A stretch of 64,000 nt of DNA from Arabidopsis thaliana. Its lineage: Eukaryota > Streptophyta > Magnoliopsida > Brassicales > Brassicaceae. Below are positions 1-64,000 of this stretch, one piece after another. Within the stretch, counting starts at the first letter, position 1, and each line of letters opens with the position of its first letter. A program made the position numbers and the translations under genes. Below the pieces are notes generated by a model. The model was not told where the DNA came from and did not search any database. It worked only from the letters and a program-made list of their open reading frames with translations. The stretch covers positions 23,997,835 through 24,061,834 of the forward strand of contig NC_003076.8 in the NCBI RefSeq assembly GCF_000001735.4. The letters are read 5' to 3'.

Positions 1-587
1 TACTAAATTATTATGCATTTAGCCATCTTTGATACCACTTGAATCACCGAAATTTGAGTTCTGAAACTGAGGAGAGGATTTTGAGTGTTGAGTATATGTG
101 ATGTGTTGTTATTAACTCATAGTTCAATATTTGGACTAGACAGTTTTGACCTGGTCAACCATTTCCAACCATAAATGTAAGTATGTAACGGTACGTACGA
201 ATAAGAAAAACTTGGAATTGAATTCAAATTCAAATTTGGCAACTTCACCATCAATTCTCGCAACTTTTCTTCTTTTCTTTTTGTTTTCTCTAAGAATCCA
301 AGGAAAAACTCAAAAAAGGTTAAAGGGTTCGGGCACACATTCTTTTACTTTCTCGGATTTTCTCGGAAACCAAAGAAAGCCAAATTCTTGGGAAAAGTTT
401 CAAAGCATCTGGGTCCAAGACAAAAGATGAACACTTCTATATGAACATTATACATTTTGATGTAACAACATAAGGAAGAATTAATCGAATTGATAATAGA
501 AAACGAAGCACCAATCTTTTTCTTCTGAATCTTATATTTACATTGTTGAATGAACAAACCAAAAAATAATATATATATATTTCTGAA
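1..587. other. Intergenic, downstream of RDUF2
   Basis: AT-rich DNA with short overlapping open frames on both strands (about 146-430 + and 345-557 -). They have no recognisable domain, no splice context and low-complexity composition. The right end probably contains the RDUF2 3' UTR, including a short TA run near 568-580. I see no gene here. Confidence 0.6.
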
Positions 588-1811
588 TCAATGAAGAACT
601 GAAGACGAAGAATCCCTGTTACTTCTGTTTCTTCTGAAGTATCTTCTCATCACTGAATTTGACCTATCCAAAACCCTAGATTCTACTTCAATGTTCAAAT
701 CCAGATTATCAGAAGAAGTTGATATCGCAGCTGATGAAGAAGAAGAGCTACGGTTTGGTCTCACTCTCCTCATTAACGACACCATTCCACGAACCATCCT
801 CCTCAATCTTCCACCGGAGCCGGAACCTGAGCCAGTACCGTTACTATCCGATTCGAGTGTACCGTGTGACCTAACCCATGAGATCCGTCTAGGACCATCC
901 TGGCTATTACCAATCCCACCACCATCCATTTCTGTTAACACCACTGGCAAAACTCTCTCTCCGTCTCTCATTGCTGCGTTAAACCTCCCTACGGCGAATC
1001 CACCACCGGGAAGTCTCCAAATCGTCATCCCCACGGCGTTATCCTCCTCGTTGTTGTTGCTCCGTCGATTAGGCTCTGAAGGTAGCTCGAATCTGCACAC
1101 GGGACAAGAGTTTCGAATCGATAGCCACGGTACGATGCAATCGTCGTGGAAAAGGTGTTTACACGGCATCTCACGCGCCTCCGTCTCCGTCTCGAAAATC
1201 TCCGTGCAAACAGCGCAATTAGCCTCCGAGCCTATGTGGCAATCCGAGATTTCGACTCTAGGTAAAGACTCAATCGCCGATTTAGACGCCGGAGGGTTTC
1301 CAGATCTACCAATTCCAGTAGCCGACGCTTCGATTTGGCTTAGCTGTTCAAGTAACCGCTCGAATCCAGATCCCATCAAGATCTCAGATACAGAATCCGG
1401 AAGCGGTCTAAGACCCGATCCGGATCCGTCATCGTAATAAAACTCAAAAGCGCGTCGATCTCTAGCCGCATCTCCTTCTTCTCCCTCTTCTCTCTCGCCG
1501 GCGCCTCCTTGAAGTACGATGACCGGATTAAAGGACGGACGACGACCGGATCTCCGGCGTCTAATCACGGATCTACGGTTGTTATTGATCGATCTTACTT
1601 CAGTAGAAGCCGGAATCGTTAATTCGGTAGCGGCGGAGGAAGAATCGTTAATCTGTTCGATAAAACCGCCGTCGCAGTGAGGGCAAGCGACGCTACCGAC
1701 GGTTGTTGTGCCTTGATCAGCCCAAACGCTGACGAAACGCGTACAGCTGTAACACCAATACGAAGCCGTGATCGGCGTTGTTGTAGTCGGCGTCGTCGGC
1801 GTTGACGGCAT
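588..1811 (-). CDS. RDUF2: RING-H2 / DUF1117 E3 ubiquitin ligase RDUF2
   Basis: Intronless gene of 407 aa from the Met at 1811. An N-terminal zinc ribbon (residues ~20-47, CYSC then CPHC) is followed by a basic linker with an Arg run near 83-91. A canonical RING-H2 domain covers residues ~199-239: C199, C202, C217, H219, H222, C225, C236, C239. The Ser/Arg-rich C-terminus corresponds to DUF1117. This is the family of RDUF1/RDUF2 and rice RHC2A-like ligases. Published work, recalled, links RDUF1/2 to ABA-mediated drought responses; the inferred activity is ubiquitin transfer from an E2 through the RING. I chose this start because the protein then begins at the zinc-ribbon leader, as in the family. 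The frame stays open for 105 further codons upstream (to 2126), but that part does not resemble the family. It matches AT5G59550 in length. Confidence 0.93.
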
Positions 1812-2126
1812 CTTTAAAATCTTCTTACTCGGTGAAAGGATCTGAGAAGAAGAAGAAAGAAGAATCGCTGACCAGAGTAATGACAGAGAGGTTTGAAGAT
1901 GAGAAAATGAAAACGTGGTTTTTAAGGCGATTCTTAGGAGCGGAATTAACGGTGTCGGATTAGACGGTAAATAGACACGTGGTGAGTGTTTGACTGGGTA
2001 GATGATAGCGGAGTTATAAACGGTCGTTACGTATAGAGAAGGAGCGTTTTGACCAAACGTGGAAAGTGTAAAACGCCGAGTAGAAAATTCAAAAGAAGCG
2101 CCGTGTCTGCTGTTTGTGGGATCCAT

Positions 2127-2912
2127 TTGGGACCTATTTGATCTCCGTTTTTTCTGGGAAAGACACTAAACGACATCGTTTCGACCTGTGAATCATGCCA
2201 GAAACAAAAGTGTGCTAACTGCAAAATAATTATATCACTTTTTAACTATTTTTTCTTCTTTTTTTAAAATGAATTTCATTAAACAATTTGTGATATACTA
2301 CTGTATTTTATAATGTCGACCAATGAGGTGGAGGATGGAGTATTTAGAAAATTAGAATTGTTACACGTTGATGGCTCAATATGTTTATTTGTCAACCGAT
2401 GGCTACATAAATTATAGGTGAATTTGATAAAAATACATTACATAAACCAACTAGTATCTTTGTGTATTTGTTTTTTTGGTGAATAGTACCTTTGTGTATT
2501 AACAACTAAATTTATAACTCAATATAAGGGATGTAATGCTTTCTTAATAAATTGACCATATTATCAAAAGTTAAAAACAAACGAAAAGAAAAGTTCCTCA
2601 ACTATTTTTCTTCTCTTTTTGTTTGCAAGTTGCAACCAATGAAAATAGATAGACAAATCGTAATGATGGCAACTGATTACCATCTTAAAGACTAGAAACA
2701 CAAATACAATTGATTGACATAGAAATAAACCACGGTTTGCATCTTTATTATGATCAGACAAGCATTAAATTTTATTGACTGCATTGATAAGTCAATAACT
2801 TCAATTGTTTTGCCCGCCTTGAAGGCTAAGATTATGCAAGGAGGAAAAAGACAGATAAACAAAATGTTGCACAAGTGAAAATCAAAAAGCTTTTGAAAAC
2901 AATGATCTAAAA
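2127..2912. other. Intergenic between RDUF2 5' side and SRR1 3' side
   Basis: AT-rich spacer that should hold the RDUF2 promoter (left) and the SRR1 3' UTR (right). Small frames at 2564-2761 and 2692-2874 on the minus strand have no domain and a composition like the surrounding non-coding DNA. No repeats or RNA genes recognised. Confidence 0.55.
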
Positions 2913-3752
2913 TTAGTCTGAAACGAACAATGGCAGCTCCGAATCTATACCAGAACTGAAAAAATGCCAGCTTGAATCATGGAATGCTGCAAAATAATCA
3001 TCTGATTCCGTCTCAATAGCAAACTCGCTTGTGACTCTTTGTGCAGCTATGATTCGTTTGGTAGCACAGATGACTTCTGCGTCAAATGAAACTTGCTCCT
3101 CATACATCTGAAAGCTGTTCCCAAACAATGCGATTTTCGACAGTCGATCCATTCTCCAATTTGCTTGCAATAGGTTGCTGTATAGATTGGCCTCACAGTG
3201 TGGCATGAAGAAAAGAGTAGGCTTTAAAGCTTCCCTACGAGCTTGCTCATTCACAGATAGAACACTGCATCCCAAAGATTCTAGGTAACTAGATTCAGTT
3301 GCAGAGAGAACTGGGTCAAACACTTCAATGTTATCACCAACCCAATCAAACTCTCTCTTCATCAAGATTGCAATGCTCAGCTGAAACCTCGGAGATTCAT
3401 AAGACTCAATGCTACCTATACCGTACATCACCATCTGCAACTGTGTTTCAGACCCTAACACGAGGCGAATCTGATTCGAAACCTCAGGAGACTTAAGCTG
3501 CTCCAAGAATGCTGTGTAAAAACTCGAGCTTTCGATTTTCTTCAGAGAGATTTCCATCTTCTGCTTTAGTCTTGCTTGTCTCTGTGGATCAATTTCAAGA
3601 TCATCTGATTTCCATGGTTGCTCTTCTTCTTCTGCTTGACCTTTAGGTTTCGGTTTTCTTCTTCTTCCTTGTCTTCCTTTACTAGGTAAGACTACTTTCC
3701 ACTCACCATCACTGCTTGAGTTTTTAACAGTCGTTTCCATTGAAGCTTCCAC
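2913..3752 (-). CDS. SRR1: SRR1 (SENSITIVITY TO RED LIGHT REDUCED 1)
   Basis: Intronless coding frame of 279 aa from the first Met, or 275 aa from the Met at codon 5. The shorter form matches the length I recall for Arabidopsis SRR1. The N-terminus has a short acidic/Trp segment and a basic stretch (residues ~25-40) that could act as a nuclear targeting signal. The SRR1-like domain follows, with the motif MVMYGIGSIESYESPRFQLS at roughly residues 108-127 and a later FFMPHCE motif near 180. Family knowledge: a conserved eukaryotic protein (SRRD in animals) needed for normal phyB signalling, circadian rhythm and photoperiodic flowering; the molecular activity is not settled. Probable 5' UTR intron: donor GTAAGT near 3957, acceptor near 3772 (inference). 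The next gene is another clock gene, BOA. Confidence 0.93.
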   Translation of the reverse strand: MEASMETTVKNSSSDGEWKVVLPSKGRQGRRRKPKPKGQAEEEEQPWKSDDLEIDPQRQARLKQKMEISLKKIESSSFYTAFLEQLKSPEVSNQIRLVLGSETQLQMVMYGIGSIESYESPRFQLSIAILMKREFDWVGDNIEVFDPVLSATESSYLESLGCSVLSVNEQARREALKPTLFFMPHCEANLYSNLLQANWRMDRLSKIALFGNSFQMYEEQVSFDAEVICATKRIIAAQRVTSEFAIETESDDYFAAFHDSSWHFFSSGIDSELPLFVSD

Positions 3753-4249
3753 AAGAAACTGGTTTTCCTGATCTACTTACTCCACAGTCCCCCAAAATTA
3801 GGGTTTCTACTCAATGCAATGATTCCATTGGTTCCGATTACCTAACATCACAATAAATTTCGATTCCTAAACCTAATTATCAATCTCTTTGCTTAACTCT
3901 GATCTATCTACTTTGAGATTGACAAAAATCTTCGATACCGAGCAAAATTAAACTTACGATTAGAGACGAAAACACAGGAGGAAGATCGAAGAAGCTTGCT
4001 TGAAATACAGAGGAAGCAAAGAACGCTTCGAATATGTGGTGACCGAGTGGACTCAGTGAGACATTTGTGAGTTTGGTGCGCCGAGTCGCGCGGCGATAAA
4101 GTGAATCAGATGATTTGTACGCGAAGATTTGGTAAACAGGTATTGGGCTAGAGGAAATGGAATGGGTCTAGATACGGCCCAATAAAGGCGCGAGATAGAG
4201 ACAACTGAAGTCTTGTTTCCTGTTATTTCTTTTGATTTTGTTTTACTAA
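3753..4249 (-). promoter_or_regulatory. SRR1 5' leader and promoter
   Basis: Leader and promoter of SRR1 read on the minus strand. It contains two site II-type elements: TGGGCT at 4144-4149 and GGCCCA (TGGGCC on the other strand) at 4176-4181. Such TGGGCY elements are common in housekeeping and cell-proliferation promoters of Arabidopsis. A donor-like GTAAGT near 3957 suggests a leader intron. Transcription start not determinable from sequence. Confidence 0.5.
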
Positions 4250-5494
4250 TCTAAATATACTAAATCAGCAGTCAATTTTCCAATAACTGATGCATTCAGT
4301 GATTGACACATCAGCTTAGTACTACTTTTTTATTTTTTCATTTTTACGCATAGTATGTGTCGTTTTTATTTAACTTTGTTTCATTCTCAAACGATTTTCT
4401 CTTTCATCCCCACGATCTCCACATCTCCACTTTCTCTCTTCCAAAAACTCCATGACTACTGTGTAAAATCTCAAAGATGGGTTTCTCAACATCATTAATC
4501 GATTACTCAGAAATCAGGTACTTTGTTCATCTCAATGAACCAATTTACCATCTTCTATTTTTGTTTGTAATTTTGTTTTATATATATAGAATTCTCCATA
4601 GATCCGAAAATCATATATCCTTCTTCTAGATTTCTATGGCTTTTTTTTTTTTTTGCTTTGTTTCTGCTTTATTTGACTGAATTCGATTTCTCTCATACAT
4701 CTCCATTTTTCCATAGGATTATTCTTTAATACAATCAATGCCTATGATTCTCCCGTCTCACAAACACTCAAAGAACAACGACAAATTTTGGCTTCTCATC
4801 TGAACAGTTGCCTTAAAACAAGGGTGAGTTTAATATCTTAATCGAAGCTCAAGTGTTTTTTTAATGGTAAATTAATTCTCATACTTTTTACTATTCTTCT
4901 TTCATCTCTTATTTTACTTCTTTATATTTGCAATTTCTTTTTTGTATTAAACCGCAATTGTATTTTCACGCAAGATTTTTGTATTAATACAAATACTTCA
5001 ATTTTAAAGTCATCTCTTATTTTACTTCTTTATATCTGCAATATCTTTGATATTGTTTCAAAGGCAGCGTCTGCGTTATGTAGTTACTTACTTGTGCACA
5101 TTTTACATTTTTTTTTAGACTTCCAAGCTTTGGGTGTCAACGAATGTTTGTAAACTGAATTACTGATGATGAGAAGAAGAACACATTACAATTGGTTGGA
5201 GCTAATGATGAAATAAGCGGACATGTATATACCCAGCATAATTTTCGTACTTATACTCTCTTATATTTCTAAACTCTTGATTTGTTAGTTACTGTCTATC
5301 GCAATTGATTCATTGGGTAGAAAAGTTGTACCTTCTTTATATCTTTTTCTTAATCTTTGTATATTCTTCAGTCAATGATAATAAATTTGTTGTATATTTA
5401 TGCTGTCTGCTTTATTTTAAAAATCTTAGTTAAGAGTTGTAGCAGATATAATTTAAAACAATGTTGTCCCTGCATAGTAGGGGCCAAATGCTAG
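4250..5494 (+). mobile_element. Putative non-autonomous Helitron (ATREP-like)
   Basis: The segment begins with TCTAAATATAC directly after an A (4249). It ends with a small hairpin (CCCT...AGGG, 5468-5482) followed a few bases later by CTAG (5491-5494) and a T. That is the A|TC...hairpin...CTAG|T signature of Helitrons. There is no coding frame and no Rep/helicase, so it would be non-autonomous; the interior is AT-rich. The 5' end is the less secure boundary because TC starts are common. Not matched to a named family. Confidence 0.5.
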
Positions 5495-6212
5495 TAGTAG
5501 TTTAAAAGTAAAGTACGTAAAATAAAATAACGTGTATTTTTCATTATAGGAAATGTAGTTTAGGCCGTTATTGTTCTTTTTCATTATAAAATAACGTGTA
5601 TTTTATGTGTTGCTGTTTAACCCTAAACTCAGACAGCGAATGTTGAGTTCCGATGCAGTGGTGTATGGTTTGCGGATACAGTAAAACTTTTATAAATTAA
5701 TAATATTAGAATTGCGAAATTTTGTTAATTTAAACAAATATTAATTTATAGAGAAATTTTTTAAATTTAATAATTGTTTTAAAAATTGAACTCTTTTCGT
5801 AGCCCAAACCCACCGGTATTGAACTCTTTTTGGCCCACTTAGCCACGTTAAAGGGTCACTTGTTACTAGTTGTAATTGCAACTATCTGCCTAAACCGTCG
5901 TGCCTTTTGTCTACATTCTAGAACCATGCACTAATGACGTGGCTGGAGATAAGTTGGTTGATTACACACGTGTCACTTAGACAGAGCGAGTAGACTTTGA
6001 TGCGGGTAAAAGATATTTTAGATTATCTAGCTCGCTAGGCCACGTTGGCGGATATTTGCACTTTTTCTTTTTTTAAAAAGAAAAAAAACTAGGCTCTACG
6101 AATTTTCCGGTCACCTTCTCCGATCTCTGATCCGATATTTTTCCACATGTTGTTGAGCTTTAAAGGATTTGAAACCGTTATGAAAGTTATGAAAACGAAG
6201 AGTGTGTGAAAC
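5495..6212 (+). promoter_or_regulatory. BOA promoter and leader: G-box, evening element, uORF
   Basis: Upstream region of BOA. A G-box CACGTG lies at 5967-5972. An evening element in reverse orientation (AGATATTTT, complement of AAAATATCT) lies at 6011-6019. Evening elements bind CCA1/LHY/RVE MYB factors and give evening-phased expression, which fits BOA as a clock gene. An ATG at 6147 opens a 20-codon upstream frame ending at TGA 6207-6209, three bases before the BOA ATG. Whether the transcript includes it depends on the unmapped start site. Confidence 0.65.
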
Positions 6213-7109
6213 ATGGGGAAGGAAGTTATGGTGAGCGATTACGGTGACGACGACGGAGAAGACGCCGGCGGCGGCGATGAATATAGGATTCCGGAATGGG
6301 AAATTGGTTTACCCAACGGAGATGATTTGACTCCGTTATCTCAATATCTAGTCCCGTCGATTCTCGCGTTAGCTTTCAGCATGATCCCAGAACGAAGCCG
6401 TACAATTCACGACGTCAATCGCGCGTCGCAAATCACGCTCTCTTCGTTGAGAAGCAGTACCAATGCTTCGTCTGTGATGGAGGAGGTCGTGGATCGAGTT
6501 GAATCGAGTGTTCCAGGATCAGATCCGAAGAAACAGAAGAAATCGGATGGTGGTGAAGCAGCGGCGGTGGAGGATTCCACGGCGGAGGAAGGAGACTCCG
6601 GGCCTGAAGACGCGTCTGGGAAGACATCGAAACGACCGCGTTTAGTGTGGACACCGCAGCTACACAAGAGATTTGTGGACGTTGTGGCTCATCTAGGGAT
6701 TAAAAACGCAGTGCCGAAGACGATTATGCAGCTGATGAACGTGGAAGGACTTACTCGTGAGAACGTTGCGTCTCATTTGCAGAAATATAGGCTTTACCTT
6801 AAACGGATTCAAGGATTGACGACGGAAGAAGATCCTTATTCGTCGTCGGATCAGCTCTTCTCTTCAACGCCGGTTCCTCCACAGAGCTTTCAAGACGGCG
6901 GAGGAAGTAACGGAAAGTTGGGGGTTCCGGTTCCGGTTCCGTCGATGGTGCCTATTCCAGGCTATGGGAATCAAATGGGTATGCAAGGATATTATCAACA
7001 GTATAGTAACCATGGCAATGAATCAAACCAATATATGATGCAGCAGAATAAGTTTGGAACAATGGTGACATATCCTTCTGTTGGTGGTGGTGACGTGAAT
7101 GACAAGTAA
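6213..7109 (+). CDS. BOA: BROTHER OF LUX ARRHYTHMO, GARP/MYB-like transcription factor
   Basis: Single-exon gene of 298 aa, the length known for BOA/NOX (AT5G59570). The acidic N-terminus leads into a conserved block (residues ~26-82, PEWEIGLPNGDDLTPLSQYL onwards) shared with LUX. A Lys-rich segment (~105-110) is a possible nuclear signal. The single GARP DNA-binding domain spans residues ~140-199, recognisable by RLVWTPQLHKRFVDVV, the LGIKNAVPKTIMQLM helix and VASHLQKYRLYLKR. The C-terminus is Gln/Gly/Pro-rich. LUX-type GARP proteins form the evening complex with ELF3 and ELF4 and bind GATWCG sites; BOA is reported to act in the clock and to bind the CCA1 promoter. The evening element upstream fits this role. 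Confidence 0.96.
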   Translation: MGKEVMVSDYGDDDGEDAGGGDEYRIPEWEIGLPNGDDLTPLSQYLVPSILALAFSMIPERSRTIHDVNRASQITLSSLRSSTNASSVMEEVVDRVESSVPGSDPKKQKKSDGGEAAAVEDSTAEEGDSGPEDASGKTSKRPRLVWTPQLHKRFVDVVAHLGIKNAVPKTIMQLMNVEGLTRENVASHLQKYRLYLKRIQGLTTEEDPYSSSDQLFSSTPVPPQSFQDGGGSNGKLGVPVPVPSMVPIPGYGNQMGMQGYYQQYSNHGNESNQYMMQQNKFGTMVTYPSVGGGDVNDK

Positions 7110-8404
7110 ATGGATCTTAAAGGTCTATAATTTGCTCTACAGAGAGATACTGGTGAGCTTGTTTTCGTCTTCTTCTTTGAGATTCTTATTCTTTGATGTT
7201 TGTTCATGTTACTAGCAAAGTGTTACAATTTTCTTGGTAGAGTGTTATGGTCAAATCCTAGTTTGGTGTTGTTATATATTTACTCTGTCTTTGCAAGTAG
7301 TTGATCTTAATTGATTCTTGTTACAGGTTCTTGGCTTATGGTTTATTTTCCCACTTCATGAGGTTGTTGTGACTTTTAATTCTCCATGTTTTCCACACAA
7401 GTCTTTATTGCCTTTGTATAGAAAATGATTTCGAGAAAATCACTGGGAAGCTTGGTATTGTTGGAGGATGAAGCCTTCTATGAATGATTTAGTTTCCTAC
7501 TGTCTCCATTCTTTATGAGGTAATAAAGCCTTCTTTTGCTCATCGCTTGTAGTCTTCTTAAATTCAAGACAGCGTCACATGTTTGTTCGGTTATGTTAAT
7601 TGTTTCTTTCTTTGGATAATGAAGATAGCATCAGGTCTCATGTCTCCTCACTTTGATAAATATCTCTTTCATTTATCATTTTCTTCTATTAAAATAGTTT
7701 TTCTCTTTCTTAAGAAAAGTATCTTTTGATTGTGTTGGATGGTCATACACCAATTAACTCCCAACCACAAGGAAGAAAGTGACATTTCAACCATAAGCTC
7801 GTGTTTCTTTGCCCACAATGAGTTAGTAGTTTTAGCCTTTTAGCCATATAGTTTTCATTTGGTAAATAATCTGTTAAGATCTTTAAATCTGCAAACTAGA
7901 TGAGAATCCATAGAATATTTCTGTGACCAATGTAGAGTCGCCATTAGAAGATCACTTTTCACCTCTCTGTTTTGTTTCATTCAAAAGATGTTTCTCTAAC
8001 GTTATCTTCATATTACTTCTTTGTGGGTCACTCGTGTCTCCTCTACCCTTCCTAAACTTACAACAACTGACTCAAACTGTCCTTGAAATTTCCAATGCGC
8101 CAGTCTTTTCATGGGACTTAGTTGAGCTGTTTAGTTTGGTGACAGTGAAATATTATTAAAGTAACCTAAATGAAAGTTTCAAGTGGTTGAAACGTGGCCT
8201 CAGCAACTGTAATGGAGAAGCCCAAGCTCTTTATCTCTTATCATGTGAACAATGATTTTGTCTATAAATGCAGAAACTCTTTTATTTTTAGATACAACTG
8301 CCAAAACATTACTCTAAAAATAGAAACCATCTCCTTTTATGCCATTTGATTCATGATGATTATAAAGAATCTCTTCTGATACAGTTTTGACTTCAAAACA
8401 GGGA
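7110..8404. other. Intergenic between BOA 3' and UGT76E1 3' ends (convergent)
   Basis: Contains the BOA 3' UTR and AT-rich DNA. A short plus-strand frame at 7923-8159 starts with no convincing context and is not supported. From about 8120 to 8330 the sequence resembles the UGT76E2 3' flank near 10970-11210 (both include ACTGTAATGGAGAAGC and a CTTATC-rich stretch). This marks the left limit of the duplicated UGT unit. Confidence 0.6.
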
Positions 8405-9855
8405 CTACATGAAATTCATCATTTTTAAGGAATTGACAAAGTTGTCTAATGAGCTGAATGAGGAACCTCTACTCTTGACAGAGGCTTGAAGCTTCTCTTT
8501 CAAGTTGATAACTCTCTTCCTCATTTCTGCTCCTTCTTCATCCATAATCAATCTCTCTACAGCTCTCTCCACTGTTCCTTTATCCAGCTCTCCTTCCAAT
8601 TGAACCCCAATTCTCCAAACTCTCTCTAAGTACCTCGCATTGACTTTCTGATCTCCCGTAAAAGGCCTACAGATCATCGGAACTCCTTCCCCGATGCTCT
8701 CTAGGGTCGAGTTCCATCCGCAGTGACTCCAAAACCCTCCCACTGCAGGATGTCTGAGAACTTCTATCTGTGGTGCCCATTTCACAATGTAACCTCTTTC
8801 TGAAACCAACCTACTGAATTCCTCCGGTAAAGACTCTGTCCATTCCGAGCCGGGAATAGAACCCGGTCGGATCACCCATAAGAAAGGTTGGTTGCTATTA
8901 CGTAAACCCCAAGCCATCTCCAACATGTCTTTAGTTTCCATTAGAGCCAAGCTTCCCAAACTTATGTAAATCACTGAGCCTATTTTTTGCTTGTTCAACC
9001 ACTCAAGGCAACTCCTGTCCTCTTCAAGTAAACTAGAAGGCGCTGAAGCTGCAATGTGAAGTGGGCCTATAGGATACACTGGAACTTGCAGTTGTTTTTG
9101 TAACCATGCCAAAGATGAGCTCTCTAGACAGCTTGTTGAGTTGATGATAACTGCCGAAGCTGTTCGAATGTTGACAGTCTCACTGTAAACCTTGAGTATA
9201 CTCTCTAATGGCCCAAATGCTGAAGTTGGCAGGTCCTTGTACCTTAGCGGATGCAACCCTGGAAATTCCTTGTCTGACACTTTGGGATCTGCAAAGCAAA
9301 CAACAGCATTTGGATTGGTTTATATACCTAAATGCACTTTTAAAGTTTGAGTTAACAAGCTAAAAAATCTTGAGTACCTTTCATGTCAAGCAAGAATGAC
9401 TCTGCGTTGACTCTAGACAAAACAGAGCGACAGACAAAGGCAGTAGCACTTGTCGTGCTGAAGAGGACGCTAGGAAGTTGAAACTCTTTAACTGCAGCTT
9501 GGGAGAAGTACATGTACTCATCGTAGACGACACAAGCGATATCATTACCTTGCTCCTGCAATAGTTGACCAATACATTGCTTGAAGCTTGCCTCGCAAAT
9601 TTGATTGAGCTTGAAGAGAAACTTGAATGGTCCAAGGTTTTTGAGATCAGACTCGGTCAAGCTGCCTGGGATGGTGAGGAAATGAAAATCAGAGAAGTCC
9701 TTGGATGAGCTAACTCGATTATACTGTGTGAGAACAACAGTGATGGAGAAGCCCTTGGAGTAAAGAGCCTTCCCGAGTTGCATAATCGGAGTTACATGAC
9801 CTTGTGCTGGAACTGGAACCAATACTATCCTTCTCTTCACTCCTAGTTCTTCCAT
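8405..9855 (-). CDS. UGT76E1: UDP-glycosyltransferase UGT76E1
   Basis: Two exons (9855-9378 and 9288-8405) joined across an 89-base GT-AG intron give 453 aa, the length of UGT76E1 (AT5G59580). I chose the Met at 9855 (MEELGVKRR) over the in-frame Met at 9900 because it aligns with UGT76E2. N-terminal motif [19 protein letters not shown] carries the conserved His. The C-terminal PSPG box runs from [20 protein letters not shown] through HCGWNS to FTGDQ. It ends in Gln, typical of UDP-glucose users. Reported activities, recalled: glucosylation of 12-hydroxyjasmonate in vivo and flavonol 7-O-glucosylation in vitro. Cytosolic, no signal peptide. Tandem paralogue of UGT76E2. Confidence 0.95.
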
Positions 9856-10540
9856 TGTTTTTCTCTCTTGGAGTCTTGGTCTCTCTCTTTTTTTGGTCAA
9901 TGTGTGAATGGAAAAATCTCAAAGACACATAAGGATGCTTAAATGCTTGAACCAGATCTAATTAATATGAAATATAGCACGTGGGATATATATTAACTGT
10001 TTCATTGGTCTCATCGACATGTTATTTATTTTTATCCCTAAGTGGAAAATTATGAGGTTAGGGAAAGATCTCAACATTGTGGAAGGAAGGACATACCACA
10101 AGAAAAAGCACGTGGAGTATATAAACTAGACAAAGAATTCCCAAAGTTACAAGGAAGTGACAAATTTGGTGACTAGCACCATTTAAGGCTTCCTTTTGTC
10201 ATTTTCTTTATTAAGTTTGTTGTCTTGTTTTGGACCATTTTTCTAATTAAGTCTACCTCTATCATTTATTTACTTATTTTCCCTCTTGCTTAAGGTTAAC
10301 ATATAATTTCATGTCTGAACATAACAACTAGCACACTCGTTTAAATTATGTCGACGTACGTACACCTTAGAATTTCATTTCTGAACATGACATCTAACCA
10401 CTGTAGCTGCCGCGTTGCCGTAATTCGGATTCATAACTTTGTAGTGTGGATGTATAGACGCGGCAAAAGACAAAGGATTTTGTATTTTTGTAGTTTACTT
10501 GACCAACATGTTATTTATCTAACTTCCTTCAAACCGTTGT
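9856..10540 (-). promoter_or_regulatory. UGT76E1 promoter with two G-boxes
   Basis: G-boxes CACGTG at 9978-9983 and 10109-10114. A block around 9996-10080 (TTTCATTGGTCTCATCGACA, then ATTATGAGGTTAGGGAAAG) is shared with the UGT76E2 promoter at 12866-12975, where both G-boxes also occur (12847-12852, 12998-13003). Shared G-boxes suit MYC/bZIP control of wound- and jasmonate-responsive genes (inference). Confidence 0.6.
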
Positions 10541-10544
10541 TTTC

Positions 10545-10805
10545 TTATCAAACAAGATCATTACTTTTGATAGTAACAAAACCGTGATCTTCTAGTCCAC
10601 CGAGTAGCCGTGGATCTCCTGCCCTGCTTCATATTCACAAGTGAGGTACAAGCAGGCAAAATGCTAGTAATCGTTGTTGAATTTGGATATAATATTCATG
10701 AGCCAACATCTGTTTAAAAGCATCAAGAGCTTTCTCATTCTGAAAATTATGTACAAGGACTTAAATAGTATAATTCTAAGACACAACCTCTGGCTTGTGA
10801 CCATC
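10545..10805 (-). pseudogene. Decayed PPR gene fragment between the two UGT genes
   Basis: About 260 bp resembling the intact PPR gene at 14045-14350. Shared stretches include CGTGATCTTCTAGTCCA, GGTACAAGCAGGCAA, AACATCTGTTTAAAAGCATC and GCTTTCTCATTCTGAAAATT. Small insertions and deletions destroy the frame, and the rest of the gene is absent. It is best read as the remnant PPR partner of UGT76E1 after a UGT+PPR tandem duplication. It is not coding now. Confidence 0.8.
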
Positions 10806-10821
10806 AAAACGAGTTCGATTA

Positions 10822-11040
10822 AAGTAACTCAAAAGTAGTTGAGTTGGCGACAAAGTGAAATTAATTGGAGTAACTTAAAAGGGTTCAAGTAAAAATAGTT
10901 GATTTGGTATGGTGTCAAAGTGAAAATAATTTGCAGTAACTTTAAGAGTTCAAGTAAAAAATAGTTGAGCTGTTTGGTATAGTGACAAAGTGAAAATAAT
11001 TGATGTAACTTCGAGGGTTTAAGTGATTGAATTTGGTCTA
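10822..11040. repeat. Degenerate minisatellite, ~65-bp unit
   Basis: About three to four imperfect units. Each contains an AGTAACTT-like start, a run like TTCAAGTAAAAA, TAGTTGA, then GACAAAGTGAAAATAATT. A single related copy seems to exist downstream of UGT76E1 (about 8125-8190) and a trace near 13370-13395. The array probably expanded after the UGT duplication. Confidence 0.6.
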
Positions 11041-11317
11041 AGAAACTGTAATGGAGAAGCACAACATCTTTTATCTCTTATCCTGTTTGAGAGTAACTTA
11101 AAATAATGCTTCTGTATCCAAATGCAGAAACTCCTTTTTTTTTTTTTTGACAACAACGTAAAAATTCTTATTATAGAGACAACTTCCAAATATTACACTT
11201 AAAATAGAATTCATGTCCTGTATATCATCTTGATGCACTTTCGACTTTGACTAGGGACCTTATTTTTTTCTTTTTTTGCTAAGAGACTAGGGACTATCTT
11301 ATCTCCCTTCATCATCT

Positions 11318-12751
11318 TCACATGGAATTAACAAAGTCGTCTAGTGAGCTGCATGAGGAACCTCCACTTCTAACAGAGGTTTCAATCTTTTCTTTCAAGT
11401 CAATGGCTCTCTTCCTCATTTCTGCTCCTTCTTCATCCACAAGCAACCACTCTACAGCTCTCTCCACAGTTTCTTTATCCAGATCTCCCTCCAATTGAAC
11501 CCCAATTCTCCAAACTCTCTCTAAGTACCTCGCATTGACTTTCTGATCCCCGGTGAAAGGCCTACATATCATCGGAACTCCTTCCCCGATGCTCTCTACT
11601 GTTGAGTTCCATCCACAGTGACTCCAAAACCCTCCTACTGCAGGATGTCTGAGAACTTCCATCTGCGGAGCCCATTTCACAATGTAACCTCTTTCTGAAA
11701 CCAACCTATTGAATTCCTCTGGTAAGGACTCTGTCCATTCTGACCCCGGAATAGAGCCCGGTCTGACCACCCATAAGAAAGGTTGGTTGCTATTACTTAA
11801 TCCCCAAGCCATCTCCAACATGTCTTTGGTGTCCATTAGAGCCAAGCTTCCCAAGCTTATGTAAATAACTGAATTTGATTTTTGCTTGTTCAACCACTCA
11901 ACGCAACTCCTGTCTTCTTCTAGTAAACTAGAAGGCGCTGAAGCTGTAATATGAAGTGGGCCTATAGGATACACCGGAACTTGCAGTTGTTGTTGCAACC
12001 TTGCCAAAGATGAGCTCTCTAAACAGCTTGCTGAGTTGATGATAACAGCGGAAGCTGTTCGAGTGTTCACAGTCTCACTGTAAACCTTGAGCGTACTCTC
12101 TATTGGCCCAAATACTGAAGTTGGTAGATCCTTGTACCTCAGAGGATGCAACCCTGGAAATACTTTGTCTTGTGTTTCAGGATCTGAAAAGATAACATCG
12201 ATCATTTGGATTAGTTTCTATAAATAGGATTTTGAATTAAGATAAAACAAGCTAGAATCTTGAATACCTTTCATGTCGATCAAGAACGACTCTGCGTTGA
12301 CTCTAGACAAAACAGAGCGACAGACAAAAGCAGTAGCACTTGTCGTGCTAAAGACGACACTAGGAAGTTGAAACTCTTTTACTGCAGCATGAGAGAAGTA
12401 CATGTACTCATCGTAGACGACACAAGCAATATCATTATTACATTGTTCATGCAATAGTTGACCTATACACTGCTTGAAGCTTGCCTCACAAATTTGATTG
12501 AGCTTGAGCACAAACTTTTGTGGTCCTAGGTTTTGGAGATCAGACTCAGTTAAGCTGCCTGGGATGGTGAGGAAATGGAAATCAGAGAAGTCTTTGGAAG
12601 AGCTAACTCGATTAGACTGTGTCAGAACAACAGTGATGGAGAAACCCTTTGAGTGAAGAGCTTTTCCTAGTTGCATCATCGGAGTTACATGACCTTGAGC
12701 TGGAACTGGAACCAACACTATCCTTGTCTCCTTCACTTGCTTTTCCTCCAT
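11318..12751 (-). CDS. UGT76E2: UDP-glycosyltransferase UGT76E2
   Basis: Two exons (12751-12268 and 12183-11318) with an 84-base GT-AG intron at the same position as in UGT76E1; the product is 449 aa, as known for UGT76E2 (AT5G59590). The N-terminus begins [20 protein letters not shown] and keeps the [12 protein letters not shown] helix with the conserved His. The PSPG box starts [20 protein letters not shown], includes HCGWNS, and ends FTGDQ, predicting UDP-glucose as donor. Most residues are shared with UGT76E1, so the duplication is fairly recent. The acceptor is not deducible from sequence; flavonols have been reported for the subfamily. Promoter G-boxes are conserved with UGT76E1. Confidence 0.95.
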
Positions 12752-12887
12752 TGTTTTCTCTCTCTTTTTCTTAATTCTCTCTCATTCTCAATATATGAAA
12801 TGGAAAAAGCTCAAAGAGACATAAGGCTGCTTATCTGATATATAGACACGTGAGAGATAGGTTAACTATTTCATTGGTCTCATCGAC

Positions 12888-12923
<36 letters not shown>

Positions 12924-13232
12924 ATCTCTTAATGGAAAGAATTATGAGGTTGGGGAAAGCTCTCAACATTGTGTGAAAGGAGCAGCAAAAGACCAAACAC
13001 GTGGGTTACAAAATTAGACAAAGAAACCGAAGAAGATTAGCTTCGGGAAATGACAAATGCCGTGACTTGCCCATATAAAGGCTTCCTTTTGTCATTTTCT
13101 AATCATGTCTATCTCATTCTCATCCTTTCCTTTTTTCTTTTAGCTTTCTTTCTATTTTTAGTTAATACTAATATTGTTTTCTTTTTTTAACATAGATTTC
13201 CATATCCAAATAAAATAGAAACCACTACTTGA
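12752..13232 (-). promoter_or_regulatory. UGT76E2 promoter with two G-boxes and a TA repeat
   Basis: G-boxes at 12847-12852 and 12998-13003 correspond in order and context to those of UGT76E1. A (TA)n run at about 12889-12921 interrupts the otherwise conserved block and is absent upstream of UGT76E1, so it is a paralogue-specific expansion. Confidence 0.6.
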
Positions 13233-13400
13233 TCAAACAAGTCCGATTTCATTTGCATAGCCTCACAGGCCTCAACAAGCTTCAAATTATGTACTTAATT
13301 TAATATAAGTCCAGGACCCAGCGTCAGGCTTGTAACAATCCAAACAGAAACCAAACTGGCCTTATTGGAATCAGTTTAGCTGCTTGGTGACACTTGACCT
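13233..13400 (-). pseudogene. Second, internally deleted PPR fragment
   Basis: 13233-13275 resembles the PPR coding region near 13709-13775 (ATTTGCATAGCC, AGGCCTCAACAAGCTT). It then jumps to sequence like 14286-14350 (AAATTATGTAC, AAGTCCAGGAC, GGCTTGTAACAATCCAAAC). The two parts are joined with about 500 bp missing. This is a third, very short copy of the PPR gene and points to more than one round of duplication at this locus. Confidence 0.7.
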
Positions 13401-13480
13401 CGAGGCGCATGTGACCGATTCATCTTTTTTTTCAAAATCTAAGTCGGTTTTGATGATCAAAACCAGAATGAGTCTTAGGA

Positions 13481-15085
13481 TCAAACAGTTTCTACCCAGC
13501 TGCTGCCTAGAAACCTTCTAAACCTCTTCTTCTTTATCATCTTCTTCATTCTTACAACACTTTCCCAACTACCAGCATTGGCATATAAACTGGTCAGAAG
13601 CAAACCATTCCCTGAGTTCTCAGGTTCGAGCTCTGCTAAGTGCTTTGCTGCAATCCTTGCAAGCTCCATGTTCCCGTGATTCCTACACGCAGCTAACAAA
13701 GCACCCCACACAAACAAATCCGGCTCCATTCGCATAGCCTTGATCATCTCATAGGCCTCAACAAGCTTCCCTGCTCGGCCGAGAAGATCCACCATACAAG
13801 CATAATGCTCCAATCTCGGCACGATCCTGTACTTGTTTTGCATCAAAAGGAACAAATTTTGTCCAAGATCAGTTAACCCTGCGTGGCTGCAGGCTGTGAG
13901 GATGGCCGTGAATGTTAAGTGGTCGAGTTTCTCTCCCGTGGCTTCCATCTGATCAAATAGCTCAACTGCTTTGTCTGCGAGCCCGTGATTCGCATAACAG
14001 AAGATCATCGAGTTGAAAGTAACTGTTGTCTTCTTTGGCGTCTTGCGAAACAAGATCATTGCTTCTGATATGAAGCCACATTTGCCGTACATGTCAAGCA
14101 AAGCACTTCTAACAAACCCGTGATCTTCTAGTCCAGTGACTACCGAGTAACCGTGAATCTCCTTCCCGTGCTTCATATATGCAAGTGTGGTACAAGCAGG
14201 CAATAGAGTTATGATCGTAGCAGAGTTTGGATACAACCCATGAGTTAACATCTGTTTAAAAGCATCAAAAGCTTTCTCATTCTGAAAATTATGTACAAGG
14301 CCTGATATAATAGAAGTCCAGGACACAACGTCGGGCTTGTAACCATCCAAACACATCAACTCAAGAATCTCAGATACTTTTTCTTCATTTCTCATATGCG
14401 AGAACCCTGAAATTAGAGCATTCCAAGTGATAACATCAGGTTTTATTCCCAGTAGTTTCATATCTTTCACCAAGTTCAATGCTTCATCTGCTTGGCTATT
14501 ATTAGCATAACCAGAGATCATAGCATTGAACACGACCAAATCCTGTTCACCCAAATCACTGAACACCTTCCTCGCATTCCCCACCTCCCCAAACTTCGAG
14601 TACATATCAATAAGCGAGCTAACTATAAAAGCATCAGACTCATACGAAAACTTCAGCACAAGACAATGTATCATCTTCCCGAATTCTCTATCAAGCAGAT
14701 TGCGACTGGCTTTAAGAAGACTAGGAACAATGAAAGCATCAAGTTTTAAACCGTCTTTGTACATTTCTCTGAAGAAATCCAAAGACTCCTGGTAATACCC
14801 ATTTCGAGCACAAGCCCCAATCATGACAACACATCCACTAATATCTCTCTTGGGCATTTCATCGAACACCTTCCTCGCATCTAGAACTTTCCCACATTCA
14901 ACATAAAAAGTTACAAGCTTAGCTGCAATTCTCGTCAAGCGAGCAATACCAGATGTCACTAAATGAGCATGAAGCACTCTTCCTCTACAAAACAGTCGAT
15001 CTCGACCGTTGGCTTCGATGAGTTCAACATAAGAACCGATTGATAATAACCGAAAAGAACTAGGAACGATGGTAAGTTTCTTCAT
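13481..15085 (-). CDS. Pentatricopeptide repeat protein, PLS class, E subgroup
   Basis: Intronless 534-aa frame, matching AT5G59600 in length. The N-terminal ~40 residues are basic and hydroxylated, a plausible organelle presequence. Tandem degenerate ~35-residue PPR motifs follow, alternating P, L and S types: for example GRVLHAHLVTSG, DISGCVVMIGACARNGYYQE, DLVVFNAMISGYANNSQADE, DVITWNALISGFSHM. The E extension near the C-terminus (HYACMVDLLGRAGKL, LFVWGALLAACRNHGN, LLTSLYANAGSW) ends without a DYW deaminase domain. E-type PPR proteins usually bind one organellar RNA site and support C-to-U editing with a partner supplying the DYW activity; the target is unknown from this sequence. Partial decayed copies lie at 10545-10805 and 13233-13345. 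Confidence 0.92.
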   Translation of the reverse strand: MKKLTIVPSSFRLLSIGSYVELIEANGRDRLFCRGRVLHAHLVTSGIARLTRIAAKLVTFYVECGKVLDARKVFDEMPKRDISGCVVMIGACARNGYYQESLDFFREMYKDGLKLDAFIVPSLLKASRNLLDREFGKMIHCLVLKFSYESDAFIVSSLIDMYSKFGEVGNARKVFSDLGEQDLVVFNAMISGYANNSQADEALNLVKDMKLLGIKPDVITWNALISGFSHMRNEEKVSEILELMCLDGYKPDVVSWTSIISGLVHNFQNEKAFDAFKQMLTHGLYPNSATIITLLPACTTLAYMKHGKEIHGYSVVTGLEDHGFVRSALLDMYGKCGFISEAMILFRKTPKKTTVTFNSMIFCYANHGLADKAVELFDQMEATGEKLDHLTFTAILTACSHAGLTDLGQNLFLLMQNKYRIVPRLEHYACMVDLLGRAGKLVEAYEMIKAMRMEPDLFVWGALLAACRNHGNMELARIAAKHLAELEPENSGNGLLLTSLYANAGSWESVVRMKKMIKKKRFRRFLGSSWVETV

Positions 15086-15330
15086 GGATAAGAATCAAAG
15101 CTTCAAACTTTATCAAAACCCGCATTACTGATGGTAGATTTCAGTGACGGAAGTAATAAAAGCTCCCAATTTTATCTGACAGAGAACGAACAAGGAAGAA
15201 CAGAGTTAGCGATTATACCAGATTAAACGGTACGGTTAATACTGAACCGGAAATCGAAGGAGCGGTTAAACAAAAACCGGATTCGATTGTCCAAAAAGGG
15301 GGAATTCAATCCAATGAAGCAGAGCAAATT
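15086..15330. promoter_or_regulatory. Bidirectional promoter, PPR gene / DnaJ gene
   Basis: The start codons of two divergent genes lie only 245 bp apart. Both encode likely organelle-targeted proteins, so shared control is plausible (inference). No clear TATA box on either side. Confidence 0.5.
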
Positions 15331-17120
15331 ATGTATGCAACATCTTCGATTCTGTCTCCAACACCACAAAGTTTCTTCCTTTCGCATCATCTTCCTCCAA
15401 TTTCGTTCCTTTATCGGATAAATTTTCTGGGTTTTCCTGTAACAAGTTGCTGCTATGGTGGAGACATTGGTCTCGCTTCGTTATATAAACGACGGAGTAG
15501 TATACAAAGACGGAGAAATCGAATCTTCGTAACCAGAGCTAGATCCTCTCCTTACGAGATTCTTGGTGTGTCTCCATCAGCGACTCCTCAAGATATAAAA
15601 AGAGCTTATCGTAAACTTGCTCTGAAATATCACCCAGATGTCAATAAAGAGGTACTTTTTTTATGGTTTCTATTTCATTGGAGTTTAAGGAATTGGAGCT
15701 TTGTATGGTTGATTATAGGTTTGTTTGTGTCTAACTCATGGAATTGGAACTATGTATGGATGCTTTAATGCTTACATGTTTGTCTTTACTAATTCACGGA
15801 ATTGAGACTTTGTATGTTGCTTTCATATGTATGTGTATCTCTGTAGACCTACTGATGGACTTGGTTTACTTAGTCTCTATCCCTGTGGAAGAAAGTTTAA
15901 TTCATGATTCATCCCCTGGCTGTTTTTGGTGTATAGGCAAATGCGCAAGAGAAGTTTTTGAAAATAAAGCATGCATACACTACTCTGATAAACTCTGACT
16001 CACGGCGTAAGTACGGTTCAGATAGTCGTGCGACTGGTTCTTCGACGGGTCAAACAAGTCGAAAAGGCAACAGTCAAGTCGAGGAAGATTTCTATGGACT
16101 TGGTAAAACCCTAACCCCTTAAAGCACCATATATTGGTTGAAATTGATATGTGGTCATTTGAGGATCCTATTGTGTAAAATAGGAACTGTTTCTTTGAAG
16201 TTTAATGTTAAACTATGGCTTGACATAATTAGGGAAGAGAATTTTTGTATGAGCACAGTGTAGAAGCATTGTTAAAGGGTTTTGAACACCAATGTTAAAT
16301 AGGGTTAGTGAAAATGTTCACAGAGTTTGACAACTTATTGACATATTGTGAATGCTAGGCTCCATTTAATGACTGTGGTTAGAAGTGTGGTGCGGTATTC
16401 TCTCTTATGTGTTGTGTTCTTTTGGGGCACTTAGGTTAATTGAGGTCAGTGTGATCTTATGCACAGCACACTTTATTATGCAGGTGAATTCGTGAGGGAT
16501 GTCCAAATAACAGTCGGTAGAGCCAATCTGTGAATTTTATTATCTTTATGTCTTTGTTTTTTGCACGTCTAGAGATTTTATGCACAGCACATTGTGTAGT
16601 TGTAGTTAATTGTTTGTTTAGAGGCTCACTTTCTGTGGTCTATTGGCAGGGGATTTCTTCAAAGATCTTCAAGAAGAGTATAAAAACTGGGAAGCTAGTG
16701 CGTCCTCACAAGGAAAACCGAAAAGTCTTTGGGAAGAACTATCGGTAAGTCCAATAATATCAAACTACTGATAACCTGGAGTCCTCAATGTGTGTCAAAT
16801 ATGAACTTTTTCCACGAAGATTGGTTCTGATGAATATAGACTAAAACCAATCTAGGCTCCTTTTGATTCTCATATTTCTTTTTCTTATCTCTCAGGAAAT
16901 TGGAGAAGAATTTGTGGAGTTTCTTGAGAAAGAACTTAACATTAGCGACGAAGACAATGAAGGATCAAGCAAAAACGGAGAAAGATTTGATTTTGAAGAA
17001 GGCTCAACAGAGAAATCTTCCGGGAAGAATAATAGTAGCACAAAGAATAGTATAGAAGACAATATTGATGAGATCGAAGCAACTCTTGCTCAATTGAAGA
17101 AAGATCTTGGCTTGCAATAA
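15331..17120 (+). CDS. DnaJ/J-domain protein, probably plastid-targeted
   Basis: Five exons read from splice sites: 15331-15651, 15937-16102, 16484-16516, 16650-16744, 16896-17120. Phases are consistent and give 279 aa. The first ~70 residues are Ser/Arg-rich with few acidic residues, typical of a chloroplast transit peptide. The J domain starts at [20 protein letters not shown] and carries the HPD tripeptide in KYHPDVNKE, needed to stimulate Hsp70 ATPase. It then continues through [20 protein letters not shown]. There is no Gly/Phe-rich or zinc-finger region, so it is a type III (J-domain only) co-chaperone. The C-terminus is acidic and ends in a short coiled-coil-like segment ([16 protein letters not shown]). 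It matches AT5G59610. The 33-base exon 3 is unusually small. Confidence 0.88.
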
Positions 17121-18327
17121 TCCCATAAGTTATATTAAAATGTTTTTCTTAGTTGGTTTAATACTCATGAAATAATTATTTTGTACATGTGGTGAGAAAT
17201 TAATCTTATTCTCAATTATGGTTAATTAAGTTATATAGATAAATTCAATATATTTCTAGATATAAGAGCTTTTCACGTTTACCTAAGGAATAGGAAAACC
17301 GACATACTGTAACCCTGTATCTATAAATACAGTTCCCGTCAACAACACTCTTTTACTCAAATCTCAGAGAAAGAAAAACTCAAGCTTGTTCCTTTACTTG
17401 TGCATGTTTTAATGAGTAATGGTGATGGATTATATAATCAACTTCGTCTCTGCTATTGCTGAACATTATATTCAAGTTTTCTTATTTTCATTTTGCTAAA
17501 GAGTGTCATACTTAAATTATATTTAAACAATAGTTTCTTGATAGTTATTCTATTTTTTTTTGCATCAAAGATTTATATTTAGTAATTTTGCATATTTTAA
17601 CCAACAATGGATGTTTGATCAGCAAGTGGAGGCTATATACTTAACCATATATTCTTATTGGGGAACAAAAAGAGAAGAAGAAATTCATTGCAAAGGAAAA
17701 AAATTGGATAAACAGAGTAGAATTTGCACTGTTCAAGAGTTGTGAAAACACAGAGAAAAGGAAACGAGAGATTGATAGTGTCTATAATCCTCTCTTTCAT
17801 GTTATTAGAACAGGTTTGAAAGCTGAAGCACTCTCAGTAGTTTCCATAAGAACGCTTCGGCTTCTCAGCTTCGACAACTCACGTCAGTAGATCACCTGAG
17901 ATTTCACAACAGAACATGAACAAACATAGAGAATGGTAAGTGTGTTGGAATCCTGTGAAATCCTAAATCTATCAAGGATTCAAATCTTGTTATTACAAGA
18001 GTCTGATCAAACACACTTAGTTAATCTGAATGATGTTGGAAACTCATGTATGGCTCACAATGCATCAAGCATTACAAAATATATACAGAACCAAACTGGC
18101 TCAAGAAACAGATGCAAGACAAATCAAACATTACACATTGAGATTTTGTACAGGCTATTGGAGAAAACCAGATATCAAAATCATGAATTACAATAAAATT
18201 CTAAGCCATCTGAATGAAGTAGGTGACTTAATAAGATTCAATTAACAGATGCAGAGAAATCACATACAGATTTGAATTCAGCTTCCAAATCGAAATTTAA
18301 CATTGATATGATCGAAAGAGAAAGACA
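17121..18327. other. Intergenic, between DnaJ 3' and ATP synthase subunit 3' ends
   Basis: AT-rich. A TATA-like CTATAAATAC at about 17320-17330 is followed by a pyrimidine-rich stretch, but no coding frame of note follows; it could be a promoter relic or part of a decayed element. Small frames at 17560-17745, 17933-18196 and 18030-18245 lack domains. The right part probably holds the 3' UTR of the minus-strand gene that follows. Confidence 0.45.
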
Positions 18328-18666
18328 TTACCGCCTGTGTTGTTGGACAAACTTGGAGTTCTTGGCGTCTTCCTCTGCAAAATGAGTCAATACATTTACT
18401 AATTAGGGTTTCACAACCAGCGATCCAACAATCAATACTGAGACACAATACATCAATATATCCGATCCGATTCCACAAATACGGATCAATTGAGGATTAG
18501 CTCTTTCATTTCCGATGACGATTGGTCAGATCTGAAGAGACTTACCAGTGAGTCCAGCGGTGAGCTTGGTGATGAGAACGCCGGTAACGGCGAATCCGGT
18601 GAGAAACGGCCAACAACGTTTCCATTCTCTCTTGAAGAACACTGGCCATGGATCGAACAACCTCAT
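18328..18666 (-). CDS. Mitochondrial F-type ATP synthase 6-kDa subunit
   Basis: A two-exon gene. Exon 1 (18666-18546) and exon 2 (18374-18328) join across a GT-AG intron to give 55 aa. The protein starts MRLFDPWPVFFKREWKR, has one hydrophobic membrane-spanning segment (WPFLTGFAVTGVLITKL) and ends in a charged tail (SKFVQQHRR). This is the plant MtATP6/6-kDa subunit family (AT5G59613), a small inner-membrane protein of complex V. The promoter on the right carries TGGGCT (18825-18830) and GGCCCA (18848-18853), site II elements typical of nuclear genes for mitochondrial respiratory proteins. Confidence 0.88.
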
Positions 18667-18900
18667 CTTTCTCTTTTTCTCTTTTTGTTCTCTTTGGTCT
18701 TCTCTCTAAACTTTGGTATCTGGATGAGTCGGAGACTGCTTCGCGTAGAGACAGATGAAAGTGACAACAAAACACTGATGGATAGGTAATAGTTACTGGA
18801 TCCGAATTCTTTCTGGATATTTAATGGGCTATCCAAAACTCAATAAAGGCCCAATAAGTCTTCTAGTTAATTTGTAAAAGGCCACTAATGACCGTTGCGT
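18667..18900 (-). promoter_or_regulatory. ATP synthase subunit promoter with site II elements
   Basis: TGGGCT at 18825-18830 and GGCCCA at 18848-18853, 18 bases apart, upstream of the minus-strand start at 18666. Paired site II (TGGGCY) elements bind TCP factors and mark many nuclear genes for mitochondrial proteins. Confidence 0.55.
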
Positions 18901-20280
18901 TTAAAACGCGAATTTCCCGCGACTGCGTTTCAAGCACTCTGGAATTGTTTTTTCTCATGTTAATCCACTTCTATTTGTACGTTTTACCACGGTGCTGCTC
19001 TTTGAATTAGCTTCAAGATTGATCTGTCTATAATTTCTTGGTTCGAAGCTATTATTGTGAAAGGAAATTGTCAAAGCTTGTTTCATTAGAGAAAACATGG
19101 AAAAATGGACCAATTCAAGTTAGAGACCACTACAAATTCAAATCCGTGTGTATTGCTCTCTCTCTATGAACATTCTTATTGTATTAGCTATAGAATGATA
19201 AACTATATAACAGTTGAGATCAATTGAACTGGTCTTTCAAAAACCAAGTTGCCTATATCGTCTGACCAAGAAATTTACATATGTTTCTTAGGATAATGTT
19301 AGGCTATTCAAGTTCTTGATTGTGATGTCCGGAGATTATTTTCCTAGTCTTCTTGTGTTTTTCGATAGAAAATACATTTACTCATTTGTTTCAGTCATAT
19401 ACCATTTTTATATTTGCACACTAAAGACCTCTTCTCATGTAACCAGAGCTTTTATTTGCCTTACATGTCCGTTTATGTTTATTTCATACATGCGCTGTTG
19501 TTTGTGTCACAAGGTACCGGAATGATGTCTATGATCGTGTATGGACTACGTTTTCAAGGAATGAATGGACCCACATTTCCACCACCCTGGAAGTGAGCAA
19601 TTCAAACAAATATTTTCCACCAAAAGAAGCACTCAAAACTGCTGCAATATCTACTAATTCAACTGCACCATTGACGATGGAATGGAGTTCGAGTAATGTC
19701 AATAACCAATATTACTTGTATGGACATTTTGCTGAGATCCAAGAGTTGCAGACCAACGATACAAGGGAATTTAACATGTTTTGGAATAGACAAGTCATCG
19801 CCGACCCTTTAATACCTCCAAAATTCACTATTTATACTATCTTTAGCCAGTCACCAAGTACTTGTGAAGGAGGAAAATGCAGTTTTCAGCTGAGAAGAAC
19901 CAACAGATCAACTCTTCCACCTTTGCTTAACGCTTTTGAGGTCTACACAGTTATCCAGTTTCCGCAGATCGAAACAAATGAAAACGACGGTATGTTATGC
20001 ATATAAGGTCTATACTATTGTTTTATGTTTAGAAAGGTAGTCAAATTATTTCTGTGTTAACTCAAGTATCATAAACTAAAACATGTTATGTCAGTGGTTG
20101 CTGTCCAAAACATCAAAACCACCTATGAAATTAGTAGAAATAGCTGGCAAGGAGATCCATGTGTCCCTCGGCAGTTTATGTGGGAGGGATTAAACTGCAG
20201 TGACACTGATATGTCTACACGACCAAGAATCACTTCTTTGTAAGTCATAAGATCACCCCCACTACAATAAAAACTGAATA

Positions 20281-20790
20281 TTGATACGATTATTATAGTT
20301 ACAATAAAAAGATATTCGGTCACAATAATTTTTTTGTGTCGAAACTGAAACAAATTTTAAAATGTCACAATAAAATCGTCACAAATCTATGTATGTCTCA
20401 AAAAGGTCACAAACGAATGTGACGATTAACAACAGTAACAATTTGTCACTGATTGTGACGACGTTATTATAGTCGCAAAAACGGATACAATTCGTGACGA
20501 ACGATACTGTCACAACTATGCCACAACTAGTGACAATAAAATCGTAACATACTTGTCACAGATTATTACCATATTTAAGTCACTGGCCCGTTACATTTTA
20601 CGACCAAAATACAATCACAAATCCGTCACAATTAGTGACTCGATTATAGTCACACAAACGTCACAAATTGATTTTATGTTGTGACATTTTTTCTTACTAA
20701 ACTCGTATCAATTTGTTACAAAACTAGTTTCATGAACAACACATGGACGTTTGGTCACAAACGTATGATTACCTTTTTTTGCTTTTACTA
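20281..20790. repeat. Left subterminal repeat array of the CACTA element
   Basis: Many copies, in both orientations, of a short motif around GTCACAA / TTGTGAC with variants (GTCACAAAC, CGTCACAA, GTGACGA). In En/Spm elements such arrays are bound by TNPA to bring the ends together. A matching array is at 31960-32345. Confidence 0.75.
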
Positions 20791-21101
20791 ATTGCAGTCA
20801 TTCTCTTTATAAAATTATAACGAACATATTTTATAGAAATTATTAAACAACATCCGATAAACAAATTGACTAATAGAAACCATAATTTATAGAAATCATA
20901 AAACAATATCCAAATAAACAAAATACAATACTTAGGTTAATGCAAATAAAACAAACCATAACATCCAAACAAACAAATAACATCCAAATAAAGTCAAACT
21001 AGAAACACAACTTAAAGCAAATACAAACTAAACAATACTTAGGCTAAAAGGAACCATACATAAGATAGATTAAGTGGACGTTCTTGGTGGTGGGTTTGGA
21101 T

Positions 21102-22771
21102 CTAGACATTTTGACTTGCAAAAGTCTCAACAAGTTTTTCCATAGCTTCAAGTCTTTTCTGAATTTGCAGATTCTCTTCAAGGCTCTTTTTAAGATCAGT
21201 TTCCATCTCTTGTAGCCGATGCGTTATCGTCTCTACTTCTTCTGAAGCTTGTGGTGCACTTGAAGAAGCACCAACAGATGGTAGAGTCTCCATTAGTGCT
21301 CCAAGTCCAAATATATGGCCATGTTTAGATGATCCAGCAGCCTAGAATGAAAGACTAAATATATTAGCAAAAACAGAAAACACTACAAGTCATCTAACAA
21401 GGCTTGTAGAACAAATGATAAAACGATATCATCTAACAAGGCTTGTAGAACAAATGATAAAACGATATGCACATATTTTTTTTTGGATGTGAACTTGGAT
21501 ATCTTTTAGGAACCAAATTTGATAACCAATTCTAAACCGGACTAATGAAAAGGAACGTACTTGTTGAGAAGTAAAAAAAACACGCTTTATAAAATGATAA
21601 AAGTTAGGGCCGTTGAGAAGCAAGCACAAAACACGTCAACACTAAACCTGAAGCAAACAACACTAAACATCTAACAAGTTTTATAAAACGATAGTTTTAT
21701 CTACACATATCACAAGAACAAATAAATGTAAAACCAGAGACTAACAAGGCTAAAGTGAATGTAAAACTATAGACTAACAAGCCTAAAGTGAGTGTAAAAC
21801 CAGCCTAATGTTTAGAATTATTACCTTGATATAAATTTCATTTTTCTCATGGTTGTCAAGAGTTTCAGCTCTCAGATTCTCTTCCCCAGCAGATTCAAGT
21901 TGACCCAAGCGTTCTTGTACATGCTTTTCATAAGTGTCTGCAACCAACCGCGCTCGTTGATCAACGTACGAGCCATCAGGTTTCTGATGTGTTTTCTTCA
22001 TCACAGCAATAAAAGAGTAGTCTTCATTGTTTGCTTCCTGTAAAAGAAACAATAAGCCAAAGTGAAACAGCAGAAAAATTATCACGATTAGAAATTAACA
22101 AGAAAGGAAATATATAACTACCAAAACATCTTTAACTCTGAGAAAGGAGCGTGAACCCGCTCGATGGGAATGTGGGCCTAAACCGTTGCGATCAGACATT
22201 CGAGAAGCACGAGCCTTCTCACTAGTTGCTTTCACTTTTTCAGTTGCCCAATACCTTTGCATAATGGTCCAGTAGTCAGACAATATCCAATCTGGTTTTT
22301 CTCCTCCACTTTTTGCATGGCTTATCATTCCTTTGAGGCGATAAGCAGCAAGCTTATTAAACTCTTTTTCAACTTGATAGTTGATGGAATCATCCCAGTT
22401 AAATCTTTTCTGAAAAACAAAGTATATCACACATGATGAGTAACATTGAAATCACTTACGAAAATAATCTGATGAAATAGAGCACAAAGAATACCTTAAA
22501 CAGAGAAAACCATGATCGTTTGTAGAAGGGTGGCACTCTTTTCCAAGAACACCATGGTCCCTTAAAACAACTTTGAATGACCTTTCTTACAGCAGTTGAT
22601 ACTTGAGTGTGGTGTTTAAACCTGTTTCATTGAAATTAATTAGTTAATGAGTTTAAGATTCAGTGAAAATAATCAAAGAAATATAGGGAAAAATCCATAC
22701 CATTTAGCTCCATTCAAACGAGAAGGATGCAGCAAAGGTAAACTTGAACGGTCCACATATGGCTCATCCAT
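21102..22771 (-). CDS. TNPA-like transposon protein (Transposase_24, Ptta/En/Spm)
   Basis: Multi-exon gene inside the CACTA element. A plausible start is ATG at 22771 (MDEPYVDRSSLPLL...). Exons read LNGAKW, then FKHHTQVSTAVRKVIQSCFK with GPWCSWKRVPPFYKRSW (about 22619-22496), then RFNWDDSINYQVEKEFN...WILSDYWTIMQRYW (about 22409-22110). Next is DYSFIAVMKKTHQKPDGSYV (about 22038-21830). The last exon has a GLGALMETLPSVG motif and a coiled-coil tail (to 21102). The GPW-W segment and MKKTHQKPDG motif are hallmarks of plant Transposase_24 proteins. Exact boundaries are approximate. A 39-bp perfect tandem duplication (21391-21468) lies in an intron. Role: binding subterminal repeats during transposition. 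Confidence 0.75.
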
Positions 22772-22849
22772 AAGTACACTACAAACACATGTAAATTCAG
22801 AAGTTATCAATCTTGAATTCTACAAAGCGAAAACTTAGAAAGCTCATAT

Positions 22850-23457
22850 CAAATAATAAAAAACCTAGAGATTTCATCATTTCTTATCTATATTCAGAAA
22901 TAGTAATCCAAGTTGAGAACTATTAGCAAAACCCAGAAATTTATTTACAACGACTAACATGAATAATTTTTAAAAAAATACAAAACTAGAGACATGGAGA
23001 TTTGAAAGACAGTAGGAGAACAAAGATTTGCAGTTTAACATCTAGATTAGCTTCTAAAAATCCAGAGTTATGTAAAAATACCTTTCAATGAGATCTCTGA
23101 AGTAAAAGACAAACCAATCTCTCTAAAAAAAAGGAAGTAGCGTAGAGAACGATTCTGAGAGATAGAGGGAGATGGTTACATAGTTTTGACGCAGATTTAG
23201 GGATTCTTATTGAGTGGGGAAAATTTTGGCAAAATTTAAGCGGTTAATGAAAATTTTAGGTATTTTTGGGAAAGTTTAAGGCGCTAATGGTGTAATTATT
23301 TTCCAAAGGATCTAGAATATTCTCGTAGAAATATTTACTATACTTATTTGCATATTTTTCGCAGAATTAACTAAGAATTTCTAAATACTTTCCTAATTCT
23401 AATATTTTTACTTCCAAGAAAAACTTTAAACCAATCTGCATTGTAAAAGAAATGTAC
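22850..23457. other. CACTA interior, non-coding
   Basis: AT-rich DNA upstream of the TNPA-like gene, probably its promoter. No coding segment recognised. Confidence 0.5.
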
Positions 23458-23523
23458 CTTATCCATGTTAGGAACAAGCTCTTGCAGCCTCCTAATCCGA
23501 TCACTTATTCACGTTCTTCTCAC
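23458..23523 (-). pseudogene. Captured bHLH exon (FBH type) inside the CACTA element
   Basis: A 66-base segment bounded by acceptor TTTTGTTAG and donor GTACATT on the minus strand translates to VRRT, a stop codon, then ISDRIRRLQELVPNMDK. This is helix 1 and the loop start of FBH-type bHLH factors (bHLH80/122/128/130 group). The exon boundary after MDK matches the intron position I recall in that family. The TGA replaces the family Arg (CGA to TGA is one transition). With one exon and an internal stop it cannot make a bHLH factor, so it is a transduplicated fragment. Confidence 0.75.
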
Positions 23524-23598
23524 CTAACAAAATGAACAGAGAAAAGCTTAATGACAAAACAAGAATGAGATAGAAACAGAATTGGTACTGCAAATCAT

Positions 23599-23800
23599 CT
23601 AGCACAAACTTTTTGAGAAAGTGATGGATTCCTTTCCTGAATCAGAAGAGTCTTTCCCAATATCACTATCTCGTGGAACGACACCATGCACTACTAAAGA
23701 CTTATTATCCCCTGCTTGTCCAGTAGAAGTTGCTGGAGTACTTAGAGATCCTGACTTGTGTGCAACAGCCGAATTTCTGCCTGTAGCTTTGAAGAGAAGA
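23599..23800 (-). pseudogene. Unidentified captured fragment next to the bHLH exon
   Basis: Open minus-strand segment encoding a Ser/Gly-rich stretch (SGSLSTPATSTGQAGDNKSL, VVHGVVPRDSDIGKDSSDSG). Its base composition is more gene-like than the surroundings, and it sits between the kinase fragment and the bHLH exon on the same strand. I do not recognise the donor gene. It could be an upstream exon of the bHLH fragment or a separate capture. Confidence 0.4.
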
Positions 23801-24040
23801 GAGAATATTAAACCAAATATAAACGATAAGCATACAAAAGTAAGAGACAAATGAAAATCCAGCTCACGAAGAATAGCATTTCCATCATTACAAAAATCTA
23901 TGTCTATTTTTATTCTAGTTCCCCAATTTAAAATGAAGTGGTTTCGTGTTCCTGTGTTTAAAAAGAACACTTTGAGATAAATGCTAAAGTCTTATATTCG
24001 CACTATAGAACTGATAAAATACAGTTAGTCATTATTGTCT

Positions 24041-24360
24041 TACCTGACATGTGTTCTTTTAAATCTCCATTGGACATGTATTCATATATAAGAGCCAAGT
24101 TCTCTCCTTCGTCACAGTATCCAACAAAGGCCTACCAAATTCTTGTGATGAACTCTAAGAAGAAGTTCTACCTAAATACCCAGCCAGAAATCAGAAGTTA
24201 TAGATATATATCCTTCAAAATATTTGAATCATTGATGCTTTTGTTTCAATTAGATAATGATGAAAGTGTGAATTTACCTCAGCTTTGAATTGTTTATATC
24301 CTTGAGATGAAGAATGGGAGAGTATCTTAATAGCTACTTGTTCAGTACCATTCACCAACT
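24041..24360 (-). pseudogene. Captured LRR-RLK kinase exons inside the CACTA element
   Basis: Two minus-strand exon segments. 24357 to about 24276 encodes [26 protein letters not shown] (kinase subdomains II-III). About 24131-24041 encodes [27 protein letters not shown] (subdomains IV-V). Intron-like DNA between them matches the exon border of the local LRR-RLK family (after KAE). The closest relatives in this window are the RLK cluster genes themselves, but residues such as AIKILSHSS differ from every local copy. The donor was therefore probably another member of the subfamily. No catalytic HRD or DFG segment is present. Confidence 0.8.
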
Positions 24361-25000
24361 ATCAGAGACAACACTCAATCTATCCAATTAAACTATAATC
24401 GTGAATTCAAAACCCAATTCAAACACCCAATTAAACTATAATCGTACAATCAACAGAAATTGGGAACTCGAACGAGTCACGACTCCTTATCACTCTAAGA
24501 AGCTATGTTAAACAAAGGTTAGGTTTTAAACCTTCTTCTTCATCTTCTTCGAGTAGGGTTTCAATCCAAGTAGCTGGAGCTGAACGGATCCGAGATAAAC
24601 CAATTCGACTCTGATAGGTTGAAGATACCCTTAGCTTTCATGAAGAAGAAGATGAGAACCAGTGGAAGGAGGGCTCGTAAATGGGAGAAGAAACATGGGT
24701 GAAAAGTGGCTAGAAGTGAAGAAAAGAAGAAGTGTAGAGACTTTGAACAAAAAAAAAATAAAAAGAATAAATAAAGAAGAAGTGTCGAGAAGCCTCTGTT
24801 TCAATTGTACAATTGTGTTAAACGATGTCGTTTATTAAACTCAGTTGTATTTAAATGGATCCCAAACTTTAGGGTTTCCTTATCTTTTGAAAATCATATT
24901 ATTCTCCTACTCTAACTTTCTTCCTTCTCTTACCTTATTCTCTTCTCATCGAATTCCATTTCTGTTCTAAGTTAGGCTTCGAGCTTAGCATCTCACCTTT

Positions 25001-25140
25001 CCTCCTCCTCCTCCTCCTCCTCCTCCTCCTCCTCCTCCTCCTCCTCCTCCTCCTCCTCCTCCTCCTCCTCCTCCTCCTCCTCCTCCTCCTCCTCCTCCTC
25101 CTCCTCCTCCTCCTCCTCCTCCTCCTCCTCCTCCTCCTCC
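25001..25140. repeat. Uninterrupted CTC/GAG trinucleotide repeat, 140 bp
   Basis: About 46-47 perfect CCT/TCC units without a break, flanked by gene-like GC-richer DNA (ACCACCGCTACTTCCACC). Depending on frame it reads as poly-Pro, poly-Ser or poly-Leu (+), or poly-Glu, poly-Gly or poly-Arg (-). The resulting open frame on the minus strand is a consequence of the repeat and not evidence of a gene. Likely variable between accessions. Confidence 0.95.
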
Positions 25141-25539
25141 ACCACCGCTACTTCCACCGCTTCCTCCGGTGAGCCCATAGATTTTGTAATTTAGAATTTT
25201 TACTTCTTTTTTCTAAACCATTATTTTTGTTTAAGTAAATTTAAGGTGTATTAGAGCCAATTTTGAGATAAGATGTGTGTTTTTAATATATAGTTTGTTA
25301 ATAAATATTTAATAAACTTTCTTTTGTTTTTAAAATGTGAATTAAAAACATTCAATCAAAAATTTCAAACATATTTTCTAATGACTTAACATATATTCAA
25401 ATTGTTGTATCACGAATGGCTGATTCTTTATTTTTTTTTTACCCTGTAACCTATAGTAAATACTCACTTTATCATCAAATCTTTATAATTGTACATACTA
25501 ATGAATTTAAAAATAAGAGGAGAAATAATTTACGACGAA

Positions 25540-25920
25540 ATTGGATTTGGAACTAATCAAGTTTTCGAGGTCCATCCATGTTTGCGTCGCTCCAACGTAT
25601 TCACCATTTTTAATTTGTCTTTTAATCTTCTCTGCTAAGCTGCTCCAAAAAAAAGTAAACTATATAGATTAGAGAGGTAAATTAATTACGTATTAGAAAA
25701 ATTGATTTTGTATTAAGATAAAGACCTATTAGAGCTATCCAAGCCATTGTCATCAAGCCTAGAGACATGCTTGAGAAGAGGTCCCCATGAAAACTGTAAC
25801 AATTAATCAATAAAAATCATATGAATAGAATTTAATCATAAATAAATAAGAGTAACATGTTTTAAAAAAATGATGAAACTCACCACAAAATCTTCAGGGG
25901 ATATCCAACTATCTCCCAAA
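25540..25920 (-). pseudogene. Captured serine carboxypeptidase fragment (SCPL51-like)
   Basis: Three colinear minus-strand exon pieces with introns retained. About 25920-25876 reads GVILGDSWISPEDFV and is followed by a donor. About 25795-25727 reads FSWGPLLKHVSRLDDNGLDS. About 25640-25545 reads SLAEKIKRQIKNGEYVGATQ then WMDLENLISSKSNFV. These match the middle of SCPL51-type carboxypeptidases (AT2G27920), as I recall it. The last piece breaks off where the family continues DFYNF. Catalytic Ser, Asp and His regions are not included. This is a genomic capture, not a retro-copy, because intron sequence is present. Confidence 0.8.
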
Positions 25921-26289
25921 ATCACTCCTAATCACACATATTATAAAATAGAATTATTTGTCTACTACATTATTAGTTTCATTTTATTCAGAGAAAAAAA
26001 GACTGATATTGTGGTTGTCCATGTTGTCGTCAATCACAATATCATTGTCCTTACTGTTCTTCTCCGTTCTTTCACCTACATGATGTTCCATCGGTAACTA
26101 TAATGAATCTACTATAGTTGTTATATCCATTTATAAGTTCTAAAAACAAATACACATTTATTATGTAAATTTTGATGAATAATTTATCGAGAATTTGTTT
26201 TGCTTTCTTATTAAATATTAGACGAGTGGAAGGTTTTATGGCTATAATAACTATGGTAATAGCTCCCCGGACCAGCATACACTTAGGCG

Positions 26290-26345
26290 TAGTTCGACTA
26301 CAATAAAACCTGAATATTGATATGATTATTAAATCACAATAAAAA
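26290..26345 (+). repeat. Internal copy of the CACTA left terminus
   Basis: GACTACAATAAAACCTGAAT and the following ~35 bases repeat the element's first ~50 bases (from 20260) with few differences, in the same orientation. The first base is G instead of C. This suggests that two related elements, or a terminal duplication, lie behind the composite structure. Confidence 0.75.
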
Positions 26346-26428
26346 CTTGTTTTTCTATTTCATGCAATCTAGAAAAACTTATTCAGCATGAAATTAATAA
26401 ACAAAAACTAATTAAGCAAACCTATTTA

Positions 26429-26797
26429 TTACTTTTTTGGGTGAAATTCTCCATAGACGTGTGGCCAATAAATTTTATACATATCTATTATGGTTTTTTG
26501 AATTTCTTTATTTGGGTCTAGCTCTCCATCTGCAAAAACTGTAAATCCATTTGAATCGAATTTAGGTTGAACGTTTTTGTCTTTTTCCGTTTCTTGAACA
26601 AATCCATCTCCAGGGTGAAACTCTCCTCCATCTTCATAATAAAACGTTTTGTTTAGATCAAATCCATGATGAACTTTTTTTCTTTTCTCCGTTTCTTGAA
26701 CAACCTCTGCTTCTTCCACCTTCTGAACATTTTCCAATTGAATCGTTTCTTGTTTCATTTTTTCTATAAACATGAAATGATCAAAAATTAATATCAA
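26429..26797 (-). CDS. Hypothetical ORF inside the CACTA element
   Basis: 122-aa open frame, or about 110 aa from the Met preceding KQETIQLENV. Unrecognised. It shows an internal duplication: QETEKRKKVHHGFDLN...GGEFHP and QETEKDKNVQPKFDSN...GELDP, about 35 residues apart, and a C-terminal GEFHPKK. Charged, soluble-looking, no membrane segment. It could be a further captured fragment or a TE-encoded accessory protein; expression is unsupported. Confidence 0.35.
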   Translation of the reverse strand: MILIFDHFMFIEKMKQETIQLENVQKVEEAEVVQETEKRKKVHHGFDLNKTFYYEDGGEFHPGDGFVQETEKDKNVQPKFDSNGFTVFADGELDPNKEIQKTIIDMYKIYWPHVYGEFHPKK

Positions 26798-26799
26798 AA

Positions 26800-27976
26800 C
26801 AAAACATGATACACCTTCTCAAAACCACATAAGCCAAGAGATATATTCCAAATTAAACCCCAAAACCTAACAACTTAATCTAACATAAACATATATTCAA
26901 AAGAAAAATTAATAACAACTTACATGTTTTCGGAGTTTGTAGAGAGGAGTGAGAGGAATGAGAGGAATTCCAAAATAAATCAGCAAATGGAAGTGAGAGA
27001 TCAAAAGAGTTTTGAATTTTGTTTAGTTAAATAGATATTCTTTTTTTTCGTCAGTTCAATAGATATTGCTTAAATTTAGGAAAAGAAATTTAACAAGGAT
27101 TTAGTCAAATAAAATTTGTGGATACTAATAAAACTATAAATAGGATTTAGCATCCCCACATATTCTCAAAATTGAACAAGTTATAGTCGGCGTCGAAGAT
27201 ATAGACGTAGCCTTCTTTCAATAATAGCATCTTCTGTTTTTATTTGGTTTATTGTTTCTTTATTCGATTATCATTGATCTGTTTTTATTTTTCTTCTATA
27301 GGTTGACTTTAATAAACTCCACGTTGGCCCTTGTTGTGTCCATCCCGTCTCGCCGTTTGAAACGTATTCGTTGTTCGCTCCATCAGTCCAATCCGTCAAA
27401 GTTGGAGAGAAAGGTATTCCAACAAACCCATGTCTCATGTTTGTTAATGATTTAGGTTGATATGAAAATAAAACCCTAACATAAACCAAGCACAAACCAA
27501 ATTAAATCAACAGATTCTTAGACTATTATACGAAAACTTGATTATAAAGGAATTGTCTGTCACGTATAAGAATCGTTAAACCGAGACTATTGTTGATTGT
27601 ATTTCTCTCGGTTTTATTTTTATCTATTTAGTTGCAGGTACTAATATCATTGTTTGCGTATAAAAGTTTTATAAAAGTTTTCGTATAAGAATTGTCGTAT
27701 AATTGTCGTATAATAGTCTAATAATTCCTTTATAATTCCTAAATAGATAAGAATCGTTAAACCGAGACTATTGTTGGTTTTGTTTGTCACGTATAAGTGA
27801 ATGGTCTTGTTTGTTGTGAAGGAGATGATAGCTTGGTCAATTATTGGTTTATTAGAAAACGTTGGTTTAATTGGTTAACCGGAGTAGTAACGTGAATTGA
27901 TTTGTTGTGTCATATTGAATTACGTCTTCCATCCAGAAATTTTATTTTATTTTCTCAACTATATTTTTAGGTTTTC
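26800..27976. other. CACTA interior upstream of TNP2
   Basis: Non-coding, probably the TNP2 leader. A 30-base segment (TAAGAATCGTTAAACCGAGA onward) occurs twice, at about 27567-27596 and 27747-27776. Between them are AT-rich runs with repeated TCGTATAA. Small frames at 27252-27495 have no domain. Confidence 0.5.
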
Positions 27977-30900
27977 ATGTCTTCAAATAGGAATATATAT
28001 GCTGAAAGACATTGGATGTATGAAAGAATCGATCCTACAACCAATCGAGTATCACAAGCTTTTTATGAAGGATTGGACAATTTTTTGAAGTTTGCAAAAA
28101 GTCAGCCTTTATTTTTGGAGAATAAAAAACTTTTTTGTCCGTGTATTAAGTGTGGAAATGGAGGAAGACAACAAGAAGAACACATCGTGGCAACACATTT
28201 GTTCAACAAAGGTTTTATGCTTAACTACTGGGTTTGGACTTCTCATGGGGAAGATTATAATATGTTAATAAACAACAATTCTGAAGAAGATACTGTTAGG
28301 TTTGAGTCTCACACAGAACCAGTGGATCCTTATGTGGAAATGGTGTCAGATGCATTTGGTAGTACAGAATCAGAGTTTGATCAGATGAGGGAAGAAGATC
28401 CTAATTTTGAGGCAAAAAAGTTTTATGATATTTTGGATGCTGCAAAACAACCTATTTATGATGGATGTAAAGAAGGTCTTTCAAAACTTTCCTTAGCAGC
28501 TCGACTTATGAGTTTGAAGACGGATAATAATTTGTCTCAAAATTGTATGGACTCGATTGCTCAGATTATGCAAGAATATTTGCCTGAAGGTAACAACTCA
28601 CCAAAGTCGTATTATGAGATCAAGAAGCTTATGCGGTCTTTGGGTTTACCTTATCAAAAGATCGATGTTTGTCAAGACAATTGCATGATATTCTGGAAAG
28701 AGACTGAAAAAGAAGAGTATTGTTTGTTCTGTAAAAAAGATAGATATCGTCCTACTCAGAAGATCGGGCAAAAGAGCATTCCATATCGCCAAATGTTTTA
28801 TTTGCCGATAGCCGATAGATTGAAAAGATTATATCAATCTCATAATACTGCAAAACATATGAGATGGCATGCAGAACACTTAGCGAGTGATGGAGAAATG
28901 GGGCATCCATCAGATGGAGAAGCATGGAAGCATTTTCACAAGGTACACCCTGATTTTGCTTCTAAACCAAGAAATGTTTATTTGGGGTTATGCACAGACG
29001 GTTTTAATCCATTTGGTATGTCAGGACATAATTATTCATTATGGCCTGTAATATTGACACCGTATAATCTGCCACCTGAGATGTGTATGAAACAAGAATT
29101 TATGTTTCTAACGATACTAGTTCCTGGTCCAAATCATCCTAAGAGAAGTTTAGATATATTTCTCCAACCATTGATAGAAGAGCTGAAAGATTTGTGGGTT
29201 AACGGTGTTGAAGCATATGATATTTCTACTAAGCAGAATTTTCTCTTAAAAGTTGTGCTCATGTGGACAATAAGCGACTTTCCTGCATATGGTATGCTTT
29301 CTGGATGGACAACTCATGGTCGGTTGGCATGTCCTTATTGTTCGGATCAAACCGGTGCATTTTGGTTAAAGAATGGTAGAAAAACATGTTGGTTTGATTG
29401 TCATCGATGTTTTCTACCGGTTAATCATAGCTATCGAGGGAATAAGAAAGACTTCAAAAAAGGAAAGGTTGTGGAAGATAGTAAACCGGAGATACTAACA
29501 GGCGAGGAGCTTTATAATGAAGTTTGTTGTTTACCAAAAACAGTTGATTGCGGGGGAAACCATGGACGATTAGAAGGATACGGTAAAACGCATAACTGGC
29601 ATAAGCAAAGCATTCTTTGGGAGCTATCTTATTGGAAAGATCTAAAACTTCGACACAATCTTGATGTGATGCACATCGAAAAAAACGTTTTGGATAATTT
29701 CATCAAGACGTTACTGAATGTGCAGGGAAAAACGAAAGATAACATCAAATCACGACTTGATTTGCAAGAGAACTGTAATCGCAAAGATTTGCACTTAACA
29801 CCTGAGGGCAAGGCACCAATCCCAAAGTTTAGACTAAAACCTGATGCCAAAGAGATATTTCTACGATGGCTCGAAAAAGATGTTAAATTTTCAGATGGAT
29901 ATTCATCAAGTTTAGCTAACTGTGTTGATCTACCAGGAAGAAAATTAACAGGGATGAAAAGTCATGATTGTCATGTTTTAATGCAAAGACTCTTTCCAAT
30001 AGCTTTTGCTGAGCTTATGGATAAATCTGTACACGATGCGCTATCTAGTAAGTTTCAACATTCGATTAATTTATTTTAATCTCTCTGCATTTTTATGTTA
30101 TTTTTTTTAGTTTTTAATTAAGACCGTTGATAGCGATATTTTTATTTATGTGAATCTATTAATTTTTAAATTGGAAGGTGAGCATGATTGTAATTTTCTG
30201 CATTTAATTTTTTTTAAAAAAATCATAATTATATAGCTCATAGAGATAAAAAAACATATAGATATGAGAATATTTTTAAATTATCATTAACTTTTTTGTT
30301 CATATTGTTTTGAGAATATTTACCATTTCTTCATATAACAGTTATTTTTTATATGTGTAGGTGTTAGCTTATTTTTTCGGGACCTATGCGCAAGAACTAT
30401 ACACAAAGATGGTATTGAAATGTTGCAAAAAAATATTTGTATGGTTCTTTGTAACCTCGAGAAAATATTTCCTCCTTCTTTTTTTGATGTCATGGAGCAC
30501 TTGCTAATTCACTTGCCACACGAAGCTAGTCTTGGAGGACCTGTGCAGTTTAGATGGATGTATTGTTTTGAACGATACATGGGACATCTAAAAAAAAAGG
30601 TGAAAAATAAGGCAAAAGTAGAAGGTTCGATCGTTGAGCAATACATCAATGAAGAAATTTCTACTTTTTGTACTTATTATTTTGATCGACACATCAAGAC
30701 AAAAAATCGAGCAGGAGATCGACACTATGATGGTGGTAATCAAGAAGATACACATGAGTTTGATGGAGTTCCAGATATATTTTCTCAGGCAGGAAGAGAC
30801 AGTGGGAAAGAAAGTGAGATATGGCTCCAAGATAAAGATTACCATATCGCACATAGATATATTTTGCGGAACTGCGATCAATTAAGACCATTTGAAAGGT

Positions 30901-31881
30901 ATGACAAAATAATTTGGACATCTGTATGGATTTTGTTTTTTTTTGTAGAATTAGTAAAAGACATTGTAAATATTTTTCATGGTTATATATGTATATATAG
31001 GTTGTTTGATGAGAGCTTGATCGCGGCTAATCCTGGGATAAGTGAAAAAGATCTAAATGAGCTTAGAGAAAAGCAATATTCAAGCTGGTTAAAAAAATAT
31101 GTAAGATATTTTTTTTTTATATGAGATAAATACTTGATAGCTTATAATATAGTATGTGTCTTTTTATATTGAATCAGGTGGAGGATACTTGGAAGGATAA
31201 TTCATATCCAGAGTGGTTGTTGAGTATTGTTCATGGTCCAATGGTTAAAGTTACTTGTTGGCCAATGTATTTTTGTCGTGGATACATATTTCATACATAT
31301 GATCATGGAAAGAACAAAAAGAATGCCAATTATGGAGTTTGTGTCAAAGGTACAACATCTTCTAGCTCAAATGAAGAAGCTGATTTCTATGGAATATTGA
31401 GAGAAATTTATGAGCTTCATTATCCTGGACATGTTGATCTCAAGGTCGTGGTCTTCAAGTGTGATTGGTATGATTCAAAAGTTGGGAGAGGTATACGAAG
31501 AAACAAGTCAGGGATTATTGATATTAATGCTAAAAGGCATTATGAAGAGTATGATCCTTTTGTTTTGGCTTCACAAGCAGATCAGGTATGTTATGTTCCA
31601 TATCCACGGATGACTCAGCCGAGAAAAGATCAACAATGGGAAGCAGCAATTATGATACAACCGAGAGGGAAAGTATTGATAACAAAAATCTGGATTTCAC
31701 TGCAATGCAGCATGATAACGATGATTCTATTGTTGAAGTTGATTCATTACAAATCGAGACACTATCATATCTAGATGCCCAACCAGAAGATCTTGATGAT
31801 CCAGTAGTAGAAGCCGAAGATGGATCAGATGCTGAAGATGGAAATTCTGATATCGAATTAACTAGTGACGAATCCGAATAA
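27977..31881 (+). CDS. TNP2-like CACTA transposase
   Basis: Exons by splice sites: 27977-30047, 30361-30898, 31001-31100, 31178 onward. The N-terminal transposase-associated domain (RHWMYERIDPTTNRVSQAFY, FCPCIKCGN) is followed by the large Transposase_21 domain. That domain shows YQKIDVCQDNCMIFWKE, MRWHAEHLASDGEMGHPSDG, CTDGFNPFGMSGHNYSLWPV and TISDFPAYGMLSGW. Exon 2 carries the DUF4218-type region (FFRDLCARTIHKDGIEMLQK, GPVQFRWMYCFERYMG). Exon 4 carries DUF4216 (FKCDWYDSKVGRGIRRNKSG, ASQADQVCYVPYPR). After about 31670 the acidic tail continues only in another frame, so there is either a small frameshift or a 36-base intron, which would be too short for plants. The catalytic part looks intact. 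Function: cut-and-paste transposition of CACTA elements. Confidence 0.82.
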
Positions 31882-31959
31882 TTTTTTTTTTCATTTGGAC
31901 TTTTTACAGCTTTTTTTGTATTATCAAAAACATTGTTTCCAAAACTGAAGAAGTTTTTT

Positions 31960-32345
31960 TATTTAATTTTTTGTTCACAAGTTTTTATTTTTGTATTAAA
32001 ATTGGTAACACTTATGTCACAATCTATGACCAAACGCAAAAGTCACTAAAACAGTGACAAATTGTGTCATCGTTGTTACAAAATTCTCGTAACTATACAT
32101 GACATAAATTCAGTCACAATTATCGTATAATTTAGTTACTATATTTGGTCGCAAATCCGTACTTATATTTATGACTATATAATTTGTAACAAATTTGACA
32201 TAATTAGTGACAAACATTAGTTACATTCAATTAAGTCATAATATTATAACGAAATAGTAACGTTTTTATGACCAAATAAATACGTCACAATTTTGTATGA
32301 AAATGGTCACAATTTTCTGACGAAAATAATGACCGTAATTTTTTC
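31960..32345. repeat. Right subterminal repeat array of the CACTA element
   Basis: Repeated GTCACAA / TTGTGAC / GTGACAAA motifs in both orientations, mirroring the left array. It ends near GATATTC-like sequence that, on the other strand, resembles the inner part of the left terminus. Confidence 0.7.
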
Positions 32346-32502
32346 GTAAGAATATCGATTTCTGACCAGACGCTCTTCAATATCCGTTAGTAGTTGTGAC
32401 ACTTGAATGTGGTTTTGGACATGTCACCAGAAACTTGTCTTCAAGTGGTCTAACTGGAACCATGGCTGCTGCGATTCAAAATCTTACGCAACTAGAAACT
32501 CT

Positions 32503-33511
32503 GTAAGTAAGCTTGAATAATATACATACCGTTGCGTTTAAAAAAGCTACTCTCCAGCGACCGTGTTTCCAGCACTCCAAATTCATTATTTTCTGTTTAA
32601 TGGGCTGATAAAACCCATGTTTGGCCCATAACAATTATTTCTGTTATTATAGCAACGTTGAAAAATATACATACCGTTGCGTTTAAAACGCTACTCTCCA
32701 GCACTCCAAATCGCCAATCGCGTTCTCAAACAGTGCTAATCGCCGATGAAGAGGTCTCATTGTCATCGCCGTCCTTCTCACGACGGGAGATTTCGCTGCC
32801 GTATATGGCCGATTTATCTCCGGAGATTCCTCACATTCGTCCTCCTCCTCACAAAAGTTATTGGGCCGGCTCAAAGAGATGGAATCAAAATTCTCTCAGT
32901 TTCATGGCCGGAAGGTAATTTCTCAGTTTATGATGTAACTGAAAATCCTTTAAAAATTTGAACTTTATGATTTTAGATATCTGATAATGGCGTCTTTGTC
33001 TTGAAATTTGTTTCTTCATGTTGACCCACTTCTCTTTAGATAATAGTCATTGTTGATAAATGTGAATCCTCTGCTTTGTGATTAGAAGCTGTTCTTGTCG
33101 ATGAAGACGTCAAAATGTGTATTAATTAGTGATAAATTATCCGATATGATTCAATCAAAGTCACTGACCACTAGAAAGTCAAATCTCTTGCTTTCTCTCT
33201 GTGTGAACATTTTTTAATGCGTTAAAAGAGTGGTGACTGTAAAACCCTCTATTGACATATTCTCTTAAAAACACAGAAGTTGCATATTATTTTTTCTAAA
33301 TACAAGTTGCATATATTCTGACATTCTTGGGACAAATCAAATTTGTAATTGTAAAGTTGCAATAGAAAACACATTTACTCATTCGTTTCACTGACTCAGG
33401 ACATCTTGCCATGTTGCCAGAGGCTTGGACTGTTTCTTGGGTTTATCTATTTATACGCTGTGTTTCTCTCAAACTCTGGCATTGGTAAGGTTTTGATATC
33501 TAAAAGCAATT
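32503..33511. promoter_or_regulatory. Region between the RLK relic and the 884-aa RLK gene
   Basis: Starts with the abrupt end of the relic. ACCGTTGCGTTTAAAA occurs at 32528 and again at 32673, and also at 18891 on the far side of the relic, so it marks duplicated flanks. A plus-strand frame at 32658-32918 (86 aa) has no recognised domain. The family promoter box TAGAAAACACATTTACTCATT is at 33363-33383, about 130 bp before the start codon. Confidence 0.55.
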
Positions 33512-36500
33512 ATGGATAGTCCTTGTTGGCTTTTGCTGCTGCTATTAGGAGCTTTTGCCATTATTGGTTGTGTTCAAGCTCAGGATCAACAAGGTACCTA
33601 AATCTTAATGGTTTATATGTATATTACACTACTACTTCTTACTGATTCGAGTCTTAGTTATGTTTGTATCTGAGATGCTTTTGATTTTTCACTCTCTTAA
33701 CAGAGTTTATCAGTTTGGATTGCGGGTTACCCATGACTGAACCGTCTTCTTATACTGAGTCAGTAACCGGACTACGGTTCTCGTCTGATGCTGAATTCAT
33801 CCAGACTGGTGAAAGTGGTAAAATCCAGGCGAGTATGGAGAATGACTACCTTAAGCCGTACACGAGGCTGAGGTATTTTCCAGAGGAGAGAAGGAACTGC
33901 TATAGTTTGAGTGTTGACAAGAACAGGAAATATTTGATCAGGGCTAGGTTCATTTATGGGAATTACGATGGTCGTAACTCTAACCCGATATTTGAACTGC
34001 ATCTAGGACCTAATCTGTGGGCAACTATAGATTTGCAAAAGTTTGTGAATGGTACAATGGAGGAGATCCTTCACACTCCAACATCAAACTCTTTGAACGT
34101 TTGTCTTGTTAAGACAGGGACAACTACACCCTTGATCTCAGCCTTGGAATTACGGCCATTAGGAAATAATTCTTATCTCACAGATGGTTCTTTGAATCTT
34201 TTCGTTCGGATATATCTCAACAAGACAGATGGCTTTCTTCGGTAAGTGTTTTTTTTTTGGTTAACAGTGATGGATTCTATATTCCTATACTCTTTATTTT
34301 TAACATTCCTATACTTATTCAAGGATAATACAACCTTTGTTCCACATAGGTACCCGGATGATATTTATGATCGCAGATGGCATAATTACTTTATGGTGGA
34401 TGATTGGACCCAAATTTTCACCACTCTCGAAGTGACCAATGATAACAATTATGAACCACCAAAAAAGGCTCTTGCAGCGGCTGCCACGCCTTCTAATGCC
34501 AGCGCGCCATTGACAATCAGTTGGCCACCAGACAATCCTGGTGACCAATATTACTTGTACAGCCACTTCTCTGAGATACAAGATTTACAGACCAATGATA
34601 CCAGAGAATTTGACATATTATGGGATGGAGCTGTTGTTGAAGAAGGTTTCATCCCTCCAAAGTTAGGGGTGACTACTATCCATAATCTTTCTCCAGTGAC
34701 ATGCAAAGGAGAAAATTGCATTTACCAGCTAATAAAAACCTCGAGGTCAACTCTTCCTTCTCTACTTAACGCTCTTGAAATCTACACAGTTATCCAATTT
34801 CCACGGTCGGAAACAAATGAAAATGATGGTATGTTACTTATCTTCATTGTTATGCAGATACAGTCTGTTTTTTTTTTTTAACTAGAGAAATCAACTTCAC
34901 CTGCTAATTCTCACATCCTTGAGCTCTACATCAGTGGTTGCTGTTAAAAATATCGAAGCTGCCTATAAATTGAGTAGAATCAGGTGGCAAGGAGATCCTT
35001 GCGTCCCTCAAAAGTATGCGTGGGATGGTTTGAACTGTAGCAACAACACAGATGTTTCTAAACCTCCAAGAGTATTATCCTTGTAAGTCGTAAGATCCAA
35101 GATATGAACATGCACACTTTGACACTTATCTTCAAAATAAGTTAACTATCATGCTTTGGAATCACCAGAAATTTGTCTTCGAGCGGTTTAACTGGAATCA
35201 TTGCGGCCGCAATTCAAAACCTTACACATTTAGAAAAACTGTAAGTATGGCCATAGTTAATATTGGTTTTGTTGATGGAGGAAAACCTAATGAGCTCTAC
35301 TTTATTTTGGAAATAAACTTTTAGGGACTTGTCAAATAACACACTAACTGGAGTGGTGCCGGAATTTCTAGCCCAGATGAAATCGTTGGTGATCATGTAA
35401 GTTGCTCAGCATATTTTCGTTTACTTTCAGTTCTCCTTTGGTTCATGTGTCTGTATGCATGAAGATTGCTCTTCTTTAATAGAAACTTAAGCGGCAACAA
35501 TCTTAGTGGTCCCCTTCCTCAAGGTCTTCGAAGAGAGGGACTAGAATTACTGTAAGAAACTTCCCACGTACTTTTTAATATTCCACAGTTATTTTCCACA
35601 GCCCTTTTGTGATTTGATGTTTTTAACAACACTCTTTTTCTTGCAGAGTTCAAGGCAACCCAAGGCTTTGTCTCTCTGGTTCCTGCACAGAAAAAAACTC
35701 GAAGAAGAAATTCCCGGTGGTGATTGTTGCATCAGTTGCTTCTGTGGCCATAATTGTTGCTGTGTTGGTTATTATTTTTGTTCTCAGTAAGAAAAAGTCA
35801 TCTACTGTGGGAGGTAATTTGCAGGAGATCTCTCATCAAATCAAGAAACTGCAACAAATCGATGAATTCTTACATACCCTACTTTTTTTCTTTCTTATCT
35901 ATAGCTCTACAACCTCCACTGAGTATGCCAATGGTTCATGATAATTCACCTGAACCATCAATCGAGACGAAAAAGAGAAGGTTTACTTATTCAGAGGTTA
36001 TCAAAATGACGAATAATTTTCAAAGAGTTGTAGGGGAAGGAGGATTCGGTGTTGTTTGTCATGGTACTATAAATGGTTCTGAACAGGTGGCTGTTAAAGT
36101 TCTCTCTCAATCATCAAGTCAAGGATATAAGCATTTTAAGGCAGAGGTATGCATAATCTTCTTAAAAATATGACCATCTAACGCTTTCTCTTACTTTTAT
36201 TTCCCATGAATGATTAGGTTGATCTTCTTCTACGAGTTCACCATACAAATTTGGTGAGTCTTGTTGGATATTGCGATGAAAGAGATCACTTGGCTCTCAT
36301 CTATGAGTTTTTGCCCAAGGGAGACTTAAGACAACATCTATCTGGTAAACTTGAATTTCTTCATGATTCGAAAGTGTATATATGTTTCAACGTTCCCAAG
36401 GATCTAAAGAATCAAGTATTCAGGAAAAAGCGGTGGGTCCTTTATCAACTGGGGTAATCGTCTACGAATAGCTCTGGAGGCTGCACTAGGTTCGTAAGCT

Positions 36501-37266
36501 TATTAGCCAATATTGGCAGCTTAAAATGACTTTCCTTCTGGTGGACTAACAAATAATCATTCCTTTGAATAGGATTGGAATATCTACATTCTGGATGCAC
36601 ACCACCAATTGTACATAGAGATATAAAAACGACAAACATATTGCTGGACGAACAGTTAAAGGCCAAGCTTGCCGATTTCGGCCTTTCGAGATCTTTCCCT
36701 ATTGGAGGTGAAACACATATTTCAACTGTGGTTGCTGGTACTCCTGGATACCTTGATCCTGAGTAAGTGTCGTTAGTTACCATTACAATGTGCTGAAAGT
36801 GAGTTGTCATTTTGCACTTTATATATTGGTTAGAGAGTATAACCATGTACTTTTGCCGTGCAGATATTACCAGACAACTCGACTGGGTGAGAAGAGCGAT
36901 GTGTACAGCTTCGGAATTGTGTTATTGGAGATTATCACAAACCAACCTGTGATTGACCAGTCCCGTTCAAAGTCTCACATATCACAATGGGTTGGATTTG
37001 AGCTTACCCGAGGAGATATTACTAAGATCATGGATCCAAACCTGAACGGGGATTACGAATCTCGTTCTGTATGGAGAGTTCTTGAACTGGCAATGTCGTG
37101 TGCGAATCCTTCTTCTGTGAACCGACCAAACATGTCCCAAGTTGCTAATGAACTGAAAGAATGTCTTGTTTCTGAAAACTTGAGGGAAAATATGAATATG
37201 GACTCTCAGAATTCTCTTAAAGTGAGCATGAGCTTTGACACAGAGTTGTTTCCGAGGGCAAGGTAG
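33512..37266 (+). CDS. LRR receptor-like kinase, subfamily I (malectin-like), 884 aa
   Basis: Thirteen exons: 33512-33593, 33704-34241, 34350-34828, 34935-35082, 35169-35240, 35325-35396, 35483-35551, 35647-35813, 35905-36146, 36218-36344, 36424-36489, 36573-36762, 36864-37266. All have GT-AG borders and consistent phases. Signal peptide 1-~24 ([18 protein letters not shown]), malectin-like ectodomain ~28-360 starting [14 protein letters not shown] linker before three LRRs encoded by exons of 72, 72 and 69 bases, transmembrane segment ~513-536. Kinase from ~585: [11 protein letters not shown] loop, AVKVL lysine, [34 protein letters not shown] and DFG are present, so catalysis is expected. Plasma membrane; ligand unknown. 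Corresponds to AT5G59650. Confidence 0.9.
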
Positions 37267-37897
37267 TATGTGCTGCAGGTAACACAACCATGCTAATTAG
37301 TTGGGCTATTGGTCATGTTTGCTTTGATCATCCACATGCCAAGATCATATACCCTGTTACTTGGTGATGTTTTCATTATTTTATGTGTGCTTAGTGATGT
37401 TTTCATTCTTTGTATGTGTGGCTTGGATGCTAATAATCATTGACCGTAAAAGAGTATACCTCTTTGTGGTTCCATCATTAACAAACAAATGATTTTGGTT
37501 AAATATTTGTAAAATGGTTGGAAGAGTATTGATTTAAAACTGTCAAATAGTATATAAAATTAAAGAAACAGATTATGGATTGTGATTTCTCAACATACAT
37601 TTATCTGTACTCTGAAATTATTAGGCTCACCATTCACTTAAGGCTATGTCAAATATAATTGATGTGATAGTTTATTGCTTAACGTGCTTCTGGGTCTGCT
37701 CCATATCTTCCATGATTGAGTTCATGATAGTGATGTTGGGACTTTGCTGTCCTCTTTTTCTTATTCATTTTGTTGAATAGAAAATGCATTTACTCATTTC
37801 TTTTGGCTTGGCAAAGTCTTTCTTTCGGCTTTTACATTTTCTTCCTAGCCAAATGGTTTTCTTGATTTTTCCTTGGAAGGTTAGAGAAGATGATTAT
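37267..37897 (+). promoter_or_regulatory. Intergenic; promoter of the RLK pseudogene
   Basis: Holds the 3' flank of the 884-aa gene and the shared RLK promoter module: TTCATGATAGTGATGTTGGG near 37720-37740, then TAGAAAATGCATTTACTCAT at about 37778-37798, followed by AAGTCTTTCTTTC. Confidence 0.55.
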
Positions 37898-40800
37898 ATG
37901 AAGAATTCTCTTGGCCTTTTGTTCCTGCTAGTCTCCATCATTCATATTGTTCGAGCTCAAGACCAACAAGGTATCAGAAACCTTTTTTTTCCCTTTTAAA
38001 CACATTCTTTTACAAACTTTTTGGTTCTCAGAAGTGCATTGTTTTAAAGAATAATCTTTATAAATGTCTGCCAACAGGATTCATCAGTTTGGATTGCGGA
38101 CTCCCTGCGAATGAACTGTCTCCTTATGAAGAGAGTTTCACTGGACTGCGGTTCTCTTCGGATGAAAAGTTCATACGTAGTGGAAAAAACGGTCGAATCC
38201 GAGAAAATCCTCAGGGATACGCTAAGCCGTACGCTGAGATATTTTCCAGATGGAATAAGGAACTGCTACAATCTAAACGTTGAGAAGGGCAGGACACATT
38301 TGATTGTGGCTAGGTTTGTATATGGAAATTATGATGGTTTTGACCTTAAGCCAAAGTTTGATCTGTATCTTGGACCTAATCTATGGGCCACGGTGGATTT
38401 GCAAACAGAAGTTAATGGTACAGCGGAAGAGATCTTACACATCCCAACATCAAACTCTTTGCAGATTTGTCTTGTTAAGACTGGGGAAACTATACCGCTA
38501 ATATCGGCTTTGGAATTATGGGAAATGGTTCTTATATCACTAAGTCTGGTTCCTTGAATCTTTTATCACGAACATATCTTAGCAAGTCAGGATCTGATCT
38601 ACGGTAAGTTAACTTCAACTGATCATTGTTTGTTCTTTCTGCTCTGTTTCAATACAAGGGTTGTTTTCATTGACACTTAGAAAAGGTCATACATAAGGTT
38701 TTAAGGCAATCAATATGATCATTTTTTTTTGTTTTACTACTAAAACAACATTGTTTCCCACCCCCAGCTACATGAAAGATGTATATGATCGCACATGGGT
38801 ATCATATGGAGCCAGTTTTCGGACGGGATGGACCCAGATTTATACCGCTCTTGAAGTGAACAATTCCAACAATTATGCTCCACCGAAAGATGCGCTAAGA
38901 AATGCTGCCACACCGACTAATGCCAGTGCACCATTGACGATTGAATGGCCTTCAGGAAGTCCCAGTCAGGAAGTCCCAGGGACCAATATTACTTGTACGC
39001 ACACTTTGCTGAGATCCAAGACTTGCAGGCAAATGATACCAGAGAATTCAACATCCTATTTAACGGAGAAGTTTTTTCTGACCCTATCATTCCTAAGAAA
39101 CTTGACATAACTAGTGTCCAAAGTGTGACCCCAAAAACTTGCCAAGAAGGGAAATGTAGTTTGCAGCTAACAAGAACCAACCGATCAACTCTTCCACCTC
39201 TACTTAACGCTTTGGAAATCTATGCAGTCATCCAGTTCCCGCAATCCGAAACAAATGAAATTGACGGTATGTCTTATGGTTAGTGATCTAGGAAACAAAA
39301 CATAAGCATGGTACTCATGTATGCATTTTTCATGTATTACTTTCTAACATCATCGAAACTTTTTATGTCAGTGATTGCTATAAAAAAGATTGAAGCCATG
39401 TACGAATCGAGTAGAATCAACTGGCAAGGCGATCCATGTGTCCCTCAACATTTTATCTGGGATGGTTTAAATTGCAGCAATACGGATATCTCCACACCAC
39501 CAAGAATTACTTCTTTGTAAGTCGTAAAATCAGTAGACACGGACACTAACTCTTCAAGATCTGTTAGTAGTCATGATCTTTAACTACAACTTTGAATGTG
39601 GTTTTGAAAACTTTACCAGAAACTTGTCTTCAAGTGGTTTAACTGGAAACATAGCTGCTGCCATTCAAAACCTTACGCAACTAGAAAAACTGTAAGTATG
39701 ACTCCTTTGTCGATTGAAAGCAAGAAATTGTTCTATATATAATATCATATAAATTCTCTCTTTCTAACATTAGGGACTTGTCGAATAACAACTTGACTGG
39801 AGGGGTGCCGGAGTTTCTAGGCAACATGAAATCGTTGTCCTTCATGTAAGTTTCTCTCAACATACTTCTTAATGTTTTTCAGATTCCACCTAAGATCATT
39901 TTCGTTTTTAACAGAAATTTAAGTGGGAACAATCTTAGTGGTTCAATACCTCAAACTCTTCAAAAGAAGAGACTAGAACTATTGTAAGAAACTTTCTACA
40001 TAGTTTTTGAAAATTTCTCAGTTGTTTATCCACAACCCTATTGTGCATTTGATGTCATGATAAATCCTTGGCTTCTTGTAGTGTTGAAGGAAACCCAAGG
40101 CTCTGTCTCTCTGATTCATGTAGGAAACCACCTAAGAAGAAAATTCATGTGGCAATTGTTGCATCAGTTGCTTCTGCTGCCATTGTCGTTGCTGTATTGA
40201 TTCTTTTTCTTATACTCAGAAAGAGAAAGTCAACTATTGTACAAGGTACTTGCAAGAGAGACATCAAATAAGAAAACTTTATCAAATCTTGTAAATGTCA
40301 TTGTTCCATTGCATTAAAAGAAGAGATACAAAGAAAAATCGATATGATAATATCCTTTTTCTGATGTATAGGTCAACACCTGCCACCGAGCACATCAACT
40401 GTAGATGTTACATTTGCTAATAAGAAAAGCAAAAGGTTCACATATTTAGAGGTCATCAAAATGACAAACAACTTCCAAAGAGTCTTAGGTAAAGGAGGGT
40501 TCGGCATGGTGTATCATGGTACTGTAAAGGGTTCTGATCAGGTGGCCGTTAAAGTACTCTCTCAATCGTCAACTCAAGGGTATAAACAATTCAAAGCAGA
40601 GGTATCCATATTTCTGCAATCTTCCCAACTAAACTATGTTCTGTGTCTAGCATAACTAAAGGTTACAGTTACAGATTTCAACATTATTTTAATATGAGTC
40701 TTTCTTTAGGTTGATCTTCTTCTGAGAGTTCACCATACAAATTTGGTGAGCCTCACTGGGTATTGCTATGAAGGAGATAATTAGGCCCTTATCTATGAGT

Positions 40801-41737
40801 TTCTTCCCAATGGAGACCTAAAACAACATTTGTCAGGTATATTGTTCTAGTAATCTCATCGCATTTGGTCATGAAACTCAGAAATAGCCTTGAATGGGTC
40901 TAAAAGATCTAATATACAGGAAAAGGAGGTAAATCCATCATCAACTGGAGTATTCGTCTACAAATAGCCTTGAACGCAGCACTAGGTTTGTACTAACTTA
41001 AATACCGTAGAATAAGATGTATATCGACTCATTTTCAGGTTTGCGGTAAATCATTTGATATAGCTGGCTCCATTGCAGGATTGGAGTACTTACATATTGG
41101 ATGCATACCGCCAATGGTTCATAGAGATGTCAAAACTGCCAACATATTGCTAGATGAGAATTTCAAGGCCAAACTCGCTGATTTTGGTCTCTCAAGATCT
41201 TTCCAAGTTAGAGGTGAGTCCTATGATTCGACATTCGTTGCTGGTACTCCTGGATACCTTGATCCCGAGTAAGTATCTCTTTGTTTTGAAACTTCCTATT
41301 CATTCTTCAATGGTTAAAGAGTATATACCCTGTTCTTGTCTTGCAGATATTACCCTACAAGTCGGTTAGCTGCGAAGAGTGATGTCTACAGTTATGGGAT
41401 CGTGTTATTGGAGATGATCACAAACCAGCCCGTGATCTCTGAAAAGTACCACATAACAGAATGGGTTGGCTCTAAGCTTAACCGAGGTGATATTATTGAG
41501 ATCATGGATCCAAACCTTGGCGGGGTTTATGACTCTAATTCTGCGTGGAGAGCACTTGAGCTGGCAATGTCATGCGCAGACCCTTCTTCCTCGAAACGAC
41601 CAACCATGTCTCAGGTAATCAACGAGCTAAAAGAGTGTCTTGTGTGTGAAAACTCGAGGATGAGCAAGACTCGAGGCATGGAATATCAAGAAATGAATAT
41701 TAGCTTGGATACTTCGGTGGTTCCTGGAGCAAGATAG
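37898..41737 (+). pseudogene. LRR receptor-like kinase pseudogene with multiple lesions
   Basis: Has the full exon plan of its neighbours: signal-peptide exon 37898-37970, malectin exons from 38078 and about 38768, LRR exons near 39620, 39775 and 39915, transmembrane exon about 40080-40245, kinase exons to 41737. Lesions compared with the paralogues: (1) a small indel at about 38235, after KPY, shifts the frame, which then stops at 38281-38283; (2) a 7-bp deletion at about 38516-38521 restores it; (3) a perfect 14-bp tandem duplication (38952-38965 and 38966-38979) shifts the second malectin exon; (4) TAG at 40782-40784 replaces the Leu of the kinase ALIYEF segment. HRD and DFG motifs remain. 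It corresponds to AT5G59660, which I recall being annotated as coding; such a model would need to avoid these lesions with unusual introns. Confidence 0.85.
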
Positions 41738-42330
41738 TTTTGACTTTTGAGTAGTTGTCTACTTGTTGTACCAATATTGAATCAACATATCAATTTGTAA
41801 AACATCTATAATAAAATGTGATTTCTTCTCCATGGTTTTGCTTTTGTGACATTCTCCAACAACAACAAAAAAAAAACACTTTTTCGTTATAAAAAGAAAA
41901 AAAAAATGGTGAAGACGCCTAAACCCTAGTAAGAGTGGGGCTTAAGCCCAATGGGCCAAACAAGCGTCTGTGAATGGCGGCAATTTCTTAACGCGAATCA
42001 ATCGTCGATCGCTGGAGAAAAGGTCTCACCGCCGGGAACTGCTGATGATGAAGAAGCGCTCTTTTTCTCGCTCGACGGGATCTTTCGCCGTCGTAAACCA
42101 CCGGAGATTATCATTCTCAGTCGCCGACTCGCCGAAGCCTGCTGAGATAGATGAAAAACCTAGATTTCTCTTGGACTCGCTGCTCTGTGGATTATCCAAA
42201 CAGGTGTTTGCTTTGACATTACACTATAATTTCTACTTACGCATCATGAACTCAAATCTTCTGGTGTGATTAAGATTGTGACATTTGTGCTAAATCAACT
42301 TGTTAAACATGGTTGTGATTTCTTATTGAA
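41738..42330 (+). other. Spacer with an unexplained open frame
   Basis: Two overlapping plus-strand frames (41951-42145 and 41970-42269) have gene-like GC content and start just after GGGCTTAAGCCCAATGGGCC, which contains TGGGCY-type elements. The longer one reads SFAVVNHRRLSFSVADSPKP and KPRFLLDSLLCGLSKQ, then GTGTTTG, which could be a splice donor. I do not recognise it. It may be the 5' remnant of a gene whose remainder was lost. Confidence 0.4.
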
Positions 42331-43703
42331 GGAAATAATTAGGCTAATCAACTTTAGCTGAATTTAAGAGAAAATGATGTCTTCTTACCTCTGTGAAGCT
42401 GCACTAGAATCACACACATTTACTCTTTTTCGCCACTGACTTGTCAAAAGTCTTTCTTTTGTGAATGATATGTTTTTTTTTTTCCCTTATTTATTTGATG
42501 TTTATCTCTCAGACCAAGATTTCTCTCAGACTCGCTGCCCTGTGGTTATCCGAACATGTTTTTCTTTGGATTTTGATAGTGTCTTCTTAAACAAAATAAT
42601 CAGAGGCTAATAACCTAAGCTAAACTTAAGAGACTCACAAATTATTGAATTGAGAGCATCCAAACAACAACAAAAAAGACATTCAAGAAAACAAAAACCC
42701 AAAAAGACCGTCTTGTACTCTAGGTTGTTGGACTCGTCTTATATTATTGATTGTCCTATAATGTGCCAATTTATTGCTTAACGTACTTCTTGGCCCGCTC
42801 CCAAATTCATGACGGGGATATTGGGACATTGTCGTCCTCTTAACCCTCATCTTTCCCTTGGCGAAGGGCTAGCTGCACTAGAAAACACATTTACTCAATT
42901 TTTCACCATTGACTTATCAAAAGTCTTTCTTTTTGTGAATGATTTGGGTTTGCTTATTTATTGAAGTTTATCTTCAGCAGCATTACCGATTATCGATTTC
43001 ATTTTTCTAACAAAAACCCTTTTCCAAAACTACAGGGAAATTGGTAAGACGCCTAAACTTAAAAACCCAAACAGGTTTCTCTTTTGAGATTGCACTAAAA
43101 TGTCTTCGTGCATCATCACTTCATGGTGGATTAAGATCTTTTGGTACGATTGATATGATAGTTTCTTTGGAACTAAGATTCATGCTGATTGTCTGATTAA
43201 TTAAGAAACTACTGTTGCATCAAAAGTGACACTTCTCTAGTAAAACTAAAGAAAAAGAATATTGTTTGTGATTTCTTAAACAAAATAATTAGAGACTAAT
43301 AACCTACGCGATAAAAGAGAACTCACAAATTAGTGAGAGCAAAAAAACTACGGAAAGGACAGTCTTTAAAGAAAAACACAATAAACAATCAACGAAAAAG
43401 GGCAGTCTTGTTTGGACTGTGATATATCAATGTGTGCTTCTTGGTCCGCTCCTTAGTTTCCCAGAAAAAAACTTCATGACGGTGATGTTGGGACATTGTT
43501 GTCCTCTTAACCCTCATCTTCTTCCATTGGTGAAGCTGCCTGCACTAGAAAACATATATACTCATTTTCACCATTGACTTGAGTCCTGACTAAGTCTTTC
43601 TTTTAGTGTATGATATTTGGGTTTGCTTATTTATTTAAAGTTTTATCTTCAACAGCATAGCCACCCGTTGGTTTCTTGATTTTTCCTTGGGAGTTAAGAA
43701 AAG
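42331..43703 (+). repeat. Tandemly repeated RLK promoter modules (about three units)
   Basis: Three diverged copies of one upstream module. Each carries CTGCACTAGAA..ACA(C)ATTTACTC, a Cys-free spacer, CATTGACTT, AAGTCTTTCTTTT and GTGAATGAT: near 42395-42470, 42868-42945 and 43540-43625. The upstream part GTGATGTTGGGACATTGT-GTCCTCTTAACCCTCATC is present at about 42815-42853 and 43480-43520. A further shared part, AAACAAAATAAT.AGAG.CTAATAACCTA, is at about 42592 and 43263. The last unit abuts the start of the 868-aa gene. Confidence 0.75.
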
Positions 43704-46700
43704 ATGGAGAGTTCTTTTGGGCTTTTGTTGGCACTGTTAACTTTGACCATCATTCATATTGTTCAAGCTCAAGACCCACAAGGTATCAGATATCGTCTTT
43801 GTTCTATATACATCTATGTGTAGAAACATTTTGGTTATAAGAAAGAAGTGCACTGGTTTTAATGTCTGTTAACAGGGTTCATCAGTTTGGATTGCGGGCT
43901 ACCCGCAAATGAGACGTCTCCTTATACAGAGACTCAAACTGGTCTGTTGTTCTCTTCGGACGCAACATTCATCCAGAGCGGAAAAACTGGTAGAGTCCAA
44001 GCAAATCAAGAGAGTAAATTCTTGAAGCCATACAGAACGCTGAGATATTTCCCAGAGGGAGTACGGAATTGCTACAATCTGAGTGTGTTCAAGGAGCGTA
44101 AATATTTGATCGCTGCTAGTTTTTTATATGGAAATTACGATGGTCATAACATAGCCCCTGTGTTTGATCTTTATCTTGGACCAAATTTATGGGCGAAAAT
44201 AGATTTACAAGATGTGAATGGTACAGGGGAAGAGATCTTACACATCCCAACATCGAACTCGTTGCAGATATGTCTTGTTCAGACTGGGGAAACTACACCG
44301 CTGATATCCTCTTTGGAATTACGGCCAATGAGAACTGGAAGCTATACCACTGTGTCTGGTTCCCTGAAAACATACAGGCGTTTATATTTTAAAAAGTCTG
44401 GATCTAGGCTACGGTAAGTCAACTTTTAACTGAACAATGGCTCTTCTTTCTGCTATGTTTTCTGTGCCTTTGTTTCTCATTTGTCTGTTTACACTTTTTC
44501 AACACAAGTAGGCTGATTTCTTTTCAAGGAACATCGACTCTAAATAATATAGAAGACAAGAAAAAAACAATGAAATTTTCCATACATTTGGTTTTAAGAC
44601 GATCAGTATGGTAATATTACAACGGTTCACGATGGTGAATAACATAGTTTCATTTTATGATACCTATTCTGCTGCTAAAACAATATTGTTCTTAACCCCT
44701 AGGTACAGTAAAGATGTTTATGATCGCTCATGGTTTCCGCGCTTCATGGACGAATGGACCCAGATTTCCACTGCTCTCGGGGTGATTAATACCAACATCT
44801 ACCAACCACCGGAAGATGCGCTGAAAAATGCTGCCACGCCTACTGATGCTAGTGCGCCACTGACATTTAAATGGAATTCAGAAAAATTGGATGTCCAATA
44901 TTACTTTTACGCACACTATGCTGAGATCCAAGACTTGCAGGCAAATGATACCAGAGAATTCAACATCTTATTGAATGGACAAAATTTATCTGTGACTGGC
45001 CCTGAAGTCCCAGATAAGCTAAGTATAAAGACCTTCCAAAGCTCGTCACCGATAAGTTGCAATGGATGGGCATGTAATTTTCAGCTGATAAGAACCAAAA
45101 GATCAACTCTTCCACCTCTACTTAATGCTTTGGAAGTCTACACAGTTATTCAGTTTCCACGGTCCGAAACAGATGAAAGCGACGGTACGTGACTTTCTTT
45201 TCCAGGTCTATGCTTTCTTATGTTAGTAACGAAATAAATCAAAAACACATCGATTCTTTTATTATGTCAGTGGTTGCTATGAAAAACATCTCAGCCAGCT
45301 ATGGATTGAGTAGAATCAACTGGCAAGGCGATCCATGCTTCCCTCAGCAGCTTAGGTGGGACGCTTTAGACTGCACCAACAGAAATATCTCCCAACCACC
45401 AAGAATCACTTCTTTGTAAGTCGTAAATTTAGTGGTACGCACGCACTCTTCAAGATCTGTTAGTAATCTTGATCACTAACACTTTGAATGTGCATTTCAA
45501 TAGAAACTTGTCTTCAAGTCGTTTAAATGGAACCATAGCAGCTGCCATTCAAAGTATTACACAACTTGAAACACTGTAAGCTTTACCATTGTTAATTGAA
45601 TACGAGAAACTGTTATTATATGGATGGGAATAAATTTGATAAACCTTCAAGTGTTTATCCTCTATTGCTAACGTTAGGGACTTGTCGTATAATAACTTAA
45701 CTGGAGAGGTGCCAGAGTTTCTTGGCAAAATGAAATCGTTGTCGGTCATGTAAGTTCTCTCTCAATATATATTTTCTAATGCTTTTCAGATTCCAACTCA
45801 GTTGTTTTTAACAGAAACTTAAGCGGGAACAATCTTAATGGTTCAATTCCGCAAGCTCTTCGAAAGAAAAGACTAAAACTATAGTAAGAAACTTTCCACA
45901 TAGCTATATGAACTTTTATCAATAAATATCTGTAACCATTCTGTGCATTTGATGTCCTGAACAACCCTTATTTTATTGTAGCCTTGAAGGAAACCCAAGG
46001 CTTATAAAACCACCTAAGAAGGAATTTCCTGTGGCAATTGTTACATTAGTTGTTTTTGTCACAGTCATTGTGGTTCTTTTTCTTGTTTTCAGAAAGAAAA
46101 TGTCCACGATTGTAAAAGGTACTTGCAAGAGAGGCATTAAATAAGAAAAACTTATAAATCTTGGGAATGCCGTTCGTTGCTCCGTTGCATGACAAGAAGA
46201 GATGCACATTAAAAAAAGAAATATCATAACATCCTTATTCTGATGTACAGGTCTACGCCTGCCACCAAGGACATCAATGGTGGATGTTACATTTTCTAAT
46301 AAAAAAAGCAAAAGGTTCACATATTCAGAGGTCGTCCAAGTGACAAAGAACTTCCAAAGAGTTTTAGGTAAAGGAGGGTTCGGCATGGTCTATCACGGTA
46401 CTGTAAAGGGTTCTGAACAGGTGGCCGTTAAGGTTCTCTCTCAATCGTCAACTCAAGGCTCTAAGGAGTTCAAAGCAGAGGTGCCCATATTTCTGTAATC
46501 TTCCCAACTATACTATGATCTGTTTCTCCAAAGGTTACGGATTTCAACATTTTCTTAACACGTAGTCTTTTTTAGGTTGATCTCCTTCTGAGAGTGCACC
46601 ATACAAATTTGGTGAGCCTGGTTGGGTATTGCTGTGAAGGAGATTACTTGGCCCTCGTCTATGAGTTTCTTCCCAATGGAGACTTAAAACAACATTTGTC

Positions 46701-47644
46701 AGGTGATATATTTTCTTAATTATGTCACGTCTAATAGTTGCTCATGAAACTCAGAAGACCTGAATGGATCTAACAATCTAATATACAGGAAAAGGAGGTA
46801 ATTCCATCATCAACTGGAGTATTCGACTGCGAATAGCTTTGGAAGCAGCACTAGGTTCGTACTATGTTAAAAAACTGTAGGACAAGATATCAATTCCGTT
46901 CATATTAGTTTGATGATAGGTTTGATGATATTTGTACTCAATTGCATAGGTTTGGAGTACTTGCATATTGGATGCACACCACCGATGGTTCATAGAGATG
47001 TCAAAACTGCCAACATATTGCTCGACGAGAATTTTAAGGCCAAACTCGCTGATTTTGGTCTTTCAAGATCTTTCCAAGGTGAAGGCGAATCTCAGGAATC
47101 GACAACAATTGCTGGTACTCTTGGATACCTTGATCCCGAGTAAGTATTATTAGTTTCCAGATACACACACTCAAACACTTGTTCTGAAACTTTTTATTCC
47201 TTCTTCGATGATTAAAGAGTATATATTATGTTGTTGTCTTGCAGATGTTACCATTCAGGTCGATTGGGTGAGAAGAGTGATGTCTACAGTTTCGGGATCG
47301 TGTTATTGGAGATGATCACAAACCAACCAGTGATCAATCAAACCTCGGGAGATTCTCACATAACACAATGGGTTGGCTTTCAGATGAACCGAGGTGATAT
47401 TCTTGAGATTATGGATCCAAACCTTCGCAAGGATTATAACATTAATTCTGCCTGGAGAGCTTTGGAACTGGCAATGTCATGCGCGTATCCTTCTTCCTCA
47501 AAACGACCATCCATGTCTCAGGTTATACACGAGCTGAAAGAGTGTATTGCGTGTGAAAACACAGGGATAAGTAAGAATCGAAGCTTGGAATATCAAGAAA
47601 TGAACGTTAGCTTGGACACTACGGCGGTTCCCATGGCAAGATAG
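43704..47644 (+). CDS. LRR receptor-like kinase, subfamily I, 868 aa (AT5G59670)
   Basis: Thirteen exons: 43704-43782, 43876-44413, 44703-45184, 45271-45415, 45504-45575, 45678-45749, 45815-45883, 45982-46118, 46251-46480, 46576-46702, 46789-46854, 46950-47139, 47245-47644. Their sum encodes 868 aa, the known size of AT5G59670. Signal peptide ([18 protein letters not shown]), malectin-like domain from [17 protein letters not shown] segment, three LRRs at ~415-486, transmembrane segment near 505-525 ([20 protein letters not shown]). The juxtamembrane exon is shorter than in the neighbours. Kinase: [48 protein letters not shown], then GTLGYLDPE where the others have GTPGYLDPE (one substitution in the activation segment). 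Predicted active plasma-membrane kinase; ligand unknown. Confidence 0.93.
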
Positions 47645-48957
47645 TTCTGAATGTTTTCTACTAATAAGGAATCAATACTCAACTAGTTACACATTTAGCA
47701 AGATTTGTAAACTTGTTAAAGTAATGATTGAAGTGTGTAATTGTGTATACGTCTTGTAGATAAACTCGAAGTCGACAAATTTCCTTCTGCGTTCATTGAT
47801 TATTAATATATTCAGATCAATATTCTCTGCTCTTTTGGTTTCTTCATATGTCTTGAGTACCACGAAAAGGTAGTTTTGCTTTGACCATCTACATTTCAAA
47901 GATCATTTTCTCTACAATCTTGGTTTCTTTCAATGTGGTTTACTTTTGTCTGTAATTGTTTTCTCTCATGTTAATCCACTTACCCATTTCTAATTTTTTT
48001 TTTTTTTTTTTTTCCTGCCTATGAAACAGAACTAGGTCTCTCAATCCTAGTCAACTATCATAATGTTGGTGACTGGTGAGTCTGCTTGCTATTGATGCCA
48101 TCATGCCACTAGCCTTTTGTGTGACACTAATTAACGACCATTGACCAGTTCTCAGAATTTCTTCATGTTGTCATGGTGTTGAGTGTCTAGTGGCTTATTA
48201 AAGCCAATATCTTTGTTGCGTGATTGATACATTCTTTGGAAGTTATACTAAAAGCAAGTTGCATATTTCTGACCAGGAAACTAAAAACTAGACTGATATA
48301 CACAATTTTCATGATAGTGATGTTGGACCATTATCTCCCTTTTATTCTTCTTATTCCTCTCGTGGTGAAGTTGCATTAGAATACACCTTTTGGTCATTAT
48401 CCATCATGTTTAAGCCTAAGGGCTAATTGTTATAAACCTTGTTTATTTCCTGCTGACCTACTTTGCTTTGTAATATCTAGTCAGCATATATAGATCATTG
48501 TGTGCCTAAATAATGCTGAATATTGTTGTGGTTTCTCACTTTTTATTCATATGATTTGAAACAAAGTCAGGTCTACTACATATATAAGTCAACGACCATT
48601 AGAATGTCAACTCTTTTTGAACATTTCTTCATGCATCATTGTGGTAGTCTGGTGGCTATTAAACCAATATCTTTTTTGTGTACTTGACAAGTTCTTTTGA
48701 AGTAAATTGCATATTGTCTGACCAAGAAACTATACTGATGTTCAATGCCACAAATGACCCCAGTCAAGTTCATAATAGTGATGTTGGAACATTGTTATCC
48801 TCTTATCCTTCTTCTTCTTCCCATGGTGAAGTTGTAAAAGCCATGACTTGAAAAAGTCTTTGCTTTTAGTTTCCAGTTTGTTTTTTGCTTATATATCCTC
48901 TTGTTATCTTCCTGAGCTTAGGCAACGATTTTTGTCATTGGTGGGTAAGAAGAAAAT
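47645..48957 (+). promoter_or_regulatory. Spacer and promoter of the 887-aa RLK gene
   Basis: Two diverged copies of the RLK promoter module: ATGATAGTGATGTTGGACCA near 48311 with GTGGTGAAGTTGCATTAGAA near 48362, and ATAATAGTGATGTTGGAACA near 48773 with GGTGAAGTTGTAAAAGCC and AAAAAGTCTTTGCTTTT up to 48870. A T-run is at about 47994-48014. No gene in the spacer. Confidence 0.55.
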
Positions 48958-51900
48958 ATGGAGAGGTCTCTTGAGCTCTTGTTGCTCCTTATCAGAACTT
49001 TGGCCATCATTCATATTTCTCAAGCTCAAAGCCAACAAGGTAACATAATCCATGCCTAAACTGACACATATATATGTGTATTCTTCATCTTCTTGTTCTT
49101 ATTAATCGTATTTTCAACATTCATGTTTTTTTTTCCATGTCTCGTAACAGGGTTCATCAGTTTGGATTGTGGTCTACCCGCGAATGAACCATCTCCTTAT
49201 ACAGAGCCGAGGACTGGATTGCAGTTTTCTTCGGACGCAGCATTCATCCAGAGTGGAAAAATTGGTAGGATTCAAGCAAATCTGGAGGCTGACTTCCTGA
49301 AGCCATCAACGACGATGAGATATTTTCCAGACGGAAAACGGAACTGCTACAATCTAAACGTTGAGAAGGGAAGAAATCATCTTATCAGGGCTCGGTTTGT
49401 ATATGGAAATTATGATGGTCGTGACACTGGCCCCAAGTTTGATCTGTATCTTGGACCTAATCCATGGGCCACGATAGATTTGGCAAAACAAGTGAATGGT
49501 ACACGTCCCGAGATCATGCACATCCCAACATCAAACAAGTTGCAGGTTTGTCTTGTTAAGACTGGGGAAACTACACCGCTAATATCGGTTTTGGAAGTAC
49601 GGCCGATGGGAAGTGGTACTTATCTCACCAAGTCTGGCTCTCTGAAACTTTACTATCGAGAATATTTTAGCAAGTCTGATTCTTCTCTAAGGTATCAACT
49701 TCAACTGAACATCATCTCCTCTTTTTGCTCTGTTTCGCTCTTTGTTCTGTTTTGCTCTGTTTTGTTTTTGGCTCTGTTCTCCTCTGTTTTTGCAAGTGTG
49801 TATCTGTTTCCAACGTGGATTGAAAATAATTTTTTTTAGAAACTAGAAAAGGTTTATAACAAAGATTAAAACAGAAAAAGTCTCTAAAGATCTAAGATAA
49901 GAAAAAAATGATATTTTCGGATTTTCCATCTTATTTTTATGTTCCTCTGCTGAAACGATGTTGTTCCCATCCTCAGGTACCCTGATGATATCTATGACCG
50001 CCAATGGACTTCGTTCTTTGATACAGAGTGGACACAAATTAACACCACTAGCGATGTGGGAAATTCCAATGACTATAAGCCACCAAAAGTCGCTCTCACT
50101 ACTGCGGCCATTCCAACTAATGCCAGTGCGCCATTGACGAATGAATGGAGTTCAGTAAACCCCGATGAACAGTATTACGTATACGCCCATTTTTCTGAGA
50201 TCCAAGAGTTGCAGGCAAATGAAACCAGGGAATTCAACATGTTACTAAATGGGAAACTTTTTTTTGGCCCTGTGGTTCCTCCAAAGCTAGCAATAAGTAC
50301 TATCCTAAGTGTGTCGCCGAATACTTGTGAAGGAGGGGAGTGCAATTTACAGCTGATAAGAACCAACAGATCAACTCTTCCACCTCTACTTAACGCTTAT
50401 GAGGTCTACAAAGTTATTCAGTTTCCGCAGTTGGAAACAAATGAAACCGACGGTACGTGTGTTTCAAGGTTATGCTAATACGATCTATGCTTTCTTATGA
50501 TAGTATGGAAAGAAATTTATTATAAACTCTAAAAGAGTATTCAAAACGTTTTATGTATTCTTTCTAACATCACCAAAACATTTATATAACAGTTTCTGCT
50601 GTGAAAAACATCCAAGCCACCTATGAATTGAGTAGAATCAACTGGCAAAGCGATCCATGCGTCCCTCAACAGTTTATGTGGGATGGTTTAAACTGCAGCA
50701 TCACAGATATAACCACGCCACCAAGAATCACTACTTTGTAAGCCATTAGTTCACTAGTATACACATCAGGATCTATAAGTGATCATGATCATATTATTGA
50801 ATATGGTTTTGGAAATTTCACCAGAAACTTGTCATCAAGTGGTTTAACTGGAACGATAACAGCTGCCATTCAAAATCTTACGACACTAGAAAAGCTGTAA
50901 GTATGTCTTGTTGCTGATCAAATGTTACGTGTATGCAAAAAAAAAAATTGGATGTAATATGGTATTATATTCTCTCTTGTTAACTTTAGGGACTTGTCGA
51001 ATAATAACTTGACCGGAGAGGTGCCAGAATTTCTAAGCAACATGAAATCGCTGTTGGTCATGTAAGTTTCTCGCAAAAACATATTTTCCAAAATGCTTTT
51101 CACATTCCACCTTGGATCATGTTCATGCATGTATCACAATTTCTCTTTTTTTTTTGCAGAAACTTAAGCGGGAACGATCTTAACGGTACAATTCCTCAAT
51201 CTCTACAAAGGAAAGGACTTGAGCTACTGTAAGAAGCTTCCCACATATATTATGAACTTTCTTTACCATTATCCACAACCCTTTTGTGCATTTGATTTCT
51301 AAGAAAAAAACACTTGTTTCTTGTAGTTATCAAGGAAACCCCAGGCTTATTTCCCCTGGTTCAACTGAAACCAAATCTGGCAAGAGCTTTCCAGTAACAA
51401 TAGTTGCATCAGTTGGTTCTGCAGCCATTCTTATTGTTGTGCTGGTTCTTGTACTTTTTCTCCGAAAGAAAAAGCCGTCGGCTGTTGAAGGTATTTGCAA
51501 GAGAGACATATCAAACTAGAAAAGCGATAAATCTAATGGATTTGGTTTTTTCTAACCCCTGATTTATGATCTAACAGTTGTTCTCCCGCGTCCAAGTAGG
51601 CCAACGATGAATGTTCCTTATGCTAACTCACCTGAGCCGTCAATCGAGATGAAAAAGAGAAAGTTTACTTATTCAGAGGTTACGAAAATGACTAATAATT
51701 TCGGAAGAGTTGTAGGGGAAGGAGGATTTGGCGTTGTCTGCCATGGTACTGTAAATGGTTCTGAACAGGTGGCTGTTAAACTACTTTCACAATCATCAAC
51801 TCAAGGCTATAAAGAGTTCAAGGCAGAGGTATTTCCAGTACAATCTTTCCAACTAGTATCTGTTTTCAACATCAGAAACCTAATGGGTTTTTTTGTTTTC

Positions 51901-52967
51901 CTTTGCATGAATGCATTAGGTTGATCTTCTTCTGAGAGTTCACCATACGAATTTGGTAAGCCTTGTCGGATATTGTGATGAAGGAGACCACTTGGCCCTT
52001 ATCTACGAGTTTGTACCCAATGGAGACTTAAGACAACATTTGTCTGGTAAAACTTGATGTAACATTTTATAATGGTTATAATATGTATCATGAACTCATG
52101 AAAACATGAAAGGATCTAATGGTCTGATATATAGGAAAAGGAGGTAAACCCATCGTCAATTGGGGTACTCGGCTAAGAATAGCGGCGGAGGCAGCACTAG
52201 GTTTGTACCAAGTTACACTGTAGAACTTGAATCCATTCGATTGGTTTTACAAGAATCATTTAATATTATTGAATCATTTTGCATAGGTTTGGAGTACTTA
52301 CACATTGGATGCACACCACCAATGGTTCATAGAGATGTCAAAACTACAAACATATTGCTGGACGAGCATTATAAGGCCAAACTTGCTGATTTTGGGCTCT
52401 CGAGATCTTTCCCTGTTGGAGGTGAATCTCATGTTTCGACGGTGATTGCTGGTACTCCTGGTTACCTTGATCCAGAGTAAGAATCAATTAACAGTGCTGA
52501 AACTTTTCTTTTCTTTCGTCGATACTTAAAGAGTATATACCATTCGCTTTCCTTGTAGATATTACCATACAAGTCGGTTGAGTGAGAAAAGTGATGTTTA
52601 CAGTTTCGGGATTGTTTTATTAGAGATGATCACAAACCAAGCAGTGATTGATCGAAACCGCAGAAAGTCTCACATAACACAATGGGTAGGGTCTGAGCTT
52701 AACGGAGGAGATATTGCTAAGATCATGGATCTAAAGCTTAACGGTGATTATGATTCTCGTTCTGCGTGGAGAGCTCTTGAGCTAGCAATGTCGTGCGCGG
52801 ATCCTACCTCAGCAAGACGACCAACCATGTCTCATGTTGTTATTGAACTAAAAGAGTGTCTCGTGTCTGAAAACTCGAGGAGAAATATGAGTCGAGGCAT
52901 GGATACACTAAGTTCCCCTGAAGTGAGCATGATCTTTGATGCTGAGATGATTCCCAGAGCAAGATAG
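48958..52967 (+). CDS. LRR receptor-like kinase, subfamily I, 887 aa (AT5G59680)
   Basis: Thirteen exons: 48958-49039, 49151-49691, 49977-50452, 50593-50737, 50825-50896, 50990-51061, 51160-51228, 51327-51490, 51578-51828, 51920-52046, 52135-52200, 52287-52476, 52559-52967. The product is 887 aa, as known for AT5G59680. Signal peptide [20 protein letters not shown], malectin-like domain from [18 protein letters not shown], three LRRs, transmembrane segment ([20 protein letters not shown]). Kinase: [58 protein letters not shown]. The linker reads WQSDPC where the others have WQGDPC. Closest in kinase sequence to the 884-aa gene. Predicted active; ligand unknown. Confidence 0.93.
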
Positions 52968-54126
<1,159 letters not shown>

Positions 54127-54778
54127 TTAGAGTTTTTCAGATCCGCGTTTGTGTTTTCTGGGTTTCTCACTTAAGCGTCTGCGTTTTACTTTTGTATTGG
54201 GTTTGGCGTTTAGTAGTTTGCGGTAGCGTTCTTGTTATGTGTAATTACGCTTTTTCTTCTTGCTTCAGCAGTTTCGGTTGAAATATAAATCGAATCAAGT
54301 TTCACTTTATCAGCGTTGTTTTAAATTTTGGCATTAAATTGGTGAAAATTGCTTCAATTTTGTATCTAAATAGAAGAGACAACATGAAATTCGACTTTTG
54401 ACCTCAAATCTTCGAACATTTATTTCCTGATTTCACGATGGATGAGGATAACGAAAGGGCGGTTCCTATGTCCGGGAAAGTTCCCGTAGAAGACAATGAG
54501 CAAAGCTACTGAAACGCGGACACGACGTCGCATTGGTACGGATATGAGTTAAACCGACTCAATTCCTTTATTAAGACATAAACCGATTTTGGTTAAAGTG
54601 TAACAGTGAGCTGATATAAAACCGAAACAAACCGGTACAAGTTTGATTGAGCAACTTGATGACAAACTTCAGAATTTTGGTTATTGAATGAAAATCATAG
54701 TCTAATCGTAAAAAATGTACAGAAGAAAAGCTAGAGCAGAACAAAGATTCTATATTCTGGTTCCAATTTATCATCGCT
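54127..54778. other. Intergenic between convergent H4 and CrRLK1L genes
   Basis: H4 3' UTR on the left and the receptor kinase 3' UTR on the right. No plausible gene. A minus-strand frame at 54571-54774 is AT-rich and unsupported. Confidence 0.6.
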
Positions 54779-57274
54779 TTAACGTCCCTCAGATTTGATC
54801 AGCTGCGAGAAAACTTTACTCATGGAAACACCTGAACTATCATCAACACTCGATTCTTCTTCATCAAACCGTCCCTCTTTAGCTACAGAAAAGTTAACAC
54901 TCGTGTCTCCATGGTTGTAATCATTGAACCGTAGAGGTAACTCACCGATCATGTTTGTGCTGTCTTCTGGATCACCATCAACGACAGCTTCTTGTAGCTG
55001 CAAAGCGTATTCAAGATTCCACAACACATCTCCCATTGATGGTCTATCGACTCCATAGTCAGCTAAACATTTCTCCCCTGTTTCACCGAACTTTCTAAGC
55101 GAGTCAGGTCTGATCTTACCCCGCAGTGACGGGTCGATGATGTGTTCAAGCTGTCCTTTCTTCTGCCATTTCATTGCCCATTCCGCTAGATTCACCATTT
55201 CTCTAGTAAGTGTCGGGTCTATAACAGGTCTCGCGCAGAGAACCTCGAACATAACCACTCCAAAAGAGTAAACATCTGATTTCTCTGTGAGCTGTTGTCT
55301 TCTGAAGTATTCTGGATCAAGATATCCGAAACTTCCTTTGACCGCGGTACTCACATGAGTCTGATCGATCTCCGGTCCGGTCTTAGACAGTCCAAAGTCT
55401 GCAACTTTAGCCATGAGATTCTCGTCAAGCAATATGTTGGCGGATTTGACGTCTCTGTGAATCACGGGTTTCGCGTCACCGGTGTGGAGATAATGCAATC
55501 CTCTTGCTGATCCAATGCATATCTCAAGACGTTGCTTCCAACTCAAGCTAAGAAGACCTGAACCGTAAAGGTGACTCTTCAATGTTCCATTCTCCATATA
55601 TTCGTAAACCAGAATCATCTCGTTATTCTCGTCGCAGTATCCGATCAAAGAAACCAAATGGCGATGACGGAATTGTGACAACATTTCGATTTCTGTCCTG
55701 AACTCTGCAAGTCCTTGCTGAGACTTAGGATTCGCTCTTTTAACAGCTACTTTTGTACCGTCGTGAAGCTCTCCTTTGTACACTTTACCAAAACCACCAA
55801 CTCCAATTGCTCGATTCTCATCAAAGCTATTTGTGGCCTCTTTAACTGCTACCAAAGGAATTCGATAACTGGAATTGGAAGCTATACTTGCAAGTGTAGT
55901 TCCATTTGAGGATGAAGTTGTTCCATTGGATGACAAAGGAATCCAAGTCTTTGAATTACCATCTTGGTCTCGTCCTCGTTTCTTGTACAGCACAAAGAAA
56001 CCTCCTAAAACCACTAAAGCAAGCAATGAGCCGATCGTTAAACCAATGATCATACCAACATTCTTCTTAGTGGTTGAACTTGAACCACTGGGCAAAAATG
56101 TTCCAATACTGAGCTGACTTTTGGAGTTATTCATCTTCATGATCTCTAATCCGTTCAGAATCGCAGTAGGGTAATCCGTGTGAACACTCGATCGACCGAT
56201 GCTCACACGGATTCTTTTAGTCAGTTTTGCTGATCCTGTGACAAAATCCATCGCGTATGCACCACTCAAAGTGTTGGATAAATAAGAGCTCAGATCAAGA
56301 TTCTCAACAACATCCATAGAGTCGACATAAAGATTGAAGTAAAGCTGGTTTAGAGCTTTACTCACGATATCGCAGAAATGAAACCGTAGAAAGTACTGAA
56401 AACCCGGGTCAACATCGAAATCCCAAGTCACATTGAAGTTGCTAGACGGGTTATCCGCAGAATTCATCTCGGTGCAAGTACCATAGACAGTTCTAGGAGC
56501 AGTCTCCTCTGTAGCAAAACCAGGAACATAATCAACAGATGCAATCTTAGACACACTCTTAACTAGATTCTTCTCAACTAGAAACTCAGAATCAGGCTCC
56601 CAAATTCTCGAAAGAGTATCGTTACTAGGCGTAACACGCGGACCGCCCATGTTCACTCTATAAACCGTCTCAAGAGCTTGCCATGACAAGCCCTGAAACT
56701 TCCCAGGACTGCCTGCAAAGGAAGGATCACCACTGAACAACGTATCAGGAACCGAAACAACCTCGAGCGCGTTCAGAAACGCAAATGAATCACCCGAGGG
56801 AGTAAACGTGAGCTCCAGATGATCCGTAGCTACATTCAGAGAGTATTCCTTCATAACTCTGGAACTCACAGTGAAATCACTCAAAAGAACATGTGTTTCT
56901 GAAGAAACAGAGAATTTTGCTGAGACCATTTGGAAGTTTTGGTACTGAAAAGGATTGAAATGGAGACGAATCCAGTGACGGCCTCTAGCAACGGAGAATC
57001 TGTACTTAGAGATTCCGGTGAAGATTCTCGCCGTCTGGTAAATATCTGAATTTGAATTGCGATTACTGGCGGCGAGGATTTCATTAGGAGAGGTTAGAAA
57101 GTTTGAAGCAAGGTTATCAGAGATAAACACTCGACTAGTGACAGTGACGTTGGTTGATGATCCACAGTTGATGAGGTAATTATCCACTGGTACGTATCCA
57201 TAGCAGAGGAAGATTAAGCAAGGAATCGATAAAATCCAAATCAAAAATCCAAACTTTTCACCACCCATCTTCAC
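54779..57274 (-). CDS. ANJ: CrRLK1L receptor kinase ANJEA (HERK1 paralogue)
   Basis: Intronless 831-aa frame, or 829 aa from the third-codon Met. Signal peptide near 1-27 ([19 protein letters not shown]), then a tandem malectin-like ectodomain (~30-390) starting [13 protein letters not shown] and including [20 protein letters not shown] and [17 protein letters not shown]. Transmembrane segment near 410-430 ([20 protein letters not shown]). Kinase from ~490: [70 protein letters not shown] and DFG are intact. I recognise AT5G59700 ANJEA, reported to act with HERK1 and FERONIA in pollen-tube reception at the synergid filiform apparatus, probably sensing RALF peptides or the cell wall. A 5' UTR intron is likely (donor near 57461, acceptor near 57284). 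Confidence 0.93.
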
Positions 57275-57620
57275 AAAACCTGGAAATTTTAAATAATTCG
57301 ATGGGAATAGACAAAGAATCTATCAGCTAGATTCAAGGGATATACGACATGAGCAAATCAACGGTTTTGTTTTACCAAAGATGACAACTTTATAACGACA
57401 GATAAAAATAAAATCATAACGGATAAAATTAAGTAACAAAAAAAACAAATTTTTTGTACCTTAAAGAGTAAATTGTTCCATGAAAGGTACAAAAGTTGAG
57501 GATCAGCTGATAGATTGATCTCCAGATTTTGGCTTTTGTGTAATAAAATTTGGGTTTGGAAATTGGAACAGAGTAGTAACAAACAAGAGATGGGTTTTTT
57601 TGTGAACTCTGCAAACATGA
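57275..57620 (-). promoter_or_regulatory. ANJEA 5' leader with probable intron
   Basis: On the minus strand, AAG|GTACAAAAAA near 57461 and TTTCCAG|GTTTTGTGAAGATG near 57284 look like donor and acceptor of a leader intron. The frames seen at 57358-57618 are leader sequence. Confidence 0.5.
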
Positions 57621-59530
57621 ATATATAAAAAGTTATTAATTTAATATTTGTGTATTAGATGCAACGACAAATAAATTGACGTGAGCAAATATAGGAGACG
57701 AAGGGATTGAATTGAATTGTCAGTCTGATTTTTTCTGATGGCTATGAAAGTTAGGAAGAAGACGAAAATTTCCCAGATTTTACCATAAAAAACTGCACAA
57801 ACGTTAGTGGGTATGTTACATTACCACTTTTTAATCTGTAAAGAAATAGCGATAATTTAACTTTTTCTCTACAACAATACTATATATTTTTCTTGTTAAT
57901 TATAATTATAATTATAATATCATTTTTGTATGCAATCGTCGGTTCGTCACTCACAGTCACATATGCTAAATCTCAAATATATACTTTCTTTATTCCAAAA
58001 AATTAAGGATGGTAGTGGAGGTTGGAAAAAAAGTCAACATATGTAGGTTGTGTAATTTTTTTTAAGGATATACCAAACTTCCGACCATATTTATGAAGAA
58101 AGCACGGGACACATGATTTTTTTCGGCATCTGTTCATGCATTATAAATAGATTATCATGAGTTTACTATTCCATGTTCGTTCTGTTGGAAGTTCATTTCA
58201 AGTTTTTTTTTTTTTGTCACAATAGTCTCATTTCAAGTTTTTGTTACTAGTTAATTGAGCTATTAAGTTTTATACTTAAAGTATCATACACTACTTAGCC
58301 TTGAGATTTTTCATAAATCAAAACGAAACAGAAGCTTAAAGATTTTAAATGAAATGAGGTGGTCACATACATATATGTGTCAAAGATCTAGAAGTTCTAG
58401 ATTGGATATAAATGAAGAATGACGACATTAACCGCCCCTACTTTTCATCTAAATGGAACATGACATACAATAGAGTTTATCTGAAAGGATCGATAAGATG
58501 TCGCTATATTTACTAAAATTATCTATAATATGATGAGCCCACTATGTTTTTCTTGACAATTGGGAACTTATAATATAATTCTTGGATATCAACGTATAAA
58601 TGATCATTTACATAATCTAGTGCTTGTGTTAGTGTCGTGTGTAATATCCAAGTTCAAGCATGTATCATATGTTGTACAAAATAGTTTCAGCCTAAAATGA
58701 TATTTGTGGACCTGTGTTGTCTACCGACACATTTGTTTGGACAGTGGAAACAACAATTCTATACTATGTTAAAGCATAATCAAGAAGAATAAAATAAAAA
58801 TTGGTTGAGATGTCGCAAGGAGAATGACTTTTAGATTTGTTTATATTGATTCACTTAAAACAAATACAACATAAAATTCAAATTTACACATATTAACATA
58901 AATTGAGTTGTATGTTGTGCTAAGATTACTTAGTGATATTTTAAAGCCCATGCAAAAATAACTTATCTTCTAAAGAAACGGCCTTTTTCTTATTTTTTGT
59001 AAACTTTGACAAGCTTAGATCATATGATTGAATTGCATTAATGGACGTTATTTTAATTATCTTGAAAGATCTAACGTCATTTTCATGTTAACTAAATACA
59101 AAACATCTTAGCATTCATAGCTGAATAAGAGGCATAGTTACTATTCAACACTTTTAGCTTTAACTACAACCTTCAAAACACACAATTTTGTCGTTTTGTT
59201 TGATTTAGGCTTCGTAATCTTGTAAACAGAATTCACCTACTTCAGTATTTCTTCTTTTACACTACGATTTCATGATTCCACAAAGTAAAACATCAACATC
59301 ATTCTTGATTTGGAAGTAAAATTGTGAATCGTGTATCTAATGGGCCTGGTCAAATAGGCCCAAACATGGATCCGCAAATAAGGAATTTTTCTCCTTACAA
59401 AAGACACTCTTTCTGAGTAAGAAGGTTTCGTGGGGCCTGTCGTGACCTCTGAAAGTTCCCTCCATCACCAATCATTCGGCACAAAACTAATATTTATATT
59501 TTGTTTCCTTTATTTATTTTATTTAATAAA
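57621..59530. other. Long AT-rich intergenic region
   Basis: About 1.9 kb with no frame of note on either strand, only short T-runs and AATTATAATTATAATTATA-type runs (about 57896-57920). It presumably holds the ANJEA promoter (left) and VIP2 upstream DNA (right). No repeat boundary or RNA gene recognised. Confidence 0.55.
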
Positions 59531-60322
59531 ATATTTATCGATCCCAATTTTCTAAATCTTGCTTCTTCTCTCGTTCCTATATCCGTTTTCCGATTTAGGG
59601 CACCAAATTGAATCAAAATCTCCGCTTCTTCCCAATTTACGAAACTTCACGAAAAATCTTCTTCGGATTCTTCTTAACCCTTTCTCTCAATTTTTCTTCC
59701 AGAGTTTTCTAATTGGGCACTGTTTCTCTTCTTCTTCTTCTTCTTCCTCCGTACGCATCCTTCTCCTTTTTACTGTTGAGTGTGAACAGATTTAAACAAC
59801 GTCATTTCTAGGGTTTTCGGAGTTCAATTTTGTTATCTTACTATTGAATTTGCATCGCGATAGCTGAATTTAGGATCCTGTGTTGTTGCTCAGTCGTATT
59901 ATTACAACTGTTGAATTACGCTTGCGTTTGATTGTTTTTTTCTTTATTGGATCCTCGTGAGGTTTTTTTTTCTTGTTCTGAATCGTTTCCTGGACTTCTG
60001 ATTTCCTGCTAGAAGTTTATTTCATGGTTGCTGATTCATTATCTTCTTGTTTCTAGATGAAAGTTTACTGTGTATAAACCTTCAAAGGATGAGAATTTCA
60101 ATCTTACTTTGAACAATATGTAGTTTATACAGTAGCTTCGTCTGTTGTTGCACCATGGTTGATAAGATTTATGTCTCCTTTGTTTGGTTTATTGAATTCT
60201 TCCTTTTTTCCAGGCTATTCATTTCTGAGTAATCGTTTATTCCATCTCAGATTGTAGGCGGTTTCGCGTCTTGTCACCGAATGATACATTGTCTCACGTG
60301 AGATTGTCAGTCAGTTAGTGCA
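59331..60322 (+). promoter_or_regulatory. VIP2 promoter and 5' UTR
   Basis: Site II elements TGGGCC at 59341-59346 and GGCCCA at 59358-59363. A pyrimidine-rich leader follows, with a CTT run near 59727-59750. The long distance to the coding start and acceptor-like sites (for example TTTTCCAG near 60207-60214) suggest a large 5' UTR intron. Confidence 0.5.
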
Positions 60323-63300
60323 ATGTCAAACCTTCATGTACCTTCCTATTCACCTTGAGAATATTTTTAGTGTGCTTAGGATAACGTTTGCTTAATTATG
60401 CGTACCATTTCTCATCCATCAACTCTTGTGCTCTTTCCTTTGTAGTCATCTCTCAATGGTTCAGCTTCGAATTTACCAGATGGTTCGGGCAGATCGTTTA
60501 CTGCTTCTTATTCTGGACAATCTGGTGCACCGTCTCCCTCTTTTCATCATACTGGTGGGTGTTATTCTTATCTTGACCTTCTTCTATATTTTGCGTCGTT
60601 CTGAACTTATATAACTTCTACATATTCTTCATGCAGGAAATCTTCAGGGACTTCATAATATTCATGGGAACTATAATGTCGGGAACATGCAAGGTACACT
60701 TACATCAAGAAACTCAAGTATGAATAGTATACCATCTGCCGGAGTTCAACAACCTAATGGGAGTTTTTCCAGTGGAAGATTTGCTTCAAATAATCTACCT
60801 GTTAATCTCTCTCAGGTGCATGTTGTTTAAAATTTTGTGAAAAAACGGCTCTTGTTCTTAATCTGTGTCTTATATTATACGATGATTGCTTTGTAGTTGT
60901 CCCATGGTAGCTCACATGGGCATTCGGGAATCCCAAATAGAGGTCTTAATGTTGTTGGCAACCCTGGATTCAGTAGTAACGCTAATGGAGTTGGTGGTTC
61001 TATTCCTGGAATTCTCTCTACATCTGCAGGACTCAGTAATCGGAATAGTGTTCCAGGGATGGGAATATCCCAATTGTTGGGAAATTCAGGTCCTCGAATA
61101 ACAAATTCAATGGGAAACATGGTTGGTGGAGGTAACTTGGGGAGGAATATTAGCTCTGGTGGATTGTCTATTCCTGGTCTGTCTTCACGACTAAATTTGG
61201 CAGCAAATAGCGGATCAGGATTAAATGTTCAGGGACAGAACCGAATGATGGGTGGAGTACTTCCTCAAGGTATATATGATTTATCGAGTCCTTTCCATTT
61301 GCTGTCTTCAAGGTTTTTTTTGCCTTTCATTTGATACAACTGAGCCGAGCCTTGTTTAACTTCTTGTTATAGCATTGTAAATAAAATAGAATATATTGCT
61401 TCATGGAGTACACCTTTTTACTGGTCTAGTAGCTAGGAGGTCCTGTGGAAAATAAGTTAGAATAATTAGTCATTTAGGGGGTAGGATTGATATCAGCAGT
61501 TGAACTTGTTTTGCTTTTGTAGTCTATACTTCTCTAGACTCACGTGAGTACGTTAGAATGTAGAGAAAGCAGTACTCTGGGATTGTTTGGACTTTGTAAG
61601 ACGAGCTTGTTTACTTTACACAAAATCTTATTTAATTAAACATGCAATTAGTTAGCAGCTGCTGTATGTGGAAATAGCAGTAAAAATTTAATTGTAAAAT
61701 TGTATGGTACAGGATCTCAGGTCATGTCTATGCTGGGGAACTCCTATCATACTGGTGGTGGCCCGCTTTCGCAGAATCATGTTCAGTCAGTTAACAATAT
61801 GATGCTCAGTGATCATCCTAACGACAGCTCTCTATTTGACATCAACAACGATTTTCCCCAGCTGACAAGTCGTCCTGGGTCTGCTGGTGGCACTCAAGGA
61901 CATCTAGGTAGTCGGTTTATCTGAAGATCTTTTGAAATTCATATACTTAATATAACATAAGTTTTTGAAAAGATTTTCCAAATCATGTCTTGTTTCCTCA
62001 TACTCTTGCGGTGGTGTTTTTAGGCTCTTTGAGGAAACAAGGTTTAGGAGTTCCACTTGTCCAACAAAACCAGGAGTTCAGCATCCAAAATGAAGACTTT
62101 CCTGCCCTTCCTGGATATAAAGGTGCTGGTCTTTTATTGTCGATAACTTTGTATTGTATTGTGCATAAAGTTGGGTCTTGCAGACTTTATGTGCACGTAG
62201 TGAGGAATATCGTCTCTAGTTTCCCCTATCTTGAAAAGTTTTCCTCTATGCTATTCTCCAAAATCTCATGAAAGTCCGTTTCCAAGTTCATAAACTTCTT
62301 AGCTTCCTTCATATTATAGCTTATTGCATGAGAAAGATGATAAGATGTGCTTCTTAATGATGTAAGCTAAACCTGCTGGATCATTCACAAGCGTAGTAGA
62401 TTTGTTGCAGGTGGTAATTCTGAGTATCCTATGGATTTGCATCAAAAAGAACAACTGCATGACAATGCTATGTCAATGATGCACTCTCAAAACTTTTCTG
62501 TAAGCTTTAGACTGTTTCGAAGTTAACAAAGTGTTGTCCTGCCTTTTTCTGTTGATATGGTTGTTGATGTGAATTAATGTTTGGATATTGCAAATTTGCA
62601 GATGGGTAGATCTGGTGGTTTCAACTTGGGAGCAACATATTCATCACATCGTCCACAACAACAGCCACAACATACTTCATCTGTGAGTGGCAGTCTCTCC
62701 TATCCCTATATGTATACAAGCCGGAACTTTCTTCAATTTGCATATCTCATATTATTATGGTACTGCATCATGTGGTTGGGCCACACTTGCTCCAACTACC
62801 GTATCTTATCATTTAATTCTTATTTAATACCAGACTGGTGGGCTACAGGGTCTTGGCCTTAGACCTCTAAGCTCGCCTAATGCAGTTTCCAGTATTGGTT
62901 ATGATCAGCTTATTCAGCAGTATCAGCAACATCAAAATCAATCCCAGTTCCCTGTGCAACAGATGTCATCAATCAACCAATTTAGAGATTCTGAGATGAA
63001 ATCGACACAGTCAGAGGCAGATCCTTTTTGCTTGCTTGGCTTGTTAGACGTACTAAACAGGAGCAACCCTGAATTGACCTCACTTGCTCTTGGCATCGAC
63101 TTGACGACGCTAGGATTGGATTTGAATTCAACTGGAAATCTCTACAAGACATTTGCGTCTCCTTGGACAAATGAACCGGCAAAGAGCGAGGTCGAGTTCA
63201 CAGTACCAAATTGTTACTACGCCACAGAACCTCCGCCTCTAACTGTAAGTTCCCTCTGTTGTTGCGAGTAGTACCAACAAAGTATTTTCTCGATTTTGTT

Positions 63301-63902
63301 AACAAATGTGTCATTATTTCCGTTTGTTGCAGCGAGCTAGTTTCAAAAGGTTCTCCTACGAGTTATTGTTCTACACATTTTACAGGTCTGTTATTAGATC
63401 AGCATTCAGCGTCACATTTGCCCAACTCCTAAATTAACCTTGGGCTTTTAAACTTATTACTTTGCTCTAATTATTGTTCCAGTATGCCAAAAGATGAAGC
63501 ACAGCTGTACGCAGCAGATGAACTGTATGTTTTTTCTCTACTGTAATCTTTGATCTATTCGTTTACTCCGCTCTCTTTGGCTGAGACTTTTGAGTTCGAT
63601 TGACATGTTGCAGTTACGAAAGAGGTTGGTTTTACCACAAGGAACTCAGAGTATGGTTCTTCAGAGTCGGGGAACCTTTAGTCAGGGCAGCTACATATGA
63701 AAGAGGAACATACGAATACCTTGATCCAAATTCGTTCAAAACAGTGAGAAAGGTAAGCCGACGATTATTGCAGGAATATCTATTTCCTTGTTCTCGAATT
63801 TGCAGTGTTATGAGTGAATTTTGCTGGTGATGGTTATCGCAGGAACATTTTGTTATCAAGTACGAGCTTATGGAAAAGAGACCAAGCTTGCTGCAGCTTT
63901 GA
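60323..63902 (+). CDS. VIP2: VIP2 / NOT2-family subunit of the CCR4-NOT complex
   Basis: Thirteen coding exons: 60323-60337, 60446-60554, 60637-60815, 60897-61269, 61713-61907, 62024-62122, 62411-62499, 62602-62682, 62834-63244, 63333-63385, 63483-63524, 63614-63752, 63843-63902. The phases agree and give 614 aa, the known size of VIP2 (AT5G59710). The N-terminal two-thirds is a low-complexity Gly/Ser/Asn/Gln region. Conserved NOT-family motifs are SLFDINNDFPQLTSRPGS and FSIQNEDFPALPG. The C-terminal NOT2/3/5 domain (~residues 435-614) reads LGIDLTTLGLDLNS, FASPWTNEP, PNCYYATEPPPL, FYTFYSMPKDEAQLYAADEL and GWFYHKELRVWFFR. Role: scaffold in mRNA deadenylation and transcription. It was found as an interactor of Agrobacterium VirE2; Arabidopsis NOT2 proteins also help Pol II transcription of MIR genes (recalled). 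The first coding exon has only 15 bases. Confidence 0.95.
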
Positions 63903-64000
63903 CGACAAGTAGGTTTGTTCAATTAGTAGCATCTTTACAATGTAAAGCTTTTCTCTTCATTTCTCTTTCTTTCTTTCTTTCATGCAAGTTCTATTGATTA
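63903..64000 (+). other. VIP2 3' UTR
   Basis: Sequence after the VIP2 stop, with a TTTC-type pyrimidine repeat (about 63955-63982). The window ends before any further gene. Confidence 0.6.

Follow-up and report, generated by a model that had tools for sequence, protein, structure and literature searches.

CACTA transposons of the Tgm-Express1 type in soybean and of the Tpn1 type in morning glory carry fragments of host genes. Pack-CACTA elements of Arabidopsis are described as non-autonomous and mobile in the available parts of PMC8903248 and PMC13317346, and PMC8903248 retells a model by Catoni et al. in which they acquire DNA by fusion of neighbouring insertions. Single-copy Pack-TIRs of animals display, according to the available text of PMC8277862, a gap-filling signature that comprises microhomology in at least one junction, a small loss and internal breakpoints, along with donors biased to the same chromosome and an element that was present before the capture. 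Within the portions available of three further reports, Chenopodium CACTA elements hold captured gene fragments outside their coding sequence, with the mechanism cited from Rubin and Levy (PMC8978399), maize Ds2-22 of the hAT superfamily contains exons and the intervening intron copied from another chromosome (PMC3260210), and repair by strand annealing during element insertion draws on pieces of genes as filler (PMC3445842).

The locus described here lies in a stretch of 64,000 nucleotides of Arabidopsis thaliana DNA (C5:23997835-24061834), referred to as the window; positions are those of the window unless preceded by a contig (C1 to C5). As far as the source excerpts describe them, Arabidopsis Pack-CACTA elements resemble the window element in their CACTA-type ends, in the host coding DNA inside and in species. 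The window element differs in that its insert patches a site of which two other loci hold an empty version. The preliminary description had used the term Pack-type, which is a loose fit: strictly, a Pack-CACTA holds captured DNA between two intact TIRs and is non-autonomous with no transposase gene, whereas here the 3' TIR is missing, two transposase gene regions (Transposase_21 and Transposase_24) are present at the sequence level, and one copy was found. With the animal Pack-TIRs, as excerpted, the window case shares a single copy, internal breakpoints, a tiny loss and microhomology at one junction, but those elements are animal and their donors tend to lie on the same chromosome, while the window donor is on another. 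Host gene fragments outside the coding sequence are common to the Chenopodium elements, although no junction with an insertion-free site was found in the text available for these. Ds2-22 is likewise similar in the copying of exons and introns from another chromosome into a DNA transposon, and different in being a hAT element (both from partial text).

The published account for capture by Arabidopsis Pack-CACTA elements is neighbour fusion, while the present junctions point to template-switch repair of a break within the element. The copy is so young (4 changes in 545 bp) that its donor, the insertion-free sites and the two junctions are all legible to the single base. The locus is a concrete capture case that can be tested by PCR, and a second case is provided by a sister element, in which another capture lies close to this position. 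No title or abstract opening in the literature searched names this capture; an earlier listing of the element, for instance in Catoni et al. 2019, is possible.

The CACTA carrier element and its relatives

A CACTA-type element occupies window 20260..32355, on the plus strand by the orientation of its tnp2 gene, and is taken here to be AT5G59620. That label had no mention in the 11 papers searched for it. The terminus CACTACAA at 20260 marks the 5' start. The main features of the element are as follows.

20260, plus strand: 5' terminal repeat CACTACAATAAAAACTG, start of the CACTA-type element
21786..22451, minus strand: Ptta/En/Spm Transposase_24 gene region, two ORFs (Pfam)
26297..26345, plus strand: internal copy of the 5' terminal repeat, closing the stretch that resembles C5:21.19 Mb
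27971..30076, plus strand: tnp2 transposase ORF with Transpos_assoc and Transposase_21 (Pfam)
30339..31121, plus strand: DUF4218 ORF, downstream of tnp2 (Pfam)

The Transposase_24 (TNPA-like Ptta) matches have E values of 2.8e-13 and 3.6e-17 and the tnp2-type Transposase_21 match one of 2e-80; the two gene regions form a divergent pair. The internal terminal-repeat copy starts GACTACAAT, and the element's own 5' repeat starts CACTACAAT. The element is located between pieces of one LRR receptor-kinase gene of a local tandem cluster. The element splits this gene into the pieces at 18442-20255 and 32403 onward, apparently in an intron.

Relatives at C5 12461656-12487946, C3 14455809-14460549 and C2 ~3533.9-3535.9 kb align up to window 32355. 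Beyond the aligned part all three terminate in TGTAGTG, at 12.49 Mb of C5, 14.456 Mb of C3 and 3.534 Mb of C2, and by inspection 3-bp target-site duplications flank the C5 relative (CTC) and the C2 relative (TTA). The 3' terminus of about 18 nt that these relatives possess is absent after window 32355, and the window copy is therefore probably immobile. Large internal gaps against the window, 26433-29073 and 25354-27355, are seen in the C3 and C5 relatives. A further relative, C4:3293606-3307125, shares the element as far as window 23397.

Several minor observations concern the same elements. In the C3 relative (C3:14459103-14460549) window 26432 is joined to 29074, which means either an internal deletion there or extra DNA inserted in the window. 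No 5' terminal repeat can be recognised in this relative by eye. Inside the window element a (CCT)n tract of about 140 nt is visible by eye at 25000-25140. A 129-aa ORF at 26429-26818 on the minus strand contains an imperfect DNA repeat; for its core of 113 residues the plant's own genome holds no further match. A tandem array at C4:1699703-1741089, with units about 1.95 kb apart, resembles the segment 26770-27326 at about 68%, rising to 86% in short parts.

The carboxypeptidase-gene fragment and its junctions

Window 25400-26100 was used as the query in a search of the plant's own genome (119.66 Mb, 7 contigs). The best non-self match, C2:11887441-11887985 (99%, E 1.3e-280), covers window 25458-26002, and compared base by base the copy and the donor differ at 4 mismatches with 0 gaps over 545 bp (99.27%). 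The donor gene is presumably AT2G27920/SCPL51, the gene that the preliminary description had named for a search across the exon-intron borders; the best match fell neither elsewhere nor to transposons only. In this search, which scores the best candidates, one copy was found in addition to the donor. The interval proposed at the outset, 25540-25920, corresponds to the exon core, and the insert around it is larger. Its parts and borders are the following.

25458..26002, minus strand: captured fragment of a serine carboxypeptidase-like gene, from C2:11887441-11887985
25884..25928, minus strand: captured exon 1 of 3, GVILGDSWISPEDFV, the first G of which belongs to the AG acceptor (by inspection)
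25726..25793, minus strand: captured exon 2 of 3, in donor order
25534..25642, minus strand: captured exon 3 of 3, with one amino-acid difference from the donor
25458..25461, no strand: left-junction microhomology AAAT, 4 bp (9-bp imperfect AAAT[T/A]CTCA), by exact extension
26003..26011, no strand: 9-nt filler CTGATATTG at the right junction, replacing GTACCA, by alignment to the insertion-free site
26035..26044, minus strand: CACAATATCA, exactly reverse-complementary to 26004-26013 and a possible template for the filler

On the minus strand the copy starts in an intron, runs through three exons and two whole introns and ends in a fourth intron, so that the two flanking introns are partly retained and both ends of the fragment are intronic. 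Both whole introns have GT..AG borders in the donor as well as in the copy, and the acceptor of the first captured exon is likewise kept, by inspection. When the exons are joined, a frame of 74 codons is open in both, and a single residue is replaced (donor T, copy R). The donor remains on C2, where its gene extends past both sides of the copied part (ORFs, by eye).

When the donor exons are joined, they match serine carboxypeptidases of solved structure, with 1whs_A as the best (E 3.9e-16); this alignment stops at query residue 160, within the first of the captured exons. Directly upstream of the captured part, the donor has an exon that matches Peptidase_S10 (E 6.2e-13). In Pfam, the captured exons together with the one that follows them (145 aa) had no match. 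The donor family is accordingly named mainly from exons that were not captured, as the Peptidase_S10 and 1whs_A support falls mostly outside the captured part. The exon with the ESYGG serine motif lies outside the fragment, as presumably do the catalytic Asp and His, and the copy therefore probably encodes nothing useful. Should a minus-strand transcript of the element run through it, the copy would be carried along as spliced sense-strand baggage.

The site without the insert can be read at two loci: C3:14459435-14459596, part of a CACTA copy, and C5:21193117-21193271, where only the older stretch is in common with the window. Both read TAAATTCTCA-GTACCA-TGGTTG. In the window, TAAATACTCA is followed by the donor fragment, by CTGATATTG and by TGGTTG; six bases (GTACCA) have been replaced by the donor copy and a 9-nt filler. 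These are the two loci that span the site. The C5:12.46 Mb element is uninformative on this point, since it lacks the region. Because two of two spanning loci read GTACCA with no insert, the insert is derived. Derivation of the host C2 gene from the element was considered and rejected, as the gene continues on both sides and two loci are free of the insert. The breakpoints lie 5198 and 6353 bp from the ends of the element, with 6 bp lost.

At the left junction, an overlap of at least 4 bp has a chance of 0.025 (200,000 random junctions); against this stands that AAAT is a short match for AT-rich DNA. At the right junction, TGATATTGTG comprises 8 of the 9 filler bases and two element bases and forms a 10-bp inverted match about 30 bp away. 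Random 9-mers had an equal or longer match in 15/4000 cases within 50 bp and 21/4000 within 100 bp, rising to 86/4000 within 300 bp and 297/4000 (7%) within 1000 bp, so that the support fades with radius in a test that was devised after the match had been seen.

These results confirm, and extend, what had been read from the sequence alone: that a CACTA element (here with Transposase_21 and Transposase_24) carries a genomic carboxypeptidase-gene fragment, and that three exons in the right order, with introns retained, sit on one strand. The earlier interpretation as DNA-level transduplication and not retroposition is likewise supported by the retained donor, introns and splice sites and by the derived state of the insertion.

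Other host-derived stretches between the transposase genes

The carboxypeptidase capture is not the sole one but one layer of an element that has been patched repeatedly, and several host fragments lie in the same stretch of the element, also between the two divergent transposase genes. In the plant's own genome, window 23600-24460 matched the sources of a receptor-kinase fragment (99%) and of a fragment from C1:22567667 (97%). The further host-derived pieces are listed below.

23410..23613, minus strand: older captured gene fragment, 94%, from C1:13040109-13041381
23610..23856, minus strand: third captured fragment, from a C1 gene, C1:22567667-22567913, 8 mismatches in 247
23857..23890, minus strand: 34-nt scrap of a TCP-1 chaperonin gene exon, C5 about 9258200, 2 mismatches
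23891..23903, no strand: 13-nt filler that separates the chaperonin scrap from the kinase fragment
23904..24358, minus strand: LRR receptor-kinase exons with an intron, from C1:19243806-19244259
24416..24611, minus strand: further pieces of the C1:13.04-Mb capture
25122..25162, minus strand: last piece of the C1:13.04-Mb capture
25186..26296, no strand: older stretch like C5:21192921-21193486, split by the carboxypeptidase insert

The receptor-kinase fragment differs from its C1 source at 2 mismatches and one 1-nt gap over 455 positions, and its Pfam match of 20.1 bits is below the curated cut-off. An origin in the local receptor-kinase cluster is disfavoured, as the only local match listed is 68% similar against 99% for the C1 gene. 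The chaperonin piece, whose donor is presumably CCT3, matches Cpn60_TCP1 at E 1.1e-6 and 28 bits, also below the curated cut-off. For the C1:22567667 donor one ORF had no Pfam match at E 0.001, and of two more ORFs searched at E 1 one had none and the other a MatP match at E 0.022, below the cut-off.

The kinase, chaperonin and C1:22567667 fragments are nested in older captured DNA. The C1:13.04-Mb pieces are 94% similar to their source for 23410-23613 and 83-93% for the others, and this capture is common to the window element and the C5:12.46 Mb element. Its source is presumably the bHLH gene FBH1; two ORFs of the donor had no Pfam match. The stretch resembling C5:21192921-21193486 is 80% similar to the left of the carboxypeptidase insert and 96% to the right. 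It ends where the internal 5' terminal repeat begins (26297), and the C5 locus continues there with other DNA.

A sister element at C5:12.46 Mb carries, at C5:12464957-12466146, a fragment of a DUF702 gene (presumably STY1) from C3:18964978-18965461. This insertion lies within about 20 bases of the point at which the C1:22567667 fragment starts in the window. Element DNA of about 130 bp is found on both sides of the DUF702 fragment; the flank copies are only 87% alike, and the repeat therefore need not date from the capture.

The coding strand is readable, by eye, in 6/7 host-derived stretches, namely the carboxypeptidase, kinase, C1:22567667, chaperonin, bHLH-type and the sister's DUF702 gene, with the C1:22567667 strand judged solely from a long ORF; in the seventh, the C5:21.19 stretch, no coding strand stands out clearly. 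All six lie on the minus strand (p 0.03, or p 0.125 if three adjacent fragments are one event), and this strand bias is a lead rather than a result.

Junctions of these captures, six in the window and two in the sister element, can be grouped into overlaps at 3/8 (AAAT, TTTT and GC) and a gap or filler at 5/8. The five gaps are the 9-nt filler described above, 4 nt at the border between the C1 and chaperonin pieces, which is a mismatch and not a true filler, 16 nt (13 by another alignment), 13 nt, and 21 nt to the left of the sister element's captured fragment; part of these gaps are mismatches close to the junction. Serial joining with short fillers is clear, and microhomology at the junctions is not the rule.

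Routes of capture and age

The carboxypeptidase capture is best read, with a probability of about 0.65, as break repair by template switching inside an assembled CACTA element. A double-strand break or a stalled fork would have arisen between the two divergent transposase genes, and one strand end would have primed on the AAAT microhomology in an intron of the C2 carboxypeptidase-like gene. About 545 bp would then have been copied through three exons before the template was left. Element DNA about 30 bp from there could have served as an inverted template for a few bases, after which the new strand would have rejoined the element with 6 bp lost and the C2 donor unaffected. For this capture we infer the break itself, the direction of synthesis and the enzymes (SDSA or polymerase-theta-like joining). 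Host fragments strung together from unlinked sources (C1, C5 and C1), with a 34-nt scrap and short fillers, are what serial template switching would be expected to leave.

The same junction signatures are predicted by abortive gap repair after excision, of the Rubin-Levy type, in which the gap would have been refilled from a sister copy, one end would have wandered to the C2 gene and the ends would have met inside. This main rival is unlikely, though it deserves serious weight: the large internal gaps in the C3 and C5 relatives are compatible with it, and the missing 3' terminus could be the trace of a faulty excision or repair. However, just 6 bp were lost, more than 5 kb from either end, whereas larger losses and breakpoints nearer the ends are expected for this route in the available text of PMC8277862. 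For the fusion of neighbours, by which two nearby CACTA copies would lose their inner ends and move as one, enclosing a piece of a host gene, the evidence divides between the two layers of the element. The older C5:21.19-like stretch is fairly accounted for in this way, with the internal 5' terminal repeat at its end and the C5 locus continuing differently from that point. The carboxypeptidase fragment, in contrast, has no element ends as borders and interrupts the older stretch with 6 bp lost, and its donor gene runs on past both sides of the copied part, all of which makes fusion a very improbable source of it. A retroposed copy of the carboxypeptidase mRNA, in favour of which nothing was found, is refuted by the two complete and two partial introns and the intronic ends; with exons, whole introns and GT/AG sites retained, the fragment was copied as DNA and retroposition is ruled out. 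Template-switch repair within the element is thus preferred for the carboxypeptidase fragment. An earlier role of fusion in this element is suggested by the terminal repeat inside it at 26297, and both routes may have contributed to its assembly.

More tentatively, the stretch between the transposase genes may be a recurrent site of break repair, with host captures layered by template switching and persistence only of insertions that are sense to the element's minus-strand transcript, since these would be spliced quietly and yield no antisense RNA to host genes. In such a history, which is possible but doubtful, an old layer of the bHLH-type gene and the C5 DNA could have been followed later, and independently in the different sister copies, by the kinase, chaperonin and C1 gene fragments with the carboxypeptidase gene or by the DUF702 gene. 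If true, a recurrent site would constitute a route of capture for plant CACTA elements distinct from neighbour fusion.

Divergence gives some indication of age. Under an assumed rate of 7e-9 substitutions per site per year, with two equal branches, the carboxypeptidase copy is about 0.5 Myr old. The captured fragments need not share one age, because the C1:22567667 fragment is more diverged (8/247) than the carboxypeptidase and kinase fragments together (6/999; p 0.002). The carboxypeptidase copy and its donor (4/545) and the element and its C3 relative (36/3704) are equally close (p 0.81).
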